Below are positions 1 through 64,000 of a DNA stretch of 64,000 bases, in pieces. A program made the translations under genes and the position numbers. Numbering within the stretch: the first letter of the stretch is position 1; the number at the start of each line of letters is the position of its first letter. The notes under the pieces are model-generated. The model was given only the letters and a program-made list of their open reading frames with translations, was not told the DNA's origin and searched no databases. Origin of the DNA: Acidobacteriota bacterium (GTDB taxonomy: Bacteria; Acidobacteriota; Terriglobia; Terriglobales; Acidobacteriaceae); the NCBI GenBank assembly GCA_021792135.1, contig JAJYVF010000013.1, positions 62,001-126,000 of the forward strand, written 5' to 3'.

Positions 1-342
1 ACTCGACTTGATGGTCAGAGGGGCGTATCCCGCTACGGGAATCCCGGCCGTGGCGGCCGCCAGCAGAGCTACACCCCGCACATGGCCGAGTTTGAGAGCG
101 GATTTGGCGTTGACGGAGTAAAAGACCTCTTCGATGGCAACCACATCGGGCCGGAAGCTCTCGAAGACCGCCAGCACCGCATTGTAGACGAAGGCCAGGC
201 GCTGGGGCAGTTCGGTCTTTTTCGGCGGACAAATCCCCGCAGCGGCCAGAAATGCAAGGCGCGGTTCGCGTGCGCCCTCATCCCACTCAACAACGCCATA
301 GCCGGTGGTTTCGGATCCGCAGTCGATGCCGCAGACGCGCAT
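1..342 (-). CDS. ruvC: RuvC Holliday junction endonuclease, 3' end beyond the window
   Basis: This is the N-terminal 114 codons of the resolvase that cuts Holliday junctions together with RuvAB during recombination and repair. The start codon is the ATG at 342-340, and the protein opens with GIDCGSETTGYGVVEW. That is the RuvC first strand with catalytic Asp6 and the conserved G-x-x-x-TG stretch. A second catalytic acid follows in VVAIEEVFY, and SALKLGHVRGVA matches the conserved RuvC helix. The gene runs off the left edge, so the last two catalytic aspartates cannot be checked. Family assignment is firm because the order and spacing of motifs match RuvC rather than the RuvX/YqgF fold found elsewhere in this window. 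Confidence 0.93.
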   Translation of the reverse strand, partial: MRVCGIDCGSETTGYGVVEWDEGAREPRLAFLAAAGICPPKKTELPQRLAFVYNAVLAVFESFRPDVVAIEEVFYSVNAKSALKLGHVRGVALLAAATAGIPVAGYAPLTIKSS

Positions 343-580
343 GGCTGAACCTCAGCGGGCAGCAGAAAAACCCGGAGAACTGCTCGCATCAGTCTACCGC
401 AGCCGAGGTGCCGGGCGAAGCAGAAAACAGGGCTGTTCCGGACGACACAACATGCGGAGCGTACGCCGCGAGAACAGCGGAAACCGGGCCCCTGGCGGAA
501 CCCGGCATCTCCGGTTTCAGCGCCTCGGCGAACGCTGGGCGGAGGCCCTGAGGTACTGCGGAGAACCATGCCATTCCTGG

Positions 581-1351
581 TTAGCGCGACACTCCTTCGA
601 GCGGCGAACTCGCCGTAGCGTACAGCTTCCGCGGCATACGGCCGGCGAGATGAGCCTCGCGCCCGGCCATCACGGCGTGCTGCATGGCTTCGGCCATCAG
701 AATGGGGTTCGCGGCGGCAGCGATGGCGGTGTTCATCAGAACCGCGTCGGCGCCCATTTCCATGGCCAGTGCGGCATCCGAGGCGGTACCGACTCCGGCA
801 TCGACGATGAGCGGAACTTCCGTGATCTTTTCGCGCAGGATCTGCAGAGTGGCGCGGTTCTGAATGCCGAGACCGCTGCCGATGGGCGCGGCAAGGGGCA
901 TGACGGCCGCGGCCCCGGCGTCAATCAGCCGGCGTGCATAGACGACGTCGTCGGAGGTATAGGGCAGCACGGTGAAGCCTTCGCGCACCAGGGTCCGGGT
1001 CGCCTCCAGCGTCGCCTGGACATCGGGGTACAGAGTCGCCTGGTCGCCAATGACTTCGACTTTGACCCAGTCTGACAGGCCCACCTCACGGGCGAGGCGG
1101 GCGGCACGGACGGCCTCATCGGCGGTATAGCAGCCGGCCGTGTTGGGCAGCAGGAAATAGCGCTGGGGATCGATGAAGTCCAGCAGGGATTCGCGCGAAC
1201 GATCCAGGTTGACCCTGCGGACGGCCACGGTCACGATCTCGGCGCCCGAGGCCTCGATGGACGCCTGGGTTTCAGGGCCATTCCTGTACTTGCCGGTGCC
1301 GACAATCAGGCGCGACTGGAATGCTTTGCCTGCGATGACGAGGGGTTCCAT
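581..1351 (-). CDS. thiG: Thiazole synthase ThiG
   Basis: ThiG condenses deoxyxylulose 5-phosphate, dehydroglycine and ThiS-thiocarboxylate sulfur into the thiazole phosphate half of thiamine in the cytosol. The 256-residue length is normal for the family. Visible hallmarks are GTGKY near residue 18, the Schiff-base lysine Lys97 in WVKVEVIGD, the phosphate-binding APIGSGLGI loop, and [20 protein letters not shown] near the C terminus. No thiS, thiF or thiE lies beside it, and no TPP riboswitch is visible upstream, because the stretch before its start holds the end of a toxin gene 21 bp away. It may be co-transcribed with that toxin-antitoxin pair by position only. Confidence 0.95.
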
Positions 1352-1372
1352 GCCGATATTGTAAGTCCGCGG

Positions 1373-1759
1373 CTACCAGAGCGTGCGCACCGCTCCGGAG
1401 TGCCGGATGCGCTCGTCGGCGGTAATCAGCGTCGCCCCGGAGAGCAGAGCGGTCGCGGCGATGATCCGGTCAATCGGATCGGAAGGAAACGCAGGAGGAA
1501 GCTGAGCGGCGGTGACGGCGATCCGAATGTCGGGAACCATGACCGTGAACCTTGCATGGATGCCCGCGAGAAATCGGTCGAGCGGCTCGTCCAGTGCGAT
1601 TCGCCCTCGCCGAAGCAGCCATGCAATTTCGTAAAAAGAGAGGCCGCTCAAAGCGATCGTTCCAGCCGGGGCCTCTCGGATTGCCGAACGTGCTCCAGGC
1701 GAGAGGCGCGGCGAGTCCTCTGCCATCCAAAGAACGATGTGAGTATCGAGGACGATCAC
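1373..1759 (-). CDS. PIN-domain toxin, VapC type
   Basis: This is a PIN-fold ribonuclease toxin of about 128 residues, the usual VapC size. I choose the GTG start at 1759-1757 because it overlaps the antitoxin stop as GTGA, and because translation from there begins directly with the first PIN strand, IVLDTHIVLWMAED. The longer reading frame upstream is not protein-like. Expected acidic residues are present: Asp5 in LDTH, the glutamate in SFYEIAWL, and aspartates in PSDPIDRIIAATA and ITADERI. Family knowledge says it cleaves RNA in a Mg-dependent way and is blocked by its antitoxin. The target is not predictable from sequence. Confidence 0.88.
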   Translation of the reverse strand: MIVLDTHIVLWMAEDSPRLSPGARSAIREAPAGTIALSGLSFYEIAWLLRRGRIALDEPLDRFLAGIHARFTVMVPDIRIAVTAAQLPPAFPSDPIDRIIAATALLSGATLITADERIRHSGAVRTLW

Positions 1760-2016
1760 TTGTTCAGTTCGTCCCAGCCGCGGTCCCACTGGGCAACGTC
1801 TTCGTCGGTCATCGTCGGCTCCATGATGTCTCCCACGATCCTTAGGCGCCCCATCGCCCATCCGAAGATCCTCTCCGGCTTCTTCTCCTCCACCGAAACC
1901 AGTTTCGCCATCACCTTACCCCGCTTCGTAATCAGGACCTCTTCGCCGTGATCGTGGACCTCGTCAATCAGCGCCAGACATTGCGCCTTGAATTTGCCGG
2001 CGGGGATGGTTTTCAT
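1756..2016 (-). CDS. Phd/YefM-family antitoxin
   Basis: This 86-residue protein is the antitoxin partner of the PIN toxin that overlaps its stop codon by 4 bp. The N terminus, MKTIPAGKFKAQCLALIDEV followed by EEVLITKRGKVMAKLV, is the classic Phd/YefM DNA-binding and dimerisation region. The acidic C-terminal tail (EPTMTDEDVAQWDRGWDELN) is the part expected to wrap the toxin. A 28-bp palindromic element begins 15 bp upstream of its start codon, which fits autorepression by the antitoxin or the complex. The pairing of a Phd-type antitoxin with a PIN toxin is common and the two genes should be read as one unit. Confidence 0.9.
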   Translation of the reverse strand: MKTIPAGKFKAQCLALIDEVHDHGEEVLITKRGKVMAKLVSVEEKKPERIFGWAMGRLRIVGDIMEPTMTDEDVAQWDRGWDELNK

Positions 2017-2030
2017 GGCGTGCGCTCCAA

Positions 2031-2058
2031 GTGACCATGGTCATTTTACCATGGTCAC
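2031..2058. promoter_or_regulatory. Palindromic operator of the toxin-antitoxin pair
   Basis: Two copies of the palindrome ACCATGGT, extended to TGACCATGGTCA on one side, are separated by a short T/A spacer. The whole 28 bp reads GTGACCATGG at one end and CCATGGTCAC at the other, so it is itself an inverted repeat. It sits directly upstream of the antitoxin start. Such nested palindromes are the usual binding site for Phd/YefM-type autorepressors. Binding is inferred, not shown. Confidence 0.75.
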
Positions 2059-2380
2059 AAGCTGCTTTCGCTCTGGAAAAGTGAAAGGCCCGCTGCCAAT
2101 TCGGCATACGCGGGCCTTGATCACCGGTGAACTGTGGAGATTGACCTGAGGCGCTTTCGCTTGCGTTCCCAGGCCCCGGGGAGCTTGCTCGACGGGGGTG
2201 GGTTCAGCGGGCCTCGGCGGTTGTTGACGCCAGGACTTAGGTTTCCGGCGAAGAGCGGCTCTAAGCCTCAGTCACCTCACGTTGGCAACTACTACCGTCA
2301 GAATTTTTCATTGGCTGGATCATCCTCCTTTCCCGTGTACGGTTACGTTAACCCGGAGGCGGCTGGCGGAGCAAGTCCGG
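2059..2380. other. Intergenic stretch with a hairpin and a possible tiny ORF
   Basis: About 320 bp between the toxin-antitoxin operator and the ABC ATPase stop carry no convincing gene. On the minus strand I see an inverted repeat of GGTTA/TAACC just after the ATPase stop (2341-2353). A 20-codon ORF follows at 2323-2261, with GGAGG abutting its ATG. A GC-rich stretch with a GCGAAAGC-type loop near 2150-2160 comes next, then a terminator-like hairpin at 2085-2118. The region could be the trailer of the ATPase mRNA or a small RNA. Nothing in it matches a family I recognise. Confidence 0.4.
2085..2118 (-). terminator. Terminator-like hairpin
   Basis: A 9-bp perfect stem (AAGGCCCGC against GCGGGCCTT) encloses a second 4-bp stem (TGCC/GGCA). 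Read on the minus strand it is followed by TTTCACTTTTCC, a T-rich tract, so it best fits intrinsic termination of the minus-strand transcript coming from the ABC ATPase. It would also insulate the toxin-antitoxin promoter. Confidence 0.6.
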
Positions 2381-3163
2381 TTACCAGGAGTACCAGAAGC
2401 CGTCGTGCCGGACGAGGGTGACGTCGACGCCAAACAGGTCGCGGAGCTTCTCCGGGTTGAGAAGATCGGCTTTCGGACCGTCGGCGAAGATGCGTCCGTG
2501 GCGCATCATGATCACGCGATCGATTTCCGGCAGGATGTCGGCGAGGTGGTGTGTGACCATCAGGATTCCGACGCCCTGCTGCGCGACCCGCCGCAGAGCT
2601 TCGCGAAGCTCCCGCTGCGCGGCGAGGTCCAGGGCGTTGGAAGGCTCGTCGAGCAGGAGCATCTCCGGTTGATGCACGAGCGCGCGGGCGATCATGATGC
2701 GCCGCTGCTCGCCGGCCGACATCTCCCCCACCAGCTTCGTTTCAAGATGCGTGGCCTGCATCAGGTGCAGGGCTTCGTGGGCGCGCTCACACATCTCCGG
2801 CGTGACGTGCAGATTGGGCCAGAGCGTGGAGGCCGAGAAGAATCCCGCCACCACGGCGTCGAGGCCGCGGGTGACCGGGGTGCGCTCGCCGGGAAGTTCC
2901 GCAGAGACCACGCCGAGGTGGGCGCGGAGCTGCGACACATCCCATCGCTCGCGCCCCAGCAGCCGCATACTCATGCCCGGCGCGACAATGGGGTAGCACT
3001 GGCAGGTGAGAGTTTTGATCAGGGTCGACTTGCCGCACCCGTTGGGTCCGAGGATGGCGGCGTGTTCGCCCCCGACAATGCGGAGCGAGATGTCGTGGAG
3101 AACGACGTTGTCGCCGCGCGCGACGCTGACCTGGCGCATGATGAGGAAGTCGGGTTGGTTCAC
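2381..3163 (-). CDS. ABC-type ATPase, single domain
   Basis: This is a cytosolic ATP-binding subunit with Walker A GPNGCGKST, a Q-loop region, the signature MSAGEQRRI (an MSAGE variant of LSGGQ), Walker B MLLLDEPS, and the switch histidine in MVTHH. The variant signature and the ending resemble the ModF/YlmA-like ATPases, which often lack a cognate permease, and no permease gene is near. The reading frame extends to 3235, but that would overlap the start of the divergent argJ. I therefore favour the GTG at 3163 with GGAG upstream, or the ATG at 3139. The substrate or role is unknown. Confidence 0.82.
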   Translation of the reverse strand: MNQPDFLIMRQVSVARGDNVVLHDISLRIVGGEHAAILGPNGCGKSTLIKTLTCQCYPIVAPGMSMRLLGRERWDVSQLRAHLGVVSAELPGERTPVTRGLDAVVAGFFSASTLWPNLHVTPEMCERAHEALHLMQATHLETKLVGEMSAGEQRRIMIARALVHQPEMLLLDEPSNALDLAAQRELREALRRVAQQGVGILMVTHHLADILPEIDRVIMMRHGRIFADGPKADLLNPEKLRDLFGVDVTLVRHDGFWYSW

Positions 3164-3233
3164 GTCCGCAGCAGGGCTCCGATGGTGGAAATTATTGCAG
3201 AGGACAAAGTTGTTACAGTAGAGGGTTATTGCC

Positions 3234-4469
3234 ATGAGCGATACTCCCCTGATTGCTTCTGAAGTGCTGCCGCGCGGATTTCATTTTGCGGCGGTGAAGG
3301 CCGGTCTTAAGCCGAGCGGCAAGCCCGATTTTGCAGTGGCTGTTGCCGATACGGGCGCGAGCGCAGCGGCGATGTTCACTATGAACCGTGTGCAGGCGGC
3401 TCCGGTTATCGTCGGGCGCAGGCACATGACGCGCAGCAACGGATGGGTGCGCGTGGTCGCGGTGAATGCCGGCAACGCCAACTGCGCGACCGGCGACGCC
3501 GGCCTCAACGCCTGCGAGGAAGTCTGCGCTGCGGCAGCGAAGGACTTCGGCTGCGAAGGCCACGAAGTCTTTCCTTCCTCGACGGGCATCATCGGTGTGC
3601 CGCTGCCTGCGGAGAAGCTGGTGAAGGCATTGCCCGAGGCGCGGAGTTCGCTTGGCTCGGATGCCGCAGCCTTTGCGCGATTCGCCGACGCGATCCTGAC
3701 GACCGACACGCGGGCCAAGATTGCGCATACCACTCTCGCTCGCGACGGAAAGCAGGTCCGCATTGCGGGCGTGTGCAAGGGCGCGGGGATGATTCATCCG
3801 CAGCTCATATCCGACGCCGCCCCGCTGCACGCGACCATGCTGGTGTACCTCTTCACGGATGCGGCGGTGCATCCGGCGACGCTCGACCGCTATCTGCGGG
3901 CCGCCGTTGAGGTGAGCTTCAACCGGATTTCGATCGACGGCGACACGTCGACGAACGACACGGTGCTGCTCCTCGCGTCGGGCGCGGCAGGAGTGGACAT
4001 CTGGGCCGAGGATGAGGAATTCGCGAAGGCGCTGACCGAGGTTTGCACCTCGCTCGCCAGGCAGATCGTGGCCGATGGCGAAGGCATCACGCACGTCGTC
4101 GAACTGCAGATCGAGGGCGCGCCGAGCGATGCGGATGCGGTGAAGATCGCCCGGGCCATTGCCAATTCGCCGCTTGTGAAGACCGCCTGGGCGGGAGCCG
4201 ATCCGAACTGGGGACGGCTGATGGCGGCGGTGGGCTACGCGGGCGTGGAACTCGATCCCGGACGGATCGCGATCTGGTTTGGAGACCGGCCGATCTGCGT
4301 CAACGGCGGACGCTCGCCGCAGTACGACGAAAAGGCCGCCCATGAGTACCTGAGGCAGCGGGAGTTCTCGATTCGCATTGCCATAGGAGCGGGAGACGGA
4401 AGCTGCCGCTTCTGGACGAGCGATCTGACGGCGGAGTATGTGCGCATCAACGCCGAGTATTCAACCTAA
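3234..4469 (+). CDS. argJ: Bifunctional ornithine acetyltransferase / N-acetylglutamate synthase ArgJ
   Basis: ArgJ recycles the acetyl group from N-acetylornithine to glutamate, closing the cyclic arginine pathway in the cytosol. The 411-residue length is typical. The CKGAGMIHP loop and the autocleavage junction Ala200-Thr201 in HATMLVY are intact, and the new N-terminal Thr201 is the nucleophile. The DTSTNDTVLLLASG motif and the ADPNWGRLMAAVGYAG segment of the C-terminal subunit are also present. The ATG at 3234 is preceded by GAGG at good spacing. It is transcribed divergently from the ABC ATPase. No other arg genes are in the window, so whether it is strictly monofunctional cannot be decided here. 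Confidence 0.95.
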   Translation: MSDTPLIASEVLPRGFHFAAVKAGLKPSGKPDFAVAVADTGASAAAMFTMNRVQAAPVIVGRRHMTRSNGWVRVVAVNAGNANCATGDAGLNACEEVCAAAAKDFGCEGHEVFPSSTGIIGVPLPAEKLVKALPEARSSLGSDAAAFARFADAILTTDTRAKIAHTTLARDGKQVRIAGVCKGAGMIHPQLISDAAPLHATMLVYLFTDAAVHPATLDRYLRAAVEVSFNRISIDGDTSTNDTVLLLASGAAGVDIWAEDEEFAKALTEVCTSLARQIVADGEGITHVVELQIEGAPSDADAVKIARAIANSPLVKTAWAGADPNWGRLMAAVGYAGVELDPGRIAIWFGDRPICVNGGRSPQYDEKAAHEYLRQREFSIRIAIGAGDGSCRFWTSDLTAEYVRINAEYST

Positions 4470-4858
4470 GGCATGCGCTCCGCTGCACTGGTAACCGCCG
4501 CAGCCGGGACGCCGATGCAGACCGGGAGAGTGCATCGGGGAAAGTGCAGATTGCTGAAGGGCGCGGTATTTCTGAGTCCGGCGACGATGCGAACGGGAAA
4601 TGCACAGGGTTATTCACAAAGTTGTTGAAATCGGGACCGGCACCGGGTTCGCTCCGGGCAGGTCAGGGATACCGCTCCGCTGCGCTACAATTTTCCTGTC
4701 GCGGGTCATGCTTCACGCGACGCACGCGCAGTTCCAGCTCAGCACCCCGAAGACAGCGGATCTTTCGGCAAAGCGCAGTGTGCCGGAGGCCGGGCAGGTG
4801 GAACAGCGATGTCCGCGCATCCGAATCCGGCGGTCGTAAAGGAACATCTCGTAAATCA
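4470..4858. other. Upstream region of the E1-like / aceE pair
   Basis: These 389 bp hold no supported gene. A TACAAT hexamer lies near 4684-4689 and could be a -10 element, although no good -35 is seen at the right distance. A short ATG-initiated frame (4809-4874) encodes about 21 residues and runs out of frame into the next gene. It has no recognisable content. Confidence 0.35.
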
Positions 4859-5671
4859 ATGGCGATCGGTGTAAAGAGCGGGGTCCCGTCTGCGGCAGCC
4901 AACGGCAAGCACGGCCATACCCTGATCAGCGACGGGAAATTTCGCCAGCTCTATGCCCTGACGCTGAAGATGCGGCTGCTGGCCGAAGGCGAGTACCCCT
5001 GGCTGAGCGGCAGAGAGGCGATGCTGGCAGGGGTAGCCGCTGATCTGCGCGTGGATGACGTGGTGCTCCTGGAGCCCGGCGTCAGCGGTGCGGACGTACT
5101 GCGCCCTGACCTGCCGGAAAACCTGCTGAAAACGCCCCTGCATGCCGAGGATGCCCTGATCGAAGCGGTGGGCCGCGCGGCCGCTGCGCGGATTCGGAAG
5201 AGCGGCGCCATCAGTGTCGTCTTCTGCACGGAAAGCATGAGCAGGCCCGTCCTGCATGAAGCGCGCCTGCTGGCCATCCGCGGGAAACTGCCGCTGCTTT
5301 TTGTCGAACGCGGCAACGCGGAGGACGGCCGCTCGTCGTCGCGCAGAGCCATCGCCCCGGAGCAACAGATGCCCTCCATAGCGGTCGACAAGCATGATGT
5401 GGTGGCGGTCTACCGGGTGGCGCACGAGTCGATTGCGCGCGCCCGCGAAGGCAGCGGTCCGACGCGGATGCAGTGCGTGGAGTGGCAGCCTGCGGCAACG
5501 GCGCGCAGGAGGCTCCCGGCCGGAACCGATGCGGTCGAGCAGCTGGAGACCTGGCTGGAAAGCCGCGGACTGCCCGCACAGCAATGGCGCCGTCAGATCA
5601 TGGCAGAGAAGGGGAAGGATGCGCTTGCGGCGCGACAGGCTGGAAATGGCGCAGACGGCGCGGTAGCTTAG
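4859..5671 (+). CDS. Degenerate dehydrogenase E1-alpha-like protein
   Basis: The 270-residue product resembles the N-terminal half of alpha subunits of thiamine-diphosphate-dependent 2-oxoacid dehydrogenases. LISDGKFRQLYALTLKMRLL matches their first helix, and REAMLAGVAADLRVDDVVLLEP aligns with the substrate-channel region. HEARLLAIRGKLPLLFVERGN parallels the stretch after the cofactor motif. The usual GDG that starts the ThDP motif is replaced around residues 122-126 by FCTES, so cofactor binding is doubtful. It lies 67 bp before aceE on the same strand, which suggests a structural or regulatory role with pyruvate dehydrogenase. The start is uncertain: the ATG at 4859 has GGAA rather far upstream. 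Function is inferred only. Confidence 0.65.
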   Translation: MAIGVKSGVPSAAANGKHGHTLISDGKFRQLYALTLKMRLLAEGEYPWLSGREAMLAGVAADLRVDDVVLLEPGVSGADVLRPDLPENLLKTPLHAEDALIEAVGRAAAARIRKSGAISVVFCTESMSRPVLHEARLLAIRGKLPLLFVERGNAEDGRSSSRRAIAPEQQMPSIAVDKHDVVAVYRVAHESIARAREGSGPTRMQCVEWQPAATARRRLPAGTDAVEQLETWLESRGLPAQQWRRQIMAEKGKDALAARQAGNGADGAVA

Positions 5672-5738
5672 GCCCTGGGGCGAAACAGCAGAAGGGCATC
5701 CGCGGAGCGTTGCGTGAGAGCCGGAGGATTGAGGGTCG

Positions 5739-8408
<2,670 letters not shown>

Positions 8409-8579
8409 CCGAAGCATCCAGATCCGATTCTTCGACTGCATGACAGGCGCGTCATTCGCGGCGATTGCGGCGGTGACGCGCTTGACAGCGGAATATCAAT
8501 CGTCCAGGCTGAAAGTTACCGGGCAATCCTGAGATCGCTACGCTGCCAGAAAAAAGACGAGACCCCCCCCGAGGTGTGC

Positions 8580-10331
8580 TTGAGATTCTTCGTCGTCCTC
8601 CCCGCGGTGCTGCTGTCCGGCGCGCTTTTGTCACAAACACAGGCACAGAATACGGTCCAGCAGCCGTTGCCGCCCAGTTACCAGACCCCCCCGGCGGAGA
8701 TTGAAACCAGCTCCGAAGGATCGACCTATGTGCCGATGGACAGCTGGATCTATCCCGCGCTGGACAGGCTGCATTCGCTGGGATATCTCGACTCCGCCTT
8801 TCTCGGCCTGCGGCCGTGGACGCGGCTGGCCATCGCCCACATGCTGGAGGAAAGCGCGGACCGCATCGACAACGACACCAACAACGACGAAGCGAAGGAG
8901 ATCTATCTGGCGGTGCTGCACGAGGTGCAGCCGGATATCGACAACGCCACTGAGCTGAACCATCCGAACGCGGAACTGGAGAGCGTTTATACGCAGTTCC
9001 GGGGGATCGGCGGGCTGCCGCTGCGGGACAGCTACCATCTTGGCCAGTCGATTGTCGACGATTATGGCCGTCCTTATGAAGCCGGCTTCAATGATTACAC
9101 CGGGTTCAGCGCCCGGGCGCAGGCAGGACGGTTCACGCTCTACTATCGCGGAGAATTTCAGTACGCCCCCAGCGCGGCGGGTTACTCGCCGGCGCTCGCA
9201 ACCTATCTGTCGCAAAACATCGACGCCATTCCGATCGCCACCAATCCCCACCAGGACACCATTCCCGAGGGCCCGATTCCCACGGCAACCGACAGCCGGG
9301 TGATGGAGGCGATCGTCTCCTATCACCTGCTGAACAACGAAATCTCCTTCGGCAAGAGCGACCACTGGATGGGCCCCGACATGGGCGCCAGCATGTTGTG
9401 GAGCGACAACGCCGAGAACATTTATCAGTTTCAGATCGATCGCGTGGAACCCATGCGGGTTCCGCTGCTCTCGCGACTGCTGGGGCCCTTCCGCTATGAC
9501 TTCTTCGTGGGCAGCCTCAAGGGACACACCGACCCCGAGGGCCCGTGGGTCCATATCGAGAAGATCAACTTCAAACCGACCAGGAACCTCGAGCTGGGCT
9601 TCGACCGCATGGTGATCTGGGGCGGCGAGGGCCATGAGCCGATTACGCTCCACACGTTTCTGCACAGCTTCTTCAGCTTCTCCAACGTGCCAACATCGGA
9701 GAAGTTCTCTGCCCGCGATCCGGGAGCACGGTTTGCCACGCTGGATTTCAACTACAGACTCCCGTTTCTGCGTAACTGGGTGACCCTGTACTCCGACGGG
9801 CTGGTCCACGACGATGTCAGCCCGCTGGCTGCGCCGCGGCGCGCCGGCTGGCATCCTGGCATCTATCTGGCGCGTTTCCCCGGCTTGCAGAAGCTCGATC
9901 TGCGTATCGAGGGCGCCAATACGGAGCCCACCAGTCACTACAATCCTGACGGCAGCCCCATCGACCAGGGACATTTTCTTTACTGGGAAATCGTTCAGAA
10001 ACAGGGCCCCACCAACAAAGGCTTCCTGGTGGGCGACTGGGTTGGCCGCGAGGGCGAGGGTGGACAGGCGTGGCTGACCTGGCACTTATCTCCGGAAGAA
10101 GATATCCAGTTCACTTACCGGCGTGCGAAGGCAGCCAAGGTTTTCCTCCCGGGCGGAACCACCCAGAACGACTTCGGAGGAACGATCCGTAAGCGGATCG
10201 GGAAAGACTTCGAAGCGCTCGGCTGGGTGCAGTACGAAGGCTGGAAAGCACCGATCTACAAAACCGGGCTTCAGAGCGATACGACCGTCGCCGCGCAGTT
10301 CACCTGGTTCCCCCGGCAAAAGACCCAGTAG
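8580..10331 (+). CDS. Wzi-like capsule-assembly / outer-membrane beta-barrel protein
   Basis: The product of about 583 residues has a signal peptide (RFFVVLPAVLLSGALLSQTQAQ) and the capsule-assembly Wzi family fold. SWIYPALDRLHSLGYLDSAF and GLRPWTRLAIAHMLEE form the N-terminal helical part. A series of alternating beta strands follows to the C terminus, ending near VAAQFTWFPRQKTQ. In enterobacteria Wzi anchors capsule at the cell surface, and acidobacterial members are common but uncharacterised. I place the start at the TTG at 8580 because GAGG is 5 bp upstream. The GTG at 8574 is also possible. No capsule polymerase genes are adjacent. A run of eight C residues sits just before the ribosome-binding site. 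Confidence 0.8.
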   Translation: MRFFVVLPAVLLSGALLSQTQAQNTVQQPLPPSYQTPPAEIETSSEGSTYVPMDSWIYPALDRLHSLGYLDSAFLGLRPWTRLAIAHMLEESADRIDNDTNNDEAKEIYLAVLHEVQPDIDNATELNHPNAELESVYTQFRGIGGLPLRDSYHLGQSIVDDYGRPYEAGFNDYTGFSARAQAGRFTLYYRGEFQYAPSAAGYSPALATYLSQNIDAIPIATNPHQDTIPEGPIPTATDSRVMEAIVSYHLLNNEISFGKSDHWMGPDMGASMLWSDNAENIYQFQIDRVEPMRVPLLSRLLGPFRYDFFVGSLKGHTDPEGPWVHIEKINFKPTRNLELGFDRMVIWGGEGHEPITLHTFLHSFFSFSNVPTSEKFSARDPGARFATLDFNYRLPFLRNWVTLYSDGLVHDDVSPLAAPRRAGWHPGIYLARFPGLQKLDLRIEGANTEPTSHYNPDGSPIDQGHFLYWEIVQKQGPTNKGFLVGDWVGREGEGGQAWLTWHLSPEEDIQFTYRRAKAAKVFLPGGTTQNDFGGTIRKRIGKDFEALGWVQYEGWKAPIYKTGLQSDTTVAAQFTWFPRQKTQ

Positions 10332-10337
10332 AAGAGC

Positions 10338-10382
10338 CTGCTGGCTCGCCTGCGGATCTCAGCTGCGCAGGCGAGCCAGCAG
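10338..10382. terminator. Convergent 17-bp-stem hairpin
   Basis: CTGCTGGCTCGCCTGCG and CGCAGGCGAGCCAGCAG form a perfect 17-bp stem around an 11-nt loop. It starts 6 bp after the stop of the Wzi-like gene. Its right arm is also the last coding codons of the convergent receiver gene. It probably terminates the Wzi-like transcript, and as a perfect dyad it could act on both strands, but no clear T-run follows. Confidence 0.6.
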
Positions 10383-10742
10383 ATCCTGGGGATGGACGGG
10401 CTTGGCGAGGATTTCGAACTCGTGGCCCTGGGCCCGCACGCGGTCGAGCAGATCGGCGGTCGCGGCCTGCCCGGAAAACAGCAGGATCTTGCATCCGGGC
10501 AGCATGGAGCGGATCCGGATAGCCGCATCGATGCCGTTCAGATCGGTCATGATGACGTCGCTGATGAGCATGTCGGGCCTGAGGACCTCAGCCATCTCGA
10601 CAGCCCTTTCGCCGCTGTAGACAGCGGTGGCGTCAAAGCCGGCCTGGTTGAGAATGATGGCCAGGGTGTCGGCAATCACGCGCTCGTCGTCTGCGACAAG
10701 CACCCTGGGTTTCGCCTGGTTCGTCGCCTGCGGTTCGGCCAT
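10359..10742 (-). CDS. Stand-alone receiver-domain response regulator
   Basis: A 127-residue CheY-like receiver with no output domain. The acidic pocket VLVADDERV, the phosphoacceptor Asp62 in MLISDVIMTDLNG, the switch Ser/Thr region LLFSGQA, and the conserved lysine in EILAKPVHP are all present. I take the ATG at 10742. The longer frame upstream is antisense to the ABC ATPase and is not real. No histidine kinase is adjacent, so the partner is unknown. The C-terminal codons form one arm of a hairpin shared with the convergent upstream gene. Confidence 0.88.
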   Translation of the reverse strand: MAEPQATNQAKPRVLVADDERVIADTLAIILNQAGFDATAVYSGERAVEMAEVLRPDMLISDVIMTDLNGIDAAIRIRSMLPGCKILLFSGQAATADLLDRVRAQGHEFEILAKPVHPQDLLARLRS

Positions 10743-10967
10743 TCCTTTTCTTACCAATTCCTTGTCGTCACGTGAAGGAAACCGGGAAACAGATCGCCGG
10801 CGAGCCGTCGGAAATCGTGGCGCCAGAAAGACCTGCAGGTATGATGATACGCTTTCTTCGGGAGATGCCTCATCCCGAAGCTGCTGCTCACAGCCTAACG
10901 CAGGTGCGCCGCTGAAGTCGAATCGGCGTTCGCATCGACCCATAAACTGATCCGGCAACTGAGATTT

Positions 10968-12320
10968 ATGACCGAACCGATCATTCAGGCCCGGCAGGTG
11001 GAGAAATACTATGCGCAGTCGAGCGAGGCGCGCATCCAGGTCATCGCGCCCACCGATCTGGCTATTTTTCCGGGAGAGATTGTGGCCTTGCTGGGGCCTT
11101 CGGGATCGGGCAAATCGACGCTGCTGCGGATGCTTTCGGGGCTGTCGCGGCCCTCGGGCGGCAATGTGCTGTGGCACGGCCGCGAACTGGAGTCGGCGGA
11201 GATCAGCGTTTCGATCGTCTTTCAGAGCTTCGCCCTCTTTCCCTGGCTCACGGTGCTCGAAAATGTCGAAGCTCCCCTGAAGGCCCGCGGCATGCCTGCA
11301 ATCGAGCGCCACCACCGGAGCCTGCGGATCCTGGACACGGTGGGGCTGGACGGCTTTGAGGCCGCCTACCCCAGGGAGCTTTCCGGGGGCATGCGCCAGC
11401 GGGTAGGCTTCGCGCGGGCCCTGGTCGTGGAGCCGGAGGTCCTTTTCATGGATGAGCCGTTTTCCGCGCTCGACGTCCTCACGGCGGACAACCTCCGCGG
11501 CGAACTGCTGGAGCTGTGGCAGAAGAAGACCATCCCGACAAAAGCTATCTTCCTGGTGACGCATAACATCGAAGAAGCTGTTCTGCTGGCCGACCGCATC
11601 ATCGTGCTGGGCCGCAACCCCGGCCACGTGCGCACGGACTTTCGGGTCTCGCTGACCCAGCCGCGCGAGCGAAAGAGCGCGGCCTTCACGGCGCTGGTGG
11701 ACTACATCTACAAGGTTCTGACCCGGCCCGACGTCCAGCCGGCCGAGATGCCGCTGCTTGTCGATGGCCGGCGCATCCGCGATCAGCGGCAGATGCGCTA
11801 CGAGATGCTCCCGCACGCGCGGCCCGGCGGGATTGCCGGACTGCTGGAACTGATCGTCGACCTGGGCGGCCGCACGGACATCTACCGGCTCGCCGACGAG
11901 CTGGCCTTCGAGATCGACGACCTCTTCCCCATCGTGGAAGCGGCGCAACTGCTGGGCTTCCTCAGCGTAGAAGAAGGCGACGCGCTGATCACTCCGGAGG
12001 GGCGCGAGTACGCCCAGTCGGAAATCCTGCAGCAGAAGGAGCTGTTCCGCAAAGCCGCCACGGACCATGTGCTGCTGCTGCGGCAGATCACCCGCGCGCT
12101 GGCCAACAAGAGCGACCATTCCGTCCCGGAGGACTTCTTCCTGGACATGCTCGACGAGCAGTTCAGCGACGAGGAATGCGCGCGGCAGCTGGAGACGGCC
12201 ATCAACTGGGGCCGCTACGCGGAGCTGTTCGACTGGGACGATGCGCGCCGGCGTTTCGTTCTGCACGAACATGAGGGCGAGGAAGCCGCCGAACCGGCGC
12301 CGGAGCAAAATGCGACATGA
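10968..12320 (+). CDS. NitT/TauT-type ABC transporter ATPase with C-terminal AAA-associated domain
   Basis: Residues 1-260 form an ABC ATPase of the nitrate/sulfonate/bicarbonate class: Walker A GPSGSGKST, Q-loop FQSFALFPWLTV, signature LSGGMRQRVGFARAL, Walker B VLFMDEPFSALD, and switch histidine in LVTHNIEEAV. Residues from about 290 to 440 (MRYEMLPHARPGGIAGLLEL onward) are a helical AAA-associated C-terminal extension known from a subset of these ATPases. The stop overlaps the start of the permease by ATGA, so they are translationally coupled. No substrate-binding protein gene is next to them, which leaves the substrate open. Confidence 0.92.
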   Translation: MTEPIIQARQVEKYYAQSSEARIQVIAPTDLAIFPGEIVALLGPSGSGKSTLLRMLSGLSRPSGGNVLWHGRELESAEISVSIVFQSFALFPWLTVLENVEAPLKARGMPAIERHHRSLRILDTVGLDGFEAAYPRELSGGMRQRVGFARALVVEPEVLFMDEPFSALDVLTADNLRGELLELWQKKTIPTKAIFLVTHNIEEAVLLADRIIVLGRNPGHVRTDFRVSLTQPRERKSAAFTALVDYIYKVLTRPDVQPAEMPLLVDGRRIRDQRQMRYEMLPHARPGGIAGLLELIVDLGGRTDIYRLADELAFEIDDLFPIVEAAQLLGFLSVEEGDALITPEGREYAQSEILQQKELFRKAATDHVLLLRQITRALANKSDHSVPEDFFLDMLDEQFSDEECARQLETAINWGRYAELFDWDDARRRFVLHEHEGEEAAEPAPEQNAT

Positions 12321-14056
12321 GAGCCCGCTTCACGCTGTCGCGCACGCTGGTGATGGAACGGACCTGGCCGTTCTTCATCGACGTGAGCGTGGCCGCGGCT
12401 CTGCTGGCGGGCTTCTACGCGATTCTCTGGGTCGCGAAGTTCTGGTTCAGCTCGGCGATCCCGGAGGTGGAAATCCACCGGTCGCCTTCGCATCTGCCGC
12501 TTTACGCTCTCTACTCCCTGGTGCGGATCTTTGTGGCCTATGCGCTGAGCCTGCTGTTCGCCGTCGGCTACGGCTATACGGCGGCGTACAACAAGCGGCT
12601 GGAGGCGCTGCTGATCGCCACGCTGGATATTCTGCAGTCAATCCCGGTGCTGAGCTTTTTGCCCGGGGTCATGCTGGCCATGATGTCGCTCTTCCCTTCC
12701 CGGCAGCTGGGCATCGAATTCGGCGCGATCCTGCTGATCTTCACCGGCGAAGTGTGGAACATGGCCTTCAGCTTCTACACCTCGCTCAAGAGCATTCCGC
12801 GCGAGCTGATGGACGCCAGCGCGATCAACGGCTTTTCGCGCTGGCAGCGGCTCTTTCAGCTGGAGCTGCCCTTCGCCGCCATCGGGCTGGTGTGGAACTC
12901 CATCGTATCGGTGGCCAACGGCTGGTTCTTCCTGATGGTCTGCGAAATGTTTCCGGTGGGCAGCCGCAATTTCCGCCTGCCCGGCCTGGGCTCCTACCTG
13001 CAGACGGCCGCTTCGCACGGAGATTTTGTTGCGATGGCCTGGGGGCTGATCACGATGGTTCTGATCATCGTCATCATCGATCAGCTGCTGTGGCGGCCCC
13101 TCATTGCATGGTCCGATAAGTTCAAGTTCGAGACGGTGGAGAGCAGCAGCCGGGTGACCTCGCCGGTGCTCAGCGCCCTGCGCAACTCAAATGTGCTGGG
13201 CATCATCAACCGCTACACTCTCCGGCCAATGATCGAGCGCGTCTACAGGGAGCTGGGCGAACGCCGGCAGAAGAAGCGGCCGCGGAGTGCCACGCGAGCC
13301 TCGCGCGGGAAGATAACGGCCATCTATGCGGCGGCGGGAGCGGCGGCGCTCGTCGCGGTGGGAGTCACGGCCGCTCATGCGGCGCTGCTGCTGCGGCAGA
13401 TTCATGAGCCCGAGCTGGTCACGCTGCTCGAAGGCGCGGGCCTGACCTTTGCGCGGGTGAACGCGGCTCTGCTGATCGGCTCGCTGTGGACCATCCCGGT
13501 GGGAGTGGCGATCGGTTTCAACCCGCGGCTTTCGCACATTGCGCAGCCCGTGGCCCAGATCGCGGCGTCGTTTCCGGCAACCGCGCTGTTTCCGCTCATC
13601 CTGATCGCGCTGGAGAGGATCGGGGTGGGGCTGGGCATTGGTTCCCTGGTACTGATGCTGCTGGCGGCGCAGTGGTACATCCTCTTCAACGTGATTGCCG
13701 GAGCGCAGGCCATTCCTTCGGAAATGCGGGAGATTGCGAAGCTGTTTCGCTTCCCAGGCGTGCAGCGCTGGACCACGGTGATCCTGCCCGGGGTCTTTCC
13801 GTTCCTCATTACCGGGCTGATCACGGCTTCCGGCGGGGCCTGGAATGCGTCGATCGTCGCAGAGTACTTCCAGCTGAAGGGGCAGACGCTGGCGACGCTG
13901 GGGCTGGGCGCCCAGATCAGCGCGGCCAGCGATCACGCCAACTATCCGGTGCTGCTGGCAGCGACGATGATCATGGCGCTCATGGTGGTGACCATCAACC
14001 GCCTGGTCTGGCGGCCGCTGTACAAGCTGGCGGAGACCCGATATCGCCTGGAATAG
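12317..14056 (+). CDS. Double-length NitT/TauT-type ABC permease (two fused permease domains)
   Basis: This 579-residue membrane protein contains two binding-protein-dependent permease domains in one chain. The first spans roughly residues 30-260, with the EAA-like loop DASAINGFSRWQRLFQLELP. The second spans roughly 330-570, with REIAKLFRFPGVQRWTTVILP. A charged linker (RRQKKRPRSATRASRGK) joins them. The pair therefore supplies both halves of the transmembrane channel, so one gene can replace a permease dimer. It is coupled by a 4-bp overlap to the ATPase. NitT/TauT relatives import nitrate, taurine or similar anions, but no binding protein is encoded nearby and the substrate is unknown. Confidence 0.9.
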   Translation: MRARFTLSRTLVMERTWPFFIDVSVAAALLAGFYAILWVAKFWFSSAIPEVEIHRSPSHLPLYALYSLVRIFVAYALSLLFAVGYGYTAAYNKRLEALLIATLDILQSIPVLSFLPGVMLAMMSLFPSRQLGIEFGAILLIFTGEVWNMAFSFYTSLKSIPRELMDASAINGFSRWQRLFQLELPFAAIGLVWNSIVSVANGWFFLMVCEMFPVGSRNFRLPGLGSYLQTAASHGDFVAMAWGLITMVLIIVIIDQLLWRPLIAWSDKFKFETVESSSRVTSPVLSALRNSNVLGIINRYTLRPMIERVYRELGERRQKKRPRSATRASRGKITAIYAAAGAAALVAVGVTAAHAALLLRQIHEPELVTLLEGAGLTFARVNAALLIGSLWTIPVGVAIGFNPRLSHIAQPVAQIAASFPATALFPLILIALERIGVGLGIGSLVLMLLAAQWYILFNVIAGAQAIPSEMREIAKLFRFPGVQRWTTVILPGVFPFLITGLITASGGAWNASIVAEYFQLKGQTLATLGLGAQISAASDHANYPVLLAATMIMALMVVTINRLVWRPLYKLAETRYRLE

Positions 14057-14122
14057 GCACCAGCCGCTTCGGAAGACAAAGAAGGGCGCGATCCGCCCCG
14101 GTTCCGCAGGTCATCCCATAAA

Positions 14123-14848
14123 ATGCTTGCATCTGCCATGGTTTCGCAGCCGCACATCGCGCGAACCCCCGGCGTCATTCGGCGCGCGCGGCGGCTGGAT
14201 CTGGCGGAACTCGTTATCGGCTACGGCCTCATCCTCTCCGTCGTCTGGACGCCCGGCACTCCGCAGCGCGTTCTCTACTGGACCACCTTCGCCTGGATCG
14301 CCGTGACGGCCTGGCTGCGCCGCAAGGACCACGAGACGAACGGTCTTGGCCTCAGGGGTCTGGTGCCGTCGCTCTGGGTCGTCGGCCTGGCGGTTCTGAT
14401 TTTCCTCGTCGCCATTCCGATTGCCAGGGCCTTCAGAACCCTGCACCCCCTCTATGGCGTGGTACCGGTCGGCCTGCACATCGCCGGATACGCCGTCTGG
14501 GCGCTGATGCAGCAGTTCATCCTCCAGATCTACGTGCTGCTGCGGCTGCTGCGCCTCGGAATGCGCCGCGCTCCGGCCGTCCTCCTCTCTGCTCTGCTTT
14601 TCGCGACTGCACACATCCCCAATCCGCTGCTGACGGGTCTCACCATCGTCTGGGGAATGATTTCCTGCCTGCTCTTCCTGCGTTATCGCAATCTGTACAC
14701 GCTCGCGGTGGCCCACGGAATCCTGGGGATGTGCCTCGCGGTCACCACCCCCAACTCCATCCATCACCACATGCGCGTCGGCCTTGGGTACATCAAATAC
14801 CACCGCCATCCGCACTACCCGCACCATCGGACGCTGATCTCGCCCTGA
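14123..14848 (+). CDS. CPBP-family intramembrane protein with altered catalytic pair
   Basis: A polytopic membrane protein of 241 residues of the CPBP (CAAX protease and bacteriocin-processing) family. Motif 2 is present as FATAHIPNP with His164, and motif 3 as AVAHGILG with His198. The first motif, which is normally a Glu-Glu pair followed by Arg, reads LMQQFILQIYVLLRL, with Gln130-Gln131 in place of the glutamates. The acid thought to activate water is missing, so the protein may be non-proteolytic or belong to a QQ subgroup. The C-terminal tail is His-rich (IHHHMRVGLGYIKYHRHPHY). The start may instead be the ATG at 14138. Confidence 0.75.
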   Translation: MLASAMVSQPHIARTPGVIRRARRLDLAELVIGYGLILSVVWTPGTPQRVLYWTTFAWIAVTAWLRRKDHETNGLGLRGLVPSLWVVGLAVLIFLVAIPIARAFRTLHPLYGVVPVGLHIAGYAVWALMQQFILQIYVLLRLLRLGMRRAPAVLLSALLFATAHIPNPLLTGLTIVWGMISCLLFLRYRNLYTLAVAHGILGMCLAVTTPNSIHHHMRVGLGYIKYHRHPHYPHHRTLISP

Positions 14849-14857
14849 GGGCCCTAC

Positions 14858-16054
14858 TCATGCAACAGCCCGCTGCATGCGCCGCCGCGCCGCAAAGAAA
14901 AACGGCAGCGAGGCCGCGCCCGTCACGACGCAGAAAATCACCGCGGTTTCGACCGACACGTCGTAGAGAAACCCAATCGCCGCGCTGCCGATAAACCAGG
15001 AGACCCCGTAGGCGGCGCTGAAGAGCCCATACGCCGAAGCCCGTCTTGCCGCCGGAACCATGGCCGCCACAGCCGCCGGAATGATCGACTCGTGCACCCC
15101 CATCCCCAGGCCCCAGATCGCAGCGCCCGCCATCGCCATGCCAAAGCCGCCCAGAAAGACCAGAGGCGCCGAGGCGATCGAAATCAGGGTCAGCGGGATC
15201 AGCAGGACAATGCCGAAGCGATCGAAGAGGCGCCCAAACAGCAGCGAGCCGGCCCCGGCCGTGGCCATCGCCACCGAATAGAAAACCGGGATCCAGACCA
15301 CGGAAGCCACTCCGGCCTTCTGCAGATGAAAGGCGATCAGCTGATAATCCGCGAAGCCCATCGAAACCAGAGCGGCCCCGACAAGATAGATCCAGAATGC
15401 CCTGCCCAACCCCGAGGCGTGGATTTCCGGCGTATGCGCCTCCAGATCCTCGGGCCGCGGATACAGAAACCGAGTGACCAGGATCAGCACCGCCGTGATG
15501 CAGGCCGGAATCAGCAGGGTTGCAAAGGCAACCCGGTACTGCCCCCGGTGGGCCAGAAACAACGCCATCAGCAGCGGCCCGATCATCGCGCCGGCCTGAT
15601 CCAGCCCTTCCTTCAGGCCAAAGGCCCAGCCGATGCCGATTTCCTTGCCGGCGTGCGAGAGCATGACATCCCGCGGCGGGTTGCGGATGCCCTTGCCCAT
15701 CCGCTCCAGTACGATCAGCACGCCCGCGGTCTGCCAGCTTCCGGCGAGCGCCAGCGCGGGCACCGCGGCCATCTGCACGAAGTAGCCGAAAAGCGTCATG
15801 GGCCAGAACCGCCCCGTCCGCTCGCTCATCCTGCCTGAAAAGAAGCGCACGCCGTAACCCAGCAGCTCGCCCAGCCCGGCCACCACTCCCACAACCGCGC
15901 CGCTCGCCCCCAGAGTTTCGAGAAAGGGCCCGGTGATGCTGCGCGATCCTTCATAGGTAAAGTCGGCAAAAAGGCTGACGATGCCAATCATCAGCACAAA
16001 ACGCAGCGCCATTTTCCTCGCATCGCTGCGCTCGCCAATTCCGGTTTGCTCCAT
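14858..16054 (-). CDS. Major facilitator superfamily transporter
   Basis: A membrane transporter of about 398 residues with roughly twelve hydrophobic segments. FADFTYEGSRSITGPFLETL is typical of a MFS subgroup of drug or unknown-solute exporters. The loop between helices 2 and 3 reads FFSGRMSERTGRFW, close to the MFS motif A, and a second such loop is seen as LLFGRLFDRFG in the C-terminal half. The ATG at 16054 is chosen because GGAGG lies 4 bp before it, and the reading frame upstream is not protein-like. It is transcribed away from the bufferin-like operon and shares its 287-bp upstream region. The substrate is unknown. Confidence 0.88.
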   Translation of the reverse strand: MEQTGIGERSDARKMALRFVLMIGIVSLFADFTYEGSRSITGPFLETLGASGAVVGVVAGLGELLGYGVRFFSGRMSERTGRFWPMTLFGYFVQMAAVPALALAGSWQTAGVLIVLERMGKGIRNPPRDVMLSHAGKEIGIGWAFGLKEGLDQAGAMIGPLLMALFLAHRGQYRVAFATLLIPACITAVLILVTRFLYPRPEDLEAHTPEIHASGLGRAFWIYLVGAALVSMGFADYQLIAFHLQKAGVASVVWIPVFYSVAMATAGAGSLLFGRLFDRFGIVLLIPLTLISIASAPLVFLGGFGMAMAGAAIWGLGMGVHESIIPAAVAAMVPAARRASAYGLFSAAYGVSWFIGSAAIGFLYDVSVETAVIFCVVTGAASLPFFFAARRRMQRAVA

Positions 16055-16197
16055 CCGTCCTCCGACTCTCTGTCTTTCTGGAGATGTAACACAGCCCTGA
16101 ATTCGCTGTATTTGTCCTCTTACAACGACGCGCTGGTTCCCGGAAAGTTCTGCTGACCTCCGCGCCCCCCCCAATCTGTCGGTCAGGATCCGGTGAA

Positions 16198-16218
16198 CGG
16201 CGCGATAAATTCGCGCCG
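16198..16218. promoter_or_regulatory. Perfect inverted repeat upstream of the bufferin-like operon
   Basis: CGGCGCGA and TCGCGCCG are an exact 8-bp inverted repeat around TAAAT, 123 bp upstream of the precursor start and 143 bp upstream of the divergent MFS start. The AT-rich spacer flanked by GC-rich arms looks like a dimeric regulator site shared by both genes. No regulator gene is adjacent, so this is a suggestion only. Confidence 0.4.
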
Positions 16219-16341
16219 TGGAGTAGCGCGGGAGGGGGATTCTTCTGTAGTCTTATCCGCACCGCGAGGTCCCCCGCCCGGCGCTCCCCTGCTGTTTCCG
16301 TGCCCGGTCTGGTTCTCCGGAAATCGATGGAGGAATGACTC

Positions 16342-16638
16342 ATGAAGCATTCAATGAAGACCATGATGGTCGCTGCGGCTGTCTCCGGCCTGCTCAGCGG
16401 CGCAACGGCGATGCACGCCGCCGTCCTCAGCCCGTCCGGTGTGGTGCCCATTCTGAAGGCGGGCAAAGCGTCATTCACCGGCGCCCCGCAGGCCAAACTG
16501 CCCAAGCACTCCTGCAAGGGCAAGAACGACTGCAAAGGCCAGGGTGGCTGCAAGAGCGGCGACAATGGCTGCAAGGGCAAGAACAGCTGCAAAGGCAAGG
16601 GCGGCTGCGCCACCGACGGCTCGAAGATGCCTGGCTAA
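16342..16638 (+). CDS. bufA: Bufferin/BufA2-type RiPP metallophore precursor
   Basis: A 98-residue exported precursor peptide. Residues 1-26 are a signal peptide (MVAAAVSGLLSGATAMHA). The C-terminal core carries six cysteines at 58, 64, 70, 77, 83 and 89, arranged as two copies of a 19-residue unit, each C-x5-C-x5-C with CKGKN and CKGxGGC sequences. BufA2-family precursors have this CKG-rich pattern, and MNIO enzymes convert some of their cysteines to metal-binding heterocycles such as thiooxazoles. GGAGG sits 8 bp before the ATG. The MNIO enzyme, its partner and DoxX lie downstream on the same strand. A strong hairpin follows this gene. Copper sequestration is the likely role by family, not shown here. 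Confidence 0.85.
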   Translation: MKHSMKTMMVAAAVSGLLSGATAMHAAVLSPSGVVPILKAGKASFTGAPQAKLPKHSCKGKNDCKGQGGCKSGDNGCKGKNSCKGKGGCATDGSKMPG

Positions 16639-16663
16639 GTCCTGCCCGGACACAGATAAATCC

Positions 16664-16698
16664 GCTGGAAAGGGCGCTCGGCATGCGCTCTTTCCAGC
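16664..16698 (+). promoter_or_regulatory. Intercistronic hairpin masking the start of the membrane-protein gene
   Basis: GCTGGAAAGGGCGC (16664-16677) pairs with GCGCTCTTTCCAGC (16685-16698) through 14 bp, with one G-U in RNA, and a 7-nt loop. It begins 25 bp after the precursor stop. The putative ribosome-binding site GGAAAGGG is in its left arm, and the ATG at 16683 straddles the loop and right arm. No T-run follows, so it looks more like a translation block, RNA stability element or partial attenuator than a simple terminator. Confidence 0.65.
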
Positions 16699-17546
16699 TT
16701 CACGACATTGGTTCCATGGCTTTTATCCAACCAGCGGTTCATGAACCGGCTGCGGCTGCGGTTACCGCGCAGACCGACTCCCTGGCCACTGTCTGTGCTG
16801 TGGCGATCCTTGCCATGATGATCTCCGATGTGGTGCACGAGGGGATCGGGCATGGGCTCACGGCGCTGCTGACGGTCTCGCCCTCGGGCGTGCTTTCCAC
16901 GGTTGCCTGGAACAGCGCATATAACAGCAAGCTGGTCGATGCCGGGGGCACCATCGCGAACCTCATTGCGGCCGCGATCCTGTGGCTGCTCTTGCGCAGC
17001 GCGCGGCGCGCATCGCCTGCCACGCGACTTTTTCTCCTGCTCACCTGCGCGTTCGATCTCTTCGCCGGGACGGGATACTTCCTGTTTTCCGGTGTCTCGA
17101 ATTTCGGAGACTGGGCAGACGTGATCCAGGGGCTTCGCCCCCATGGGCTCTGGCGTGTCCTGCTGGTCGTCGGCGGCGCGCTCGCCTTCTGGGTCGCGCT
17201 GGTCATCGCCGGGAGCGCCCTGATCCGTTCTGTCGGTATTCCGCGTTCGGAGCGCCGCCGCATCGGCCGGCTCATGCTGGTGGCTTATCTGAGCGCGGTC
17301 GCGATTGCGTGTATCGGCGGCGCGCTCAACCCGGAGGGTATTCAGTACGTGTTCCGCTCCTCGCTGCCCGCTACGGCCGGCGCCGGATCCGGCCTGCTGT
17401 ACATGCAGTATTACGCGCGCAGAAACATCCGGCCGGCCACAAACGTCGAACCCATCAACCGCAGCTATGCCTGGATCGGGGTCACCGCTGCCTGCGTGCT
17501 TCCCTATATTCTTGTTCTTGGCCGCGGAATCACGCTGACCCGCTAG
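16683..17546 (+). CDS. M50-like polytopic membrane protein in the bufferin-like operon
   Basis: A 287-residue membrane protein with about six hydrophobic segments, between the precursor and the MNIO enzyme gene. A first segment contains SDVVHEGIGHGLTALL, with His52, Glu53 and His57 spaced as HExxxH. The next contains VDAGGTIANLIAAAIL (Asp86 to Asn93), like the AGPxxN motif of M50 site-2 proteases. Canonical M50 enzymes have HExxH, so the extra residue makes catalysis uncertain, although TldD-type metalloproteases do use HExxxH. It could process or transport the modified peptide. Start is the ATG at 16683 with GGAAAGGG upstream, or the ATG at 16716. I do not recognise it as a named family member. 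Confidence 0.65.
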   Translation: MRSFQLHDIGSMAFIQPAVHEPAAAAVTAQTDSLATVCAVAILAMMISDVVHEGIGHGLTALLTVSPSGVLSTVAWNSAYNSKLVDAGGTIANLIAAAILWLLLRSARRASPATRLFLLLTCAFDLFAGTGYFLFSGVSNFGDWADVIQGLRPHGLWRVLLVVGGALAFWVALVIAGSALIRSVGIPRSERRRIGRLMLVAYLSAVAIACIGGALNPEGIQYVFRSSLPATAGAGSGLLYMQYYARRNIRPATNVEPINRSYAWIGVTAACVLPYILVLGRGITLTR

Positions 17547-17562
17547 ACCAACAAGGTGCTCG

Positions 17563-18477
17563 ATGCCCGCAAACCGCTTCAACGGATTCACCGAGTACGG
17601 CGTGGGCATCGGTCTGCGCATTCCGCATTACCAGCACATCCTCTCCCGCCGCCCCGTCGTCGGCTGGTTCGAGATCATCTCGGAAAACTACATGATCGAC
17701 GGCGGCCGCCCGCTCGAGATCCTCGACAAGATCCTCGAACAGTACAAGGTCGTCCAGCACGGCGTCTCCATGTACTTCGGCTCCGTCGACCCGCTGAACC
17801 GCGAGCACCTGAAGCGCCTTAAATCCCTGGCGCGCCGCACCCGAACGCCCTGGCTCAGCGACCACCTCTGCTGGGGTTCGGTCGACGGCCGTTACACGCA
17901 CGACCTGCTGCCCATGCCCTATACCTGGGAAGCCGTCGAGGTCACCGCCCGGAAGATCCGCCAGGTGCAGGATTTCGTCGAAGTCCCTGTGGTCGTCGAG
18001 AACGTATCGAGTTACGCCGAGTTTCATGTCTCCGAGATGACCGAGTGGGAATTCCTCACGGAAGTGGTGGAGCGTGCCGACTGCGGCATTCTGCTCGACG
18101 TCAACAACATCTACGTCTCCTCGGAGAACCACAACTTCGACCCCTTCACCTACGTCAACTTCGTACCCGCGCATCGGGTCGCGCAGATTCACATCGCCGG
18201 CCACAGCAAATTCGAGAAGTACATCCTCGATACCCACGACCATCCCGTTCTTCCCGCCGTCTGGCGCCTTTACGCGCGTGCCATCGAACGCTGCGGCCCC
18301 ACCGCCACGCTGCTCGAATGGGATGACAACATCCCCACCTTCGAGGAGGTCCACGGCGAAGCTCTCAAGGCAAACAAGTTCCTGAAAGCCGCCGCCGAAG
18401 CACCGCCGGATGCGGCGATTCCAGCCGTCGAATCCGCCGCCTCCCAGATCCTCGAGCACACCGGAGTGTCCCGATGA
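17563..18477 (+). CDS. bufB: MNIO (DUF692) RiPP-modifying enzyme, BufB/HvfB-like
   Basis: A 304-residue TIM-barrel enzyme of the multinuclear non-haem iron-dependent oxidase family, which includes MbnB, TglH and ChrH. These enzymes use two or three irons and oxygen to rearrange cysteine in a peptide. Ligand motifs are all visible in order: WFEIISENYM, VVENVSSY, LLDVNNIYV, IHIAGH, DTHDHPV and LLEWDDNIP. The substrate is presumably the cysteine-rich peptide encoded upstream, with the membrane-protein gene in between. The stop overlaps the start of the next gene as ATGA, so the enzyme and its partner are translated together. The ATG at 17563 is favoured; it lies 16 bp after the membrane-protein stop. 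Confidence 0.92.
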   Translation: MPANRFNGFTEYGVGIGLRIPHYQHILSRRPVVGWFEIISENYMIDGGRPLEILDKILEQYKVVQHGVSMYFGSVDPLNREHLKRLKSLARRTRTPWLSDHLCWGSVDGRYTHDLLPMPYTWEAVEVTARKIRQVQDFVEVPVVVENVSSYAEFHVSEMTEWEFLTEVVERADCGILLDVNNIYVSSENHNFDPFTYVNFVPAHRVAQIHIAGHSKFEKYILDTHDHPVLPAVWRLYARAIERCGPTATLLEWDDNIPTFEEVHGEALKANKFLKAAAEAPPDAAIPAVESAASQILEHTGVSR

Positions 18478-19391
18478 GCGGATCCGGTCATCTCCTCGAA
18501 ATCCAGCGCCGCATGGCAGCCGCCGTCATGCATCCGCTCACCCGTGCCGAGACCATGCCGCGCCGCCGCCGCGACGGCACCTCGAACCTCACCGAAGCCG
18601 AGGCCATCATCCGCCCCAACGATCGGCTGACTGCGTTCGAGCGCCTCGAAATCTATAACCGCCAGTACTGGTTCCGTCTCTACTCGTCCTTCGAAGAGGA
18701 TTTCCCCGGCCTCGAGTCCATCCTGGGCCGCGAGAAATTCGACGTGCTCATGCGCGCGTACCTCACCGACCGCCCTTCGGAGTCCTTCAGCCTGCGCAAC
18801 CTCGGCTCGCGCCTCCAATCCTGGCTCGGGACGCATCCGCAGTACATCGAGCCGCACGTCACCCTGGCCCTCGATATGGTCAGCCTCGAATGGGCGCACA
18901 TCGAAGCCTTCGATTCCGAGGAGTGTCCCCGCATCGGCCCCGAGGCGCTGGCCGGCATCGGCGAGGACTCCGTACTACACCTGCAGCCGTATATACGTCT
19001 GCTCGCGCTTTCGTATCCCGTCGACGATCTCCTGATCCAGGTGCGCAGCGAAGCGGGGAGCAGCACCTCCGCGGCCAATAACGCCAGCGCCAGCCGCAAA
19101 CGCCGCCACGTCCGCCGCGTAGCTGCCCTCGCGCCCAGGACCATCTGGCTGGCCGTCCACCGTCACGAAAACTCCGTCTGGTACAAGCCGCTGGACGAGG
19201 AGGAATTCCGTCTTCTTTCCGCCCTGCTCGCCGGCAAAACGCTGGGAACGGCTGTGGACGAATGCTTCTCCGCCAGCGCGATTCCGGAGGAACAGCGGCC
19301 CGCCTGGCTCCAGGAAGCCTTCGCCGCCTGGGCCGCGCTCGGCTGGATTACCAGCGAAACCGGCCGCTCCGACCTGAAAGGTACTGCATGA
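18474..19391 (+). CDS. bufC: DUF2063 partner protein of the MNIO enzyme, BufC/HvfC-like
   Basis: A 305-residue soluble protein with the DUF2063 domain in its N-terminal half. The hallmark is RLTAFERLEIYNRQYWFRLY, followed by SSFEEDFPGLESILGREKFD and AYLTDRPSESFSLRNLG. In characterised MNIO systems this type of protein recognises the leader of the precursor peptide and brings it to the MNIO enzyme. The C-terminal half (from about residue 180) is less conserved and carries a basic stretch, SASRKRRHVRR. It overlaps the enzyme gene by 4 bp and the DoxX gene by 4 bp, which supports a single operon and a complex in fixed ratio. Confidence 0.9.
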   Translation: MSGSGHLLEIQRRMAAAVMHPLTRAETMPRRRRDGTSNLTEAEAIIRPNDRLTAFERLEIYNRQYWFRLYSSFEEDFPGLESILGREKFDVLMRAYLTDRPSESFSLRNLGSRLQSWLGTHPQYIEPHVTLALDMVSLEWAHIEAFDSEECPRIGPEALAGIGEDSVLHLQPYIRLLALSYPVDDLLIQVRSEAGSSTSAANNASASRKRRHVRRVAALAPRTIWLAVHRHENSVWYKPLDEEEFRLLSALLAGKTLGTAVDECFSASAIPEEQRPAWLQEAFAAWAALGWITSETGRSDLKGTA

Positions 19392-19885
19392 GCACGCCCG
19401 CCGCCGCAGCCCCCAGAGGTAAAAGCTGCAACCCCATTGCCCTCGCCTACCAGCGCCTTCTCCACACCGTCGATTCCCTGCAGACGCCCTTCCTGCTGCT
19501 CGTCCGCCTCTACTGGGGCTGGCAGTTCGCCCAGACCGGCTGGGGCAAGCTGCAGCATCTCCCCCGTGTCGCCCATTACTTCGGCACTCTGGGCCTCCCT
19601 GCGCCGGGCCCCACAGCGGCCTTCGTCTCCGGCCTCGAATTTGTCGGCGGGATTCTCTTTATCGTCGGCTTCGGCACGCGCGTGACCGCCCTTCTGCTGG
19701 CCGTCGACATGATCGTCGCCTACATCGCCACCGACCTGACCGCGCTCGCCTCCATCCTCAGTGACCCGGACAAGTTTTACGGCGATGCTGCCTACACGTT
19801 TCTCATTGCCTCGCTGATTCTGCTCATCTTCGGCCCGGGGCGGGTCTCGGTGGATTACCGGCTCTTCCGCCGCCGGGAATACTGA
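19388..19885 (+). CDS. DoxX-family membrane protein, HvfD-like
   Basis: A 165-residue inner-membrane protein with four hydrophobic segments typical of DoxX. FLLLVRLYWGWQFAQTGWGKL opens the first helix, GLEFVGGILFIVGFGTRVTA the second, and DKFYGDAAYTFLIASLILLI lies near the C terminus. DoxX proteins occur as the last member of HvfABCD and bufferin-type operons, and their proposed roles include redox or membrane partnering. The start overlaps the DUF2063 gene by ATGA, and the next gene starts 74 bp later with its own upstream space, so this closes the operon. Its exact role in metallophore biosynthesis is not known. Confidence 0.88.
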   Translation: MSTPAAAAPRGKSCNPIALAYQRLLHTVDSLQTPFLLLVRLYWGWQFAQTGWGKLQHLPRVAHYFGTLGLPAPGPTAAFVSGLEFVGGILFIVGFGTRVTALLLAVDMIVAYIATDLTALASILSDPDKFYGDAAYTFLIASLILLIFGPGRVSVDYRLFRRREY

Positions 19886-19959
19886 ACCCGGCCCGCGGCG
19901 AAACCCCGGCCCCCTTCTGCGCGTCTAACCGGTGATTCAGCCATAATCAGGTCAAAGCC

Positions 19960-21141
19960 ATGAAATCCCGTTTCCTGTCCGCTCCTGGTCTTGCCGCGCT
20001 CCTGCTTCTGGTCGGGAATGCGGGGGCCCAGGACAAAGCTCCGGCAGCCCCAGCCAAACCTGCCGCCGCTGCTTCCGCCCCAGCCAAACCTGCCACCGCC
20101 GCGCCCGCCGCAGCCACTACCGTCAAGCTTCCCGTCACGGTGGTCGACCAGCGCGGCGACCCGGTGAAGAATCTCACCCCCGCCGACCTCATCCTGACCG
20201 ACAACGGGCAGACGCAGGCCATTCAGTCCTTCGTTCCCGATCCTTCCAACAACATCGTCTTCGGCCTCATCGGCGAAACCACCTCCGGCCTGCGCTTTGA
20301 ACTGGGCGATCAGCGCCTCGCCACGATCCATTTCGTCGATCACACGCTGCCCGGCACGGACGACAAGGCATTCGTCATTCAGTACTCCAACGAAGTCGAT
20401 CTGCTCGCCGATCCCACCGCCACCACCAACAAGCTGCACGACGCCATCAACCAACTGGGCTCCCCCCAGTTTGGCTCGCAGGGCGGCGGCAACAGTAATC
20501 AGAATTCGGGGCCGCCGCACCTCAGCGCCGGCAGCGCCGGCGGAACGCTCTACGACGCCATCTATCTGGCCTCGTACGAGATCATGAAGAAACAGCCGGG
20601 TCGCCACATCCTCGTCATCGTCACGGACGGCGTCGATCACGACAGCAAGGAAACCGTCAACGGCGCTATCGAAGCCGCGCAGGATGCCCATACCGCGGTC
20701 TTCGCCATCTATTACAGACCTGAGGAGCAGCGTCCGCCGAACCAGAACGAGAGCCGGCATGGGGGCCTCGGCTATCCGGGCGGCCCCGGTGGCCCCGGCT
20801 ATCCGGGCGGCCCCGGCTATCCCGGCGGCCCCGGCGGCTACCCGGGCGGCGGGGGCGGCTATCCCCGCGGGGGCGGTCAGGCGCCGCCTTCCCAGCCCCA
20901 GGTCGACGGCAGGAAGATTCTGGAGCACATCTGCAATGAGACCGGCGGCTACATGGTCGAGGGCCGCCGCGACAAGGCCGATGATGCCTACAACAGGATC
21001 TCCGCTCTGCTGAAGAACCAGTACTCCGTCTCCTTCGTGCTCAACCAGAGTTCCGCGGACTCGCCGTACCACCGCTTCAGCCTTACCGCAAAGAGGAAGA
21101 ACGTGTGGCCGCTGCTGCAGGAGGGCTACACAGCGAAGTGA
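19960..21141 (+). CDS. VWFA-related acidobacterial protein with collagen-like insert
   Basis: An exported protein of 393 residues with signal peptide MKSRFLSAPGLAALLLLVGNAGAQ. A low-complexity Ala/Pro/Lys linker with duplicated APAKPA units follows. Residues around 55-100 match the acidobacterial N-terminal segment (VTVVDQRGDPVKNLTPADL, ILTDNGQTQ). A VWFA-like core follows, with AGGTLYDAIYLASYEIM and HILVIVTDGVDHDSKET in place of a full MIDAS triad. Near residues 268-306 a Gly-Pro-Tyr-rich insert (GYPGGPGGPG units) interrupts the fold. The family is abundant in Acidobacteriota and its function is unknown. Surface adhesion is only a guess. It follows the DoxX gene by 74 bp and may or may not belong to that operon. 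Confidence 0.85.
   Translation: MKSRFLSAPGLAALLLLVGNAGAQDKAPAAPAKPAAAASAPAKPATAAPAAATTVKLPVTVVDQRGDPVKNLTPADLILTDNGQTQAIQSFVPDPSNNIVFGLIGETTSGLRFELGDQRLATIHFVDHTLPGTDDKAFVIQYSNEVDLLADPTATTNKLHDAINQLGSPQFGSQGGGNSNQNSGPPHLSAGSAGGTLYDAIYLASYEIMKKQPGRHILVIVTDGVDHDSKETVNGAIEAAQDAHTAVFAIYYRPEEQRPPNQNESRHGGLGYPGGPGGPGYPGGPGYPGGPGGYPGGGGGYPRGGGQAPPSQPQVDGRKILEHICNETGGYMVEGRRDKADDAYNRISALLKNQYSVSFVLNQSSADSPYHRFSLTAKRKNVWPLLQEGYTAK
20769..20877 (+). repeat. Tandem GGCCCCGGCTATCCGGGC-like repeats encoding a Gly-Pro-Tyr tract
   Basis: Imperfect units of about 18 bp repeat within the VWFA-related gene and encode GYPGGPG and GGYPGGG blocks. They remain in frame, so they are part of the protein rather than a separate element. 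Such tracts can change copy number by slippage. Confidence 0.8.
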
Positions 21142-21211
21142 ATCCCGTGTCGTATGCGGCAGGACGCAGCCGGGCTCGGCGGTGGCCTTCGCGTCCTGCT
21201 ACGATGCATGC

Positions 21212-21586
21212 ATGAGGCGAGCGCTCGCAGCCGTGCTGATGCTGGTCTTCAGCTTTCCGCTGATCGCGCCGCTCTTTACCTCCGGCCCGGATGATGCCGA
21301 TCTCCCCGCCTGCTGCCGCCGCAATGGTAAACACCACTGCGCCATGGCCGGCATGATGGTCCAGGCCGAATCACGTTACGTCACTGTCTCGGAGCGGTGT
21401 CCGTACTCGCCTTTTGCGCATGTCGCGCTGATGCTCCCGCATTACTTCGTTCCCGACACCCGCCCTCCGTCCTCCATCTCCGGATCCGGCCCGTCGACCC
21501 CGGTGCGCGCCGCGGAAGCCGGCTATCGCATCTCCGCCGACCGCTCCCGCCAGAAGCGTGGACCTCCTTTCCTGATGGCGCTGTAG
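21212..21586 (+). CDS. Small exported Cys/His/Met-rich protein
   Basis: A 124-residue protein with a signal-like start (MRRALAAVLMLVFSFPLIAP). A compact potential metal-binding patch follows, with Cys34, Cys35, His41, His42, Cys43, Met45, Met48 and Met49 in PACCRRNGKHHCAMAGMM. Its C-terminal half is basic and has no clear fold. I chose the ATG at 21212 because the signal peptide begins there. The longer frame from 21182 adds ten non-signal residues. It lies 92 bp before a TonB-receptor gene on the same strand. The soft Cys/Met and His ligands suggest copper or a similar metal. This is inference and no named family is recognised. Confidence 0.6.
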   Translation: MRRALAAVLMLVFSFPLIAPLFTSGPDDADLPACCRRNGKHHCAMAGMMVQAESRYVTVSERCPYSPFAHVALMLPHYFVPDTRPPSSISGSGPSTPVRAAEAGYRISADRSRQKRGPPFLMAL

Positions 21587-21678
21587 CGTCAGCGAACGAC
21601 CGTTCTCTGCGGGCCGCAGCCGCAGCGTGCACGTTTGCCATTGCAGCCGTTACATTGAGCCGCTTCCCCCAGGAACCC

Positions 21679-23958
21679 ATGATGCGAACGATCAGGATTC
21701 TGTCGGCCGTCCTGTCTTTGATGGCCGCGCCCTTCCTCTATGCCGCTCTCCTCGGTCAGGTGCGAGGCATCGTGCATGACCCCCAGCATCGCCCGATCGA
21801 CGGCGCCCACATCGCGCTGCGCGCCGCTCATTCCACGCTGGCGTTCTCCTCCGCCAGCAATTCCGACGGTTATTTCTCGATCCCCGCGGTCCCGCCGGGC
21901 GTGTATATCATCGTGGTTTCGGCCACGGGATTCGCCGCCACGCAGCAGACCATCGTCGTCGCCTCCAGCGGTTCGGAGATCCTGCATTTCCCTCTGGAGA
22001 TCGCCGCGGCCCATGAGACCGCCGTCGTCCACGCCGAACAGGACACGGCCAACCCTGACTCCGTCACGCCCACCACTCTGGTCACTCGCGCCCAGATCAT
22101 CAAAACTCCGGGCGCGGACCTGACGAACTCGATGGCGATGATTACGGACTTCACACCCGGCGCCTACATGACCCACGACATGCTGCACATGCGCGGCGGT
22201 CACGAGCTAAACTGGATGATCGACGGCGTTCCCATTCCCAACACCAACATTGCCGCCAATGTCGGCCCGCAGATCGATCCCCGCGACATCGACACCATCG
22301 AGATCGACCGCGGCAGCTACAACGCCGACCTCGGCGACCGCACCTACGGCATGTTCGACGTCATCCCCCGCACCGGTTTCGAAATGAACCGCGAAGGGGA
22401 AATGGTGACCACCTTCGGCAATTTCTACCAGACCGACGACCAGCTCAGCTTCGGCGATCACAGCGAGCGCTTCGCCTGGTTCGCGGCCCTGAACGGCAAC
22501 CGCAGCAACTACGGCCTGATGGCTCCCATCGAGAAGCCCGTCCACGATGCTGAAAACGGCTACGGCGGGTTTGGGTCCCTCATCTTCAATCACGATCCAC
22601 GCGACCAGTTCCGCCTGGTTTCCCAGCTCCGCACCGACTATTACCAGATTCCTTACGATCCCAATCCGAACGACTGGGAGAATCAGCTCTACGATTCCTC
22701 CGGCCTGCGCGACGGCGATCATGAAGACGACGGCTTCTCCACCTTCTCCTGGATTCACACCCTCAGTTCGTCCACGCTCTTTGAGATTTCGCCCTTCTAC
22801 CATTACAACGAAGCCCTGTATCAGCCCTCGCCGAACGACCTTCCCACGGCGACCACGGCCCGCGAGACCGGCCAGTACACCGGCGCCCAGGCCTACTTCT
22901 CCACCAGCATTGCCCGCAATTCCTTCAAAGCCGGCCTGTACGGCTACGCTCAGCACGAGAACGATCTCTTCGGCGTGGTTTTCAACGATGGCAGCTCGAC
23001 AGATTTCTCCGAGAATCCCATCGCGAACGGCGGTGTGGAGGAAGCCTTCATCGAGGACAATTACCGCCCCACTTCCTGGCTGACGCTCATCGGCGGCGAG
23101 CGCCAGTCGCATTTCCAGGGAACCCTTACCGAGAATGCCGTTTATCCGCGCATTGGCATGGCCGTCCAGATTCCGTATCTGCGCTGGGTGCTGCGCGGCT
23201 TTTATGGCCACTTCTATCAGCCGCCGCCACTCACCAGCATCACCGGTCCGGCGCTGGCCTATGCTCATGCCACCGACACCAGTTTTGTACCGCTGAAGGG
23301 TGAGCGCGACGAAGAGCACCAGTTCGGACTGCAGATCCCCTGGCGCGGCTGGCTGCTCGATGCCGACACTTTCGAAACTCTCGCCACCAATTTTCTCGAC
23401 CACAGCAATATCGGCGAGTCGGATGTTTTCATCCCCGTCACCGTCCAGGGAGCGAAGATAAATGGCTGGGAGCTGACCATCCGCTCTCCCCAGCTCTGGC
23501 GCTACGGGCAGGCACATCTCGCTTACTCGAACCAGCTCGCCCAGCAGATCGGCGCCATCACCGGCGGTCTCATCTGCTATCCGGCCAGTTCGCCCGCCTG
23601 TGCACCCCCTCCCGGTTACATTGCTCTCGACCACGATCAGCGCAACACGCTCAACATCGGCTTCGACGGCAATCTTCCCCGCCGCGCCTGGGCTTCCCTT
23701 AACCTCTATTACGGCTCCGGATTCTCCAACGGCTACCCCAACCCTCCGTCGCCGTACACGGGTGCTTATCTGCCGGGCCACGCCAGCCTTGACCTCGCTC
23801 TGGGCAAGTCCATCGCCGAGAACTGGTCGTTCAGCGCGGACGCGACCAATGTCACCAACACCCGCGTCCTGCTCGACAACAGCCTCACCTTCGGCGGCTT
23901 CCATGAAAATGACCCCCGCCAGATCTACGCGCAGCTTCGCTGGCATTTCCACTTTTAG
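21679..23958 (+). CDS. TonB-dependent outer-membrane receptor
   Basis: A 759-residue receptor. It has a signal peptide (TIRILSAVLSLMAAPFLYA), then a carboxypeptidase-regulatory-like beta domain at roughly 25-110 (GQVRGIVHDPQHRPIDGAHI, VPPGVYIIVVSATGF). The plug domain follows (LVTRAQIIKTPGADL, MRGGHELNWMIDGVPIPNTN, DIDTIEIDRGSYNADLGDRT), then a long beta-barrel ending in LRWHFHF with the terminal aromatic needed for outer-membrane assembly. AGGA precedes the ATG at 21679 by 5 bp. The frame upstream of it is not protein-like. The small Cys/His/Met-rich protein sits upstream, so a metal or metallophore is one possible substrate. The barrel sequence alone does not reveal it. Confidence 0.9.
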   Translation: MMRTIRILSAVLSLMAAPFLYAALLGQVRGIVHDPQHRPIDGAHIALRAAHSTLAFSSASNSDGYFSIPAVPPGVYIIVVSATGFAATQQTIVVASSGSEILHFPLEIAAAHETAVVHAEQDTANPDSVTPTTLVTRAQIIKTPGADLTNSMAMITDFTPGAYMTHDMLHMRGGHELNWMIDGVPIPNTNIAANVGPQIDPRDIDTIEIDRGSYNADLGDRTYGMFDVIPRTGFEMNREGEMVTTFGNFYQTDDQLSFGDHSERFAWFAALNGNRSNYGLMAPIEKPVHDAENGYGGFGSLIFNHDPRDQFRLVSQLRTDYYQIPYDPNPNDWENQLYDSSGLRDGDHEDDGFSTFSWIHTLSSSTLFEISPFYHYNEALYQPSPNDLPTATTARETGQYTGAQAYFSTSIARNSFKAGLYGYAQHENDLFGVVFNDGSSTDFSENPIANGGVEEAFIEDNYRPTSWLTLIGGERQSHFQGTLTENAVYPRIGMAVQIPYLRWVLRGFYGHFYQPPPLTSITGPALAYAHATDTSFVPLKGERDEEHQFGLQIPWRGWLLDADTFETLATNFLDHSNIGESDVFIPVTVQGAKINGWELTIRSPQLWRYGQAHLAYSNQLAQQIGAITGGLICYPASSPACAPPPGYIALDHDQRNTLNIGFDGNLPRRAWASLNLYYGSGFSNGYPNPPSPYTGAYLPGHASLDLALGKSIAENWSFSADATNVTNTRVLLDNSLTFGGFHENDPRQIYAQLRWHFHF

Positions 23959-23967
23959 AATGGAAGT

Positions 23968-24939
23968 GTGGCTCATGCAGCGGTCTCCCAGACTCCCCAG
24001 GGTTCGGTGGCCCCACCCGCCCCTCGCCCGACGCTCGTGGCGCCCTCCGGCATCCGGCGCTTTCCCGCGGCGCCGATACCCGTCCCGCCGGTCCGGGGCC
24101 GTCCGGACCTGTGGTCGATACCCGTTTACTGGCATCTGCTCAGCCTCGATGCCCCTACCGTCGCGGTGCTCTGGGCCTGGAGCTTCGGCCATGTGGCGCA
24201 CGTGCGCTCTTCACCGAGCGCGGTTGCCATTCTCGGAATCGGAACCTGGCTGATCTACATCGCTGACCGTCTGCTGGACGGCCGCCCCGGTGCTCCACCA
24301 AGGCCGCTCCGCGAGCGACATCGCTTCCACGCCCGCCACGCGCGAGCCCTGCTCATCGCCGCCGCCGCCGCCGGCATCCCCCTGCTCTGGCTGATCGTCG
24401 ATCGCATGTCCCCCGGCGCGCGCCGTGAAGACACGATTCTCTTCATCGCATCGCTCGTCTACTTCGTCGTGGTGCATCGCCCGGCTGCTGTTCCGCGCCG
24501 CTGGTTTCGCCGCGAATTCGCCGTGGGCGTTGTCTTCGCCTCTGCCACGGCGGTCCCGGCCTGGTCGCAGCCTGGCGCTCATCGCGGTACTCTGGCGCTG
24601 GTCACGCTGTTGTTCGCCGCTCTGTGCTGCCTCAACTGCTTCGCCATCGAGGAGTGGGAACAGGCGGCCTTCTCGCCAGGCTTTTCCGTGCACCCCCGCC
24701 GCGTCCCTGTTTCAGCGGTTGCCCTGGCAGTAGCGGCCGCGGCTGCGGCACTCGCCATCGACACCCGAGGGCCCGTCACGGTTGCGGCTCTGCTCTCGGC
24801 CCTGCTGCTCTTTGCGCTCGATCGCCTGCATGTGCGCACCCCGCGGCACGCGGCTCGGGCAACGGCGCTCGCCCTGCGCATCGCCGCCGACGCCGTTCTC
24901 CTCACGCCGCTCCTGCTCGTTCCGCGCTGGCACGTATGA
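23968..24939 (+). CDS. UbiA-like membrane protein
   Basis: A 323-residue membrane protein with about eight hydrophobic segments, after a proline-rich N-terminal stretch. Near residue 95-105, WLIYIADRLLDGRPGAPPRP resembles the first aspartate-rich motif of UbiA-type prenyltransferases in position (D-x3-D followed by R and RP), but the canonical NDxxDxxxD is not complete. A second acidic motif of the usual kind is not obvious. The GTG at 23968 starts it 9 bp after the TonB-receptor stop, and the methyltransferase start overlaps its stop by ATGA, so the three are probably co-transcribed. Prenyl transfer is possible, not established. Confidence 0.5.
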   Translation: MAHAAVSQTPQGSVAPPAPRPTLVAPSGIRRFPAAPIPVPPVRGRPDLWSIPVYWHLLSLDAPTVAVLWAWSFGHVAHVRSSPSAVAILGIGTWLIYIADRLLDGRPGAPPRPLRERHRFHARHARALLIAAAAAGIPLLWLIVDRMSPGARREDTILFIASLVYFVVVHRPAAVPRRWFRREFAVGVVFASATAVPAWSQPGAHRGTLALVTLLFAALCCLNCFAIEEWEQAAFSPGFSVHPRRVPVSAVALAVAAAAAALAIDTRGPVTVAALLSALLLFALDRLHVRTPRHAARATALALRIAADAVLLTPLLLVPRWHV

Positions 24940-25790
24940 CCAGCCTTGTCCCCCGCTTCGACCGCGTCGCACACCTGTACCGCGCAATGGAATACCTCTC
25001 CTTCGGCCCGATGCTCGAGCGCTGCCGCTTCTTTCACCTGCCCAGCCTCGGCGCTGCCCGCCGCGCTCTGGTCATCGGCGATGGCGATGGCCGCTTCCTG
25101 GCTCGCCTGCTCGCCCAAAACCGCGCGCTCCAGGCCGACGCCGTGGACGCCAGCCCTGCCATGCTGCGCCGGCTCGCCTCCCGTGCCATCCGCATCGGCG
25201 CACAGCATCGTGTCGCCACCTTCTGCGCCGACGCCTGTGCTTTTGCGCCGCCCGCCACCGGCTACGACCTGGTGGCCACCCATTTCTTCCTGGACTGCCT
25301 CACAGGCGAAGAGGCCGCCACCCTCATCCTGCGCATCCTCCCGCATCTGGCCCCGGGAGCGGTGTGGCTTGTTTCCGAATTCCAGGTTCCGGCAGGCAGC
25401 CGCCTGCGAGCCTGGCTCTCCCGCCAGACCATCGCCGGCCTTTATGCAGCCTTCGGTCTGCTCACCGGTCTTTCCGTCCGGCAGATCCCGCCCTGGCGGG
25501 ATCTGCTCGCCGAGGCCGGCTTCACGCGCGGCACCTCGCGCACCTGGCTCGGCGGGATGCTTGTCTCCGAGCTTTGGGAATCGCCCCGGGCAACCGCCTC
25601 CGGTGTTGCGCAACCCCAGCTGGAGATGTCCGAATCCCCGCAGCGGCCGGGCAGCTTGTCCGGCATCGACCCAGGACCGGAACCCGCGCCCGTCATCCCG
25701 CCAGCCCCAGGCCTCAACCCGCACCCGGTCCCAGACGAGACCCCTACCCCATTCCGTACCCAGGGCCTCTTCCGGCTCCGGATCCCGTAA
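24936..25790 (+). CDS. Class I SAM-dependent methyltransferase
   Basis: A 284-residue cytosolic protein. The SAM-binding GxGxG region reads LVIGDGDGRFLARLL, the acidic loop is DAVDASPAML, and post-motif VATHFFLDCL fits a Rossmann methyltransferase of the UbiE/BioC type. The C-terminal 80 residues are an unusual proline-rich tail (for example IDPGPEPAPVIPPAPGLNP) without homology that I recognise. The ATG at 24936 overlaps the preceding stop as ATGA. The UbiA-like neighbour suggests methylation of a prenylated or quinone-like product, but the substrate is unknown. Confidence 0.8.
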   Translation: MTSLVPRFDRVAHLYRAMEYLSFGPMLERCRFFHLPSLGAARRALVIGDGDGRFLARLLAQNRALQADAVDASPAMLRRLASRAIRIGAQHRVATFCADACAFAPPATGYDLVATHFFLDCLTGEEAATLILRILPHLAPGAVWLVSEFQVPAGSRLRAWLSRQTIAGLYAAFGLLTGLSVRQIPPWRDLLAEAGFTRGTSRTWLGGMLVSELWESPRATASGVAQPQLEMSESPQRPGSLSGIDPGPEPAPVIPPAPGLNPHPVPDETPTPFRTQGLFRLRIP

Positions 25791-25995
25791 CGTAACCGCG
25801 ATCGGAATGCAGCCTCCTGCGGCGCGCGCCCTGCCACCTCCGCCGTCTTGTCCTTTCGAATCCCGCACAGGATCGCCGCGGATACCGCTCAAAGCGCCCC
25901 GTGAAATTAACATTCGGGACTCTGTCGCATTGTTACAATCAGGTTAAATTCCTCCCGCGCAAGAGGGCTGGAGAACAAATCCGGCGTTTCCCATC

Positions 25996-26523
25996 ATGAA
26001 TCTTTATGTTCTGCGTCATGCCAGTGCCGGCACGCGCCGCGCGAATCCGCTTGTTGATGTCAAGCGTCCCCTCGATAAGGAAGGCAAGCAGCAATGCCTC
26101 CTCGTCGGTACCTATCTCAGCGCTCTCAATGTGCAGTTTGACCGCGTGGTTTCCAGCCCGCTGAAGCGTGCCCTGCAGACCGCGTCGCTTGTCGGGACGG
26201 AGACCGGCTACGACGGCAAGGTTGAAATCTCCCAGGCACTCTCCCCCGAGGGCAGCGTTCAGAAGCTCCATGACCTCGTCCACAGCCTGCAGAGCTGCGA
26301 CAACGTCCTGATCGTGGGCCACAACCCAAATCTGCCCATCTTTCTCGGTTCGCTGATTGCTCCCTCCGGCCGCACCAGCATTCGCCTCCGGAAAGGCGCC
26401 GTCGCCCGCATCGACTGTACCCGCCTGCCCGGCACCCTCCACTGGCTCGTCGATCCCCGGATCCTCCGGGGCATCTACTCCAAAGCTGCAAAGAGCTCTC
26501 TCCCGAAGACCTCGCGGAAGTAA
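25996..26523 (+). CDS. sixA: SixA-type phosphohistidine phosphatase
   Basis: A 175-residue histidine phosphatase with the catalytic LRHASAG signature (Arg7-His8), the second arginine in VVSSPLKRALQTA, and the late His in VLIVGHNPNLPIFL. SixA removes phosphate from phosphohistidine on Hpt or other proteins. It is convergent with, and overlaps by 49 bp, the 3' end of the Ppx/GppA gene, and a CHAD protein lies beyond that. SixA, Ppx and CHAD often co-occur, which suggests a polyphosphate or phospho-signalling link. The target protein is not known. Confidence 0.9.
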   Translation: MNLYVLRHASAGTRRANPLVDVKRPLDKEGKQQCLLVGTYLSALNVQFDRVVSSPLKRALQTASLVGTETGYDGKVEISQALSPEGSVQKLHDLVHSLQSCDNVLIVGHNPNLPIFLGSLIAPSGRTSIRLRKGAVARIDCTRLPGTLHWLVDPRILRGIYSKAAKSSLPKTSRK

Positions 26524-28007
26524 GCCGCCTCCTTGCGCAGCGACCACAGCTCCAGTTCCGCGCCCGTCCGCCCCGGCAGCAGTTCCAGCAGCACGCGTTT
26601 CGGATACACGCGCACCCGCACCTTCAGCACGTCGCTGGCGCGGTCCTGATTCAGCGCCACTGCCAGCCGCAGCAGCACCACCGCCCTCCGCACGTGCTCA
26701 TACTCCTCGGGAGGAACCTGTCGCATGGTACGGCCCTCCGGCGCCGGACGGCTCTTGCCCAGGTAGCGCGCAATCGCCGACATCACCACCCGCTGCTGGG
26801 GCGTGAACCCATACAGCTCGGAGTTGGCGACGATGTACTGCGCGTGCCGGTGATAGCCCTGGTGATTCAGAAACTTCCCGATATCGCGCAGCATGGCGGC
26901 CGCTTCCAGCCAGGTATGGTACTCCTCCGGCAAGGCATGCACCTGCGCCAGGTCCCGGAAGAGCTGCGCCGCATGCTCCCGCACCGGATCGGCCTGTTTC
27001 GGATCGATGCCATATCTCCGGCACGCCTCCAGTACTCCCTGCCAGCGTTCGCGCTCGAACTGCTGATGCAGCGACGCTCGCGGATCCTGCTCCGCCAGCA
27101 TCTGCGCCAGAATGCCGTCCCGCAGCCCCAGGGGGGAATAGCGAAATCCCGGCAGCGCGAAGGTTTCCAGGATGTTCGCAAAGACATAGGTCCCCGCCAC
27201 AATGATTTCCGACCGGCGCGGCCCGATCCCCGGCATCACCGCACGCTGCGCGTTCGTCATCTTCGCCAGTTTCCGCGCCAGCCGGCGCACTGTCGCCGTT
27301 GGCGTGAGCTCCTCGCGTTTTTTTGAGCCGCGGCCTCTGCTCAGCGTGCGGCTCGCATCGGACAGCGCAGCCGCTGTCCCTGACGTGGCAATCGTCAGCC
27401 GCGCGCCCGCCGGATCGATCTTCCGCGTTGCCCGCCGCAGTTCGCGGTCGATGAACTGCTGCATCCGCCCGATCTCGTCCGCACTCGGCAGCTCGCTGGG
27501 CAAAAATTCCTTTGTCAGCCGCACGGCGCCCAGCGGCAGGCTGATGGTCTCCCGGATCCGTTTGTGTTCCGAGAGCGTGACCTCGCAGCTGCCGCCGCCG
27601 AGATCGATCAGCACGCAGCGCCCACCCGCGCCCGGCTCGCTCTCCACCACGCCGCGATGGATGAGTCGTCCCTCTTCAAGCCCCGAAATGACCTCGACAT
27701 CCCAGCCCGTCTCATCCCGAACCCAGGCCAGAAAGGCCCGCGAATTCCGCGCATCGCGCATCGCCGAGGTGGCAACGGCGCGCACCCGGTCCGCTCCGTG
27801 CGACTGCACAGCCTTGTAAAAGCGCTTCAGGGTGCGCAGCGTGGCCGCCATCGCCTCGGGCGAGACGATCCCTGTCTCAAAGACGCTGGCCCCCAGCCGC
27901 GTCACCTCGCGATCTTCATGGATGGTGCGGAGCCGGTGCTGTACAACCCGGCCGATTTTCAGCCGGCAGGAATTGGATCCGATATCGATAGCCGCTAAGG
28001 TCTGCAT
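26475..28007 (-). CDS. ppx: Ppx/GppA exopolyphosphatase family protein
   Basis: A 510-residue phosphatase that removes terminal phosphate from polyphosphate or converts pppGpp to ppGpp. The actin-like ATPase-fold motifs are present: AIDIGSNSCRLKIG at the start, AVATSAMRDARNS, GLEEGRLIHRG, and LIDLGGGSCEVTL. An HD-type C-terminal domain is visible around residues 330-430 (TWLEAAAMLRDIGKFLNHQGYHRHAQYI), as in long Ppx forms. A CHAD protein gene precedes it on the same strand with 63 bp between, and SixA is convergent. Which of polyphosphate or pppGpp is used cannot be told from sequence. Confidence 0.93.
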   Translation of the reverse strand: MQTLAAIDIGSNSCRLKIGRVVQHRLRTIHEDREVTRLGASVFETGIVSPEAMAATLRTLKRFYKAVQSHGADRVRAVATSAMRDARNSRAFLAWVRDETGWDVEVISGLEEGRLIHRGVVESEPGAGGRCVLIDLGGGSCEVTLSEHKRIRETISLPLGAVRLTKEFLPSELPSADEIGRMQQFIDRELRRATRKIDPAGARLTIATSGTAAALSDASRTLSRGRGSKKREELTPTATVRRLARKLAKMTNAQRAVMPGIGPRRSEIIVAGTYVFANILETFALPGFRYSPLGLRDGILAQMLAEQDPRASLHQQFERERWQGVLEACRRYGIDPKQADPVREHAAQLFRDLAQVHALPEEYHTWLEAAAMLRDIGKFLNHQGYHRHAQYIVANSELYGFTPQQRVVMSAIARYLGKSRPAPEGRTMRQVPPEEYEHVRRAVVLLRLAVALNQDRASDVLKVRVRVYPKRVLLELLPGRTGAELELWSLRKEAAYFREVFGRELFAALE

Positions 28008-28070
28008 AATCGGCGCGAAATTTCCGTTCGCGAGCTTTCATTCAGCACGATACACGAGCCGCGGCCGGAC

Positions 28071-29057
28071 TTATGCAGTCGCCCGACGGGAGCGGGCAGC
28101 AGGCCGAGCGCGCCCATTGCCGGAGGAGACCGCCAGCCACTCGCCCATCAGCCGGCCGCGCAGCCTCGCAGCTGTCTTCATCGCCATCACGAAGTGCTCG
28201 TCGCGCTGGCCTTCCAGCAAGGCAGTCAGCTCCTGAGCCGTGTCGCCGAGCGCGGCATGCGCCTCCTCCGCCAGGACCACCCAGTCATGCCAGTCGCCAA
28301 TCTCATCCTGCAGGTTCTTCAGCGCCTCACTGATCCGGGCCGCGTGCGCGTCGCCCCGCGTGGCCAGCTCCGCCAGATAGCGCGCCTGCTTCGCTCCCTT
28401 GCGAAACTCATGCAGATTGCCTGCATCCAGGTGCTGCATTTCCGACGCCAGCCGCGCGAAGTTGTCCAGCGCCACCACCCCCGGCGGCTTCTTCCGCGCC
28501 CGCCGCGGATGGTCGCGCATCGCCGTCACCAGCTCCGCCACCCTCCGATCCAGCTTCGCCAGCAGATCCGGCGCCTGGGCCTGCATCGCTCCGGCCACCT
28601 CCGTCCGGCGGTGCTTCAGCCATGCATCCAAATCGTCGGCCTGCGCTTCCAGCCCGGAGCTGCGCAACCCCGCCGCCGCCGTCTCCAGCACATCCGGCTC
28701 GTCGACCAGGCTCGGATGCTGCTGGTTCGGCTGCTCTTCTTCGTGCCTGCCCTTCTCACCCAGGGCTCGCTTTGTAAGCCTGCTGAGAAGTCTGCGATGC
28801 ACATCCAGGTCGCGCACCGGTGCGGCCGCATGTCGAATCTTTCTGAGCATCCGCATGAGCGCCGTCGCCGCCGCACACACCGGCTCACCCCCGTCGTGCG
28901 GAAGCTCCCGCACCAGCGTCTCCAGCGTCACCTGCAGCCTCCGCGTTCCCGTCCGCGTATCGTGCACCGGATCCTCATCCGGATCATCGACGCATCGCGC
29001 CAGGTTTTCCCGCAGATTCGCCGCCAGACGCCTTACGTTTTCGTGCTCACCCCTCAT
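28071..29057 (-). CDS. CHAD-domain protein
   Basis: A 328-residue helical protein of the CHAD family, which binds polyphosphate through conserved His and basic residues. Hallmarks are DPVHDTRTGTRRLQVTLETL near the start, VRDLDVHRRLL, and LHEFRKGAKQARYLAELA in the second half, plus DEIGDWHDWVVLAEEAH. The start is best at the ATG at 29057, because the longer frame would overlap the divergent glycosyltransferase gene at 29122. It is probably co-transcribed with the Ppx/GppA gene downstream, which fits a polyphosphate-related role. The C terminus is basic (SRRATA). Confidence 0.88.
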   Translation of the reverse strand: MRGEHENVRRLAANLRENLARCVDDPDEDPVHDTRTGTRRLQVTLETLVRELPHDGGEPVCAAATALMRMLRKIRHAAAPVRDLDVHRRLLSRLTKRALGEKGRHEEEQPNQQHPSLVDEPDVLETAAAGLRSSGLEAQADDLDAWLKHRRTEVAGAMQAQAPDLLAKLDRRVAELVTAMRDHPRRARKKPPGVVALDNFARLASEMQHLDAGNLHEFRKGAKQARYLAELATRGDAHAARISEALKNLQDEIGDWHDWVVLAEEAHAALGDTAQELTALLEGQRDEHFVMAMKTAARLRGRLMGEWLAVSSGNGRARPAARSRRATA

Positions 29058-29121
29058 CCCGCGAGGCCCGAATCCGCCGCCTCTGACTGATATTCTGAAC
29101 TCAGTGTCAGGCTTCGGACAA

Positions 29122-31149
29122 ATGACCATGCCGCACCCCCCGGCGGATCAAATCTCAGCTCCGTCCGCGCAGAGTTCGATCCTCTCCTCGCCGAAAAAAG
29201 CATGGACGCTGCTGCTGCTCATCTTTACCGCGGTCTATGTCGCCTCCCTCTTCTCACCCGCGCTGCTCGACGACGCCGACACCACCCACGCCGAGGCGGC
29301 TCAGCATATGCTCATCAGCGGCGACTGGGTGACCATGTACGTCAACGGCATCCGCTATCTCGAAAAGCCGCCTCTGCCCTATTGGATCGTCGCCGCCGAC
29401 TATCGCCTCTTCGGCTACAACGTGTTTGCCACGCATCTGCCCATGGCTCTGGCGGTGCTCAGCTGTGCGATGATTGTGTGGCTGTGGAGCCGCCGGGCCT
29501 GGGGCGACCGTGCCGCCTTCTATGCGGCTCTGGGGATCTTCACTTCCGTGGGGGTCTTCCTTTTCACCCGCTTCTTCATTCCCGATTCCATCATCAGCTT
29601 CTTCCTTCTCCTGGCCCTCTACTGCTTTCTCACCGGCGTCGAGGACCACAAGCCGCTGCGCCTTTACGTCGCCTACGCATCCGTGGCCCTCGCCCTGCTT
29701 TCCAAGGGCCTGATCGCGCCTGTCTTCTTTGCCGCCGCCGTCATTCCCTGGCTCCTTATCACCGGCGAATGGCGCCACTGGCGCCAGCTGCATCTCTTCA
29801 CCGGACTGCTGGTCTTCCTCGCCATCGGTGCGCCATGGCACATCCTTGCCGGACTCCGCAACCCCGATTACGGCCATCCCATCGGCAATGTGCCCTCACC
29901 CGGCCACGTCCACGGGTTTTTCTACTTCTACTTCGTCAACGAGCATTTCCTGCGCTTCCTGGGGCTGCGCTATCCCAACGACTACAACCGCCAGCCCTGG
30001 TATGTTTTCTGGCTCGGCCAGATGATCTGGATCTTCCCCTGGAGCCTCTGGTTCCCCATCGCCATCCGGCGCGCCTGGCGCAATCGCCGGATTTTCTTCT
30101 CCGACCTGCGCTACGACGCGACCAATACCATCCAGTTCCTCGCCCCCGGGCTCACCGCGTATCAGTCCTCCGCGCTGGCCGCCCGTCTGCGCTTCCGCGC
30201 CCGCACCAGCCTGCTGCTGACCGTCTACTCCGCCTTCATCCTGATCTTCTTCGCCTTCTCCACCAACCAGGAGTATTACACCTGGCCCATTTATCCCGCC
30301 CTGCTCATGCTCATAGCCGGCGCGCTCTCGGTGGTCGAGGAATCTCCGCGCGGCAGCCAGCCAGCCGCCGATGGATGGCTCAGCGCCGCTCACGCCTGCT
30401 TCGCTGTGGTGGGTGTCGCCGTCGCCGCCGTTCTCGGCTGGGGTCTGTGGCAATCCCGTCACCTCCCCTATGTTCCGGACATCGGCACCCTGCTGGCCCA
30501 TCGCGATGTGGCCGGTTACTCGCTTGCGATGTCCCATTTCTTCGACCTGACCGGCCCCTCGTTCGCCGCCCTGCGCTTTCCCGCGCTCCTCGCCGCTCTG
30601 GCTTTTCTGGCCGGCCCGCCGGCTGCCTGGGGGCTCCGCCGCCGCGGTCACGCGGTTGAGTCGACGGTGACCGTGGCTTTTACCGTTGCAATCGCTCTGA
30701 TTGCGGCCCACATTGCGCTCATTCGCTTCGAGCCCATGCTTTCTTCCAAAGCCATAGCAGACACCATCAACCGCCTCACCGCGGAACCGGCCAACGCCAA
30801 CGCCCAGCTCATGCTCTACGGTGACCAGTCCGACGGCTCCTCGGTCCTCTTTTATACCCGCCGTCCGGCGCTGCTCGTTCATGGCCGGAAGTCCTATTTC
30901 GCACCCGACCCGGAAGAGGACCCCGGCGAACTCTTCGGCTCCTCGATGATCTGGGGCTCCGATTACCCCGACGCCCCCCACATCTTCCTCAGCGACGCCG
31001 ACCTCCTGCGCCTCTGGGGCACCGGAGCACGCAAGTTCCTCTTCGTTCCCGGCGACTTCCGCAACCACGTCCGGAAGCTGCTCGGTTCGCGCGGCTACCT
31101 TGTCCAGGAACTCTCCGACAAGACCCTCTACACCGACCGGCCGCTCTGA
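29122..31149 (+). CDS. GT39-family ArnT-like membrane glycosyltransferase
   Basis: A 675-residue integral membrane protein with a short cytosolic start and many transmembrane segments. The catalytic DDAD acidic pair lies in the first extracytoplasmic loop (SPALLDDADTTHAEAAQHM), as in ArnT and protein O-mannosyltransferases. YLEKPPLPYWIVAADYRLFG and FTRFFIPDSIISFF also match the family. These enzymes move sugars from polyprenyl-phosphate carriers onto lipid A or protein on the periplasmic side. The acceptor here is unknown. The start is the ATG at 29122 or 29128. The gene is divergent from the CHAD gene. Confidence 0.88.
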   Translation: MTMPHPPADQISAPSAQSSILSSPKKAWTLLLLIFTAVYVASLFSPALLDDADTTHAEAAQHMLISGDWVTMYVNGIRYLEKPPLPYWIVAADYRLFGYNVFATHLPMALAVLSCAMIVWLWSRRAWGDRAAFYAALGIFTSVGVFLFTRFFIPDSIISFFLLLALYCFLTGVEDHKPLRLYVAYASVALALLSKGLIAPVFFAAAVIPWLLITGEWRHWRQLHLFTGLLVFLAIGAPWHILAGLRNPDYGHPIGNVPSPGHVHGFFYFYFVNEHFLRFLGLRYPNDYNRQPWYVFWLGQMIWIFPWSLWFPIAIRRAWRNRRIFFSDLRYDATNTIQFLAPGLTAYQSSALAARLRFRARTSLLLTVYSAFILIFFAFSTNQEYYTWPIYPALLMLIAGALSVVEESPRGSQPAADGWLSAAHACFAVVGVAVAAVLGWGLWQSRHLPYVPDIGTLLAHRDVAGYSLAMSHFFDLTGPSFAALRFPALLAALAFLAGPPAAWGLRRRGHAVESTVTVAFTVAIALIAAHIALIRFEPMLSSKAIADTINRLTAEPANANAQLMLYGDQSDGSSVLFYTRRPALLVHGRKSYFAPDPEEDPGELFGSSMIWGSDYPDAPHIFLSDADLLRLWGTGARKFLFVPGDFRNHVRKLLGSRGYLVQELSDKTLYTDRPL

Positions 31150-31303
31150 GCGCAGGTTCCTGTCCGTTTGCGAACACCGCTTCCCGAATGCGGACGGCAG
31201 ACTGGCCCGTGCCCTGCCCCGGCAACAGCCAAATCTCCTGTTTCGGCGATCTGCGCTTTCCGTATAGCGGCGCCAAAATTGCTTTCACCGCCCCAGGGGT
31301 GTT

Positions 31304-33742
31304 ATGCAGATTCTGCTTCAGGATTTCCGCTATGCGTTGCGCCAGCTGCGGCAGGCGCCGGGGTTTGCGTTTGTCGCCGTGCTCACCCTGTCCCTGGGGG
31401 TAGGCGCAGCCACCGCCATCTTCAGCGTCGTCGATGCTGTCATCCTTCGCCCTCTGCCGTACAACCACCCCGAGCTGATCTACGCGCCGGTCACCATCGC
31501 CAAAGAGGGATACACGCAGCCGCTCTCCTGGCCGAGTTTTCAGGACATGCGCGCCCGGAACCACAGCTTCACCGCTTATTCCGGCGTCTGGGCTTACCAC
31601 ACCGCCAATCTCGAAACGCCGTCCGGCCCCATATCCCTGCAGTCCGTCCAGGGCTCCGACGATTTCTTCTCCGTCTTCGGCGTCGCTCCCATCCTCGGAC
31701 GCACCTACCGCCCCGGCGAAGACCAGCCCGGCAGAAACAACGTCGCCGTGCTCAGCTACGACGTCTGGAAGACCAACTTCGGCGGACAGAGCGGTGTGAT
31801 CGGCCAGACCATCCAGCTCGACGGCAAGCCCTACACCTGCATCGGCGTCATGCCGGCGGGATTCCGCTATCCGCTGAGCGCCCTCCACGCCATCTATACC
31901 CCGCTGCACCCCTACGCTGACTGGATGAAATCCCGCGGCGATCACTGGCTCCGCAGCGTTGGCCGCCTCAGGCCCGGCATCACCCGTCTTCAGGCCCAGG
32001 CGGACCTGAACACCGTCATGGCCAACCTCGCCCGCGCCTATCCGGACACCGATAGTGGCCGCAGGATTCAGCTCATCAGCCTCGAGGAGAGCATCCATGC
32101 CGATACCTCCGGCGCGCTGTGGACGCTCTCCGCTGCCGTACTGGCCGTCCTGCTCATCGGCTGCATCAATGTCGCCGGCCTGCTCCTGGCTCGCGGAGTC
32201 CGGCGCGAGCGCGAGATCGCCCTGCGTGCGGCTGTGGGAGCCAGCCGCTCCCGGCTGGTCCGTCAGATCCTCACCGAAGGCCTGCTCCTCGCGGCTTGCG
32301 GAGCCGCCGGCGGCATCTGCCTCTCCGCCCTCCTGCTCAGCGCCATGCGCGCCTTCCTCGTGCATGCAATCACCCGGGGATCCGAAGTGCATATCAATGT
32401 CCAGGTTCTCCTGGCGGCCCTGCTCATCTCTGCCTTCACCAGCGTCCTGGCCGCGCTGCTGCCCGCGCTGCGCGTCTCCGGCACTGACCCCAGCCAGGCT
32501 CTGCGCAGCGGCGGCAGCGCCGGCACGGCGCGCGTCCAGCACCGCCTCCGGTCCGTCTTCATCGTCTCCCAGGTCGCGCTCTCTCTCGTGCTGCTCGTCG
32601 TCGCCGGCGCTCTCCTGCGGATGGTCGCCGGCTATCGCAATACCAGTCTCGGCTTCGATCCTGCGCGCACCCTCGCCGTCGAAATCGATCTCTCCCCCGC
32701 GCGCTATCGGGGAAGCGATGTGCGAATCAGCTTCTACCAGCCGCTCCTCGACCGCGTTTCACACCTTCCCGGCGTGCTGGGCGCCGGCTTGATCAACCTC
32801 GTTCCCATCCAGAGCTGGGGCTCCAACTCCGAAATCCACATCTCCGGCCAGCCCCCTTATCCTCCGCACGAGGTCACCCTCGCGGAAAATCGCTTCGTCT
32901 CGCAGAGCTACTTCCAGGCCATGGGCATCCGCCTGATTCGGGGCCGTCTGCTTTCGCCCTCCCTCGACCTGCCCACCAGCAAGGCCGCCCACATCGTGGT
33001 CAACCAGGCCTTTGTGCGCAAATTCATCCCGGCGAACCTCGACCCTGTCGGCCAGCACATCGACGACAGCGATCAGGCCGACCAGAAGACGGCCATCGTC
33101 GGCGTCGTCTCCGACGTGCGACAGAACCTCTTCGACAATCCATTACCGGAAATGGACTATCTCGATTCCGAGTTGCCGCCGAACCTCGCCGCCGATCTGC
33201 TGATGTCGAACAACCTCATGGTGCGCACCGCGGGCGATCCCCGCACCCTCATTCCCTCGCTGCGCCGCATCTTCCATGAAGTCGATCCCACGCTGCCCTT
33301 CCGCGCTCCCGAAACCATGGAGGAGATCGTCTCGGACCAGCTCGTCATGCAGCGGATGGAGAGCTGGCTTTTCGGCATCTTCGCGTCGCTGGCGGTTCTG
33401 CTTTCCCTGGTCGGACTCTATGGCCTCATCTCCCATGAAGTGGAGACCGGAACCCGGGACATCGGCATCCGCATGGCGCTCGGCGCTTCACGACGAACGG
33501 TGCTCTCGCTCGGCCTGCGGCGCGTTGTGCACCTGCTGACAGCCGGCATTGCGGCTGGATTCGCGCTCAGCTTCGCCGCCAGCCGGCTGATCGCTTCGAT
33601 TGTGGTTCTTCGCTTCACACATCTGGCCGGTTTGCTGGCGCTGCTCGGGGCCGCACTGGCCCTGGCCGGAGTCGTCGCCGCCCTGATCCCCCTGCGCCGC
33701 GCCGCCTCTGTCGATCCCATGCAGGCGCTGCGCATGGAGTGA
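31304..33742 (+). CDS. ADOP-type FtsX/MacB permease, first copy
   Basis: An 812-residue acidobacterial duplicated orphan permease. The N-terminal region has DFRYALRQLRQAPGFAFVAVLTLSLGVG, then a large MacB-type periplasmic domain, and two FtsX-like permease modules with four or more membrane segments each (the second near residues 675-800, ending TDPMQAL-like: SVDPMQALRME). The family lacks a fused ATPase. A lone ABC ATPase elsewhere could serve it, but none is adjacent. AGGGG precedes the ATG at 31304. Transport or stress functions are assumed for this family, not known. A second ADOP gene lies at 37911-40406. Confidence 0.9.
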   Translation: MQILLQDFRYALRQLRQAPGFAFVAVLTLSLGVGAATAIFSVVDAVILRPLPYNHPELIYAPVTIAKEGYTQPLSWPSFQDMRARNHSFTAYSGVWAYHTANLETPSGPISLQSVQGSDDFFSVFGVAPILGRTYRPGEDQPGRNNVAVLSYDVWKTNFGGQSGVIGQTIQLDGKPYTCIGVMPAGFRYPLSALHAIYTPLHPYADWMKSRGDHWLRSVGRLRPGITRLQAQADLNTVMANLARAYPDTDSGRRIQLISLEESIHADTSGALWTLSAAVLAVLLIGCINVAGLLLARGVRREREIALRAAVGASRSRLVRQILTEGLLLAACGAAGGICLSALLLSAMRAFLVHAITRGSEVHINVQVLLAALLISAFTSVLAALLPALRVSGTDPSQALRSGGSAGTARVQHRLRSVFIVSQVALSLVLLVVAGALLRMVAGYRNTSLGFDPARTLAVEIDLSPARYRGSDVRISFYQPLLDRVSHLPGVLGAGLINLVPIQSWGSNSEIHISGQPPYPPHEVTLAENRFVSQSYFQAMGIRLIRGRLLSPSLDLPTSKAAHIVVNQAFVRKFIPANLDPVGQHIDDSDQADQKTAIVGVVSDVRQNLFDNPLPEMDYLDSELPPNLAADLLMSNNLMVRTAGDPRTLIPSLRRIFHEVDPTLPFRAPETMEEIVSDQLVMQRMESWLFGIFASLAVLLSLVGLYGLISHEVETGTRDIGIRMALGASRRTVLSLGLRRVVHLLTAGIAAGFALSFAASRLIASIVVLRFTHLAGLLALLGAALALAGVVAALIPLRRAASVDPMQALRME

Positions 33743-33748
33743 ACCCGC

Positions 33749-34639
33749 TTACTCGATCTTCCTGACTTTGGTGGTCGACGGCACTCCGGTCAGCTGAAAC
33801 TGCTCATTGTTCAGCGGCAGATTCACCCTCAGCTTCTGCACCGCGATCACGATCTGGTACTGCTCCAGCGGCCTCCGGATCGTCACCGTTCCCGGGAAGC
33901 GCTCTGTGCCGAAAACCTGCAGGGGACCGTATAGCGCCTGCGTCTGGATCTGTCCCTTCTCGTCGTAAATGTCTTCCTCGTCCGGCTCCAGGTCGATGCG
34001 GCTGAAGTGAATCACCCGGCGCACCTGCGTGAAGCGGCTGCCGCCCTGCCGCATCTGAACGGTGAGCAGGTATTCCGGGCGGATCTCCAGCTTCCTCGTC
34101 CTGGAGTTCACCACCATGTCGCTGTCGGTGGTCACCGACAGCACGTCATCCGCTGCGATCTTCGGGATCACCAGGGAATCGAAAAACATGTAGGGCCGCA
34201 TGTTCTCGAAGGGGTTGGGCGATTCCTTCGTGACCGTATTGGCTCCCTCGATAAGTTCGTTCTTCGGCGGAATCCAAAGCTTGAAGGTGTCGCCATCGCT
34301 GGCCATGTCGAAGAGGCGCGTCCGCACGAAAGGCGCCAGGCCGATCACCCGCAGCGACTCCGGCTTGCGCAGCAGGATGTATCCGGTAAAGGATGTGTAG
34401 GTCTTCTCCTTGCCCTTCAGCGATCCGCCCTCGGTGGCGGTGAACTCCACCGTCGCACTCATGGAGTTGATCAGGTCATAACGCTCGTTGATCATGTCCA
34501 CCAGCTGCTGGGGAGGCGCGCTGAGCACCATCGGCGGCATTTTCGCCTTCGGCACCCTGCGTGTATGCCACAAACACCCGTTCAGAGCCGGCAGTGCCAG
34601 CGTTAACGCAACGACAACTCCGCTCCGGAATCGATGCAT
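33749..34639 (-). CDS. LolA-like / DUF4292-type lipoprotein
   Basis: A 296-residue exported lipoprotein with a lipobox at LPALNGC (lipidated Cys22). Its mature part, from about residue 45, forms a LolA-like half-barrel of the DUF4292 group (VDMINERYDLINSMSATVEF, GYILLRKPESLRVIGL, DGDTFKLWIPPKN). Such proteins bind acyl chains or help outer-membrane lipid or protein traffic. It is 65 bp downstream of the MltG gene and likely in its operon. Its C-terminal half is less alike known families. It is convergent with the first ADOP gene with only 6 bp between them. Confidence 0.78.
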   Translation of the reverse strand: MHRFRSGVVVALTLALPALNGCLWHTRRVPKAKMPPMVLSAPPQQLVDMINERYDLINSMSATVEFTATEGGSLKGKEKTYTSFTGYILLRKPESLRVIGLAPFVRTRLFDMASDGDTFKLWIPPKNELIEGANTVTKESPNPFENMRPYMFFDSLVIPKIAADDVLSVTTDSDMVVNSRTRKLEIRPEYLLTVQMRQGGSRFTQVRRVIHFSRIDLEPDEEDIYDEKGQIQTQALYGPLQVFGTERFPGTVTIRRPLEQYQIVIAVQKLRVNLPLNNEQFQLTGVPSTTKVRKIE

Positions 34640-34704
34640 GCACTCAGCTCAGCAAACTGCGAGTATAACGGTTGCCCTCAGCCCGGGAGCCCAGCCGCAT
34701 CGCC

Positions 34705-35700
34705 TCACTTCGCGCTGCCCTGCCGTACTGCCCGCCGGTACGCCGCGACATCCTTCGCGTGCTCCTCCAGCGTCGCCGAAAACCGCGACTGTCCTGAGGG
34801 ATTGGCGCCTGCCGCTACGAAATACAGGTAGTTGGTCTGCGCCGGGTGCATCGCCGCCGCCAGCGACTTCAAACCCGGATTGCAGATGGGTCCCGGCGGC
34901 AGCCCCGCGTGCCGGTATGTGTTATAGGACGAGTTTGCCTGCAGATCGGACTGATAAATCGTTCCCCGGTACCGCCCGTCCAGCAGCGCCGCATAGATCA
35001 CCGACGGATCGGTCATCAGCGGCATCCCTTTGGCCATCCGGTTCTCAAACACGCTCGCCACCAGCGGCCTCTCCGTATCGAGTGGCGTCTCCTTCTCCAC
35101 CAGCGAAGCCAGCGTCACCGTCTGGTGGAAGTTCCCGGTCAACCCAAGCGCGCGCGCCTCCACCCGGAACCGTCTCACCATGGTGACGATCATCCCCTGC
35201 GGAGACGTGCAGCGCGCAAAGTGGTACGTTTCCGGAAACAGATAGCCCTCCACGCTCGGCGCGGCGGGATCCAGATCGGCCACCACGCCCTTGTCCCGCT
35301 CAGCCGCCGCCACAAACGCCGCCTTCGTGCCCAGCCCCGCGGCTTCCAGCCGCGCCCCGATGTCGAACATATTCGAGCCCTCGGGTATGGTCACCGCGAT
35401 GGTGTACACATCCCCGCGCCGGAGCCGGTCCCAGACCTCCATCATCTTCGCCGGATGATCGAAACGATACTCTCCGGCCTCCAGCGTCCGGCCCTTCACC
35501 GCGTACAGTGCCAGAAACACACCTTTGCTGCGGATGATGCCCTGCTTTTTCAGCAGTCCCGCAATCTGCGTGCTCGACATGCCCGGGTTGATATCCACGA
35601 AGGTTTCGCGCTGCGGTCCGATCGGAACCAGCAGCGCAAAGGCCACCGCGCCCGCGGCAGCCAGAATCAGAAAAAGAAGAGTGAGAAAGAAGCCGCGCAC
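34705..35700 (-). CDS. mltG: Endolytic transglycosylase MltG
   Basis: A 331-residue inner-membrane protein (one transmembrane helix, LTLLFLILAAAGAVAFALLV) that cleaves nascent glycan strands and so sets glycan length. The YceG-like domain shows a LysM-like start (DINPGMSSTQIAGLLKKQGI), EGYLFPETYHF, the catalytic Glu202 in TLASLVEKETPL, and TDPSVIYAAL and NTYRHAGLPPGPICNPG. It is divergent from ruvX, a common neighbour of mltG. The LolA-like lipoprotein gene follows on the same strand. Confidence 0.94.
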   Translation of the reverse strand: MRGFFLTLLFLILAAAGAVAFALLVPIGPQRETFVDINPGMSSTQIAGLLKKQGIIRSKGVFLALYAVKGRTLEAGEYRFDHPAKMMEVWDRLRRGDVYTIAVTIPEGSNMFDIGARLEAAGLGTKAAFVAAAERDKGVVADLDPAAPSVEGYLFPETYHFARCTSPQGMIVTMVRRFRVEARALGLTGNFHQTVTLASLVEKETPLDTERPLVASVFENRMAKGMPLMTDPSVIYAALLDGRYRGTIYQSDLQANSSYNTYRHAGLPPGPICNPGLKSLAAAMHPAQTNYLYFVAAGANPSGQSRFSATLEEHAKDVAAYRRAVRQGSAK

Positions 35701-35859
35701 GCCCCAAAACCTTGATTCTTTGATTCCCTGACTGATTGTAAGATGCGGAGTTCCTCTTCCGCCCGCGAACGCTCCGGCCTGGCCGATCTTTCATCCTCGG
35801 TTTGCTGCGGCTCACCGGCCAGGCCGTTCAGATGGCGCCGATTTGGGTACCATCATCCT

Positions 35860-36294
35860 GTGCAGCCCCGCCTCCTCGGCCTCGATTTCGGTGACCGCCG
35901 CATCGGTGTCGCTGTCTCCGATCAGCTCGGTCTCACGGCCCAGCCCGTGCTCACCCTGGTACGGAAGAACCTGAAGCAGGACCTGAAATCCCTGGGCCGT
36001 CTCCTCCGGAAATTCGGCTGCTCCGCCATCGTTCTCGGCCATCCCCTGTATATGTCCGGCGACGTCAGTCCCCAGGCCGCGAAAACCCAGGCCTTCGCCG
36101 AATCCCTCCGCTCGGCCTTTGCCCTCCCCGTCCACCTCTGGGACGAGCGCCTCACCTCCGCCGAAGCCCACCGCCATCTGCGCGCCGCCGGTCGCCCCAC
36201 CTCCGGCCACCGCGAGGTGGTCGACCAGGTGGCCGCCGTCCTGATCCTGCAGAGTTTTCTCGATGCCAGGCGCTCCAGTGCCGGCGTCGTATAA
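35860..36294 (+). CDS. ruvX: RuvX/YqgF family Holliday-junction-resolvase-like protein
   Basis: A 144-residue RNase-H-fold protein. The first motif is LLGLDFGDRRIGVAVSD, the second is AIVLGHPLYMSG, and the third includes LWDERLTSAEAHRHL. It is conserved, and YqgF acts in 16S rRNA 5' maturation. The GTG at 35860 is chosen because the fold begins 4 residues later and because the resulting length matches the family. The frame upstream is not protein-like. It is divergent from mltG, with the intergenic stretch holding both promoters. A strong terminator follows its stop within 12 bp. Confidence 0.9.
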   Translation: MQPRLLGLDFGDRRIGVAVSDQLGLTAQPVLTLVRKNLKQDLKSLGRLLRKFGCSAIVLGHPLYMSGDVSPQAAKTQAFAESLRSAFALPVHLWDERLTSAEAHRHLRAAGRPTSGHREVVDQVAAVLILQSFLDARRSSAGVV

Positions 36295-36305
36295 TTAGAG
36301 GCAAC

Positions 36306-36338
36306 GAGGCATCCGCGGCCGGTGGTCGCGGATGCCTC
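36306..36338 (+). terminator. Intrinsic terminator after ruvX
   Basis: A 12-bp perfect stem (GAGGCATCCGCG against CGCGGATGCCTC) with a 9-nt loop starts 11 bp after the ruvX stop and is followed by TATCTTCTATTCCC, a T-rich tail. It separates ruvX from greA. Confidence 0.85.
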
Positions 36339-36485
36339 TATCTTCTATTCCCTTGTCTGGGGCCTGTTCTCTTCCCGTCGCGCCTGAAGGCGCCTTGCGG
36401 AGCGGAAGCGCTGGCCGCTTCCCCGCTTCGCCCTGGTTTTGCCTTCACGCCGGCCGGAACGAGCAGACCGCCGTGGAACTGTTGC

Positions 36486-36974
36486 ATGCCGGAACACATC
36501 AAAAAAAAGCTTCAGGAAGAGATCAGGCAGCTCGAGCACGAGCTGGCCCACGAGCTTCCTGCCGAGATCAAGAAGGCCGTCGCCATGGGCGACCTGAGCG
36601 AGAACGCCGAGTACCACATGGCCAAGCAGCGCCAGGACTTTGTCAATGCGCGTCTCGGGCAGCTCAAGAAGCGCATGGCCGAACTGGCCCTCGTGAACCT
36701 GGCCAATATCCCCCACGACCGTGCCGCTTTTGGTTCGACCGTCCTGGTGTACGACACCTCGAAAGATGAGAAAATCGAGTACAAGCTGGTCACCAGCGAA
36801 GAATCGGACGTGAGCAGGGGCCTGATTTCCACCACCTCTCCGATCGGAAGGGCGCTCGTGGGCAAGCAGGTGGGCGATATGACCACGGTGGTCACGCCCA
36901 GCGGCAGGCGCGAACTGGAAGTCTTGAGGCTGGCCACCATTCACGACGAAGCGGAAGCTGAAGCAGGAAAGTAG
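36486..36974 (+). CDS. greA: Transcript cleavage factor GreA-family protein
   Basis: A 162-residue factor that rescues backtracked RNA polymerase. The N-terminal coiled coil (residues about 5-75) carries the acidic tip in AMGDLSENAEYHMAK, with Asp36 and Glu39 in the expected position. The C-terminal FKBP-like domain includes FGSTVLVYDTS, VTSEESDVSRGLIS, SPIGRALVGKQVGD and VVTPSGRRELEVL. GGAA lies 7 bp upstream of the ATG. It is 8 bp before the next gene and may be co-transcribed with it. Confidence 0.93.
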   Translation: MPEHIKKKLQEEIRQLEHELAHELPAEIKKAVAMGDLSENAEYHMAKQRQDFVNARLGQLKKRMAELALVNLANIPHDRAAFGSTVLVYDTSKDEKIEYKLVTSEESDVSRGLISTTSPIGRALVGKQVGDMTTVVTPSGRRELEVLRLATIHDEAEAEAGK

Positions 36975-36982
36975 AGGCCAGA

Positions 36983-37717
36983 ATGGCCCGCGAGAGGAAT
37001 TCCCCCATCACCTGGACCAGTGCATTCGGACGCGCCTGCGGCGTCCTTCTTCAGGCCATCGTCAACGGGCTCTCTCTGACCCGGATTTCGCCCAACGCGC
37101 TGACCTTCATCGGCCTGCTCATCAACACGGCGGCCGCGGTCCTTTTCGGCTTCGCCAACCAGCATAACTACGTCCGCATGTTCCTGTATGCCGGCCTTGT
37201 GATCATCGGAGCCGGCATCTTCGACATGGTCGACGGCCGCGTCGCCCGCCAGACCCAGCAGGTCACGGTCTTCGGAGCTTTCTTCGACTCGGTCATCGAC
37301 CGCTACTCCGATGTCGTTCTTTTCTTCGGACTCCTCGTCTTCTACGCCCGCGGCAACCGCCTCTTCTACGTCTTCCTGGCGGCCTTCGTGATGATCACTT
37401 CGCTGATGGTCAGCTACACGCGCGCCCGCGCCGAAGCCCTCATCGGGAGCTGCAAAGTCGGCTTCATGGAGCGCCCCGAGCGCGTCGTGCTCATCATTCT
37501 GGGAGCTCTCTTTAACCGCTGGGATGTGATGGCCCCGGTCCTCTGGGTCCTGGCCGTCATCTCGACCATCACCGTGATTCACCGCATCCGTTATACCTGG
37601 CAGCGTACCCGCCACCTCGCTCCGGTCCGCGAAATCGTTCCCGTAGCGCAATCCATCTCGGTCCGCGAACCGCAGCCCCGCACCGACCTGCGCACCCCGG
37701 ACGCCCCGCGGGCGTGA
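36983..37717 (+). CDS. CDP-alcohol phosphatidyltransferase
   Basis: A 244-residue membrane enzyme that joins a CDP-diacylglycerol or similar donor to an alcohol. The full catalytic signature D-x2-D-G-x2-A-R-x8-G-x3-D-x3-D is present at Asp81, Asp84, Gly98, Asp102 and Asp106. About six membrane segments follow the usual order. AGAGG precedes the ATG. The exact product (phosphatidylglycerol phosphate, phosphatidylinositol phosphate or other) cannot be decided from sequence alone. The 35-residue tail after the last helix is basic and proline-rich. Confidence 0.9.
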   Translation: MARERNSPITWTSAFGRACGVLLQAIVNGLSLTRISPNALTFIGLLINTAAAVLFGFANQHNYVRMFLYAGLVIIGAGIFDMVDGRVARQTQQVTVFGAFFDSVIDRYSDVVLFFGLLVFYARGNRLFYVFLAAFVMITSLMVSYTRARAEALIGSCKVGFMERPERVVLIILGALFNRWDVMAPVLWVLAVISTITVIHRIRYTWQRTRHLAPVREIVPVAQSISVREPQPRTDLRTPDAPRA

Positions 37718-37910
37718 TCGAGACCGCAGTGACTCCTGCGCGGCTCTCCATCCCTGCTTCCGGACCTCAGGCAGCGAACCGGAATGCCCTGCTCCGCGCT
37801 GTCCCCTTCCGAATCCAGAGATGTACCGCATTGGTCACGCTTCCCGGGGGCGGGCATCGTCACGCGCTCCGGCTACTACGCCTTCCCCAAGCCATAGTTC
37901 TCCTGGCCCG

Positions 37911-40406
37911 TCAGTTCTCCTGCAGGGCCGCTTTTGGATCCAGCCCCGCGGCGCGCATGGCCGGAACCCACGAGGCCACGGCCGCAATCCCCAGGAATAG
38001 CGCCGCCATGGCGGCAAAGGTCACGGGATCGGTCGGTTTCACGCCCACGAGCATCGCCGTCATCACCCGCCCCAGGACGAAGGCCGCGGCAATACCCACA
38101 GCAATGCCAATGGCGCTGAGTTCCATGCCCTGGCGAACCACCAGCCGTACGATGTCTCCGCGATCCGCGCCCATGGCCATGCGCACTCCGATCTCCCCAG
38201 TCCGCTGACGCACGGCCGTGGACAGCACTCCATAGAGGCCCACCCCCGCCAGCACACCGGCAATGATGGCAAACGCCAGCAGCAACAGCAGGGAGAATCG
38301 CGTGCCGGCCTGCGCCGCCTGCACCACCTTCTCGTCCGGCTCCATTTTGTCCACCAGATAGCTGCGGCTCAGCCCGGCAATCGCCGCGCGCACCTCGTCT
38401 TCATAGCCGGCCGGATCGCTGCGCGTTCGAATCGCCCATGAGGGCGGGGTAAATCCGCCAAAATAGCCGTCGGTGAAATAGATCTGTTCCCGGCCCGGCA
38501 CCGCCAGCGACTCCTCGTGCTGGTGCCCCACTACGCCGATAATCTGCACCAGCACCGCCTGGGGTGTCTGGACGCGGGTGAGGATCTGCTTGCCGACCGC
38601 CGATTCTCCGGGGAACGCCTTCTTCGCCAGGTCCTCGTCGACGATGGCGTAGTTCCTGCCTGGCTGTTCGTCATCCTCGGTAAACGTGCGGCCCGCCAGC
38701 AGCGGCGTGCGCATGGTTTCGAAGTAGCCCGGAATCACAATCTGCAAATCCGTCGCCTGATACTTGCTGGGATCGGCTCCCGCCGCCGGGGTCCCCCATC
38801 GGACCGGGCTGTAGCCACCAGTGAGTGGAAATGGAGTGGACGCAGTGACGCTCTCCGCTCCCGGAATCGCCTGCAGACGATCCTGGATGCGGCGCCGCTC
38901 CGCCTCCCGTTCCGCCGGAGTCGTCTTCGCATTTCGCGGACCGCCCAGCACCTGAAATGTCAGCAAATGGTGTGGATCGAAACCGGGGTCGATCCGCTGC
39001 AGATCGAGGAAGCTGCGGAACATGAGCCCCGAACCCACCAGCAGCACGAAGGAAGCCGCCACTTCCGCCATCACCACCGTGTTGCGCAGCACCGCTCCGC
39101 GCGCCAGCCCTGAGGTGCGGCCCGCCCCGCGCAGCACGTTCATCAGCTGCGGCTGGGAAGCGCGCCACGCGGGCGCCAAGCCGAACAACATGGCCGCCAC
39201 CAGTCCTGCCAGAGCGGCAAACACCAGCACCGGCACGTCGATCCCGATCGAATCCAGTCGCGGCAGATTCGCGGGGGCCAGATGCCGCAGCTCGTGAATC
39301 GCAGCCCACGCCAGGCCCAGGCCAAGGGTTGTACCGGCAAGCGCCAGCACCAGGGCTTCGGCCATCAGGGGACGAATCAGCTGTCTGCGATTGGCGCCCA
39401 TCGCCGCCCGGACCGCGAATTCCTGCTCCCGGAGCGATGCCCGGACCAGCAGCAGGTTGGCCACATTGGCGCACGCGATCAGAAGCAGGAAAATCACCGA
39501 TCCCATCAGGGCCAAAATTGCCGGCCGCACCTGCGCCACCAGATGCTGCCGCATCGGCGCCAGGGAAATCTGGTAGCCGATGGATGCATCCATCGGAATC
39601 GTCCTCCGGCCCTCCGCCGCCACCGCATCCGCAGCCTCCTGCGCCTGCGCGAGGGTCACGCCTTTCTTCAGCCGCCCTACCGGCGTGATCCCGAAGTCGT
39701 TGCGCTCCGCCGCATCGTAATCCAGGCGATTTGCCACCCACACGTCCGGGACCTCTTCGATCTGGTCCTCGGGCGGAAAATACAGCCGAAACTTCGGCGC
39801 GAGCACTCCGACGACGATCGGGTTGGGTCCGCTGGCATTGCCCATGGGGTGGCCCAGCACATCCGGGTTGCCACCGTAGCGCTTTACAAAATACTCATGG
39901 CTCAGAATCGCCATCTGCGGCAATCGCGGCTGGGGAGCACCAGCGGCCTGTCCCTGCGGCGTCTGCGCCGGAGCCTGAGGAATTCCATCCTGTGCGTCAA
40001 AATCGCGCCCGGCGACCATCTTCGCGCCCATCAGGTCGAAGAAGTTCGTCGTAACGACGGCCAGATTGAACCGCTCCGGCGTGCCGTCGCCTTTCTCTCC
40101 GACCACCCGAAAGGCGAAGACCCCGGCCATATCGGAGAACTGGCCCTTCGTCCCATTCTTCAGGTCGAGGTAGTCCGCGTTCGAAAACGGCAGCCCGTGC
40201 ACGTTACGCTTCTGGAGGTCCATGCCCCCAACCACCAGTTGCCCAGGATCCTTATAGGGCAGAGGCCGCAGGAGCACCGCATTAGTCACGCTGAAGATCG
40301 CCGTGCTCGCGCCCACGCCCAGCGCGATGGTAACGATGGCAATCACGGCGAACACCGGATTCTTTCTGATCGTCCGGCTGGCGACGGCAATGGTCTTCAG
40401 GTCCAT
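37911..40406 (-). CDS. ADOP-type FtsX/MacB permease, second copy
   Basis: An 831-residue acidobacterial duplicated orphan permease, similar in layout to the protein at 31304. It starts with TIRKNPVFAVIAIVTIALGVG, has a long MacB-like periplasmic region, and carries FtsX-type modules at the middle (ALMGSVIFLLLIACANVANL, ASLREQEFAVRAAMGANRRQ) and the C terminus (TGEIGVRMAMGADRGDIVRL, AGLDPKAALQEN). GAGG is 5 bp before the ATG at 40406. Substrate and role are unknown. It lies immediately downstream of the respiratory operon on the same strand, but 133 bp away from its last gene. Confidence 0.9.
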   Translation of the reverse strand: MDLKTIAVASRTIRKNPVFAVIAIVTIALGVGASTAIFSVTNAVLLRPLPYKDPGQLVVGGMDLQKRNVHGLPFSNADYLDLKNGTKGQFSDMAGVFAFRVVGEKGDGTPERFNLAVVTTNFFDLMGAKMVAGRDFDAQDGIPQAPAQTPQGQAAGAPQPRLPQMAILSHEYFVKRYGGNPDVLGHPMGNASGPNPIVVGVLAPKFRLYFPPEDQIEEVPDVWVANRLDYDAAERNDFGITPVGRLKKGVTLAQAQEAADAVAAEGRRTIPMDASIGYQISLAPMRQHLVAQVRPAILALMGSVIFLLLIACANVANLLLVRASLREQEFAVRAAMGANRRQLIRPLMAEALVLALAGTTLGLGLAWAAIHELRHLAPANLPRLDSIGIDVPVLVFAALAGLVAAMLFGLAPAWRASQPQLMNVLRGAGRTSGLARGAVLRNTVVMAEVAASFVLLVGSGLMFRSFLDLQRIDPGFDPHHLLTFQVLGGPRNAKTTPAEREAERRRIQDRLQAIPGAESVTASTPFPLTGGYSPVRWGTPAAGADPSKYQATDLQIVIPGYFETMRTPLLAGRTFTEDDEQPGRNYAIVDEDLAKKAFPGESAVGKQILTRVQTPQAVLVQIIGVVGHQHEESLAVPGREQIYFTDGYFGGFTPPSWAIRTRSDPAGYEDEVRAAIAGLSRSYLVDKMEPDEKVVQAAQAGTRFSLLLLLAFAIIAGVLAGVGLYGVLSTAVRQRTGEIGVRMAMGADRGDIVRLVVRQGMELSAIGIAVGIAAAFVLGRVMTAMLVGVKPTDPVTFAAMAALFLGIAAVASWVPAMRAAGLDPKAALQEN

Positions 40407-40538
40407 ACCCGCCTCTTCGGGATCAGCTCATCCGCCGATCCCCATCACAGTATTCTGCCCCGGCCGCGCCGCAAAAGTAAAAGGGAGCAGCCACCAGCCG
40501 CCCCCTCTTGCCTGTTGCCTGTTTCCTTTTGCCTGCCC

Positions 40539-40901
40539 TTACCAACGTCCCCAGGCGCGGCTGATGTAATCCGTCATGGTCATCGTAATCAGGACGAGAA
40601 ATGTGAAGAAGCCTGCCGCCACGGTCAGCATGGTCAGCCGCGAGCTGTACTTGATGTGCATGAAGAACAGCACAACCAGCGACATCTTGATGCAGGCAAT
40701 GGCCAGCGCCACAACGGCATTGAACGACCCCAGATCGACGTAGGAGATCGCCGTCGTCGATGCGGTCAGCACCAGCAGACACGCACCAATGACCATATAG
40801 ACCTTCGGGCTGACAATGTGTTCTTCGTGATGCGTCGGTTCCGACGGCTCGATATGCAGGTGCTGGTGGTGCGGCGCGTCCGACGAATGTGAAGGTGCCA
40901 T
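40539..40901 (-). CDS. ctaF: Cytochrome c oxidase subunit IV
   Basis: A 120-residue small subunit with three transmembrane helices (VYMVIGACLLVLTASTTAIS, AVVALAIACIKMSLVVLFFM, LTMLTVAAGFFTFLVLITMT). The HIKYSSRL loop between the second and third helices is typical of prokaryotic COX4. The N terminus is His-rich. It is the last gene of the actABCDEF-sco-cta operon and stabilises the oxidase core. The following 130 bp before the ADOP gene show no clear terminator. Confidence 0.88.
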   Translation of the reverse strand: MAPSHSSDAPHHQHLHIEPSEPTHHEEHIVSPKVYMVIGACLLVLTASTTAISYVDLGSFNAVVALAIACIKMSLVVLFFMHIKYSSRLTMLTVAAGFFTFLVLITMTMTDYISRAWGRW

Positions 40902-40947
40902 CCTTAACTCCAGTCCTCAGAAGAAACCAAATCTGCGTGCCCTGTCT

Positions 40948-41680
40948 TCACTGATGTCGACTAATCAAATAGAGCAGTGGGAACAGGAAGATCCACACAA
41001 TATCGACAAAGTGCCAGTACAACCCGAAATTTTCTATGGGCGCTATATGCCCGGCGGTGTAGGCTCCTCCCCGCGCCCGGATCAGCAGGAAGATCAGCAG
41101 CGAAATGCCGATAATCATGTGCAGCGCGTGCATACCGGTCATGGCGAAGTAGAGCGAGAAGTAGACCTGCGTCTTCTCCGCCATGTCCGGGGCCAGCTTG
41201 TCATCCGGATAAGCCTTGGTGCCGTGCTCGAAGCCGACAGGACTGAAGTTCAATCCCGGCACATGGTGCTCCACCCATTCGTCGTGCCATTCGTACGCCT
41301 TCACGCACAGGAAGCCGCAGCCCAGGATAATGGTCAGGATCATCCAGCGCAGCAGAGGCTTGCGGTTGCGGGTTTCCGCGGCGTGAACCGCCATCGCCAT
41401 GGTGAAACTGGAGATGATCAGCAGCGTGGTGTTCAGCGTCCCTGCCCAGATGTGCAGGGAATGACTCCCGGCTACAAAGGCCGGGTAGTACCAGTTGCGG
41501 AAGATCAGATAGGCGCAGAAGAGGCCGCCAAAGAACATGATCTCCGTCAGCAGGAACAGCCACATGCCGAAGGTGGCCGCCTCCCGCTGCTGAGCCACGT
41601 TCTCGAAGTGGTGGCGCAGGAATGGCGGATGACCGAGTTCCAGATGCGGTGTTTCTGCAGTCTGCGCTGCCAGGGTATGG

Positions 41681-41688
<8 letters not shown>
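40948..41688 (-). CDS. ctaE: Cytochrome c oxidase subunit III
   Basis: A 246-residue membrane subunit of the haem-copper oxidase. Family landmarks are [21 protein letters not shown] in the first helix, [20 protein letters not shown] in the fifth, and [22 protein letters not shown] at the end. The expected seven or fewer helices are present. It overlaps the end of the subunit I gene by 8 bp and lies 46 bp before the subunit IV gene, so all are co-transcribed. It supports proton uptake and stability. Confidence 0.94.
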
Positions 41689-43338
<1,650 letters not shown>

Positions 43339-43342
<4 letters not shown>

Positions 43343-44421
43343 TGCTTTACCATCCCCGGCGCCAGCTCAGGAGCGGAAGTTCCCGACGGCGACGTTCCCG
43401 TCTGCACGGGCTGCTGTGCGCTGTTTTCGATCGTCTGCTCAATCCGGTACTGCGAATCGAGCCGCTTGATGTACTCCACCAGGTCGATCAGCCCTTCCTC
43501 GCTCACCTGCCCCTGGTAGGTCGGCATAATCGGCGCGAATCCGGCCACCTCATGCAGGGTCGGATTCAGGATCGTATCCCGCAGAAAAGCACCGTCCACA
43601 GTGATGAACTGCCCGTTCGTCAGCTGCACGCGCGAGCCGTAGACTTTCCCGAGGTTGGGACCGTGGGCATTGGGCGTGCTGTTGTGGCAGGAGTTGCATC
43701 CCAGGCTCGCAAACAGCCGCTCCCCGTTCTGCGCCAGCGAGTTGCCGCTGGTCGAACCGGCGGCCCACGCCTGGTAATCCTGCGGCGTCATCGCGTACAC
43801 CCAGCCGATCATCTGCGAATGCAGCGTTCCGCAATATTGGGTGCAGAACAGGTGATACACGCCCGGCTTGGTCGCCTCGAACCAGACCGTGTTGTACCGC
43901 CCCGGAATGACCTCGCGCTTCACGCGAAACGCCGGAATCGAGAAGCTGTGAAAGACGTCCTGCGAAATCATGGTCAGCTGCACCGGCTGATCGATCGGGA
44001 TATGCAGCGCATTAATCTCGTGCTGCCCGCCCGGATGCTCGATCTTCCACATCCACTGCTTACCCACGACATAGATGTTCATGGCGTTCGGCGGCGGGCT
44101 GTAGATGCGGAAATAGAGCAGCGCTCCCCATACAAAGGAGATCATGAACAGGATCAGTGGAATGATCGTCCAGGTCGCTTCCAGCAGCGTCGATCCCTCG
44201 ATCTGCGTCGCGTGCGGGCTCACTTCCTTTCGGTAGCGGATCGAGAACGTCACCACCAGGAGGGCGACCGCTGCCAGGCCCACAATCGAGATAAAGACAA
44301 GGAAGAAATACAGCGCATCGGCGTACGGCGCGATCGTCGATGCTTCCGGCGGGAAGATCGCGAAATTCGTAAGCCAGTGGATTAAGAACTGCCAGAGTAC
44401 CGGACTGATGAAATGCTGCAT
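43339..44421 (-). CDS. ctaC: Cytochrome c oxidase subunit II with fused cytochrome c domain (caa3 type)
   Basis: A 360-residue subunit. Two transmembrane helices span roughly 30-60 and 80-110. The CuA-binding domain follows, with His in [17 protein letters not shown] and the [12 protein letters not shown] site (Cys-x3-Cys-x3-His-x2-Met). After a short linker a cytochrome c domain begins, with haem-binding CNSCH in [20 protein letters not shown] and a likely Met ligand in APIMPTYQG. It accepts electrons from the ACIII cytochromes and passes them to subunit I. The stop overlaps the subunit I start by ATGA. It is the first cta gene after SCO. Confidence 0.95.
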
Positions 44422-44431
44422 CGTCGCCCTT

Positions 44432-45364
44432 TTATCCGTTCACCAGATGAAATTTCCGCGCGCTGGCCTCGGCGGCCTTCCACGCACGCGCCTGCCGCAT
44501 GTCGCGCCGGAAGCTGATTAAGATAAACCCGCCCAGCAGCAGCACTGTGACCAGGCCGCCGGCCTGAATGATCCGCACATAGAGCAGCGTGTGCCGATTC
44601 AGCGTTGGATCGTACCGGAAGCAGTAGGTCAGGATGTTATCGACCGGCGATCCAATGGTCCCGTGCGAAGCTTCCACCAGGCCCAGGTCCAGGTCCTTTG
44701 GCGAAAACTCCACACCCAGGTAGTACTGCGCCAGCTTACCCTGCGGCGTTGCCAGCTCGATGGCGCTCGCGTGCGCAAACTGGGTCATTTTCCCGTCCGG
44801 CCCCTGCATCGGCACATACCCAAATCCCACCGCCGTCGCCAGCGCGCGGATTGCCGATTCCTGTCCGGTAAGGAAATGCCAGCCATTCTCCGTTCCCGGC
44901 CGCCCGTACCGCTTCATGTAGAAGGCCTTCTCTTTTGCGGCAATCTCCGGCGTCTCCCGGTCGTCAATACTCACGAACACCACGTTGAAATCGCGGCCAG
45001 GGTTGAACTTCACCATCTCCAGCGCGCTCACCAGCCCGTCCATCTCCTCCGGACACAGAATCTTGCACGTGTAGTAGACCAGCGAGAGGATCACCGGCCG
45101 CTTCCCGAAGTAATCGCCGAGGTGGACCAGCTTTCCGGTTTCATCGCGAAACTCCAGGTTCAGCGGAAGCTGCGTATTCAGCTTCTGCTGGATGCTGATC
45201 TTCTTCAGCAGCAGTGGCTGCTGATCCGCAGGCTTCCCCGGCTTCTGGAATCCGAACCACTGGCTTTGCGCCTGCGCATCGGCACCGAAGCACACGAACG
45301 CGCACCCGAGCGCCAGGCCCGCCAGCGCATTTGCCCATTTCCGTGCTTTCGTTCCGCGTCGCAT
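44432..45364 (-). CDS. sco: SCO-family copper chaperone
   Basis: A 310-residue protein with an N-terminal signal and anchor, and a thioredoxin-like SCO domain. The copper-binding cysteines are Cys100 and Cys104 in YYTCKILCPEEM, and a conserved His lies near MTQFAHASAIE. SCO inserts copper into the CuA site of subunit II. Unlike most SCO proteins it has an extra C-terminal transmembrane segment (IIQAGGLVTVLLLGGFILIS). The gene is 10 bp before ctaC in the same operon, which fits its role in CuA assembly. Confidence 0.92.
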   Translation of the reverse strand: MRRGTKARKWANALAGLALGCAFVCFGADAQAQSQWFGFQKPGKPADQQPLLLKKISIQQKLNTQLPLNLEFRDETGKLVHLGDYFGKRPVILSLVYYTCKILCPEEMDGLVSALEMVKFNPGRDFNVVFVSIDDRETPEIAAKEKAFYMKRYGRPGTENGWHFLTGQESAIRALATAVGFGYVPMQGPDGKMTQFAHASAIELATPQGKLAQYYLGVEFSPKDLDLGLVEASHGTIGSPVDNILTYCFRYDPTLNRHTLLYVRIIQAGGLVTVLLLGGFILISFRRDMRQARAWKAAEASARKFHLVNG

Positions 45365-45388
45365 GCTGCCTTTCCCCTTGTTCCTGTA

Positions 45389-46027
45389 CTACCGGTTATC
45401 CGCCTGCGAGGAACCCTGCTCGACGGCCTGCTGCTCCTGCGCCTGTTGTTCCTGTTCGTAACCCGTCGGCGCGAATCCGTTCGTCAGCGGCATCTGCACC
45501 GTCGGCTCCTTGTCGCCGGTCATCAGCGCCTGCTGTTGCTGCCCGGGAGCGACCGGCAGGCCCTGCTTCGCGATGATTTCCATCGCCCGCTCGATCGGAA
45601 TCCGCACCTGCCCCTTGCTGCGATTGATCCAGCTGTAGTGGTTCAGCAGCAGATCCTCGCGCTCGTGCAGGTTCAGCAGGTCCTGATCGCCGTTATCGAT
45701 CTGCAGTTGCGGCGTCGGAAACTGCTGCGTCAGCTTCGCCAGCTGCTCCTGTTCGAGCTGCGGATTCGAACGGATTTCCTTCGTGGGCGCGATCTGGTTC
45801 TGCGCGGCCCATTTGCTGGTCGGCCCGTCGGCCCGGATCAGCCCCGTGTTGATCACCTTGCCCATAACGAAGCACAGGACGAAAAACACCCCCACCGCAA
45901 CGCCCAGACCCACCAGGAAGACCACGATCCCGCCAACGCTGGCGTCCGTGACTTCATAGCCTTCCCTGATGGAATCCTCGTGGAAGTGCCCGTTCGGGTC
46001 GTGGCCGTTGTGCTTAGGCGTGGACAT
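45389..46027 (-). CDS. Single-TM protein of the ACIII-caa3 operon, unassigned
   Basis: A 212-residue protein with one transmembrane helix near residues 30-55 (VGGIVVFLVGLGVAVGVFFVLCFV). A long hydrophilic region follows, with YSWINRSKGQVRIPIERAMEI, a Gln-rich stretch and EQEQQAQEQQAVEQ at the end. It overlaps the end of actF by 14 bp and lies 24 bp before sco. I do not recognise a named family. The position suggests a small accessory subunit or assembly factor of the ACIII-oxidase supercomplex. This is inference from context only. Confidence 0.65.
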   Translation of the reverse strand: MSTPKHNGHDPNGHFHEDSIREGYEVTDASVGGIVVFLVGLGVAVGVFFVLCFVMGKVINTGLIRADGPTSKWAAQNQIAPTKEIRSNPQLEQEQLAKLTQQFPTPQLQIDNGDQDLLNLHEREDLLLNHYSWINRSKGQVRIPIERAMEIIAKQGLPVAPGQQQQALMTGDKEPTVQMPLTNGFAPTGYEQEQQAQEQQAVEQGSSQADNR

Positions 46028-47318
46028 AATCGTGCTCCAGAATCTCCGCCAGGTGGGGATCGTTGGTTGCCACCAGCGGGCGGTTCTTCAGTTGCTGGAA
46101 GTAGTACACAAGCCAGAAGCAGAACAGCGCAGCCGGCACCGCAACGTACTCGAAAATGCCGAAGCTGAAGTGCAGGTTCCGCGCGGCATCCTTGAAGTTC
46201 GGCTCGATCAGCCAGAACATATCCCAGTACCCGGCGAAGATCATGATGCAGCAGGCGACCGCCAGACGGCTCTTGATGCGCTTCAGATCCCTCGACAGCA
46301 GCAGGCTGAAGGGGATCAGCCAGTGGAAGATCACGTCCAGCGTGGCAATCACGCCCCAGCCGCCGCGGATCCGGTCCAGATACCACGGAATCTCTTCCGG
46401 CGAGTTACCCGACCAGATAATCAGGAAAGCGCCGAACGCGAAGTAGATATTCAGCATCACGATGGCGAAGCACAGCTTGCCGATATCGTGTTGCTCGACC
46501 ACCCGGAAGGTGCTGCGGATCGGCTCCGCCTTGCTCAGCCCGATCAGCGTCAGCAGCGCCAGCGGCAGCACCACAAAGGCCTGCCCCACCAGGTACTGGA
46601 ATCCGTAGATCGTCGAGTACCAGGTCGGATCCAGCGACATCACCCAGTAAATCGACAGGCCGAAGAGCAGTGCCGCGTACAGCACCACGCCGAACCCGCT
46701 CAGGTTCTCGAATCGGGTGCGCCAGTACGCCACGTTCGGCTCCGTATCGGCATCCCGCTGGATCGACCACCGGTTGAGCACCGTGATGTACAGCGCAAAG
46801 ACGGCGAAGCAGACCAGCGAAAACACCCAGAAGTTTGTGACGTTCAGCATCGGCGCCTTCCAGCGGATCGCATGCGCCATGTCGTGGTCGATCAGCCCCT
46901 TCTGGAGTGCGGCCGTCCAGTTCGCATAACGGGCCCACGGATACAGCTGCCCCATGGTCGCCCCGGCCACGGCTACGGGGATAAACAGCAGCACGATCAT
47001 CGGCCAGGTCCGCGACATCGCCTCCAGCGGCCGCCGTACGATCAGCCCCCACTTGCCCCCCGAGAGATGCTGCACCATCAGCAGCGCCATCCCCCCGAAG
47101 CAGAAGCCGAAGCACATCACGAACCCGTCCAGCCAGCCCCGCAGCAGATGCTGCCAGCCCAGGTGCTCGGCATCCATCGTCTGCCCGAGGAAACCCAGAA
47201 TGACCGCCAGCGCGGAGAAGGCCAGCCCGGCCAGCATCGCCCGCCTGCGCCAGGTGTCCACAAACGCCGGCGCCGCCAGGCTTGAAGGCAATCTCTTGTC
47301 GAAGTGTCCGTTTGCCAT
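46014..47318 (-). CDS. actF: Alternative complex III membrane subunit ActF
   Basis: A 434-residue membrane protein with about ten helices, of the NrfD-like ActC/ActF group. Characteristic segments are GFLGQTMDAEHLGWQHLLRG, LSIYWVMSLDPTWYSTIYGF and YWDMFWLIEPNFKD. ActF packs with the ActC-ActD core in the membrane and is part of the quinol oxidation module. It is 3 bp after actE in the same operon. It is followed by the unassigned single-TM protein, whose start overlaps its stop. Confidence 0.93.
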   Translation of the reverse strand: MANGHFDKRLPSSLAAPAFVDTWRRRAMLAGLAFSALAVILGFLGQTMDAEHLGWQHLLRGWLDGFVMCFGFCFGGMALLMVQHLSGGKWGLIVRRPLEAMSRTWPMIVLLFIPVAVAGATMGQLYPWARYANWTAALQKGLIDHDMAHAIRWKAPMLNVTNFWVFSLVCFAVFALYITVLNRWSIQRDADTEPNVAYWRTRFENLSGFGVVLYAALLFGLSIYWVMSLDPTWYSTIYGFQYLVGQAFVVLPLALLTLIGLSKAEPIRSTFRVVEQHDIGKLCFAIVMLNIYFAFGAFLIIWSGNSPEEIPWYLDRIRGGWGVIATLDVIFHWLIPFSLLLSRDLKRIKSRLAVACCIMIFAGYWDMFWLIEPNFKDAARNLHFSFGIFEYVAVPAALFCFWLVYYFQQLKNRPLVATNDPHLAEILEHDYVHA

Positions 47319-47321
47319 GCC

Positions 47322-48137
47322 TTACCTCTGCGCTCCCTGCGCCCGGGCAGTTCGCTTGCCGGTTTCGCTCCTGGTGTTCGCTGCGGCCGGAGCCTGTGCC
47401 GGAGGCCGCGGAAGCTGTGCCGGCGCCCCCGCCACATATCCCACCGTCGGCGATCCGTACACCGCTGTCGCCGGCATCGGCCATGGCCCGGCAAAGCTCG
47501 CCGGGAGACCTTCCTGCACCGCGATGTTCTTCAGGTCCTGCACCTGCGTTCCCGGTGGCACCATCGAGAGCGATGCGTTCTGGCTCAGCTGCAGCGCCCG
47601 GATGTAAGCCGCGATCGCCCAGCGGTCCACCGGCGCAACCTGCGCTTTATAGTCGGGCATCGCCCCATAGCCGTTGGTCATCACGTAGAAGTAGTGGCTC
47701 AGCGGCTGCGCCAGCCGCCGCGGATCGTGCAGGTTCCCGGCCGGCTTGTATCCGCGTTCAACAATCATCCCCGCGCCGTTGCCCACCCGCGAATGGCAGG
47801 GAGTGCAGTACACGTTGAACCGCTCCTGCCCGCGCGCCAGCACCTGCATGGTCACCGGGAACGGCATCATGTCCGCTTCTTTGCCGTTCATCAGCCCGGT
47901 GTAAAAGTAGTCGGTCTCGTACAGCTGCCCGCGCGCCACTGTATGTTCCACCTGCGGCCGTACCGACCTTCCATCGGCAAACAGCTTCGATCCGCGCTGC
48001 GGAAACATTCTCGGCTGGTTCTGCATATCCTGCCGGCAACCCGCAGCCAGCAAAAGCAGTCCGAGCGCGCCTGCCATCTCAAGACCACGCAGCAGCGCGG
48101 AGGAGCGGGCGGTCTCTCTGAACGCTCTACGCTGCAC
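47322..48137 (-). CDS. actE: Alternative complex III cytochrome c subunit ActE
   Basis: A lipid-anchored cytochrome c with one haem site, CTPCH, in FNVYCTPCHSRVGNGAGMI, and a Met ligand in NGYGAMPDYK. The signal ends at a lipobox LAAGC in ALGLLLLAAGCRQDM. The start is uncertain. The GTG at 48137 gives a basic n-region (VQRRAFRETARSSALLRG), whereas the ATG at 48077 begins directly in the hydrophobic part. Neither has a clear ribosome-binding site. It carries electrons from the ActA haems toward the oxidase. A Pro/Ala-rich tail of about 35 residues ends it. Confidence 0.88.
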   Translation of the reverse strand: MQRRAFRETARSSALLRGLEMAGALGLLLLAAGCRQDMQNQPRMFPQRGSKLFADGRSVRPQVEHTVARGQLYETDYFYTGLMNGKEADMMPFPVTMQVLARGQERFNVYCTPCHSRVGNGAGMIVERGYKPAGNLHDPRRLAQPLSHYFYVMTNGYGAMPDYKAQVAPVDRWAIAAYIRALQLSQNASLSMVPPGTQVQDLKNIAVQEGLPASFAGPWPMPATAVYGSPTVGYVAGAPAQLPRPPAQAPAAANTRSETGKRTARAQGAQR

Positions 48138-48264
48138 GCTGCAGGCCCGGCCGGTCGCAGGCTCGTCACCCCCGAAAGGCCGGGTGACGCGACGGATGAG
48201 ACCCGCCTCCGGAGCGGGGCTCACGCGGTCCGACGAAGCCACATTTCTGAAGATGAGCCTGCGA

Positions 48265-48806
48265 TTAATACTCCACCTCCACCACCGAGACCGGCGTGTG
48301 CGCTTCCAGAAAACTACGCGTCTCCATGACATCGAACTTCGGATCCGTCGATTCCACGCAAAGGAAGAACTTGTCGGTCGTTGCGCCATTGCGGAAATTC
48401 GGAGCATTGAAGACCGGGTGATACAGCTTGGGCAGCCCGTTCAGCGCCAGCATCCCGAAACATGCCGAGAGGCCCGCGTACAGAATCGTCCACTCGTAGG
48501 CGGGAACCACGAAGGCCGGCCACGAGTAGTACGGCCGCCCCGCGACGTTCAGCGGATACGCCCACACGTTGATCCAGGTCTCCAGCCCGAACATCGCCGC
48601 CAGTCCCAGCAGACCGCCGATCAGACACACCAGCGAAACCTCATCCCGGTGGAACCCGATCGCCTCCGCCGCTTCCTCCACCGGATAGGGCGTGTAGCAG
48701 TCCATCCGCCGGTACCCTTCGGCATGCGCCGCTTTGGCTGCATGCACCAGGTCGCTGGGCGAGTCGAATTCGGCCATCAGACCGTATATTCCTTCAGGTA
48801 AAGGCA

Positions 48807-48807
<1 letters not shown>
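48265..48807 (-). CDS. actD: Alternative complex III subunit ActD (DUF3341)
   Basis: A 180-residue protein with the DUF3341 fold. It starts with YGLMAEFDSPSDLVHAAKAA, then EGYRRMDCYTPYPVEEAAEAI and two transmembrane helices (VSLVCLIGGLLGLAAMFGL and a second around WTILYAGLSACFGM). The N-terminal part is cytosolic and contacts ActC. The start overlaps the actC stop by one base. It is a structural subunit without cofactor. Confidence 0.93.
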
Positions 48808-50228
<1,421 letters not shown>

Positions 50229-50327
50229 TCCTTCTGGATCCTCTTACCGGTTCACTCGCCGCTTTCCGCTCACCGGCTGACTCGCTGCTGACTCGCTGAT
50301 CTGTTGCCTGCTCCTGCTGGACGATGC

Positions 50328-53455
<3,128 letters not shown>

Positions 53456-53459
<4 letters not shown>

Positions 53460-54343
53460 CGGTGACAAACCTCGCAGCTGGTCAGCTCACGCGGGTTGCG
53501 TATCTTGTAGTGCACCGCCAAAAATTTCCCCAGCGCTTCCTGATCCGTGAACTTCGTGTAGTGCAATCCCGCCGGTAACATCTCCGGCCCGGTATCTTCG
53601 CTGTCAATCGTCGTGCCCACCCCCTGCGGATGCAGCCCCGCCAGCGGCTGGTTCAGCGCGGCCACCTGTTCTCCGGCGCCGGGCTGCGGATTCTCCTCCG
53701 TACACGTCACGCTCTCGGCCGTCGGCATTCCCTTCTTCACATCGTCCGAGGCGCACCACACCGGATGCAGCTCCGATGCGTCTTTCCACGCCATGTTGTA
53801 GATCTCGCTCGTCGGCCGCAGGTTCTTCTCCGGATTGCGGTGACAGTTCAGACACCACTCCATCTGCAGCGAGTTCTGCATGTACATGATGGGCATCTGA
53901 TCCACGCGGCCGTGACAGGTCGCGCACCCGATGCCCTTATTCACGTGAATTTCGTGATTGAAGAAGACGTAATCCGGCAGGTCGTGCACCCGCGTCCACG
54001 TGATCGACTCGCCCGTCGCCCAGCTTTGGCGCACCGGCGCGAGGATCTGCGCGTCCGTCCAGATCTCGGCATGGCAGTTCATGCACGTCTTGGTGGGAGG
54101 AATCCCTGCGTAGCTCGACTCCTCCACCGTCGTGTGACAGTACTGGCACTGCAACCCCAGCCCCTCGACGTGGTGCTTGTGGCTGAAAGGCACCGGCTGA
54201 TCGGCCCTCTGTCCCTGGCGCGTCACCCAGGGAGATCGCTGCAGTTCGTCGAGTGTCAGCCCCAGCCCAATGATGATCAGCCCCGTCAGTACTAGGCTCA
54301 TCCGAGCCAGAGCGTTCGAGCTGCGGTCAAAAATCTGCGCCAT
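53456..54343 (-). CDS. actA: Alternative complex III pentahaem cytochrome c subunit ActA
   Basis: A 295-residue membrane-anchored cytochrome c with one N-terminal helix (ALARMSLVLTGLIIIGLGL) and five CxxCH haem sites: CQYCH, CMNCH, CATCH, CLNCH and CEVCH. Its order and number match ActA of known ACIII complexes. It receives electrons from the ActB iron-sulfur centres and hands them to ActE or the oxidase. It is the first gene of the twelve-gene operon. CRP/FNR-type boxes lie about 213-250 bp upstream of its start. Confidence 0.95.
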
Positions 54344-54885
54344 GAATGCGTCCCGCTTCTCCTGGTGAATCGCTGCAATGAGAGAACTTCAGCGCTTCCG
54401 AAATCCGCGCCCGTCCGTCTGAGGAGACGCCTTCATCAGCAAACGGCATCCCACCCAGCTTTGCGGGGCGTTTTCCGAAATTGCCATGCTGCCTTCCAGT
54501 GCGTGGAGCTTCGATTGCCTGCTCAGATCCCGCGCCCCGGAATGAACCCCTGATTTGTGTTCTGGATCACAACTGACTGTGATCTACATCACATTTTCGC
54601 GCAAGAAAGAACTATAGCGGCTGCGTGGCGCGCTGTGCAAGCCATGCACGATGGGAATCGAAATTTTCCTTCATCTCCGGGAAATTCTTCCCGCGCACGG
54701 GCCACAGCGCACCACCGCCGGCTGCCCTCCTGAGGCGGGCGCGCCGCATTTCTCATGCGTTGTCCGGGGACCATAATCTGTAACAATTTCAATGACATTT
54801 AGGCAAATCGCGCGCCGGCAATCCCTGTTTTCGTCCTTCCCGTTCCCTTTTGCCTGTTGCCTCTTGCCTGTACTCTGTCTGTGCC
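54344..54885. other. Upstream region of the respiratory operon and of the glycosylase gene
   Basis: These 542 bp separate two divergent genes and hold no supported gene. They contain two tandem CRP/FNR-type boxes at 54556-54593 and, further on, a GGGAA/TTCCC small dyad near 54680-54694. The rest is GC-rich and without a clear sigma-70 promoter that I can name. Confidence 0.5.
54556..54593. promoter_or_regulatory. Tandem CRP/FNR-type binding sites upstream of actA
   Basis: Box 1 (54556-54571) reads TGTGTTCTGGATCACA, one mismatch from TGTGA-N6-TCACA. Box 2 (54578-54593) reads TGTGATCTACATCACA, an exact match and close to the Escherichia coli CRP consensus. Their centres are 22 bp apart, about two helical turns, so two dimers would lie on the same face. 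The core TGAT-N4-ATCA of box 2 also fits FNR-like proteins. Regulation by a Crp/Fnr-family protein is inferred. Confidence 0.75.
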
Positions 54886-55575
54886 ATGATCGACGGACGC
54901 CGCCCCGTTCGTTACGACGCCGGCCTCGCCTGCCGCCAGCTTGCCGAAGCCGATCCGAAGCTCGGCCAGCTCATCGAGCGCGCCGGGCCCTTCCTGCTCC
55001 GCATCAAAAGCCAGCACTCGCCCTTTGAAGCCCTGCTCGAATCAATCGTTTATCAGCAGCTTCACGGCAAAGCCGCCGCGGCCATCCTCAAACGCCTGCT
55101 CATGGCCCTGGGAGAAATTCATCCCGCCCCCGGGCATCTGCTGGAAGCCCAGGAAGAGACGCTGCGCGCTGCTGGCCTCTCCGCCGGCAAGATCCGGGCC
55201 CTCCGCGACCTGGCCGCGAGAACCCTCGACGGCACCGTCCCCACCCTCGCCCGCATCCGGCGCATGTCCGACGCCGAGATCGTCGAGCGCCTCACCCAGG
55301 TCCGCGGCATCGGCACCTGGACCGTCGAAATGCTCCTCATCTTCCGCCTGGGCCGCCCCGATGTCCTGCCCGTCACCGACTATGGTGTCCGCAAGGGCTT
55401 CGCTCTCACCTTCCACCGCCTCCCCAAAAGCAAGCCCTTCGACGCTGCCATGCTGGCCAAACCCGGCCAGATGATCCGCCGCGCCGAGAAGTGGCGCCCC
55501 TGGCGCTCCGTCGCCAGCTGGTATCTGTGGCGGGCCTGCGACCTCGAGGGGAAAAAGATGGTCCTCCCGGACTAA
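54886..55575 (+). CDS. DNA-3-methyladenine glycosylase, AlkA-like (HhH-GPD)
   Basis: A 229-residue helix-hairpin-helix glycosylase that removes alkylated bases from DNA in base-excision repair. The helix-hairpin-helix is LTQVRGIGTWTVEMLLIF, and the catalytic Asp follows in LPVTDYGVRKGFAL. FEALLESIVYQQLHGKAAAAI matches the family's N-terminal helices. The ATG at 54886 is preferred over the upstream one at 54850, which adds 12 residues with no similarity. It is divergent from the respiratory operon and convergent with the EamA transporter gene. Confidence 0.9.
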   Translation: MIDGRRPVRYDAGLACRQLAEADPKLGQLIERAGPFLLRIKSQHSPFEALLESIVYQQLHGKAAAAILKRLLMALGEIHPAPGHLLEAQEETLRAAGLSAGKIRALRDLAARTLDGTVPTLARIRRMSDAEIVERLTQVRGIGTWTVEMLLIFRLGRPDVLPVTDYGVRKGFALTFHRLPKSKPFDAAMLAKPGQMIRRAEKWRPWRSVASWYLWRACDLEGKKMVLPD

Positions 55576-55673
55576 CAGCCGGTCCGCCGGAGCAGAGTCG
55601 GAATGGCTGCTCCGCTGCCCCCGCACCGACACGGCACAAATCGGATTGGAGAATCTGCCGAATCTGTGAAGCC

Positions 55674-56657
55674 TTACGCCTCGTGCTCGACGAGACCGGT
55701 TTCAATCTCCGCCGCCGGGCGGCCGCTCTTCATCTGCGACGAGTTGACGAGCGCGACCGCGCCGATCACCGCCACCATGCCCACATACTCCGTGGGCTGC
55801 AGATGCTCGCCGAGCACCGCCGCGCCAAGAATTACCGCGACCACCGGATTCACGTAGGCATACGTAGCCACCTTCGCCACCGGTACGTGGTGAATCAGCC
55901 AGATGTAGCAGGAGAAACCCAGCAGCGATCCGAAGCAGACCATGTAGCCGACCGCGCCGATGCTTCTCTCATTCCAGATCGCCTGCGGCCACTGCCAGGC
56001 CAGTGTTGCCACCATGAGATTGCAGAGCCCTGCTGCCAGCATCTCCCATCCGGCCGCCACCAGGGGATCCACCGGCAGCCGCATGTGCCGGAACAGCACT
56101 GACCCGGCAGACCAGCTGAGGGCTCCCAGCAGCACGACCAGCGCCGCGATGATCTGCATCGGCCGGCCGCCGTGGTGCGTCTCCACAGCGGCGTGAAAGC
56201 TCGGCCACAAGAGCGCGACCAGCGCCACAACGCCCAGCGCCACCCCCGCAACCCCACGCCCGCGCAGCTGCTCGCCTCCCGGCACGAACGTTTCGATCAC
56301 GGCGACGTACAGCGGGATCACCGCCACGATCAGCGCTGCCAGCCCGCTTGCCAGATACTTCTCGCTCCACACCAGCCCGATATTTCCGCCAAACAGCAGC
56401 AGCAGGCCCAGCACCCCCAGCTGCGCCATCACACGCCCGCTGTGCAGCAGCTGCTTCCGCCGCAGAGCGCAGAAGCTCAGCATGATGATCGCGCCCAGCA
56501 GCATGCGCGCTCCGGCCAGGATCGTCGGCGGCAGCAGCCGCACGCCAATGCTCATCGCCGTGAAGTTCGCACCCCAGCACAGATACACGCTGGCAAAGGC
56601 CAGAAGCACCCCAAGCCGGGGTGGGTGAGTGCTGGAGTTCGCAACCGCGGAGGCCAT
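55674..56657 (-). CDS. EamA-family (DMT) transporter
   Basis: A 327-residue transporter with ten transmembrane segments in two EamA repeats. The first is LGVLLAFASVYLCWGANFTA to about residue 140, and the second begins at AALVVLLGALSWSAGSVLFR. The conserved NPVVAVILGAAVLGE segment ends the second repeat. Members export amino acids or other metabolites. The substrate is not predictable. Its start at 56657 is 170 bp from the divergent NIF3-like gene. Confidence 0.9.
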   Translation of the reverse strand: MASAVANSSTHPPRLGVLLAFASVYLCWGANFTAMSIGVRLLPPTILAGARMLLGAIIMLSFCALRRKQLLHSGRVMAQLGVLGLLLLFGGNIGLVWSEKYLASGLAALIVAVIPLYVAVIETFVPGGEQLRGRGVAGVALGVVALVALLWPSFHAAVETHHGGRPMQIIAALVVLLGALSWSAGSVLFRHMRLPVDPLVAAGWEMLAAGLCNLMVATLAWQWPQAIWNERSIGAVGYMVCFGSLLGFSCYIWLIHHVPVAKVATYAYVNPVVAVILGAAVLGEHLQPTEYVGMVAVIGAVALVNSSQMKSGRPAAEIETGLVEHEA

Positions 56658-56826
56658 CTGCTTCCATCGTAACTTCCGGTTGCGAAATCCAGTCCCGCAA
56701 CGAGCCTCTCTCCCGCCTCATCTCGTCGTGATCTCCTCGCCCTGCATCAACGGCCTGCAGGTTCCCCTCCCCGGCCCATCCGGCATACTCTTAGGCGAAG
56801 CTTCTCCCAGGAGGCGATGCGCCCCA

Positions 56827-57747
56827 ATGATCCGCCCACTCGCTTTGCTGTTTGCCTTTCTGCCTGCCGCGCTGCCGGTCCCTGGCCAGACTCCGTCGCT
56901 GACCGCCGCTGCGGTCATGCACCGAGTCATGCAGGCCACCGGAGCCACCCCCCCGCCTGACACCGTCGACACCCTCAAGGCCGGCGACCCCAATACCGTC
57001 GTCACCGGTATCGCCACCACCTTCATGGACACCTACGCGGTTCTCCAGCAGGCCGTCGCCGACGGCGACAACCTCGTCATCACCCACGAGCCGACCTTTT
57101 ATAACCACCCCGACGACATGTCCCTCATCCCCGGCGATCCCGTACAGGAACAGAAGCTCGCCTATATCCGCCAGCATCACCTCGTCGTCTGGCGCTTCCA
57201 CGACACCTGGCACCTCCGCCAGCCCGACGGCATCCTCACCGGCATGATCGGCGAGTTCGGCTGGAAGCCCTACCAGAACGCCTCCATCCCGTATCTCTTT
57301 ACGCTGCCGCCCACCACCGTCGGCCAGCTCGCCGCCTCCCTCCAGCTCCGCACCGGTGCGCGCGTCATCCGCATCGTCGGCGACCCTGCCATGCCCGTCA
57401 CCCAGGTAGCTCTCATGCCCGGTGCTGCCGGATTCCTGCCCCAGGTCAAAGTCCTCGAACGCGATGACGTGCAGGTCCTCGTCGCCGGCGAATCCCGCGA
57501 ATGGGAAACCGTCCCTTACGTGCAGGACGCAGCAGCCGAAGGCCGCCACAAGGCCCTCATCCTCCTCGGCCATGAAGTCTCCGAGGAAGCCGGCATGCAG
57601 TATTGCGCCGAGTGGCTGAAGACCATCGTCCCCGGCATCCCCATCACTTTCATCCGGGCTGGCGAGCCCTTCCACGCGCCGCCCCTGCTCTCTTCGCCGG
57701 CGCCCACCACCTCTGAGTCCGATTCCCCGGTGCCCGCCCTGCGGTAA
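56827..57747 (+). CDS. Exported NIF3-like protein
   Basis: A 306-residue protein of the NIF3/YbgI dinuclear-metal family. The landmark stretch is GDNLVITHEPTFYNH, together with NTVVTGIATTFMDTYAVLQQ and LILLGHEVSEEAGMQYCAEWL, which supply metal-binding His, Asp and Glu residues. Unusually it opens with a signal peptide (RPLALLFAFLPAALPVPGQT), so it seems to act outside the cytoplasm. AGGAGG lies about 12 bp before the ATG at 56827. The frame continues upstream to 56629 but that part is not protein-like. The chemical function is unknown. Confidence 0.82.
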   Translation: MIRPLALLFAFLPAALPVPGQTPSLTAAAVMHRVMQATGATPPPDTVDTLKAGDPNTVVTGIATTFMDTYAVLQQAVADGDNLVITHEPTFYNHPDDMSLIPGDPVQEQKLAYIRQHHLVVWRFHDTWHLRQPDGILTGMIGEFGWKPYQNASIPYLFTLPPTTVGQLAASLQLRTGARVIRIVGDPAMPVTQVALMPGAAGFLPQVKVLERDDVQVLVAGESREWETVPYVQDAAAEGRHKALILLGHEVSEEAGMQYCAEWLKTIVPGIPITFIRAGEPFHAPPLLSSPAPTTSESDSPVPALR

Positions 57748-58163
57748 GGCTGCGGGTTCCGGCACGGGTACTCCCCGATCAAAACTTTGGTAATGTTGCC
57801 CTCAGGATTTTCCTTGCTCCCGCCGCACCCGTCCTTCATGCTGAAACTCGGGGATCGTCTGCTCGGCAGCCGATCCCCTTCGCATTTCCGGTCCCAGGAC
57901 CCCCGATCCTGTTCTTTGAGAACTCGATTTCCGCCGCGACTCCCGCAGCCCCGTGTGTGTCTGCCACGCTGATCTCCTTTGTTTCCCACACATGCGCAAC
58001 ATCAACCGCTAAGTCCAGTCATTTCCGCACATACGAAATAGCTGCTCCGTAACTGGTCTGTTTTCAATCCTATACAATAGAGCGAGAGTTCTTTGTTTGT
58101 GGTGCGGCCACGTCACCGCGCATTGATGCCGACCGGGTGTGGCCCTGCTATCCTGAACCTGCT
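57748..58163. other. Intergenic stretch between NIF3-like and deoxyhypusine-synthase-like genes
   Basis: These 416 bp hold no supported gene. A terminator-like hairpin lies at 57850-57878. A TATACAAT box at 58071-58078, about 90 bp before the next start, could be a -10 element, though its -35 is weak. The rest shows nothing I can identify. Confidence 0.45.
57850..57878 (+). terminator. Terminator-like hairpin after the NIF3-like gene
   Basis: GGGGATCG and CGATCCCC form a perfect 8-bp stem around a 13-nt loop, about 100 bp after the NIF3-like stop, followed by TTCGCATTTCC. The T-run is interrupted, so termination is only likely. Confidence 0.5.
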
Positions 58164-59225
58164 ATGCCTTCGAAGCAGGAATTACTAAGAGATCCCATCC
58201 GCCACATCGACATCAAAGCCCACAACGTGGTCGCTCTGGTCGACGCCATGCAGTCCATGGCCTACAGCTCCCGTGACCTCGCCCGGGCGGCTTCCATTTA
58301 CGAGCGCATGCTCCGCGACCAGGACTGCGGCATCATCCTCTGTCTCGCCGGCTCGCTCATCTCGGCCGGCCTCAAACAGATCTTTGTCGACCTCATCCGC
58401 AACCATATGGTCGATGCGGTCGTCTCGACCGGGGCCAACATCGTCGATCAGGACTTCTTCGAGGCTCTCGGCTTCAAACACTACATTGCCGACGACCTCT
58501 ATAAGTCCGGCACCCAGGACGGCGTCCTGCGCGAGCTGATGATCGACCGCATCTACGACACCCTCATCGACGAGGAAGAGCTTCGCCTCTGCGACGAAAC
58601 CACGGAAAAGGTCGCGAATGAACTCGATCCCCGCCCCTACAGCTCCCGCGAGTTCATCCGCGCCATGGGCGCGTGGCTGGAGATGAACGACAAGACGCCG
58701 GAAAAAGGCGGCGTCGATTCCATCGTGCTCTCGGCGTACCAGAAGGACGTCCCGATCTTCTGCCCCGCCTTCAGCGACTGTTCCGCGGGGTTCGGCCTGG
58801 TCGCCCACCAGCACAAGCGCCAGGATAAGCCAAAGGTTTCCATCGACTCGGCAAAGGACTTCTACGAGCTGACCCAGCTCAAGATCGCCAACCCCACCAC
58901 CGGCCTCCTCATGATCGGCGGCGGCGTTCCCAAGAATTTTGCCCAGGATATCGTGGTCGCCGCCGACATCCTCGGCAATGAAGCCCCGATGCACAAATAC
59001 GCCATCCAGATCACGGTGGCTGATGTTCGCGATGGCGCCCTTTCCTCCAGTACCCTCAAGGAAGCCAGCTCCTGGGGCAAGGTCGACACCACCTTTGAAC
59101 AGATGGTTTACAGCGAAGCCACCCTCGCGCTTCCGCTCATCACCGGCTATGCCTGGCACAAACAGGCATTCGCCGCCCGCCGCGAGCGCCGCTGGAGCCG
59201 CCTCCTCGAGCCCGTGCACGCCTGA
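58164..59225 (+). CDS. Deoxyhypusine-synthase-like NAD-dependent enzyme
   Basis: A 353-residue Rossmann-fold protein of the deoxyhypusine synthase family. The catalytic lysine region reads LKEASSWGKVDTTFEQ with Lys306 in the position of the enzyme-imine lysine. GIILCLAGSLISAGLKQI, DAVVSTGANIVDQDFFEALGF and GLLMIGGGVPKNFAQD are other landmarks. Bacteria lack the eIF5A substrate, and some bacterial members make homospermidine or similar polyamines from spermidine or putrescine. Which reaction applies here is unknown. The ATG at 58164 is preferred because the nine residues before it do not match the family. A terminator hairpin follows. Confidence 0.85.
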   Translation: MPSKQELLRDPIRHIDIKAHNVVALVDAMQSMAYSSRDLARAASIYERMLRDQDCGIILCLAGSLISAGLKQIFVDLIRNHMVDAVVSTGANIVDQDFFEALGFKHYIADDLYKSGTQDGVLRELMIDRIYDTLIDEEELRLCDETTEKVANELDPRPYSSREFIRAMGAWLEMNDKTPEKGGVDSIVLSAYQKDVPIFCPAFSDCSAGFGLVAHQHKRQDKPKVSIDSAKDFYELTQLKIANPTTGLLMIGGGVPKNFAQDIVVAADILGNEAPMHKYAIQITVADVRDGALSSSTLKEASSWGKVDTTFEQMVYSEATLALPLITGYAWHKQAFAARRERRWSRLLEPVHA

Positions 59226-59234
59226 TTCCAATGC

Positions 59235-59257
59235 GGCGCGGTTCCCGCAACCGCGCC
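59235..59257 (+). terminator. Terminator-like hairpin after the deoxyhypusine-synthase-like gene
   Basis: GGCGCGGTT and AACCGCGCC form a perfect 9-bp stem with a 5-nt loop, beginning 9 bp after the stop codon. The tail that follows is TACCACAAAAG and not T-rich, so Rho-independent termination is probable but not certain. Confidence 0.5.
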
Positions 59258-59399
59258 TACCACAAAAGAGTTACTGTGGTTACCTCGGACCCTCACTGAA
59301 TTCCCTTCCGGAATCTCTGCCGCTTCCCCTATACTTACCCCGGATTCCTTCGCCTGCATTACTAAAGGTGATTCGAATAGCCGCTGACGGACGTCGAGT

Positions 59400-62072
59400 T
59401 TGTTCCGGATCACTCATTCCCGGACCGCTACGCGGGTTTTCATCCTCGCCCTGCTTTGCTCCCTCGCAGGTGCCATTCTGCTTGCTCAGGCGGGAAGCAT
59501 TCCCGGGTATGTCCACCCGTGGGTCTTTTGGTTTGCCGCGTTCTGGACCGTTGCCCAGGCGCTGCTGATCGTTGTCAGCGTCTCCAGCTTCCGCTCCGCG
59601 CTGCGCCAGAGCCAGGCCGAGCGTCAGCTTCAGCGCGTCGCTCAGCTGCACCGCAGTATCGTGGACTCCGCCGGCCCCATGATGATCGCCTGCGATCTCT
59701 CCGGCCGCATCAGCCTTTTCAATCCCGCCGCCGAGCGCATGCTCGGCTACCGCTCCGGCGAAGTGCTGGGCAGACTCTCCGCGGCTGAGCTTTTCCCTGA
59801 GCCGGAAATGGCCCGCGTGGGCGAGCAGCTGACCACTTCGCTTGCCGCTTCTCGTACCCGCTCGGAAATCCCGCCTCACACCTCCGACCCGCTTCTTCCT
59901 TATGTGCTGTATGTCGCCAGCTTTCCCGCCAGCCGCGTACGCGGATTCGAAATGCGCTACCGGAGGCGCGACGGAAGCACATTTCCGGCCATGGTCTATC
60001 TCTCGGCCGTGCGTTCCTCCAGCGGCTCGATCGAGGGCCTCGTCACAGTGGCGGTCGATCTCAGCGCCACCCGTCGAGCCGAGCATGCCCTCCGGGAAAG
60101 CGAAGAGCGCTATCGCGATCTCTTCGAAAACTCCGCCGAAATGATCGCCACCCTGAGTCCGCGGGGCCGCTACCTCTATGTGAACCCCGCCTGGCAGTCG
60201 CTGTTCGGCATGGATTCGGCGCAGTTCGAAGGGCTGATCGGGTTCGAGTCGGCCTTCCCGCCCGAGGTTCAGACCGAAGCCGCGGCGCTCTTTCACAAGG
60301 CCCTGCACGGGGTCCGGGTCGATCGCCATCCCCTGCGCCTGCAAAATGCCTCCGGCGACGCTGTTGAGGTGGAAGCCAGCCTGAGCTGCCGCCGCGAAGA
60401 ATCCGGCCCGGTCTCCGTCCGCTGTACCTTCCGCGACGTCACTCAGCAGAATCGCCGTGAGCGCCGCCTGCGCATCCAGCTCATCGTCAGCCAGATCATC
60501 GCTGAATCCACGTCCCCCGATGAGGGGCTGACGCGGGTTTTGGAGGCCCTCTGCGCCACCTTCGGCTGCGAGTTCTCCTCCCTGTGGACGGTGGACGAAG
60601 GCCAGCACACCATCCGCGCGGGCCTGACCTGGATGGCAAAAGGTCGATCCAGTCAGGAACTGCTGCACGAAACCCTCTCCCAGATCTCCAATCTGGGGGA
60701 AGGACTGCCTGGACTGGTCTGGTCGATGGGCAAAGCCCGCTGGGTTGCCGATGTCCGCCAGGATCCGGCCTTCCATCGCCGTTCGGCCGCTCGCCTCAAC
60801 GGATTCGTCTCCGGATGGGCTGTGCCGGTTCGCGTCGGCAATCAGGTCATCGCGGTCGTGGAGGGCTTCTACCGCCAGTCCCTGCGCGAGGATCCCGACC
60901 TGCTGGCGACGGTGGAAACGGTATGCGGATCGCTCGGTCAGTTCATGGCGCGCGCCGGCCAGGAATCGCGCCTCCGGCAGCTCGACCGGCAGAAGACGTT
61001 CATCCTCAATTCGGTTGCGGACGGCATCATCGGCGTCGATTCGCAAAATCGCATCGACTTCGTCAATCCCGCCGCCGAGCATATGCTCGGGCGCGCCGAA
61101 GAGAACCTGATCGGCAGCAGCGTCCACGATGCTCTCCACCCGCCTGACAGCCCGGCCTGCGGCCCGAACTGCGTGATCGGAAAAGCCTTCTTCTCCGGTG
61201 AAAGCGCATCCGGGCAGGACGTTTATTACCATGGATCCGGCAAGAGTTTTCCTGTGGAATTCGCCCTCATGCCCATGGTCGAAGACGGCGCCTCGGTCGG
61301 CAGTGTGCTGAGCTTCCGCGATATCAGCCAGCGCGACGCTCTCGATCACATGAAGGACGAGTTCATCTCCACCGTCAGCCATGAGCTGCGAACACCGCTC
61401 ACGTCCATCCGCGGCGCTCTGGGACTGCTCTCCGCCGGTCTGCTCACCAACGGCAGCGAAAAAGCGGCCAGCCTGCTGCGCATCGCCGTTGCCAACTCCG
61501 ATCGTCTCGTTCGCCTCATCAACGACATCCTCGACCTCGAGCGGATGCAGTCCGGCCGTGCCCCTCTGACCTTCCGCCACCTGAATCTGGAAGAGACTGT
61601 CCGCCAGGCCATCGAGACCATGCAGCCCATGGCGGATGCCAGCAACGTTCGCATCAGCTGCAACTCCGTTCCACTGTGGATCGAGGCCGACTCCGACCGG
61701 CTGCTTCAGGTCATCACCAATCTGCTGAGCAATGCCATCAAGTTTTCGCCGCCGCATTCGACGGTGCGCGTTCTTATCGCCCAGTCCGAAGAAGGCGCGA
61801 CCCTCAGCGTCATCGACCAGGGCCGCGGCATCCCCGGCGACAAGCTGGAGAGTATCTTCGACCGTTTCCAGCAGGTCGACGCGTCGGACTCCCGCCAGAA
61901 GGGCGGAACCGGGCTGGGTCTCGCCATCTGCCGCACCATCGTGCACCAGCACGGCGGCCGCATCTGGGCCGAACAGAACCGGGATCGCGGCTCAGCCTTT
62001 CGCGTCATTCTGCCCGATCGTGCCGCCATATCGGCGCATTCCCCCGAAGAGGCTGTATCAGGACATTCATAA
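59400..62072 (+). CDS. Membrane PAS/GAF sensor histidine kinase
   Basis: A 890-residue hybrid-free sensor kinase. Two transmembrane helices (residues about 12-33 and 42-63) precede a PAS domain (LHRSIVDSAGPMMIACDLSG to about 220), a second PAS (ERYRDLFENSAEMIATLS), a GAF domain near 370-520, and a third PAS (FILNSVADGIIGVDSQNRID). The HisKA domain has the phosphoacceptor His661 in STVSHELRTPLTSIRG. The ATP domain shows DRLLQVITNLLSNAIKFS, DQGRGIPGDKL and GGTGLGLAICRTIV. The best start is the TTG at 59400, because no other codon fits. The next two genes encode a receiver and an Hpt protein, so a phosphorelay is likely. Confidence 0.92.
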   Translation: MFRITHSRTATRVFILALLCSLAGAILLAQAGSIPGYVHPWVFWFAAFWTVAQALLIVVSVSSFRSALRQSQAERQLQRVAQLHRSIVDSAGPMMIACDLSGRISLFNPAAERMLGYRSGEVLGRLSAAELFPEPEMARVGEQLTTSLAASRTRSEIPPHTSDPLLPYVLYVASFPASRVRGFEMRYRRRDGSTFPAMVYLSAVRSSSGSIEGLVTVAVDLSATRRAEHALRESEERYRDLFENSAEMIATLSPRGRYLYVNPAWQSLFGMDSAQFEGLIGFESAFPPEVQTEAAALFHKALHGVRVDRHPLRLQNASGDAVEVEASLSCRREESGPVSVRCTFRDVTQQNRRERRLRIQLIVSQIIAESTSPDEGLTRVLEALCATFGCEFSSLWTVDEGQHTIRAGLTWMAKGRSSQELLHETLSQISNLGEGLPGLVWSMGKARWVADVRQDPAFHRRSAARLNGFVSGWAVPVRVGNQVIAVVEGFYRQSLREDPDLLATVETVCGSLGQFMARAGQESRLRQLDRQKTFILNSVADGIIGVDSQNRIDFVNPAAEHMLGRAEENLIGSSVHDALHPPDSPACGPNCVIGKAFFSGESASGQDVYYHGSGKSFPVEFALMPMVEDGASVGSVLSFRDISQRDALDHMKDEFISTVSHELRTPLTSIRGALGLLSAGLLTNGSEKAASLLRIAVANSDRLVRLINDILDLERMQSGRAPLTFRHLNLEETVRQAIETMQPMADASNVRISCNSVPLWIEADSDRLLQVITNLLSNAIKFSPPHSTVRVLIAQSEEGATLSVIDQGRGIPGDKLESIFDRFQQVDASDSRQKGGTGLGLAICRTIVHQHGGRIWAEQNRDRGSAFRVILPDRAAISAHSPEEAVSGHS

Positions 62073-62093
62073 TTTCGGGGACCGAGGATTATC

Positions 62094-62474
62094 ATGTCAC
62101 GCCGCATTTTGATCATCGACGACGAGGAGGATATTCGAGAGGTGGCCGCTCTCAGTCTGGAGACGGTTGCGGGCTGGGATGTCCTCGTCGCCGGATCTGG
62201 CGCAACCGGGATTCTCAAGGCCTGCGAACACCGCCCGGACGCGATTCTGCTCGACGTGATGATGCCCGGCATGGATGGCCCCACCACATTCCAGGAACTG
62301 CGCGCCCTCCCGGAAACGGCCCGCATTCCCGTCATCCTGCTCACTGCCAAGGTGCAGTCCGCCGATCAGAAGCGCTTTTCCGATCTGGGCGTCGCTCGAG
62401 TCATGTTTAAGCCCTTCGATCCCCTGACTCTGGCCCACGATATCGCCGAAGCCCTGGGCTGGGGGGAAGCATGA
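62094..62474 (+). CDS. Stand-alone receiver-domain response regulator
   Basis: A 126-residue CheY-like receiver. The acidic pocket is LIIDDEEDI, the phosphoacceptor Asp54 is in AILLDVMMPGMDG, and LLTAKVQ and VMFKPFDP supply the Thr and Lys switch residues. It is 21 bp after the sensor kinase gene and its stop overlaps the Hpt gene by ATGA, so kinase, receiver and Hpt form a single unit. It has no output domain, hence the signal probably passes on through Hpt. Confidence 0.93.
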   Translation: MSRRILIIDDEEDIREVAALSLETVAGWDVLVAGSGATGILKACEHRPDAILLDVMMPGMDGPTTFQELRALPETARIPVILLTAKVQSADQKRFSDLGVARVMFKPFDPLTLAHDIAEALGWGEA

Positions 62475-62806
62475 GCGACGCAGCAGCCAAAATCGCTGCG
62501 CGCCTCGAGGAGCTCTGGCGCAGCAGCCGGCCTTTGATTCTGGAGCGCGTCGCAGCCGTTCGCAGCGCCGGTGAGACTCTCAACTGCGATCCGGAAGACG
62601 TTCAGGCTCGCAACAGAGGCCGTGAAGCCGCGCATAAGCTCTCCGGAATCCTGGGGGTTTTCGGATTACCGCGGGGCAGCGAACTGGCCGCCGAACTCGA
62701 ACACATCCTGAAACCTGAACATCCCCTCAGCCCGGCCGATCTCACGGCCCTGCAATCCCGCATGGCCGATCTGGATGCCATCATCGCCTCCAAAGAATCG
62801 TCCTGA
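62471..62806 (+). CDS. Hpt-domain phosphotransfer protein
   Basis: A 111-residue four-helix histidine phosphotransfer protein. The signature GREAAHKLSGILGVFGLPRG has the phosphorylatable His55, and the following SELAAELEHILK helix is typical. The start overlaps the receiver gene by 4 bp. A final receiver with an output domain is expected elsewhere in the genome, because none is adjacent. Confidence 0.88.
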   Translation: MSDAAAKIAARLEELWRSSRPLILERVAAVRSAGETLNCDPEDVQARNRGREAAHKLSGILGVFGLPRGSELAAELEHILKPEHPLSPADLTALQSRMADLDAIIASKESS

Positions 62807-62977
62807 GCACGCACCCTCCCCATGCAGCCGTCTGCCGATCTCTGATTCCGTTGACCGCTGCCGGTCAATCATCGATATCATTCGCTGCCGAGCACCCGCC
62901 CGCCACTCAATGAGCCCGCGGCCTGTGTTTCGTTGCGGCCACAAATACCGTGAAGAAGCCTGAACGCCTGCTCCTGC

Positions 62978-64000
62978 TCAGGCAAAGACCAAACACTGAG
63001 GCTTGGTCCGCGGGTAGCTCGTCCCCTGCTCAGCGAGCCGGCCACTCGCCGCGTCCCGCCGGAAGACGGCAATGTTATCCGTTTCCTCATTGGCCACCAG
63101 CAGCCACCGCTCGGTAGGATCGAGCGCCAAATGCCGCGGTATCTTACCTCCGCATGAACTGCGGGCGATCATCGTCAGCTTCCCATCCTTCGGATCGATG
63201 GTAAAGCTGGCCAGGAAATTGTCATCCCGATTTGCGGCATACGCATACTTCCCGCTGCGCGTGACCACAATGTCGCATCCGCGGTGCGGCCCATGGTAAT
63301 CGGACGGCAGCAGGTCGATTCTTTGCACCGGGTTCAGCGTTCCCTTCTTCGCGTCCCAGTGCAGCACATAGACCTGCGATGCCAGTTCGCACACGCAATA
63401 GACAAAACGTCCATTGGGGTGAAACTGCAGCGCTCGCGGCCCGGTTCCCGGCGCAGCATTCCACTGCGGCGGATCGCTCGGGGTCAGGCGAGCGTTCACA
63501 GCATCCAGGTGGTAGATGTGGATGCAGTCCAGACCGAGGTCGTTCACCAGCAGATAGCGGTCGTCCGGCGAAGGCGTCACGCGGTGAGCGTGCGGCTGGC
63601 TCTGGCGATCCGCATTGGGCCCGTGCCCGTGGTACTGGAAGTGAGAGACGGCGTCGCTGATCTGCCCGTCGAAGTTGACAGAAAAGGAAGAAGCGCTGCC
63701 GCCGACATAATTCGCGCAGAAGACGGCCCGGCCGTCGTGATCGACCGAGACATTGCAGGTTCCCGCCCCCAGCGCCGAGACCTGGTTGATGGGCTTCAGC
63801 TTCGCGGCGGCATGATCGACCGCGAACGCGCTGACAGCCCCGCTCTTCTGCCCCTCGAAATCATCGATCTCATTAGCGGCATACAGATGTTTCGCATCCG
63901 GATCGAGCGCAAGGAAAGTAGGGTTATTGCTCTCGGCGGCCACGCCGGCCAACTCCAGTTTTCCCCGAGCAGGATCCCAGTGGTAAGCGTAAATGCCCCT
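62978..64000 (-). CDS. 6-phosphogluconolactonase-like beta-propeller protein, 5' end beyond the window
   Basis: The visible 340 residues are a seven-bladed beta-propeller of the lactonase family (Pgl/YbhE type), with the repeated blade pattern: FLALDPDAKHLYAANEID, VSVDHDGRAVFCANYVGGS, HRVTPSPDDRYLLVNDLG and LALDPTERWLLVANEETD. Such enzymes hydrolyse 6-phosphogluconolactone, and others are carboxymuconate cyclase-like. The reading frame is open through the right edge (RGIYAYHWDPARGKLEL precedes the first listed residues), so the gene starts outside. The function is inferred from family. Confidence 0.85.
   Translation of the reverse strand, partial: RGIYAYHWDPARGKLELAGVAAESNNPTFLALDPDAKHLYAANEIDDFEGQKSGAVSAFAVDHAAAKLKPINQVSALGAGTCNVSVDHDGRAVFCANYVGGSASSFSVNFDGQISDAVSHFQYHGHGPNADRQSQPHAHRVTPSPDDRYLLVNDLGLDCIHIYHLDAVNARLTPSDPPQWNAAPGTGPRALQFHPNGRFVYCVCELASQVYVLHWDAKKGTLNPVQRIDLLPSDYHGPHRGCDIVVTRSGKYAYAANRDDNFLASFTIDPKDGKLTMIARSSCGGKIPRHLALDPTERWLLVANEETDNIAVFRRDAASGRLAEQGTSYPRTKPQCLVFA

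Follow-up and report, generated by a model that had tools for sequence, protein, structure and literature searches.

A probable bufferin-type metallophore operon of Acidobacteriaceae with a site-2-protease-like gene behind the precursor gene

The DNA analysed here (the window) is a 64,000-nucleotide stretch of an Acidobacteriaceae genome, designated G000, with an operon in which a membrane protein gene lies between the gene for a secreted, cysteine-rich precursor and the gene for an MNIO (DUF692) enzyme; this locus raises the question whether the extra gene is a component of a metallophore system or an addition to one. Genes are designated A (precursor), M (HExxH membrane protein), B (MNIO), C (DUF2063), and X (DoxX). 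Our preferred explanation, with a probability of approximately 0.75, is an ordinary Acidobacteriaceae bufferin operon with a captured site-2 protease (S2P)-like gene, M, behind the precursor gene and a hairpin.

Operon layout and bufferin type

All five genes were found on one strand at the places given by the initial annotation (Table 1), and both ATGA overlaps, between B and C (18474) and between C and X (19388), were seen. The occurrence together of a six-cysteine precursor with MNIO, DUF2063, and DoxX genes was borne out by family scans and sequence, as was the Acidobacteriota setting. This five-gene cluster is real and not a chance arrangement; the order A-M-B-C-X recurs in G008, a congener of the window genome, with protein identities of 87% (A), 57% (M), 89% (B), 77% (C), and 56% (X) to the window.

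Table 1. Features of the operon in the window (positions are those of the window).
Feature	Position	Strand	Basis
A: bufferin precursor, BufA2-like	16342..16638	+	NCBIfam BufA2 NF050166, E 1.2e-8, 35 bits vs cut-off 60
Hairpin after A, before M	16664..16698	+	14-bp stem, 7-nt loop; fold of A-B gap
M: site-2-protease-like membrane protein, 276 aa	16716..17546	+	Motifs, alignment, AlphaFold2 model
B: MNIO (DUF692), BufB type	17563..18477	+	Pfam PF05114, E 9.2e-107; NCBIfam MNIO_BufB NF050167, 350.8 bits vs cut-off 310
C: DUF2063 partner, PME type 1	18474..19391	+	Pfam PF09836, E 5.5e-14, 52.6 bits vs 27.2
X: DoxX family membrane protein	19388..19885	+	Pfam PF07681, E 2e-18, 67.2 bits vs 23.6

An MNIO match at E ≤ 1e-20 was obtained in 64 of 200 relatives, and the best 30 of these matches, window included, were compared as loci. 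The precursor of the window is 98 aa long and contains six cysteines, which make up its core in CKGKN, CKGQG, and CKGKG repeats; its N-terminus, with Lys, a hydrophobic stretch, and an AHA end, was recognised by eye as an apparent Sec signal peptide. Its score is below the equivalog cut-off of the NCBIfam BufA2 model (Table 1), a model matched at E ≤ 0.01 by 20 of the 21 family precursors scanned (best E-value 2.8e-11). Five of the six cysteines are invariant in an alignment of 21 precursors, and a six-cysteine precursor is present in 27 of the 30 loci, the others having five (L054) or four (L057 and L059). The BufA2 score of A and these three loci with only four or five cysteines count against our preferred explanation.

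The initial annotation had described the operon as bufferin/HvfABCD-like. The bufferin-type MNIO metallophore part of this description held, with B passing the BufB equivalog cut-off (Table 1); MNIO was the only family above cut-off in B in the Pfam scan, and B carries no nitroreductase fusion. B aligns to the solved relatives 3bww, 8hci, and 7dz9, and seven of the eight MbnB iron ligands, as listed for VcMbnB in PMC8888699, are identical in B (His91, Glu135, Asp165, Asn168, His194, Asp209, and Glu238), while the eighth, His55, falls outside the alignment; here the numbering of chain 7dz9_A was taken to be that of the paper, with which the seven residue types agree. The HvfABCD-like part did not hold. 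Although relatives of the MNIO, DUF2063, and DoxX genes occur in both systems, an HvfABCX/oxazolin identity was rejected, as A has no EGKCG repeats and the cut-offs of all three Hvf models were missed (HvfB, 249.6 vs 360 bits for B; HvfC, 38.6 vs 142 bits for C; HvfX, 63 vs 80 bits for X).

Bufferins are described by Antoine et al. (2025; PMC12452194) as having precursors with Sec signals, encoded in operons with MNIO, DUF2063/RRE partner, and DoxX genes; Buf1 of Caulobacter carries copper-binding thiooxazoles, and for Buf2, whose chemistry that paper did not identify, similar mass loss and absorbance are described. The operon of the window resembles those of the Buf2 bufferins in that the gene for an apparently Sec-type six-cysteine precursor is followed by MNIO, DUF2063, and DoxX genes, and differs in the precursor score below the BufA2 cut-off and in the extra gene between the precursor and MNIO genes. 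On gene content and family scores, A-B-C-X without M is a putative bufferin (Buf2-like) operon of a known and well-conserved kind, and the window operon appears to fit Buf2, with the caveat of the precursor under the NCBIfam BufA2 cut-off. The pairing of an MNIO gene with a PME1 (DUF2063/RRE) gene also resembles that of the captophorins, a class proposed to contain bufferins, oxazolin, fontiphorin, bulbicupramide, and gonophorin (PMC13097082). The peptide most likely works as characterised bufferins do: B and C would act in the cytosol, converting cysteines of A oxidatively into thiooxazoles that bind copper; A would then leave by the Sec route and lose its signal peptide, and the peptide would buffer periplasmic copper, with X as a presumed membrane accessory. 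M probably shares a transcript with B, C, and X but is optional.

Gene M and its upstream region

The gap between A and B is hairpin-prone in 22 of the 30 loci (z below −2 against dinucleotide shuffles) and not in the other eight; z is −5.06 for the window. No T run follows the window hairpin (16664–16698), which is also unlisted in the terminator scan, and a σ70 promoter scan of 16100–20000 found none (0.6 expected by chance). The first in-frame ATG after A, at 16683, lies in the loop of this strong hairpin, and the G008 copy of M begins near the point equivalent to 16716; we therefore took the ATG at 16716, the likelier of the two, as the M start codon in place of the one at 16683.

M contains four cysteines and the motifs HEGIGH (residues 41–46), AGGTIAN (76–82), and FGDW, with GDW at 131–133. 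Residues H41, E42, G45, H46, A76, G78, N82, G131, and D132 are invariant in an alignment of 26 M sequences; in a larger alignment of 59 rows, window included, the residues of the HExxH, AGxxxN, and GD motifs are kept in 58 to 59 rows, the HExxH residues being present in all 59 and Asp132 in 58, with a gap in the remaining row. The AlphaFold2 model of M has a mean pLDDT of 91.4 and a helix at 23–53; model and alignment together place the HExxH motif in a membrane helix and add a distal Asp.

No Pfam or NCBIfam family was assigned to the window M at E ≤ 0.1, the one Pfam match being at chance level (E 0.15), and the Pfam scans matched it to neither PF11667 nor PF02163; Pfam Peptidase_M50 was touched by one of 26 M relatives (E 0.043). 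A search of the window genome gave other M50 proteins above cut-off but did not list M. A PDB sequence search with M gave one chance-level match (E 0.22), and a profile search gave none. Among 997 PDB chains compared with the M model by VIA-align, the best match was the site-2 protease 3b4r (Z 6.5, rmsd 4.8, 131 residues; other listed rows ≤5.2), a score below the safe level for helical proteins. Foldseek gave no significant match; 3b4r was at rank 17 (E 0.58, probability 0.69), with the highest probability among the 50 matches listed. The initial annotation had called the extra protein M50-like, which agrees with the HExxH, the downstream Asp, and the site-2 protease as best, though weak, structural match. 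Motifs and fold taken together suggest that M is S2P-like, the structural match being weak, and M is probably a folded zinc-site membrane protein.

Distribution and history of M

Bufferin-type operons are frequent in Acidobacteriaceae and able to take up extra genes. The MNIO gene B was found at E ≤ 1e-60 in 139 of 398 genomes of the family, a set taken from a larger group. A lies directly before B in 28 of the 30 loci, the stretch from the A stop codon to the B start codon, inclusive, being 65–177 bases; in the other two, M separates A from B. In the genus of the window (10 loci besides the window; G001, which has a partial B, was left out of this comparison and gave no match to M at E ≤ 1e-5), the downstream genes for a VWA protein and a small Cys/His protein were present in 10 of 10 loci, the TonB receptor gene in nine (the contig of the tenth ends), and the upstream MFS gene in eight. 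The VWA, small Cys/His protein, and TonB receptor flanks are common within the genus with or without M. The seven loci from other genera contain A-B-C-X and none of the flanking genes searched for. In a third congener, G002, a gene encoding a 220-aa ankyrin-repeat protein (Pfam Ank, E 1.8e-20) lies between C and X, which shows that genes with no relation to the operon do enter it.

The initial annotation could not match the five-gene order to a described system and had named a lack of co-occurrence of the membrane protein gene with MNIO genes elsewhere as an outcome that would refute its reading. G008 excepted, no M relative examined has an MNIO gene as a neighbour, and a conserved five-gene system is not supported. 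Among the 398 family genomes, M (E ≤ 1e-20) occurs in 44, B in 139, and both in 16, with 15.4 expected if the two are independent (Fisher p 0.87). M and B adjoin only in G000 and G008, being on different contigs in the other 14 shared genomes, and M lies within the operon only in these two among the genomes examined. A scan of public genomes (84,980 species), resting on two peptide patterns and on flanks of up to 6 kb (shorter at contig ends), and from which records of the window genome itself may be left out, found 49 M relatives, only one of which, that of G008 (L097), lies beside an MNIO gene. Across 68 M loci, some of which represent the same place fetched twice, the B and C profiles matched only in L097, and the X profile in L097 and, at chance level, in L123 (E 0.37). 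Among 20 M loci compared for shared neighbours, no family recurred in more than two, by a crude open-frame call that lost M itself in four. The best reading of M is that of an optional gene, captured by the operon, rather than a conserved fifth component, and it makes this operon a new but patchy variant. In one M subclade, five stand-alone loci share RbfA-, NrnA-, and ArnT-like genes, recognised by eye, which give no functional clue.

The presence of M is not tied to a changed peptide, since the precursor core is identical in the window, in G008, and in G009, which is without M. The M tree joins the window and G008 copies as a sister pair (99/94, from a bootstrap that had not settled fully), while a nine-gene tree groups G000 with G009, G003, and G006 (95/92) and not with G008. 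A single gain of M in a clade of G000 and G008 was rejected (p 0.027 for the union of the two, a pair named because both carry M), and the fewest changes for M on the nine-gene tree are two. This pattern could come from two gains or a transfer, in either case at one and the same site, or from an early gain followed by further losses; sister copies at the same site mean that the association has lasted or recurred. Between the window and G008, dN/dS of M is approximately 0.24 (with a nearly saturated dS of 1.64), and both copies are intact, which is consistent with purifying selection on M. This dS is higher than that of the neighbours (0.76–1.29), which fits an older split or a transfer, at a value near saturation. 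GC3 of M is 0.77, compared to 0.80–0.85 for the neighbours (0.78 for the MFS gene), a difference that is not decisive. The persistence of M in two species at 57% identity with its catalytic-type residues kept speaks against our preferred explanation, as a useless passenger would decay.

Possible roles of M

We see about an even chance that M is only a passenger in the operon. In this reading, a gene of the S2P-like type, scattered among Acidobacteriota, came to lie there and would have a function of its own, unrelated to the peptide. The independence of M and B at the genome level (398 genomes), the lack of a neighbour family common to more than two of the 20 M loci (by the crude gene call), and the ankyrin-repeat gene inserted in the equivalent operon of G002 are in line with this, whereas an intact M at the same site in two species not united by the nine-gene tree, with dN/dS well under 1, and the neighbours that five stand-alone M relatives do have in common argue against it. 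It is doubtful that M is a dedicated maturation protease, which would make an S2P-type cut in pre-A or in the remnant that signal peptidase leaves in the membrane, for faster release of the modified peptide. Conservation of the HExxH, AGxxxN, and GD residues, the resemblance of the model to a site-2 protease, the same strand and place of M in two species, and S2P-clan precedents in other RiPP pathways (TmcP, TglG, TmoG, EpeP, and the daptide RRE-S2P fusion) all favour such a role; however, 28 of the 30 operons are without M, the M-less G009 has the identical precursor core, M relatives other than that of G008 are not with MNIO genes, and other M50 proteins in the genome could do such work. We consider it unlikely that a Sec-exported bufferin has recruited M as an intramembrane protease, one that would cut the modified precursor within the membrane as part of a patchy system.

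The third motif of M50 proteins is of the NPDG type. In M it is replaced by GDW, residue 114 is D in the window M and N in 54 of 59 rows, and the window M has no M50 Pfam match, all of which would suit a non-proteolytic membrane metal-site or sensor protein helping copper/zinc balance; such a function is improbable, the full HExxH, the conserved Asp, and the S2P-like model favouring a catalytic zinc site. The insertion of M could be suspected to be an artefact or chimera of assembly, given the fragmented assemblies (77 contigs for that of the window itself), but this is very improbable, as the same order is present in the separate G008 assembly; the contigs concerned are long, 122 kb in G008 with the operon in its interior and 140 kb for the window. 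The passenger reading of M stands ahead of the accessory-protease reading.

Membrane proteases of the S2P clan act in other RiPP pathways. In TmcP, the HExxH histidine and the distal Asp are needed for leader removal, as tested with a double mutant (PMC13252029); TglG and TmoG are M50 proteases that release thia-amino acids, and a further one, EpeP, is responsible for maturation of an epipeptide (PMC10885120). TglG acts in the pearlin pathway, whose MNIO, TglH, modifies the cysteine at the C-terminus (PMC10885120); an M50 protease beside MNIO chemistry therefore has a precedent and is not itself new. In daptide clusters, a site-2 protease occurs as a fusion with an RRE (PMC10036551). No protease is reported near the Microbulbifer (bulbicupramide) copper-RiPP cluster (PMC12538549). 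M resembles TmcP, TglG, TmoG, and EpeP in being a candidate membrane protease of the S2P clan encoded with a RiPP, whereas those proteins belong to other RiPP classes and the window M matches neither of the two Pfam families named above.

Among the matches listed in a search of open-licence papers, we found none that describes an M50/S2P-like gene in a bufferin operon; to that extent, a bufferin protease role for M would be new. If M cuts the peptide, we know of no earlier dedicated protease in a bufferin operon, related species would make the same peptide with and without a protease, and the locus would bear on the question whether and how modified precursors of such metallophores are cleaved. 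The identical core in congeners that have M and congeners that do not makes the role of M directly testable. A comparable description in PMC12452194 is that of the Adjamnio-III proteins, which contain HExxH, 267–386 aa, and three to four cysteines and are encoded just before an MNIO gene, as compared to 276 aa and four cysteines for M; theirs is an MNIO/nitroreductase fusion with no precursor identified, while here an unfused MNIO gene accompanies a precursor gene, and on this comparison by description, homology between M and the Adjamnio-III proteins is possible.

Conserved downstream genes and an inserted ankyrin-repeat gene

The small protein encoded downstream of the bufferin operon was found at this position in all 10 congeners fetched, and the TonB-dependent receptor gene that follows it in nine of the 10; both genes are possibly part of a metal locus. 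The ankyrin-repeat gene of the congener G002, located between the DUF2063 and DoxX genes, is a second, unrelated insertion in this bufferin operon, found in one congener.

Coordinates of features in the window and in the G002 locus (L085)
Feature	Location	Position	Remarks
Hairpin-prone stretch	Window	16664-16698	Directly 3′ of precursor gene
Residue 114 of M	Window	17055-17057	
Small protein	Window	21182-21586	CCRRNGKHHC stretch
TonB-dependent receptor	Window	21679-23958	
Ankyrin-repeat gene	L085	3745-4407	220 aa; Pfam Ank, E 1.8e-20

Precursor genes and their 3′ flank

The hairpin-prone stretch, scored at the equivalent position in L032–L060, presented z < −2 in 22 of the 30 bufferin loci compared; z was not below −2 in eight, including three with values of approximately 0. 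This stretch may keep precursor transcripts far more abundant than those of the enzyme. Instead of six cysteines, the precursor presented five in L054 and four in both L057 and L059; the MNIO gene that follows these precursors is otherwise normal.

Sequence variation in the membrane protein

Residue 114 of M, the site-2-protease-like membrane protein, is located in the helix preceding the GDW motif and is Asp in the window versus Asn in 54 of 59 alignment rows. Four stand-alone relatives of M (L107, L108, L110, and L143) are split over two frames, suggesting sequencing errors or decaying genes.
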